Source: Candidatus Cloacimonadota bacterium
GTDB taxonomy: Bacteria; Cloacimonadota; Cloacimonadia; Cloacimonadales; TCS61
DNA: 14,805 nucleotides
Assembly (NCBI GenBank): GCA_030445745.1
Contig: JASUTE010000030.1
Span: 1-14,805, forward strand
Direction: 5' to 3'
Both the position numbers and the translations under genes were made by a program. This document shows, piece by piece, positions 1 to 14,805 of the stretch. Within the stretch, counting starts at the first letter, position 1; every line of letters starts with the position of its first letter. The notes beneath the pieces were generated by a model. The model was not told the DNA's origin. It did no database searches and saw only the letters and a program-made list of their open reading frames with translations.

Positions 1-1
1 A

Positions 2-139
2 GATGTTGATGGAACAACTATCATCGATTCATTAACCTTTGGTGAACAAACATCTGATGTTTCTTATGGTAGATTACCAGATGGTTCAGATACTTGGCAA
101 TTCTTTGATGTTCCCACTCCGGGAGAATCTAACCAGTAG
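2..139 (+). CDS. Lamin-tail domain protein, C-terminal end (5' partial)
   Basis: An open frame runs in from the left edge for 45 codons and ends at TAG 137-139. The visible residues end with GEQTSDVSYGRLPDG, then a Trp-Gln-Phe-Phe segment and PTPGESNQ. This is the typical last part of a lamin-tail domain (LTD, Pfam PF00932), in which the pattern 'sxGRxPDGsdtWxxf..PTPGxxN' closes the immunoglobulin-like fold. In FCB bacteria such domains usually sit in large secreted or surface proteins, often with CotH or nuclease domains. Nothing can be said of the rest of this protein, because it lies outside the window. A strong intrinsic terminator follows 13 bases after the stop. The domain call rests on motif recognition of a short fragment. 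Confidence 0.75.
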   Translation, partial: DVDGTTIIDSLTFGEQTSDVSYGRLPDGSDTWQFFDVPTPGESNQ

Positions 140-152
140 TCCAAAACCCTAA

Positions 153-187
153 AAGCAGCAGCTGGTAAGCTGCTGCTTCTTTGTTTA
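153..187 (+). terminator. Rho-independent terminator after the lamin-tail gene
   Basis: The arm AAGCAGCAGCT (153-163) pairs perfectly with AGCTGCTGCTT (168-178) around the loop GGTA, and a T-rich tail (CTTCTTTGTTT) follows. The 11-bp GC-rich stem and U-rich tail make this a convincing end to the upstream transcript. Confidence 0.9.
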
Positions 188-190
188 ATT

Positions 191-206
191 AAGGGATAAA
201 AATATT
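191..206 (+). promoter_or_regulatory. Ribosome binding site that points to an ATT start
   Basis: AAGGG (191-195) lies eight bases before ATT 204-206. The reading frame has a TAA at 186-188 and no ATG, GTG or TTG before the hydrophobic signal sequence. Translation from ATT gives a textbook lipoprotein signal peptide, so the spacing and frame favour this rare initiator. A base change from ATG (real or in assembly) is the alternative. Confidence 0.55.
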
Positions 207-944
207 AAAAATATAATACTGATTGTTATCTCTTTTATCTTTCTTAGTTGTAGCATTAGTGAACCAACTTCCGAAAACCCACACTTTTCACTCGATTTAC
301 TACAAACTTACGACCTAGATATTCCAGAACCTTCCGGGTTAACATACGACGACAACAATAACTGTTTGTGGACGGTGAGTGATGAAACAAACAAAATCTA
401 TAAGTTAGATTTTACAGGTAATATTTTGCAAATTCTTTCCTTCCAGGGCAACGATTTGGAAGGAATTGCTTACGATAGTGAAAACAACTCGCTCTGGGTG
501 GTGGAAGAAGTAGCCAGAAACCTGATTAATGTTTCTCTATCCGGAACCGTACTCCAACGATTTCAGCAAATTATACCTGGATATGATAACAGTGGCTTGG
601 AAGGTATCTGTTTCGATTCGGAACACTCTCTCTTTCTTTTAAAAGAAAAAAACCCCGTTCAATTGATCAAACTTGACGATAATTATTCAGTTATTCAAAA
701 TTTAGAATTGGATTTTGCGGGAGATCTATCTGATATTTGCTCAACTACCGGCAACTCTTTTTGGCTAGTAAGCGACCAGGAAAAAAGCTTGTATCAGATA
801 ACTCCTACAGGAAATATTTTACAACAATACGAGCTGAATATTCCCAAAACGGAAGGTATAGCTTATTTAGAAAATCATCATGAATTTTATATTGTAAGCG
901 ATTCTGAAAATAGACTTTACCACTATCAATTAATTAACAACTAA
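204..944 (+). CDS. SdiA-regulated-family beta-propeller lipoprotein
   Basis: This is a predicted 246-residue protein. Residues 1-16 read MKNIILIVISFIFLSC: a basic start, a hydrophobic core and a lipobox ending in Cys16. Ser, not Asp, follows the Cys, which suggests outer-membrane sorting by the E. coli rule. The rest is made of repeated blades with the pattern 'LEGIAYDSENNSLWVV', recurring as SGLTYD..LWTVSDE, EGICFD..LFLLKE, SDICSTT..FWLVSDQ and EGIAYL..FYIVSDS. That pattern is characteristic of the SdiA-regulated family (PF06977, YjiK-like), an NHL/strictosidine-synthase-type propeller. The ligand and role of this family are not settled. A binding or scaffold function at the cell surface is inference. 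There is no ATG start; the start is taken as ATT 204 from the Shine-Dalgarno site and signal peptide. A later TTG at 366 would delete the signal and the first blade. The gene sits alone between two terminators. Confidence 0.75.
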   Translation: MKNIILIVISFIFLSCSISEPTSENPHFSLDLLQTYDLDIPEPSGLTYDDNNNCLWTVSDETNKIYKLDFTGNILQILSFQGNDLEGIAYDSENNSLWVVEEVARNLINVSLSGTVLQRFQQIIPGYDNSGLEGICFDSEHSLFLLKEKNPVQLIKLDDNYSVIQNLELDFAGDLSDICSTTGNSFWLVSDQEKSLYQITPTGNILQQYELNIPKTEGIAYLENHHEFYIVSDSENRLYHYQLINN

Positions 945-999
945 TTTAGCTTTTCGCGGGCTGTTCTATAATTTCCCCCATTTTTTGCAAAATTATTAA

Positions 1000-1021
1000 A
1001 GTGCCTGAACAGGACTTTTTT
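1000..1021 (+). terminator. Intrinsic terminator after the propeller lipoprotein gene
   Basis: AGT-CCT (1000-1006, with G1003 bulged) pairs with AGG-ACT (1011-1016) around the loop GAAC, followed by a run of six T (1016-1021). It ends the propeller gene transcript. It also shows that the open frame upstream of the DUF134 start (GTG 1001) is not coding. Confidence 0.65.
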
Positions 1022-1031
1022 AAAAAAACAT

Positions 1032-1060
1032 TTGACTTATGCACATATGTGCATTATCTT
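1032..1060 (+). promoter_or_regulatory. Sigma-70-type promoter of the DUF134/MinD/NifX cluster with an internal palindromic operator
   Basis: The -35 box TTGACT (1032-1037) and -10 box TATCTT (1055-1060) are separated by exactly 17 bases. ATGCACATATGTGCAT (1039-1054), a perfect 16-bp palindrome, fills that spacer up to the -10 box. A dimeric regulator bound there would block RNA polymerase. The nearest candidate is the DUF134 protein encoded 28 bases downstream, which would make this autoregulation, but that pairing is inference. Confidence 0.7.
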
Positions 1061-1087
1061 GTCGGCAGAATTCAAGGAGTGAAGATT

Positions 1088-1540
1088 ATGCCAAAGCCAC
1101 GTAAAGATAGAATAGTTGCTCAGCCACCCTTGTTCAGGTCGTTTAAACCGGCTGGACAGCGACGGCGACAGCTTCCCAAAATAATTCTTAGCTTAGATGA
1201 ATATGAAGCTATTCGTCTAGCAGATTATCTGGGATATGGTCATAGTAAGGCAGCGGTAGAGATGGAAATTTCACGTTCTACTTTTACCAGGCTGGTAGAG
1301 AAAGCTAGGCACAAGCTTGCGCAATTTATTTTGGCAGGAAAAGAGCTAGCTATATCTGGTGGTAAAATACATGTTAAGGGCAACAGAATGCGCTGTTTGG
1401 ACTGCGGAGAAATATTTCTCTCCGATTTTGAGGCAACTAGCGCTATTTGTCAGCGTTGTAATTCGGTAAATATAGAAGACCTTGCCCGCAGTTATGGGCA
1501 TGACAGATGTTGTAAAAAAAGACAAAGAAATAGGAGGTAA
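1088..1540 (+). CDS. DUF134 (UPF0251) family predicted DNA-binding protein
   Basis: This is a 150-residue protein. The start is ATG 1088, seven bases after AAGGAGT (1074-1080). It gives the family-typical opening MPKPRKDRIV and the segment 'FKPAG' near residue 19. Residues 36-80 (LDEYEAIRLADYLG..AAVEMEISRSTFTRLVEKAR) form a sigma-70 region 4-like helix-turn-helix. The C-terminal part holds paired cysteines C103/C106 and C121/C124 in a zinc-ribbon-like arrangement, plus a CC pair at 141-142. A longer version from GTG 1001 would run through the promoter and a terminator and is rejected. The family (PF02001, COG1342) is regularly found next to NifX-like and Mrp/MinD genes in anaerobes and is thought to be a regulator. 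Its stop overlaps the ribosome binding site of the next gene. Control of this cluster through the upstream palindrome is likely but unproven. Confidence 0.9.
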   Translation: MPKPRKDRIVAQPPLFRSFKPAGQRRRQLPKIILSLDEYEAIRLADYLGYGHSKAAVEMEISRSTFTRLVEKARHKLAQFILAGKELAISGGKIHVKGNRMRCLDCGEIFLSDFEATSAICQRCNSVNIEDLARSYGHDRCCKKRQRNRR

Positions 1541-1543
1541 ATT

Positions 1544-1864
1544 ATGCCACGAGGAGATGGAAGAGGACCAGACGGATTTGGTCCTATGACAGGAAGAGGT
1601 ATGGGTTACTGTGCTGGTTTCGATCGTCCTGGATACGCCAATCCTGGTTATGGCCGAGGAATGGGCTATCGCAGAGGCGGTGGTTACGGTAGAGGATATC
1701 GTCGTTTTAGTGGATATCCTGCTTATCCAGCCCCACCATACGATTATGGTTACGCTGCTCCCCCAGCAGCTGAAGAGAAAGAAGTTGTCGAAAATCAGAT
1801 TAAAAATCTGCAAAACCAGCTTTCCAGCTTGGAAAAACGATTGGCAGAATTGAATGAAGAATAA
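1544..1864 (+). CDS. DUF5320 Gly/Arg/Tyr-rich protein with C-terminal coiled coil
   Basis: This is a 106-residue protein starting at ATG 1544, six bases after a strong AGGAGG (1532-1537). The opening MPRGDGRGPDGFGPMTGRG and the following GYC (Cys23) are the hallmark of DUF5320. Residues 20-75 are low complexity, dominated by Gly, Arg, Tyr and Pro, with repeats such as GYGRGMGYRRGGGYGRGYRR. Residues 76-106 switch abruptly to an acidic, heptad-like helix (IKNLQNQLSSLEKRLAEL), probably an oligomerising coiled coil. The family has no known function. It travels with DUF134, MinD/Mrp and NifX genes, as here, so a scaffold or accessory role in cofactor assembly is a reasonable guess. There is no signal peptide, which suggests a cytoplasmic protein. 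Confidence 0.85.
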   Translation: MPRGDGRGPDGFGPMTGRGMGYCAGFDRPGYANPGYGRGMGYRRGGGYGRGYRRFSGYPAYPAPPYDYGYAAPPAAEEKEVVENQIKNLQNQLSSLEKRLAELNEE

Positions 1865-1871
1865 TCGGAAC

Positions 1872-1908
1872 ACCCTGCTTGTTTTAGAAGCAAGCAGGGT
1901 AAATTTTT
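1872..1908 (+). terminator. Hairpin with short T-tract between the DUF5320 and MinD genes (terminator or attenuator)
   Basis: ACCCTGCTTG (1872-1881) pairs perfectly with CAAGCAGGGT (1891-1900) around a nine-base loop, followed by AAATTTTT. The T run is short and offset, so termination is probably partial. The next gene's ribosome binding site starts directly after it at 1909, and no separate promoter is evident. It may therefore set the ratio between the first two genes and the ATPases, or protect an RNA end. Confidence 0.65.
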
Positions 1909-1922
1909 AGGAGAAAAAACTG
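1909..1922 (+). promoter_or_regulatory. Ribosome binding site and CTG start of the first MinD-type ATPase
   Basis: AGGAG (1909-1913) is followed by six A and then CTG 1920-1922. An in-frame TAG at 1908-1910 rules out any earlier start, and the Walker A motif begins only a few codons after CTG. The protein must therefore begin at this codon or an equally rare one. Confidence 0.7.
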
Positions 1923-2780
1923 AAAATAGCTATTGCCAGCGGTAAAGGTGGAACAGGTAAAACAACCATCGCTACCAACTTAGCTGCCCTGTTAGCAGAA
2001 ACAAGGCCAGTTACATTGGTAGATTTGGATGTAGAAGAACCTAATTCTGGATTGTTTGTAAAAGGCAAGTTAGAAGAAACAAATCCTGTGTATAAAATGG
2101 TCCCTGTTTGGGAAAAAGACAAATGTACCTTCTGTGGAAATTGTCAAAAAGTATGCAATTTTAATGCTGTAATCCAGCTTCACACACAGGTTTTAGTATT
2201 TCCCAAACTTTGCCACAGCTGCTATGCTTGTTCGGAACTTTGCCCCACCGATGCCCTTCCTATGAAACCAGAAAAAATTGGCGAAATCAAAACATTTCAC
2301 CAAGACAATTTGACTTTTTTGGAAAGCTGTTTGAATATTGGCCAAGAGATGGCTGTCCAAGTAATTGCCCACACCAACAAAATATTAGAAAAGGATTATC
2401 AAGGACAGCTTATTATTATTGATGCTCCCCCAGGCACTTCTTGTCCGGTTATCGAGGCCGTAAAAGATACGGATTTTGTGTTGTTGGCAGCAGAACCAAC
2501 TCCATTCGGACTACATGATTTGAAATTAGCAGTAGACACGATGCGAAAATTGAAAAAAGATTTTGCTGTTATCATTAATCGCTTTGGTTTAGGAAACGAT
2601 AAAATTTGGGAGTACTGCCAGCGACAAAACATAGAAATCTTAGCTAAAATCCCCAATTCGCGCACAGCAGCTGAGTTATATTCTCACGGAAAATTGATCT
2701 ATAAACAAATTCCGCAGGTAAAGCAGGAAGTATTGAAAATTGCTAACAAAATCCGCCAGCTATCAGGAGAGCCAAAATGA
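1920..2780 (+). CDS. MinD/Mrp-type P-loop ATPase with inserted ferredoxin domain (first copy)
   Basis: This is a 286-residue protein if CTG 1920 is the start; no ATG, GTG or TTG is usable without losing the nucleotide site. Residues 7-16 (SGKGGTGKTT) form a deviant Walker A with the signature Lys9 and Lys14. VDLDVEEPN follows, and DAPPG at 168-172 matches the switch region of the SIMIBI class. Between them lies a bacterial-type 2x[4Fe-4S] insert with cysteines 69, 72, 75, 79 and 98, 101, 104, 108. The architecture is COG1149, related to the cluster carriers Mrp/Nbp35 and to the ATPases of orange-protein operons. It would use ATP hydrolysis to drive assembly or transfer of a metal-sulfur cofactor in the cytoplasm. 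The stop overlaps the start of the second copy (ATGA), so the two are probably made together and may form a heterodimer. Confidence 0.9.
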   Translation: MKIAIASGKGGTGKTTIATNLAALLAETRPVTLVDLDVEEPNSGLFVKGKLEETNPVYKMVPVWEKDKCTFCGNCQKVCNFNAVIQLHTQVLVFPKLCHSCYACSELCPTDALPMKPEKIGEIKTFHQDNLTFLESCLNIGQEMAVQVIAHTNKILEKDYQGQLIIIDAPPGTSCPVIEAVKDTDFVLLAAEPTPFGLHDLKLAVDTMRKLKKDFAVIINRFGLGNDKIWEYCQRQNIEILAKIPNSRTAAELYSHGKLIYKQIPQVKQEVLKIANKIRQLSGEPK

Positions 2781-3658
2781 AAGAAATTGTGATTATTTCG
2801 GGCAAGGGTGGCACAGGTAAAACGTCTATCACAGCTTCTTTGGCAAAAGTGGCAAACACTGAAGCGGTAGCAGCAGATTGCGATGTAGATGCTGCTGATA
2901 TGCACTTACTATTACAGCCAGACTTTGCCTATTCGGAAGATTTTTATAGCGGTGTAATAGCCCAGATAGACCAAGAAAAATGCATAAAATGTGGAAAATG
3001 CAAAGATGTATGTCGTTTCAAAGCCATTTCCATAATAAACAAACAGTATGTGGTAGCCCCTTTAGATTGTGAAGGCTGTGGTTATTGCGCTCAGATTTGT
3101 CCGCGCGATGCCATAAGCACTCCTCACCAAAATGTAGGGAATTGGTATATTTCTTCTACACGCTTGGATATGCCCCTGGTACACGCTCGTTTGGGAATAG
3201 GCGCAGAAAATTCTGGGAAATTGGTAGCTAAGGTAAAAAATGAGGCCAAAGCCTTGGCGAAAGAAAAAAATATTCCTTTCCTTTTGGTTGATGGTTCACC
3301 AGGAATAGGTTGTCCAGTAATCTCTTCACTATCTGGAGCTGATTTTGTGGTTTTTGTTACCGAACCTACAGTTTCAGGCTTGCACGACCTGCAGCGGGTT
3401 TATGAACTAATTGCACAATTCAAACTGCCCGCGGGTTGCATAATAAACAAGGCTGACCTAAATATTGAAAAGACAAAGCTTATAAAGCAATTTATGCAAC
3501 AATACCAAATTTATGAATTAGATGATATAAATTATGATGAAAAATTTTCGGAAGCTGTTACCAATGGTTATACAGCTGCCGAGATCGATAAAGAATATGA
3601 AGAAAAATTTAAAAATATCTGGAAAAAAATAAAGAAAATAGTATTGGAGAAAAAATGA
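2777..3658 (+). CDS. MinD/Mrp-type P-loop ATPase with inserted ferredoxin domain (second copy)
   Basis: This is a 293-residue protein beginning with ATG inside an ATGA overlap. The Walker A is SGKGGTGKTS (residues 8-17, Lys10 and Lys15). CDVDAADMH and VDGSPG (171-176) are the other nucleotide-site elements, and TEPTVSGLHDL (195-205) is the C-terminal family motif. The ferredoxin insert has cysteines 69, 72, 75, 79 and 98, 101, 104, 108, at exactly the same residue numbers as in the first copy. The two are diverged paralogues of the same architecture rather than a recent duplication. An additional Cys35 sits by the CDVD motif. The lysine-rich C-terminal tail is longer than in the first copy. 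A role as the partner ATPase in Fe-S or mixed-metal cluster handling is inferred from family and context. Confidence 0.9.
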   Translation: MKEIVIISGKGGTGKTSITASLAKVANTEAVAADCDVDAADMHLLLQPDFAYSEDFYSGVIAQIDQEKCIKCGKCKDVCRFKAISIINKQYVVAPLDCEGCGYCAQICPRDAISTPHQNVGNWYISSTRLDMPLVHARLGIGAENSGKLVAKVKNEAKALAKEKNIPFLLVDGSPGIGCPVISSLSGADFVVFVTEPTVSGLHDLQRVYELIAQFKLPAGCIINKADLNIEKTKLIKQFMQQYQIYELDDINYDEKFSEAVTNGYTAAEIDKEYEEKFKNIWKKIKKIVLEKK

Positions 3659-3993
3659 GAATAGCATTCACTTCCCAAGGCTCTACTTGGAATGACCCGA
3701 TCGATCCACGCTTTGGCAGAGCTCCCTATCTGCTTATATACGACGAAGAAACCGACAAACTGGAAGTTATCGATAACACAGCTATAAACCAGGTTGCACA
3801 TGGTGCTGGGCCAGAGACTGCTCGCAAATTATTCCAAGCTAAGCCAAAAGTGCTTATAACTGGCAACGGGCCTGGTGGAAATGCTGCCCGTGTTTTGGAA
3901 AACGCTAATATAACCATTTATATCGGTGCTGGCAGCCTTACTGTTGAACAGGCTTATAAAAAATATAAGAATAATGAACTGAAAAATTACTGA
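3655..3993 (+). CDS. NifX/NifB-C-terminal family cofactor protein, cysteine-free
   Basis: This is a 112-residue protein starting in an ATGA overlap with the second ATPase. It has the single-domain fold of the dinitrogenase iron-molybdenum cofactor family (PF02579, COG1433): an opening MRIAFTSQG, 'DPRFGRAPYLLIYD' (17-30), a central 'GPETARKLFQAKPKVLITGNGPGGNAARVL' region, and the closing AYKKY. Relatives include NifX, NafY and the orange protein, which carry metal-sulfur clusters non-covalently. This copy has no cysteine and only one histidine (His49), so any cofactor would be held mostly by other residues or by a partner. Coupling to the two ATPases makes it their likely client or delivery protein (inference). 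A terminator follows. Confidence 0.9.
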   Translation: MRIAFTSQGSTWNDPIDPRFGRAPYLLIYDEETDKLEVIDNTAINQVAHGAGPETARKLFQAKPKVLITGNGPGGNAARVLENANITIYIGAGSLTVEQAYKKYKNNELKNY

Positions 3994-4014
3994 AAATTTA
4001 CTTGAACTTTTTAT

Positions 4015-4063
4015 TTCTCCTATCCAGATGGATTTAAAAAATTCACTATAGGAGAAGTTTTTT
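4015..4063 (+). terminator. Intrinsic terminator after the first NifX-family gene
   Basis: TTCTCCTAT (4015-4023) pairs perfectly with ATAGGAGAA (4048-4056), closing a long loop that contains its own small ATCC/GGAT hairpin. G and six T (4058-4063) follow. It separates the ATPase transcript from the DUF89 gene, whose AGGAA ribosome binding site starts directly after it. Confidence 0.75.
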
Positions 4064-4074
4064 AGGAATATATT

Positions 4075-4923
4075 ATGAAAACTTATTTAGATTGTTTCCC
4101 CTGCTTTTTAAACCAAGCTTTAAAAACAACACGTATAATTACAGATGATGAGGAATTGATACACTTTATTTTGGGTGAAATTGGCACTATACTGAAAAAT
4201 ATTCCCCTGCACAACACCCCGCCAGAGACTGGCGAGCTTATCTACCTTACAATATCCGAGCATACTGGTGTAGCAGATCCTTATAAAAAAATCAAAGAAA
4301 CCAACATCGCCGAAGCTAAGCAGTTTCTTCCTTATATCAAAAAAATGTCTGCAAAATTTGAAGATAAACTACTTTTTGCCACCAAAATGGCAATCGCCGG
4401 CAATGTAATAGACCTGGGAGTAAATAGCGAATTTAACATAGGCAAAGAGATAGAAACAAATTTGGAAAAAGATTTTACCATCGATCATTTTCACGACTTT
4501 AAAAAAGCTGTGGAAAAAGCTGAGACTATTCTTTACTTAGGCGATAATGCTGGTGAGGCTGTTTTCGATACCATACTTTTACAGCAACTACCGGGTAAGG
4601 CATATTACGCCGTACGTAATCTTCCTATAATAAATGATGTTACCAAAGAAGATGCGGTTGCAGCGGGTGTAGATAAGTTTGCCGAGATCATCTCTTCCGG
4701 ATGCCAGGCACCCGGTATTATTCTAAAACATTGCAGCCATCATTTTTGCCAGATATTCAAGCAAGCTGACCTGATAATTAGTAAAGGTCAGGGTAATTAT
4801 GAAGGACTTTCCACAGAAAAATATCCTATCTTTTTTTTATTGAAAACCAAGTGCAGCGTAATTGCCAATGATTTGGGTGTTCCCAAAGATTCTATTGTTT
4901 TAAAGAAAGCGAATAATAAATGA
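4075..4923 (+). CDS. DUF89 family (ARMT1-like, AF1104-type) metal-dependent phosphatase
   Basis: This is a 282-residue protein starting at ATG 4075 after AGGAA (4064-4068). It opens with MKTYLDCFPC (Cys7, Cys10), the start of the short prokaryotic DUF89 branch (COG1578). Metal-site motifs are GN (109-110) with D113, LGDNAGE (155-161; Asp157 and Asn158 are the expected metal ligands), IINDVT (185-190) and SKGQGNYE (236-243). The family contains damage-control phosphatases that hydrolyse phosphorylated metabolites with Mn, Ni or Co. The substrate of the AF1104-type branch is not established. The length is normal. The stop overlaps the start of the MFS gene (ATGA). Its position inside a cofactor cluster suggests a housekeeping role on a sugar-phosphate or cofactor side product, which is inference. 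Confidence 0.88.
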   Translation: MKTYLDCFPCFLNQALKTTRIITDDEELIHFILGEIGTILKNIPLHNTPPETGELIYLTISEHTGVADPYKKIKETNIAEAKQFLPYIKKMSAKFEDKLLFATKMAIAGNVIDLGVNSEFNIGKEIETNLEKDFTIDHFHDFKKAVEKAETILYLGDNAGEAVFDTILLQQLPGKAYYAVRNLPIINDVTKEDAVAAGVDKFAEIISSGCQAPGIILKHCSHHFCQIFKQADLIISKGQGNYEGLSTEKYPIFFLLKTKCSVIANDLGVPKDSIVLKKANNK

Positions 4924-6092
4924 AAAAGAAGTTTCAGTTAGGCAATATCATCACAATTTCTGCTGCTCATCTCATCCATGATTTTCATTCGGCATTTTTG
5001 GCTCCTATATTACCACTATTAATTCAGAAATTAGGAATTTCTCTCTCTTTAGCAGGGCTTTTGGATGTTGTGCGCCGACTACCTTCGCTTTTAAACCCAT
5101 TGGTAGGCATTTTAGCCGATAAGATCTGTGTGCGCTATTTCATTATTATAGCCCCATTTATCACCGGTTTGGTGATGAGTTTGTTGGGTTTAGCCCCCAC
5201 CTATGCAGTTTTGGTAATAATGCTACTAGTAGCTGGCATCAGTTCCACTCTTTTTCATGTACCAGCACCGGTAATGATAAAAAATATAGCTGGTAAACGT
5301 ATCGGCAAAGGAATGAGTTTTTATATGGTGGGAGGAGAATTAGCACGTACTTTAGGACCACTTATCATCACAACTGCTGTCTCTTGGTGGGGGTTGGAAG
5401 GAACTTTCAGACTTATACCTATCTCGCTTGCAGCTTCCATTGTGCTTTATATTCGTCTAAAAAATATAAAACTAAGTGAAGAACAATTAAAACAGAAGAA
5501 AAAATCGCATCCCGGTGCCACGTTTAAAAAATTATTACCATTTTTCCTAACAGTAAGTGGTATTTTATTTTTCCGCGCTGCTATAAAATCTTCACTTACC
5601 ATATTTCTGCCAACCTACCTCAGTGATAAAGGCGAATCCTTCTTTTTTGCCGGTATTTCGCTTTCGATACTACAATTTTCCGGAGCTGCTGGCACCTTTC
5701 TTGCTGGTTCTATCTCCGACAAAATAGGTAGAAAACCAACTTTGCTAACTATTTCAATTTTAAATCCTATTCTAATGTGGTTGTTCATAGTTTTCAACAG
5801 CGGCATTCTGATGCTGCCAATATTGCTAATGATGGGATTTATCTTATTTGCTTCTGGACCCGTTTTGTTAGCACTAGTGCAAGACACCAATTCCGAACAT
5901 CCTGCCTTTGTAAATGGAATTTATATGACCATAAATTTTGTTATGGGTTCCTTATTGGTTTTATTAATCGGAATTTTAGGCGATAGCATTGGCCTACAAA
6001 CTACCTACAAAATCTGTGCTACTCTATCTGTAGGCACTATTCCCTTCGTGCTGTTGCTTCCCTCTCATAAATCATCAAAAGAAAGAATATAA
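4920..6092 (+). CDS. Major facilitator superfamily transporter, fosmidomycin-resistance (Fsr)-like
   Basis: This is a 390-residue inner-membrane protein with about 12 hydrophobic segments and a charged central loop near residues 181-205. The first-half motif A is LVGILADKICVRYFI (61-75) and the second-half copy is LAGSISDKIGRKPTLL (261-276). The opening SAAHLIHDFHSAFLAPILPLL region and the segment FHVPAPVMIKNIAGKRIG..FYMVGGELARTLGPL (112-148) resemble the Fsr subfamily, whose members export fosmidomycin and other small compounds. The natural substrate is unknown. It is translationally coupled to the DUF89 gene (ATGA overlap), so the two may act on related compounds. ispD and ispF, genes of the pathway that fosmidomycin inhibits, begin about 1 kb downstream, but in a separate transcription unit. 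Confidence 0.85.
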   Translation: MKKKFQLGNIITISAAHLIHDFHSAFLAPILPLLIQKLGISLSLAGLLDVVRRLPSLLNPLVGILADKICVRYFIIIAPFITGLVMSLLGLAPTYAVLVIMLLVAGISSTLFHVPAPVMIKNIAGKRIGKGMSFYMVGGELARTLGPLIITTAVSWWGLEGTFRLIPISLAASIVLYIRLKNIKLSEEQLKQKKKSHPGATFKKLLPFFLTVSGILFFRAAIKSSLTIFLPTYLSDKGESFFFAGISLSILQFSGAAGTFLAGSISDKIGRKPTLLTISILNPILMWLFIVFNSGILMLPILLMMGFILFASGPVLLALVQDTNSEHPAFVNGIYMTINFVMGSLLVLLIGILGDSIGLQTTYKICATLSVGTIPFVLLLPSHKSSKERI

Positions 6093-6145
6093 TTTGGGAG
6101 CTTACGCAATTTGCTTCCTAGAAAAAAAATAAAAGGAGAAAAAAT

Positions 6146-6478
6146 ATGAAATTTGCCATACCAACCCAATTTGGAAAATTATGCGGGCATTTTGGACATT
6201 GTGAAAAATTCGCTATCGTGGAAACAAAAGATGGAGAGATTCTGAGTGAATCTTATTTAGAACCACCAATGCACCAGCCGGGAGCTTATCCAAAATTTTT
6301 AGCAGAACATGGTGTGAATGTTATAATATCTGGAGGCATGGGAAATCGGGCCCAAGCACTTTTCCAACAGAATAACATAGAAGTATGTGTAGGCGTGCAA
6401 CCAGATGAACCAGTTAAACTGGTAAAAGCTTATTGGAAGGGCAATTTGGCTACCGGTAGCAATTTATGTGACCACTAA
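6146..6478 (+). CDS. NifX/NifB-C-terminal family cofactor protein, Cys/His-rich
   Basis: This is a 110-residue protein starting at ATG 6146, seven bases after AAGGAG (6133-6138). It belongs to the same family as the gene at 3655 (PF02579) but to a different branch. It opens MKFAIPTQFGKLCGHFGHCEKF, giving Cys13, His15, His18 and Cys19 as a compact potential metal site. It has the family motif ISGGMGNRAQALFQ (61-74), Cys81, and a tail ending NLCDH (Cys108, His110). These residues make direct metal or cluster binding plausible. The family's biochemical role is carrying or inserting metal-sulfur cofactors. Its separation from the ATPases by DUF89 and MFS genes suggests either a second client or an accessory carrier. 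The gene ends before a weak terminator. Confidence 0.9.
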   Translation: MKFAIPTQFGKLCGHFGHCEKFAIVETKDGEILSESYLEPPMHQPGAYPKFLAEHGVNVIISGGMGNRAQALFQQNNIEVCVGVQPDEPVKLVKAYWKGNLATGSNLCDH

Positions 6479-6539
6479 CATAAATCTCTTTTGCCAGCTA
6501 GCATTTAATGAACAAAATTCATAAAATTCTTTGCAAAAT

Positions 6540-6577
6540 AACCCTTTTATCGTTGTAAAGGTTTTTAGTTTTTTTCA
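6540..6577 (+). terminator. Weak intrinsic terminator after the second NifX-family gene
   Basis: AACC-TTT (6540-6547, one C bulged) pairs with AAAGGTT (6557-6563), followed by TTTAG and a run of seven or more T. The stem is short and imperfect, so the call is tentative, but it is placed correctly to end the cluster. Confidence 0.45.
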
Positions 6578-6601
6578 AATTAAAAAAAAGGAGAATCTTT
6601 T

Positions 6602-6975
6602 ATGAAAAAGATTTTTGTAATTTTGATTGTGATGCTATCTGGAATTGCTTTGCTGGCAAATGGACTCAGCTTGAACAATGTAGGTAACAAGCTTTAGGAA
6701 TGGATGGAGCTTTTGTTGGTTTAGCCGATGATGGTACAGCAACTTCTCAGAATTCCGCCGGTTTGATAGGCCAAAGTAATTCTGTACAATTCAGCCTCAC
6801 AGACGTAATACCAATAGTAGAATATGAATATACGGCTGCTGGAATCGATGCAGAAGGTAAGAAAAATCGTTTTCTCAACCCTAATTTTTTTGCTAACTAC
6901 AACGTCAACGAAAAGTTGGCCTTTGGTTTGAGTGCTTTTGTTCCAGCCAGCATTGGTTTAGATTATAATTTCTAA
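6602..6975 (+). pseudogene. OmpP1/FadL-type outer-membrane porin, decayed by frameshift and internal deletion
   Basis: ATG 6602, eight bases after AAGGAG (6588-6593), begins a good signal peptide: MKKIFVILIVMLSGIALLA, then NGLSLNNVGNK. This frame stops at TAG 6695-6697. The next frame continues the family sequence without a gap, reading ALGMDGAFVGLADDGTATSQN from 6691 on. Restoring one base near 6688-6690 rejoins them. 'GLSLNNVG..ALGMxGAFVGLADDxTAxxxNxAGL' is the N-terminal plug region of OmpP1/FadL porins (PF03349). The frame runs on to LAFGLSAFVPAS and then jumps to IGLDYNF and a stop. The last residues look like the C-terminal beta-strand signal ending in Phe. About 124 residues remain of a usual 400 or more. 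Most of the barrel is therefore missing as well, and a sequencing error alone would not explain it. Confidence 0.8.
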
Positions 6976-6996
6976 GATAAATTAGTTTCTACAAGC

Positions 6997-7019
6997 CTCC
7001 TTTTACGGGAGATTTTTTT
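6997..7019 (+). terminator. Short degenerate terminator after the porin remnant
   Basis: CTCC (6997-7000) pairs with GGAG (7008-7011), followed by A and seven T (7013-7019). The 5' arm extends as AAGCCTCC, but the 3' arm no longer matches, as if a longer stem had been worn down along with the gene it served. Confidence 0.45.
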
Positions 7020-7036
7020 ATTTGCCGCCATTTTTC

Positions 7037-7066
7037 TTGACATCATAAAGCTTTAACTTACATAAG
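7037..7066 (+). promoter_or_regulatory. Probable sigma-70-type promoter of the ispD operon
   Basis: A perfect -35 TTGACA (7037-7042) is followed at 18 bases by CATAAG (7061-7066), or at 16 bases by TACATA (7059-7064), as a weak -10. It lies just upstream of ispD and just after the T run at 7013-7019. Confidence 0.5.
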
Positions 7067-7082
7067 TCTATTGGAGATGCTG

Positions 7083-7790
7083 ATGAATGTTGCTATAATT
7101 ACCGCCGGTGGCTCTGGCACTAGAATGAATATAAAAAAAAGGAAGCAATTTATTAAAATTGCTGGCAAACCTATACTATGCTGGACTTTAGACCATTTTG
7201 TTAATCATTCCCAGATTGATAGAATAATTATTACCCTGCCCCAAGACGAAATAGAAAATTTTAGAATATATTTGAAAAAAGAGTATTCAAACAAGCAACT
7301 AACACTTATTGCTGGGGGCACTAAGCGTCAAGATTCAGTCTTAAAAGCCTTACAGGCTTGTCCTACAAACACTCAATATGTCCTCATCCACGATGGTGTA
7401 CGACCATTCATAAGTAAACAGCTTATTTCTGAGCTGTTGGAGCAGGTAAAACAAGTTGATGGTGTGTTACCAGTTTCTCGAGTAAAAAATACTATAAAAG
7501 AAATCGATGCAGAGTTAGTGCAGAGAACCATTCCACGCCAAAATCTGGTAAATGCACTCACCCCACAGGTTTTTCATTATCCTTTAATACTACATTTGCA
7601 CCAGAAAGCTAAGGCAGAAAATCTACAAGTTACCGATGATGCCTCTCTATGCGAAACTTACGGTTATAAGGTTAGATACTTGTTGACTGATGATGGTAAC
7701 TTCAAAATAACCGATGCGCAAGATTTGGAAATTGCCAAATGTATTTTAGAAAATAATTTTAGGAGTAGCAATGAAATGGGAAAACTTTAA
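7083..7790 (+). CDS. ispD: 2-C-methyl-D-erythritol 4-phosphate cytidylyltransferase
   Basis: This enzyme of the MEP isoprenoid pathway joins CTP and methylerythritol phosphate to give CDP-methylerythritol. The protein has 235 residues, normal for the family. ATG 7083 is chosen because GGAG (7073-7076) lies six bases upstream. An upstream in-frame TTG at 7071 would overlap that site. Visible motifs are AGGSGTRM (8-15) with K21-Q22 for CTP binding, IHDGVRPF (102-109), R152 and TPQVF (160-164), TDDASLCE (184-191) and GNFKITDAQDLEIA (205-218, Lys208 in the substrate site). It shares a probable operon with the GlmS-like gene, overlapping it by 20 bases, and with ispF further down. Confidence 0.96.
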   Translation: MNVAIITAGGSGTRMNIKKRKQFIKIAGKPILCWTLDHFVNHSQIDRIIITLPQDEIENFRIYLKKEYSNKQLTLIAGGTKRQDSVLKALQACPTNTQYVLIHDGVRPFISKQLISELLEQVKQVDGVLPVSRVKNTIKEIDAELVQRTIPRQNLVNALTPQVFHYPLILHLHQKAKAENLQVTDDASLCETYGYKVRYLLTDDGNFKITDAQDLEIAKCILENNFRSSNEMGKL

Positions 7791-10491
7791 AATTACTCTT
7801 CCTATTCCGGTTTTTGGTTTAGGTTGCGGTGTTTTGGGCCTAAGCCTGGCTAAGGTAACCGTTAATATAGGAAAATACGCTTCCAAACTACTACGCTCGC
7901 TAGAATATAGAGGCTACGATTCCACGGGAGCTATTTTTCAAGACGATAAAAAAAAGACGAAAATACTGAAAGATGTGGGGGCTCCCAGTACTTTAGTAAA
8001 AACCCTGGGCATCGAAAAAGAGAAGGGGAAACTATTTTGCGGTCAGGTACGCTGGGCTACATTTGGCCAGGTGGACAAAAAAAATTCCCAGCCGCACGAG
8101 GTAAATTGTAAACGGCACATCTACGGAGCTCATAATGGTAACATTACAAACAGTCCCGAACTAAAAGAATTTCTGGTGTCAGAAGGCCACACTGTGATTT
8201 CCAACAACGATGGCGAAATGCTAGTTCATACTGTGGAACACTATTTCGACAACGAGCTGGAGCAGCATGAGCCCAAAAAGCAAAATTTGACCAAGGTAAG
8301 AAAACAATGTATGCGCCAGGCGATAATAAAAGCTGCCGCTAAGATGATAGGTTCCTATGCAGCTATAATAGTGGATCCTGTTACCGAAAATTTTTATGCT
8401 ATAAAAGCTGGTAGCAGCCTTTATTTTGGAATTGGAGAAGTAGACGGAATCCCGTTCGGTTTAGCTTCTTCCGATTTAACCGCAGTATTGAAATTCACCA
8501 AAAATCTGGTAAATCTGCGCGAAGGCGAATGTGTGGAATTTTCCCAGAAAAAATTTGAAGTTTTTGCTTTTAAAAACATAAAAATAAGACGTTTGAATAA
8601 ACCCAATGAAACTTATACCGCTGGCGAAGTTATACCCAAACAAGTCATCCGTTCCAAGTTGCGTGCAGAAGATACTCAGCTGATGCCGCCCTATGAATTT
8701 TTCATGGAGCAAGAGATCTATGCTGAGGTAGAATCTTCAGGTAAATTGGTAAAATTGTTCAACGGAGGTTCAAACACTGGTCGCCGCATGATGAACCTGT
8801 TGAAAAAAGAAAAGTTATTGGATAAAATAGAAAAATTAGCCACCGATATAGATGCAACTGACGACTTTGATAAGCAGCTGAAGATATTCAAAAAATTTGA
8901 AACATCGGAAATAGCCGACAAATTTTTCCAGAAAGTGAAAGAAAATTATAAACCAATTTATAATGAACTAGTTAAAGAGAATTTTCAAAAAAAATATTTC
9001 TTCTCTTCCAACAAAAACACCTACATAGATCTGGTAAATTCACATTTCGATAAGAAAAAACTGCTCTTAGCCAAAGCACTGGATACCATTGCCGAAGTTG
9101 AAGATGTGAAAGATTTCAACGCTTCGGTAAACCAATTTTTGCAGATTATAAAAAACACTTATGAAAATTGTGGAACTATCTACACAATAGCTTGTGGAAC
9201 CTCCTACCATGCCACCATGGTGGCTTCACTTTTCTTCAACGAAATAGCTCACACCGAAATAATTCCCATTTTACCTGGGAATTTCCGGGGACAATTCTCC
9301 AAAAGCCTACACGATAATGATGTGATAATCGGCGTTTCTCAGAGCGGCGAAACCAAAGATCTGGTAGATATTTTTAACGATGTAGATAACTCCGGGCTGG
9401 ATATTAAGAAAATTGTTTTAGTGAACAACATGAATTCGACGCTGGGCCAGGAAAAAAGCGATGTTTCCATTCCCATAAACTGCGGTCCCGAAATCGCTGT
9501 ACCGGCCACTAAAAGTTTTATCAATCAAATTACTCTTTTCTACTACCTGGCCATTAAAGTAGCAGAAATGAAATGCAAGGTAATGCATAAGAAACAACCA
9601 CAAAATCCAGAAATTGCCCAAATAGAAGCAGAATTGGCTCATCGTAAACGTTCTATAGAAGACATTCCAGCTTTAATAAGAGAAACCTTGGAAACAACTA
9701 CCGATGCTGTAGAAATGGTGGCTTCCAAGATCTATATGGAACCTTCGATGCATATTTTGGCTACTAAGATAACCGGTGTAGCCAAAGAAGGAGCACTTAA
9801 AATTCGTGAAACCGTGTTGAACCATGCTGAGGGTGGTGAAGCTTCCGAATTTAAGCATGGCCCCAATACTATTTTAGGAAAAAACACAGTTTTTGGTATA
9901 AAAAATGTAAAAGCCATGTTTAAGCACTACAACAATGTTCTAGATGAAATTTATACTAAAGCTGAATCTCGTAAAATTCCTAATAAAGAAGTACAAAAAC
10001 TTACTACAGCTCTTACCTCATACATTTTTAACCGGGTCGAACCGTTCAACCTTTCCCCCGCTTGCGAACAGCTTTTCCGGGAAACTATGGAATCTTTCGA
10101 TTTCTTCCAAAATGCCTATCGCAACTACCCGCTTATTTATGTAACCGGCCCTGAAGAACGCGATGTTAACCTGACAATTTCACAGATAAACACCCATAAA
10201 ATACGTGGTAGCGACACCTTTGTGATAGCCGAAGAAAACAGCAAATTACTCTGCAATGCCCGCAACACACCTTACGATCAGGAAAATAAATATTATGGCT
10301 GGGGCTATATTCCGCTGCCACAAACCGGCGATTCTTTGTTGACCGCTTTTTCGGCTACCATAGTATTACAACTTTTAGCTCTAAAAATGAGTATTCGCAA
10401 AATGAACAAATTAGATAAATTGAAGATCCACAAGCATGGTGTTCATCCTGATGTTCCTAAAAATGTTTCAAAATCGATAACAGTAGATTAA
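7771..10491 (+). CDS. glmS: Glutamine-fructose-6-phosphate aminotransferase (GlmS), long form with N-terminal leader
   Basis: This 906-residue enzyme compares with about 610 for typical GlmS. It would make glucosamine 6-phosphate for peptidoglycan and lipopolysaccharide. AGGAG (7761-7765) supports ATG 7771. The N-terminal glutaminase domain shows CGVLGL with the expected nucleophile at Cys19 rather than at residue 2, EYRGYDSTGA (45-54), VRWATFG (93-99; family usually WATHG), HNG (121-123) and Asp147. The two SIS isomerase domains show ACGTSYH (474-480), SQSGETKD (523-530), EIAVPATKS (574-582), KEGALKIRE (672-680), EFKHGP (693-698) and the C-terminal SKSITVD (900-906), with Lys901 as the Schiff-base equivalent. 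Extra segments lie between the MEQEIY motif (312-317) and SIS1, and inside SIS2 after 705. The isomerase site looks intact. Glutamine use depends on exposing Cys19. Confidence 0.9.
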   Translation: MKWENFKITLPIPVFGLGCGVLGLSLAKVTVNIGKYASKLLRSLEYRGYDSTGAIFQDDKKKTKILKDVGAPSTLVKTLGIEKEKGKLFCGQVRWATFGQVDKKNSQPHEVNCKRHIYGAHNGNITNSPELKEFLVSEGHTVISNNDGEMLVHTVEHYFDNELEQHEPKKQNLTKVRKQCMRQAIIKAAAKMIGSYAAIIVDPVTENFYAIKAGSSLYFGIGEVDGIPFGLASSDLTAVLKFTKNLVNLREGECVEFSQKKFEVFAFKNIKIRRLNKPNETYTAGEVIPKQVIRSKLRAEDTQLMPPYEFFMEQEIYAEVESSGKLVKLFNGGSNTGRRMMNLLKKEKLLDKIEKLATDIDATDDFDKQLKIFKKFETSEIADKFFQKVKENYKPIYNELVKENFQKKYFFSSNKNTYIDLVNSHFDKKKLLLAKALDTIAEVEDVKDFNASVNQFLQIIKNTYENCGTIYTIACGTSYHATMVASLFFNEIAHTEIIPILPGNFRGQFSKSLHDNDVIIGVSQSGETKDLVDIFNDVDNSGLDIKKIVLVNNMNSTLGQEKSDVSIPINCGPEIAVPATKSFINQITLFYYLAIKVAEMKCKVMHKKQPQNPEIAQIEAELAHRKRSIEDIPALIRETLETTTDAVEMVASKIYMEPSMHILATKITGVAKEGALKIRETVLNHAEGGEASEFKHGPNTILGKNTVFGIKNVKAMFKHYNNVLDEIYTKAESRKIPNKEVQKLTTALTSYIFNRVEPFNLSPACEQLFRETMESFDFFQNAYRNYPLIYVTGPEERDVNLTISQINTHKIRGSDTFVIAEENSKLLCNARNTPYDQENKYYGWGYIPLPQTGDSLLTAFSATIVLQLLALKMSIRKMNKLDKLKIHKHGVHPDVPKNVSKSITVD

Positions 10492-10504
10492 CCAGGAAGG
10501 AAAG

Positions 10505-10978
10505 ATGCGTATAGGCCATGGTTACGATGTTCATCGTACAGAAAAAGACCGTAAATTGGTGTTGGGTGGAATCGAGATAGAGAGCGAATTTGGCTTGCTG
10601 GGGCATTCCGATGCCGATGTGGTACTGCACGCTGTTATCGATGCTATCTTAGGCGCTCTGGCAGCTGGCGATATCGGTCAGCATTTTCCCGATAGTGATT
10701 CCCAATATAAGAACATAGATAGTCGCATTTTGCTGCGCAAAACTGTGGATATTATGGATAGAGCCAAGATGGAAATTGCTAACATAGACATCACCATAGC
10801 TGCTGCCAAACCCAAGTTGCAACCTTATTTGGAAGATATGCGCGAAAACCTGCGGCAAGACCTGCACACTTCCAAGAAAAATATATCTGTTAAAGCCACC
10901 ACCGAAGAAGGCTTGGGTGTGAGTGGAAAAGGGAAAGGTATTGCAGCTACCGCAGTTGTTTTACTAAAATCTATATGA
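10505..10978 (+). CDS. ispF: 2-C-methyl-D-erythritol 2,4-cyclodiphosphate synthase
   Basis: This 157-residue enzyme cyclises CDP-methylerythritol 2-phosphate, releasing CMP, in the MEP pathway. It acts as a trimer with a divalent metal. Metal ligands Asp8 and His10 (GYDVH) and His42 are in their usual places. Other motifs are LVLGGIEI (18-25), GHSDADVVLHAV (33-44), the DIGQHFPDSD stretch (56-65) and KATTEEGLG (130-138). The start ATG 10505 follows AGGAAGG (10494-10500) by four bases. The gene begins 13 bases after the GlmS-like stop and overlaps the U32 gene start (ATGA), so it is embedded in one operon. Confidence 0.97.
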   Translation: MRIGHGYDVHRTEKDRKLVLGGIEIESEFGLLGHSDADVVLHAVIDAILGALAAGDIGQHFPDSDSQYKNIDSRILLRKTVDIMDRAKMEIANIDITIAAAKPKLQPYLEDMRENLRQDLHTSKKNISVKATTEEGLGVSGKGKGIAATAVVLLKSI

Positions 10979-12939
10979 AACCTGAATTACTAGTTCCTGT
11001 TGGCAACCCGGAAGCTTTTTACGCTGCTCAAAAGGGCGGTGCAGATGCTGTTTATTTGGGGCTACGCAAATTCAATGCCCGCGGCCGTGCCAAAAATTTT
11101 GCTATAAACCAGTTGCAGTCACTGCTAAAAGAAGCTGACCGCAGCCACATGAAAGTTTACGTAACCCTGAACACCTTGATAAAAAACACAGAGCTAAGCG
11201 AACTGATGGATACGCTTTATCTTTTGGAACAAACCTCCGCAAATGCTTTGATAATTCAGGATTGGGGCGTTTATTATTTGGCAACTAAGTTTTTTAAGAA
11301 GCTAAAACTGCACGCCAGCACGCAGATGGGAAACCACAACTCCTTGGGAACAGCTTTTTCGGCTCAAAATAACTTCGAACGAATAATCTTAGCACGCGAG
11401 CTAACCCGCCCTGAGCTAGAAGAAATAGCGCGAAAGAGCGAGGTTCAATTGGAAGTTTTTGTACATGGCGCATTGTGTTATTCCTTTTCTGGTTATTGCC
11501 TCTTCAGCAGCTTTTTAGGCGGGCACAGTGCCAATCGTGGTTTATGCCGACAGCCCTGCAGGCGCTTGTACACCAGCAAAAACAAAAGCCAATACCTGTT
11601 CAGTTTAAAAGACAACCAGCAAATAGAGCTGGTGCCACAACTGAAGAAAATGGGAATTTCTTCCCTGAAAATAGAAGGCAGAATGAAATCGGCGGAATAT
11701 GTTTACCAAGTTACACGCGCCTATCGTATGGCGCTGGACGACAACAGCAACATTCCCCAAGCCAAAGAAATTCTGCAGTACGATTTTGGCAGAGAAAAAA
11801 CCAAATATTTTCTGGGAAAAAACGTAAGCGAAGCAATTTCCAATAATCCCTATTCCGGTTTACAAATAGGAAAAATTTCTCGGAAAGATAAGGATGGTAT
11901 CTACCTTACTTCCCAATTCCCACTTACCAAGGGCAACCGCATTCGCATTTTACCCAAAGATGGCACCGACAGCCAGGCCTTGAAGATAAAAGAGATCGAG
12001 AAAAAAGATGAAAATCTGTTCTTTTTGCCAGAAACCAAATTTCAGGTTGGCGATAAGATCTTCCTAGCAGGTTTAGGCGAATTTAAGTTTAAAAATAAAT
12101 TTCAACTACAGGGTAAAAAGTTAAAATTGCAAATGCCCAGCCAGAAAAAAGCTAATATTTTAGGAAAGATCGGCTCTACCCAGCAGTTGAAAAGAACCCA
12201 GATCTTCGTGCGGATAAATTCCCTGAAATGGCTACGTAAGATATATTTCAATCGCTTCGACCAGCTTATTTTGAACTTACCCAAAACAGAATGGATGCGC
12301 TTTCATAGCAGCAAGAATTTTCTGCAGAAACACAGCCGCCACATCATAGTGGAACTACCAAAATTCATTCCGGAAGGAGATTTGGAATTCTACAGCATTC
12401 TTACCAAAAAACTGGTTAGAAACAACTATCGCCATTTTATGCTCAGTCATCTTTCCCAGAAACAACTACTGCCTCCCAAAGCTATTTTTAGTGTTAACGA
12501 AAACGTTTACACTTTGAATGATGCAGCTATTCAGATGGTGAAAGAAACCGGTGCTAAACTTTATGTTACCCCGCAGGAAAATGAATATTCCAACCTACTG
12601 GCCGGCAAAGATAGAAAAGCGATCGTTCCCCTCTATTTCCTGCCTCAGCTCTTCTACTCCCGTATGCCAATAGATTTGCCAGCAGCCAATTTCCAGGATA
12701 GAGATAAAACCTACCGCCGCCACCTGCGCAATGGTTTCACAGTTATAACTCCGCAAATTCCTGTTTCGCTGTTGCAATACAAAGAAAAGCTCTATAAAAA
12801 GGGCTTTCGACGTTTCCTGATAGATTTTTCTTATGGAAAACCTTCCCAGAACACTTTCAACCGCATTATGAAGAACCTGGAAACCTCAACTGCGGAGCAA
12901 CCTTCGACCACTTTTAACTTTAAAATGGGCTTAAAATAA
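10975..12939 (+). CDS. U32 family protein (RlhA/TrhP-like RNA hydroxylation factor)
   Basis: This is a 654-residue protein starting in an ATGA overlap with ispF. The N-terminal U32 barrel (COG0826) opens KPELLVPVGNPEAFYAAQKGGADAVYLG and carries FNARGRAKNF (33-42) and VYVTLNTLI (61-69). The family's Cys signature follows as VFVHGALCYSFSGYC (161-175) and NRGLCRQPCR (187-196). Cys168, 175, 191 and 195 are the probable Fe-S cluster ligands. SSLKIEGRMKSAEYV (229-243) closes the domain. The C-terminal half contains a long variable region and a closing FNFKMGLK. The length is close to that of E. coli RlhA (653 residues), which is needed for 23S rRNA cytidine hydroxylation, while TrhP acts on tRNA. 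Which RNA is modified here cannot be read from sequence. 'Peptidase' is a historical family name, and proteolysis is not supported by motifs seen here. Confidence 0.88.
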   Translation: MKPELLVPVGNPEAFYAAQKGGADAVYLGLRKFNARGRAKNFAINQLQSLLKEADRSHMKVYVTLNTLIKNTELSELMDTLYLLEQTSANALIIQDWGVYYLATKFFKKLKLHASTQMGNHNSLGTAFSAQNNFERIILARELTRPELEEIARKSEVQLEVFVHGALCYSFSGYCLFSSFLGGHSANRGLCRQPCRRLYTSKNKSQYLFSLKDNQQIELVPQLKKMGISSLKIEGRMKSAEYVYQVTRAYRMALDDNSNIPQAKEILQYDFGREKTKYFLGKNVSEAISNNPYSGLQIGKISRKDKDGIYLTSQFPLTKGNRIRILPKDGTDSQALKIKEIEKKDENLFFLPETKFQVGDKIFLAGLGEFKFKNKFQLQGKKLKLQMPSQKKANILGKIGSTQQLKRTQIFVRINSLKWLRKIYFNRFDQLILNLPKTEWMRFHSSKNFLQKHSRHIIVELPKFIPEGDLEFYSILTKKLVRNNYRHFMLSHLSQKQLLPPKAIFSVNENVYTLNDAAIQMVKETGAKLYVTPQENEYSNLLAGKDRKAIVPLYFLPQLFYSRMPIDLPAANFQDRDKTYRRHLRNGFTVITPQIPVSLLQYKEKLYKKGFRRFLIDFSYGKPSQNTFNRIMKNLETSTAEQPSTTFNFKMGLK

Positions 12940-12946
12940 GAGAGAT

Positions 12947-12974
12947 TGACAGCTAAAGGCTATCAGCATTTTTT
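12947..12974 (+). terminator. Intrinsic terminator of the ispD-U32 operon
   Basis: TGACAGC (12947-12953) pairs with GCTATCA (12959-12965), six of seven pairs, around the loop TAAAG. GCA and six T (12969-12974) follow. It separates the operon from arcA. Confidence 0.7.
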
Positions 12975-12975
12975 G

Positions 12976-12992
12976 TCCCAAAATATTGGGAG
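12976..12992 (+). promoter_or_regulatory. Hairpin overlapping the arcA ribosome binding site
   Basis: TCCCAA (12976-12981) pairs perfectly with TTGGGA (12986-12991) around AATA. The right arm contains most of the GGGAG ribosome binding site (12988-12992), which lies seven bases before ATG 13000. When folded, the site would be masked, so translation could depend on temperature, a ligand or a protein. The stem is short, and chance is possible. Confidence 0.4.
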
Positions 12993-12999
12993 TTAAGAT

Positions 13000-14256
13000 A
13001 TGAAAAATAGAATAGATACGTTTGTCAATTCGGAAGTTGGCAAGTTGGAAGCGGTTATTTTGCACACACCGGGCAAAGAGGTGGAAAATATGAATCCACA
13101 CAACGTGCAAAAGGCGCTTTACAGCGATATTTTGAACCTTTCAGTAGCGCAAAGCGAATACGCAGAACTAAAAGAGGTCCTGCAAAAAGTTAGCCGCGTT
13201 TTCGAAGTAAAAGACCTCTTTATCGATGCTATTTCCAACAGCAAAGTAAAAGAAAGATTGATAAATAAGATCTGCCAGAATGAACAAAGGGGCGAGCTTT
13301 ATGAAGAGTTAATGCAAATGGATAGTCGACAATTGGCAACCTCTCTTTTAGAAGGTGTTCCCAGCAAAAAAAATACTCTCACCGAATTTATGAACAAAGA
13401 TCTCTATGCGCTAAGACCGCTACACAACTTCTTTTTCACCCGCGATGCTTCCATCACTATTCACGAGAAGGTGCTAATAGGTGATATGATGAGCACCGTG
13501 CGTAAACGTGAATCTCTGATAATGGAGACTATTTTCGACTTCAGCTCGCAACTTAAATCTACTACCATAAATCCAGAGAATTATCCACCCAAACACCCCA
13601 ATGTTATTATTGAAGGTGGCGATATACTGGTAGCTCGTGAGGATATTTTGCTTATTGGAATTGGCGGGCGTACCAATACTGTGGGAGTAGATTTTATTTT
13701 GGAAAAAATGATGGAATCAGATTCTAACTACCATATCGTGGTTCAGGAACTGCCTAAGGAACCAGAATCTTTTATTCACTTAGATATGGTTTTTACCCTG
13801 TTGGACGTGGATAAATGCATGGTCTATGAACCTTTGATATTAAAGCCGAACCGCTATCAGACCATTCATATTGAAGTTAAAGATGGTAAGGTGAAAAAAA
13901 TAGAGGAAGTTAGGAATATCCCCACAATTTTAGCTAAATTAGGTATGGAATTGCAACCGATTATGTGTGGTGGCAGCAAAGACCAGCGTATTCAGGAACG
14001 CGAACAATGGCATAGTGGTGCTAATTTCTTTGCTTTTGCACCGGGTCAGGTTCTGGGTTATGCCCGCAATGTATATACTTTGGAAGAGATGAATAAATAC
14101 GGTTTCGATATCATTCACGCCCAAGATTTCCTGAATGGAAAAGCTGAAATAAAAGATGGTCAGAAATATGTGCTTGCTATCTCTGGCTCCGAGCTCTCGC
14201 GTGGAGGCGGTGGCTGCCGCTGTATGACCATGCCGGTTAAAAGAAAACTAGTTTAG
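13000..14256 (+). CDS. arcA: Arginine deiminase
   Basis: This enzyme hydrolyses L-arginine to citrulline and ammonia, the first step of the arginine deiminase route to ATP. The protein has 418 residues, normal for the family. Motifs are SEVGKLEAVILHTPG (11-25), NFFFTRDASI (143-152), IIEGGDILV (203-211), the catalytic His260 in FIHLDMVFT, CGGSKD, and the C-terminal GGGGCRCMTMP, in which Cys408 is the expected nucleophile. Cys406, two residues before it, replaces a residue that is not usually Cys. ATG 13000 follows GGGAG (12988-12992). No arcB, arcC or arginine/ornithine exchanger is present in the window. Downstream is repeat-rich non-coding DNA, so the partner genes, if any, lie elsewhere or upstream of the window. 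Confidence 0.95.
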   Translation: MKNRIDTFVNSEVGKLEAVILHTPGKEVENMNPHNVQKALYSDILNLSVAQSEYAELKEVLQKVSRVFEVKDLFIDAISNSKVKERLINKICQNEQRGELYEELMQMDSRQLATSLLEGVPSKKNTLTEFMNKDLYALRPLHNFFFTRDASITIHEKVLIGDMMSTVRKRESLIMETIFDFSSQLKSTTINPENYPPKHPNVIIEGGDILVAREDILLIGIGGRTNTVGVDFILEKMMESDSNYHIVVQELPKEPESFIHLDMVFTLLDVDKCMVYEPLILKPNRYQTIHIEVKDGKVKKIEEVRNIPTILAKLGMELQPIMCGGSKDQRIQEREQWHSGANFFAFAPGQVLGYARNVYTLEEMNKYGFDIIHAQDFLNGKAEIKDGQKYVLAISGSELSRGGGGCRCMTMPVKRKLV

Positions 14257-14281
14257 CTATAGATTAAAACTAGTTTCATTT
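14245..14281 (+). terminator. Hairpin at the end of arcA, possible terminator
   Basis: AAACTAGTTT occurs at 14245-14254, including most of the stop codon, and again at 14267-14276. It is self-complementary, so the two copies can pair over a 12-base loop. CATTTT follows. The T tail is weak. Confidence 0.45.
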
Positions 14282-14349
14282 TCAAGAAAAGTAAGATCCC
14301 AACTTAATTTTGTAGAAACAACTCACGTGAACTGTCCTTTTTAACTCAA

Positions 14350-14491
14350 TCTGCCATCGTTCCACTTCGGCGAGACAAGCCGGCGAGACAGGTTGTAGGT
14401 TTCCCTTGTTGCGAACTCATTCCGCCTTCGCCAAAGTTTACCTGCCTACGGCAGCGTCAAAGGCGACCAGGGCTACGGTCAAGCAGGCAGA
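14350..14491. repeat. Palindromic repeat unit 1, GC-rich, with tandem 13-mers
   Basis: The unit is bounded by TCTGCC (14350-14355) and its inverse GGCAGA (14486-14491). Inside, CGGCGAGACA occurs at 14368 and again at 14381, a tandem repeat with a period of 13. CTGCC-TAC-GGCAG (14442-14454) forms a perfect small hairpin. The base composition is clearly richer in GC than the neighbouring genes. Confidence 0.6.
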
Positions 14492-14507
14492 ATGACAGCA
14501 TATTTTG

Positions 14508-14560
14508 CTCCCCTTTTTAAGGGGAGAAGCTCTGCGAGCTCTGCGTAGCAGAGCAGAGGG
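14508..14560. repeat. Palindromic repeat unit 2, two adjacent hairpins
   Basis: CTCCCCTT (14508-14515) pairs perfectly with AAGGGGAG (14519-14526). Directly after it, GCTCTGC (14538-14544) pairs with GCAGAGC (14548-14554) around GTA. AGAGGGG follows and could compete with AAGGGGAG for the first arm. No gene-associated role is visible. Confidence 0.65.
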
Positions 14561-14577
14561 GTTTCTTGAGAACTGAA

Positions 14578-14681
14578 TTGTCATCTCGAGCGAAGTGGAG
14601 AGGCCTCATAACCTCACATAAAGTTATAATATTGAGATTTCTCCATTCCAGTAGCTTCGCTACTTCCTGTCGAAATGACAA
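14578..14681. repeat. Palindromic repeat unit 3 with TTGTCAT...ATGACAA ends
   Basis: TTGTCATCTCGA (14578-14589) pairs with TCGAAATGACAA (14670-14681) at 11 of 12 positions. Inside, GTGGAGA can pair with TCTCCAT, and GTAGC-TTC-GCTAC (14651-14663) is a perfect small hairpin. The ends match the TGTCAT-type edges of dispersed repeats common in FCB-group genomes (recalled from general knowledge, not searched). Confidence 0.65.
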
Positions 14682-14685
14682 AAAA

Positions 14686-14777
14686 CTGTCATTGCGAACC
14701 CTTTAGGGGTGAAGCAATCTGTAATTAAAAACATAAAGTTAATATAAGACTTTTATTAACAATTTATAGATTACTTC
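14686..14777. repeat. Palindromic repeat unit 4, TGTCATTGCGAA...GAAGCAATCT type
   Basis: The left part carries TGTCATTGCGAACCC followed by TTTAGGGGTGAAGCAATCTG (to 14721). GAAGCAATCTGTAA (14711-14724) pairs with TTTATAGATTACTTC (14763-14777), apart from a C-A mismatch and a G-T pair, across an AT-rich loop. The left arm is the well-known 'GTCATTGCGA...GAAGCAATCT' dispersed sequence. The right arm is worn, so the unit may be old or run past the window end. Confidence 0.6.
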
Positions 14778-14805
14778 GCGAAAGATAATTCAAGAAGATT
14801 TACTC

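Follow-up and report, generated by a model that had tools for sequence, protein, structure and literature searches.

Background

The orange-protein (ORP) complex is a little-understood system of sulfate reducers. The proteins of its gene cluster, among them the small [2Fe-2S] protein Orp5, occur in one complex in vivo, and the ORP protein carries a Mo-Cu sulfide cluster. In the nitrogenase Fe protein, the cluster-binding Cys132 lies 7 residues after Asp125, and Cys97 and Cys132 bridge the dimer. To our knowledge, ferredoxin-MinD ATPases are widespread among anaerobes, as are NifX-family proteins, and most have no assigned role.

We followed up a preliminary description of a locus in a window (the whole stretch of DNA analyzed, 14,805 nucleotides) from Candidatus Cloacimonadota bacterium. 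The locus resembles the ORP complex cluster in its two ferredoxin-MinD ATPases (Orp3/Orp4), in tandem here, and in holding an ORP/Orp8-type protein and an MrpORP C-terminal domain in one cluster, with an Mrp in the genome. However, MrpORP (Orp9) is split here instead of being one two-domain protein. The genes lie on one strand, with a sigma70-like promoter and a putative DUF134 operator, whereas the ORP complex cluster has two divergent sigma54 operons and a cognate activator. DUF5320, DUF89 and MFS genes are added, and none of the genes was identified as Orp5. The locus is very probably an ORP-type variant. Our preferred reading, to which we give moderate confidence, is a split-MrpORP, DUF134-controlled ORP-type operon for metal-sulfur clusters, in which the ATPase pair would be an ATP-gated cluster-transfer device for NifX-family carriers and DUF89 and the exporter an accessory module. 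A literature search for DUF134, DUF5320, DUF89 and NifX together found nothing relevant, and the same was true of a search for Cloacimonadota with NifX.

Gene organization and regulation

The eight genes of the preliminary description are real and correctly placed, all on the + strand and behind a predicted sigma70-like promoter. The ATGA overlaps reported from ATPase subunit A to subunit B, and from subunit B to the NifX-family protein P0005, are present, and a further one joins DUF89 to MFS. In the window, the Rfam scan gave no match and the tRNA search found none; PADLOC had no match for any of the eight proteins.

At the regulatory level, a sigma70-type promoter (TTGACT-17-TATCTT) is predicted from the sequence at 1032..1060 (+ strand), and the start previously given for the cluster, 1032, is that of the -35 hexamer TTGACT. 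A perfect 16-bp palindrome, ATGCACATATGTGCAT (1039..1054, unstranded), was located by comparison of related loci. The whole palindrome, with its core TGMRCATATGYKCA at 1040-1053, sits inside the 17-bp promoter spacer, upstream of the DUF134 gene. Across 1.66 Mb of related loci, perfect copies of TGMRCATATGYKCA are found where DUF134/ORP operons begin, and we therefore suggest that the palindrome is likely the DUF134 operator. This predicted operator could serve as a handle for naming the DUF134 regulon in any genome; a literature search found no account of a DUF134 operator.

The role of regulator first proposed for the DUF134 protein (P0002, 1088..1540, + strand) is supported, now with a predicted operator. 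The protein matches Pfam PF02001 at 78 bits, and profile, alignment and fold search identify a DUF134 domain with a helix-turn-helix (HTH). In the alignment it presents a sigma-region-4-like HTH, a CxxC...CxxC ribbon and a C-terminal H-x-x-C-C. The fold search matched sigma region 4 and DeoR folds with high probability for the HTH part only, and no whole-protein match was found at E 0.001.

The DUF5320 protein (P0003, 1544..1864, + strand; PF17253, 100 bits) is Gly/Arg/Met-rich, with a coiled-coil-like tail at its C-terminus. A hairpin followed by T5 (1872..1900, + strand) lies 8 nt past its stop codon, at the same position in several relatives, and could be an attenuator or an mRNA 3' stabiliser.

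The ATPase pair

Subunit A (P0001, 1920..2780, + strand) and subunit B (P0004, 2777..3658, + strand) are MinD-type ATPases, each with a 2x[4Fe-4S] ferredoxin insert. Subunit A starts at CTG 1920, with AGGAG upstream and ATG at the same place in aligned homologues. A start at the first TTG, 2016, was rejected because it would remove the P-loop. The pair is present in 40 of 59 relatives, which argues against chance, and is in tandem wherever the contig holds both genes. The core recurs across many phyla, bacterial and archaeal.

Numbered from the start codon, the eight cysteines described earlier (69, 72, 75, 79, 98, 101, 104 and 108) are identical in both ATPases. A ninth common cysteine, absent from that list, lies in switch II, 7 residues past the Walker B Asp: C175 in subunit A (motif PPGTSC) and C179 in subunit B (motif SPGIGC). 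In the alignments, C175 is invariant in 112/112 ATPases and C179 in 105/105. Along with the predicted operator, this invariant switch II cysteine, as read from the alignments, is what we consider new here.

The predicted structure (pLDDT 93.8) has a fold of MinD/BchL/NifH type (Z 21-24). The ATPases share with NifH and BchL the deviant Walker A P-loop fold and the Cys132-like switch II spacing. They differ in being two paralogues, each with its built-in ferredoxin insert, and in having a single invariant non-ferredoxin cysteine per subunit. The NifH ligand set is twice as large, and no second invariant interface cysteine, equivalent to NifH Cys97, was identified in the ATPases. The Mrp/NBP35/ApbC carriers belong to the same ATPase superfamily and share the PPGT-type switch II motif, but at the position of the pair's C, Mrp carries a D (PPGTGD), and the Mrp cluster is held by a CxxC.

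The MinD fold could also suggest a spatial or cell-division system, in which the pair would position something at the pole or the Z-ring. Such a role has been proposed for the Desulfovibrio ORP complex, and published work describes MrpORP at the cell pole and puts forward a division hypothesis (PMC6345978, PMC4672049). However, the invariant cluster cysteines, including the one in switch II, and the NifX-family, Mrp and NifU_N neighbours suggest cluster chemistry, and we find the division role quite unlikely. The preliminary description had given the ATPase pair metal-sulfur cluster work with NifX-family partners, and the sequence evidence supports that role.

As a tentative possibility, the pair may be a heterodimeric, ATP-gated relative of the nitrogenase Fe protein. 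A third, interface cluster would sit on the invariant switch II cysteines, fed by the built-in ferredoxin domains, and, in anaerobes of many phyla, the device would load NifX-family carriers with a metal-sulfur cluster or reduce one on them, with DUF134 as a cross-phylum metal/redox switch acting on the operator TGMRCATATGYKCA. The single invariant cysteine pair C175/C179 offers a mutational handle on the presence of an interface cluster in the ATPases.

NifX-family proteins and a split MrpORP

The first NifX-family protein (P0005, 3655..3993, + strand; PF02579) is a Nitro_FeMo-Co protein of ORP/Orp8 type. Its best solved match is the Desulfovibrio gigas ORP (2WFB, E 1.1e-12), and another NifX-family structure, 1RDU, is almost as close. 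Assignment to NifX itself (TIGR02663) was rejected, with 15 bits against an equivalog cut-off of 112 bits.

The second one (P0008, 6146..6478, + strand) is also a Nitro_FeMo-Co protein, and it matches only the C-terminal part of the MrpORP family NF041136 (positions 265-365, 120 bits). The motifs described for the MrpORP C-terminal domain are CxHFGHCE, PPxHxPGxxP and a terminal CDH (PMC6345978), and P0008 presents all of them, as CGHFGHCE, PPMHQPGAYP and a C-terminal CDH. HFGHC is the part of the P0008 motif kept across the class, and a motif restricted to CxHFGHC was dropped because this class-wide conservation covers HFGHC. In the tree, P0008 groups in one supported branch with the C-terminal domains of four full MrpORP fusions, which score 505-557 bits against NF041136 (family cut-off, 450 bits).

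The genome also encodes a free Mrp that matches NF041136 1-249 at 354 bits, outside the cluster on another contig (C31). P0008 and this Mrp each fall under the family cut-off, and neither is a two-domain MrpORP. Together they cover both parts of MrpORP but as separate genes on different contigs. Judged by profile, motifs and tree, P0008 is a detached MrpORP C-terminal domain, and the gene for the Mrp half lies at another place in the genome. Free Mrp genes with PPGTGDE lie close to the core in 27/118 loci, and in L057 and L152 the Mrp gene has a 4-bp overlap with a P0008-type gene. In L134, L155 and L125, a fusion joins a P0008-type domain to a P0005-type one.

The preliminary description had the ATPases loading one or both NifX proteins. 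The partnership stands, and the partners are identifiable as an ORP/Orp8 kind (P0005) and an MrpORP C-terminal domain (P0008), but the place of P0008 as a client looks less likely. MrpORP has been reported to fill the Orp3/Orp4 ATPases with Fe-S clusters (PMC6345978). By analogy, a role of P0008 in the loader is likelier than one as a client. The split MrpORP offers a handle for studying loader and carrier separately.

Alternatively, P0005 or P0008 would be an IssA-like thioferrate store filled by the ATPases, since IssA is also of the Nitro_FeMo-Co family (PMC6345978). IssA storage is tied to a cationic C-terminal tail (PMC6345978), which is absent in P0008; the end of P0005 is short and Lys-containing. 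Moreover, P0008 clusters with MrpORP C-terminal domains in the tree, and iron-sulfur storage seems highly improbable.

Proposed working of the operon

Within our preferred reading of an ORP-type cluster-transfer operon, DUF134 would set operon expression from the palindrome of its own promoter, an operator supported by comparison, in response to a metal or redox signal that its Cys/His tail could sense. The separate Mrp ATPase and P0008 would then act as MrpORP and load the ATPase pair with [4Fe-4S] clusters, a step modelled on the published MrpORP-to-Orp3/Orp4 transfer. The two ferredoxin-MinD ATPases would heterodimerise, and ATP binding would close the dimer around C175/C179. The ferredoxin domains may supply electrons, and a metal-sulfur cluster could be assembled on, reduced on or passed to P0005. 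Finally, DUF89 and MFS would form an accessory module –the association is seen for DUF89– that may hydrolyse a phosphate ester and export a small molecule or metal species linked to the process. The chance that this mechanism is right as a whole seems to us a little below even.

DUF89, the MFS transporter and exporters of related loci

The DUF89/ARMT1-like metal-dependent phosphatase (P0006, 4075..4923, + strand; PF01937, 229 bits) has a GDNAGE signature that aligns to 2G8L and 2FFJ, placing it in the family with its DN active site. The MFS transporter (P0007, 4920..6092, + strand) matches only the generic MFS_1 (PF07690, 127 bits). The earlier 'Fsr-like' label is unsupported: all NCBIfam MFS hits are far under cut-off, and sequence comparison with solved structures gave no match.

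The preliminary description had treated DUF89 and MFS as one addition to the ATPase-NifX core. DUF89 is a genuine recurrent neighbour, found near the core in 18/80 distant loci where about 0.4 would be expected, and in 4/38 near loci. The lack of co-occurrence that would have removed the extended system of the preliminary description is therefore not seen for DUF89. For MFS, the link is confined to close relatives (8/38 near loci, 0/80 distant). Taken with the DUF89 count in near loci, this restriction could suggest an unrelated pair that landed inside the operon by accident. The distant DUF89 loci speak against it, as do the MFS genes beside a P0008-type gene (L084, L087, L065) or beside DUF134 (L092-L094, L098), and we consider such an accident very unlikely.

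Another explanation is metal or metalloid detoxification, in which NifX-family proteins, loaded by the ATPases, would sequester a soft metal in the form of a sulfide cluster, and DUF89 and exporters would clear toxic species. We judge it unlikely. ArsR, ArsM and ArsC families were not recognised among the neighbours scanned, and many core loci of distant phyla have no recognised exporter. A piecewise search found no ArsP_2 in the own genome, though control genomes gave no match either.

The related loci hold the points in favour of detoxification. In close relatives, MFS often adjoins an ArsP_2-type exporter, missing at this locus, in a block ordered DUF89 - ArsP_2 - MFS; the exporter scores 147 bits against the 100-bit cut-off of the NCBIfam 'arsenic efflux protein', and DUF364 ('putative heavy-metal chelation') adjoins DUF89. 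The DUF134-MFS pairs of L092-L094 and L098 lie apart from the ATPase pair and carry the operator with one mismatch.

The operon is a variant of the orange-protein (ORP) type, with a split MrpORP and predicted control by DUF134. On sequence grounds its parts are well established; its mechanism, its metal and the role of DUF89 and the MFS transporter we infer. All eight genes (1088-6478), identified with Pfam, lie on the + strand of one complete contig of 14,805 bases, from a genome of 2.04 Mb with 99.3% completeness. The genome probably belongs to Cloacimonadota: L120, a locus named as Cloacimonadota, shares 68.5% identity across 2.9 kb with L070, a relative from the same order.

ATPase pair

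The preliminary description had placed eight ferredoxin-type cysteines at the same positions in ATPases A (1920-2780) and B (2777-3658), and a residue count confirmed it. Besides these, both proteins carry a ninth cysteine within the switch II motif D-x-[PS/A]-P-G-x-x-C, conserved as C175 of A in 112/112 sequences and as C179 of B in 105/105, whereas Mrp proteins have D (PPGTGD) at this place. The spacing resembles that of the nitrogenase Fe protein: C175 lies 7 residues past D168, and Cys132 lies 7 past Asp125, which we take to be the matching Walker B residue. In the Fe protein, each subunit contributes Cys97 and Cys132 to bind the dimer-interface cluster, and switch II couples the nucleotide state to that cluster (PMC9571451, PMC10745740). 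Modelled with AlphaFold2 (pLDDT 93.8), A matched MinD, FleN, BchL, HypB, ApbC and NifH at Z 21-24, and its residue 175 starts the helix after strand 164-168.

A and B share around 32% identity across most of their length and are thus paralogues. The pair was present in 40 of 59 relatives, and a scan of genome contigs retrieved 80 loci with labels from many bacterial and archaeal phyla. Among 106 loci where the A-B order was measurable, the genes overlapped or abutted in 81. ATPase A appears to start with CTG at 1920, where aligned homologues show ATG; this is a rare start codon or else a sequence error.

NifX-family proteins and MrpORP

The best solved-structure match of the first NifX-family protein, P0005 (3655-3993), was 2WFB, the ORP of D. 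gigas. The second, P0008 (6146-6478), matched only the C-terminal domain of MrpORP. It has CxHFGHCE, a proline motif and a terminal CDH, the three motifs described for that domain in MrpORP, which is reported to pass Fe-S clusters to Orp3-Orp4-Orp8 (PMC6345978). P0008 and the C-domains of four proteins passing the MrpORP cut-off formed one branch with support 95 in a FastTree of 205 rows, built from a short alignment and leaving many forks open. A free Mrp gene lies on another contig of the same genome (C31), Mrp and P0008-type genes overlap at loci L057 and L152, and a single protein joins P0008-type and P0005-type domains in L134, L155 and L125. Together with the match and the tree, these arrangements point to a MrpORP that is fused, adjacent or split, depending on the lineage.

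DUF134 regulator, hairpin and inverted repeat

Between the predicted -35 (TTGACT, 1032-1037) and -10 (TATCTT, 1055-1060) elements lies the predicted DUF134 operator, ATGCACATATGTGCAT (1039-1054). Perfect copies of TGMRCATATGYKCA numbered 30 in 1.66 Mb of related loci, 28 of them at DUF134 starts; the other two lie 5' of DUF5320-ATPases (L113) and 5' of a gene that precedes DUF5320-ATPases (L147). With at most one mismatch, the site occurs at 45/69 DUF134 genes. Whole genomes of the 59 relatives held 24 sites in 23 genomes and 0 for a reversed control pattern. All 23 sites fetched from relatives' genomes adjoin DUF134. Phylum-wide, 41/124 genomes matched, and 13 of 15 further fetched sites lie beside DUF134, a P0008-type gene or DUF5320. 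Some of the related loci had served to derive the pattern, so the near-set count is not independent; the phylum-wide search and distant phyla (L117, L119, L121, L153, L160) are better tests. In L219, L223, L224 and L225, the palindrome is immediately 5' of DUF5320, with no DUF134 in the fetched stretch.

The DUF134 HTH is sigma-region-4-like. C103, C106, C121 and C124 are conserved, and H138, C141 and C142 are kept in most sequences; such residues might serve to sense a metal or the redox state. In L092-L094 and L098, away from the ATPase pair, DUF134 overlaps an MFS gene directly, followed by a pyridine-nucleotide oxidoreductase. All four loci carry a one-mismatch operator at DUF134-MFS, possibly a smaller DUF134 module.

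A hairpin with a perfect 10-bp stem (1872-1900) starts 8 nt past the DUF5320 stop and is followed by T5. In several relatives (L049, L056, L057, L060, L065, L067, L080, L105 and L118), hairpins lie 6-13 nt past the stop, many with GCAGG/CCTGC-like stems; overall, 13/39 post-DUF5320 regions held hairpins vs 5% of random regions. Just 5' of DUF89, the inverted repeat TTCTCCTAT / ATAGGAGAA (4015-4056) has arms 24 nt apart, one spanning an AGGAG-like sequence.

Accessory genes and neighbours

DUF89-type proteins were close to the core in 18/80 distant loci vs about 0.4 expected at 1 copy per 2.5 Mb; as the loci share kinship, the Poisson value is indicative only. The MFS gene accompanied the core in near relatives only (8/38 core loci). 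As in the window, its neighbour in L084, L087 and L065 is a P0008-type gene. The common order in relatives is DUF89, optionally a glyoxalase-like or CGGC gene, ArsP_2 and MFS, often then a pyridine-nucleotide oxidoreductase; ArsP_2 is absent from the window. Further recurrent neighbours are a radical SAM protein, NifU_N, metallo-beta-lactamase, an extra Nitro_FeMo-Co protein, Usp and DUF364, and a sigma54 activator recurs in distant loci only.

On the 3' side of the operon (7071-12939) are IspD, a GlmS-like gene, IspF and a further gene family. As this block also lies downstream of the core or MFS gene in many same-family relatives, the operon occupies a conserved site. At 6603-6975, an interrupted gene has a signal-peptide-like start (MKKIFVILIVMLSG...) and a stop at around 6697, then continues in another frame; read from the sequence alone, it looks like a broken outer-membrane protein.
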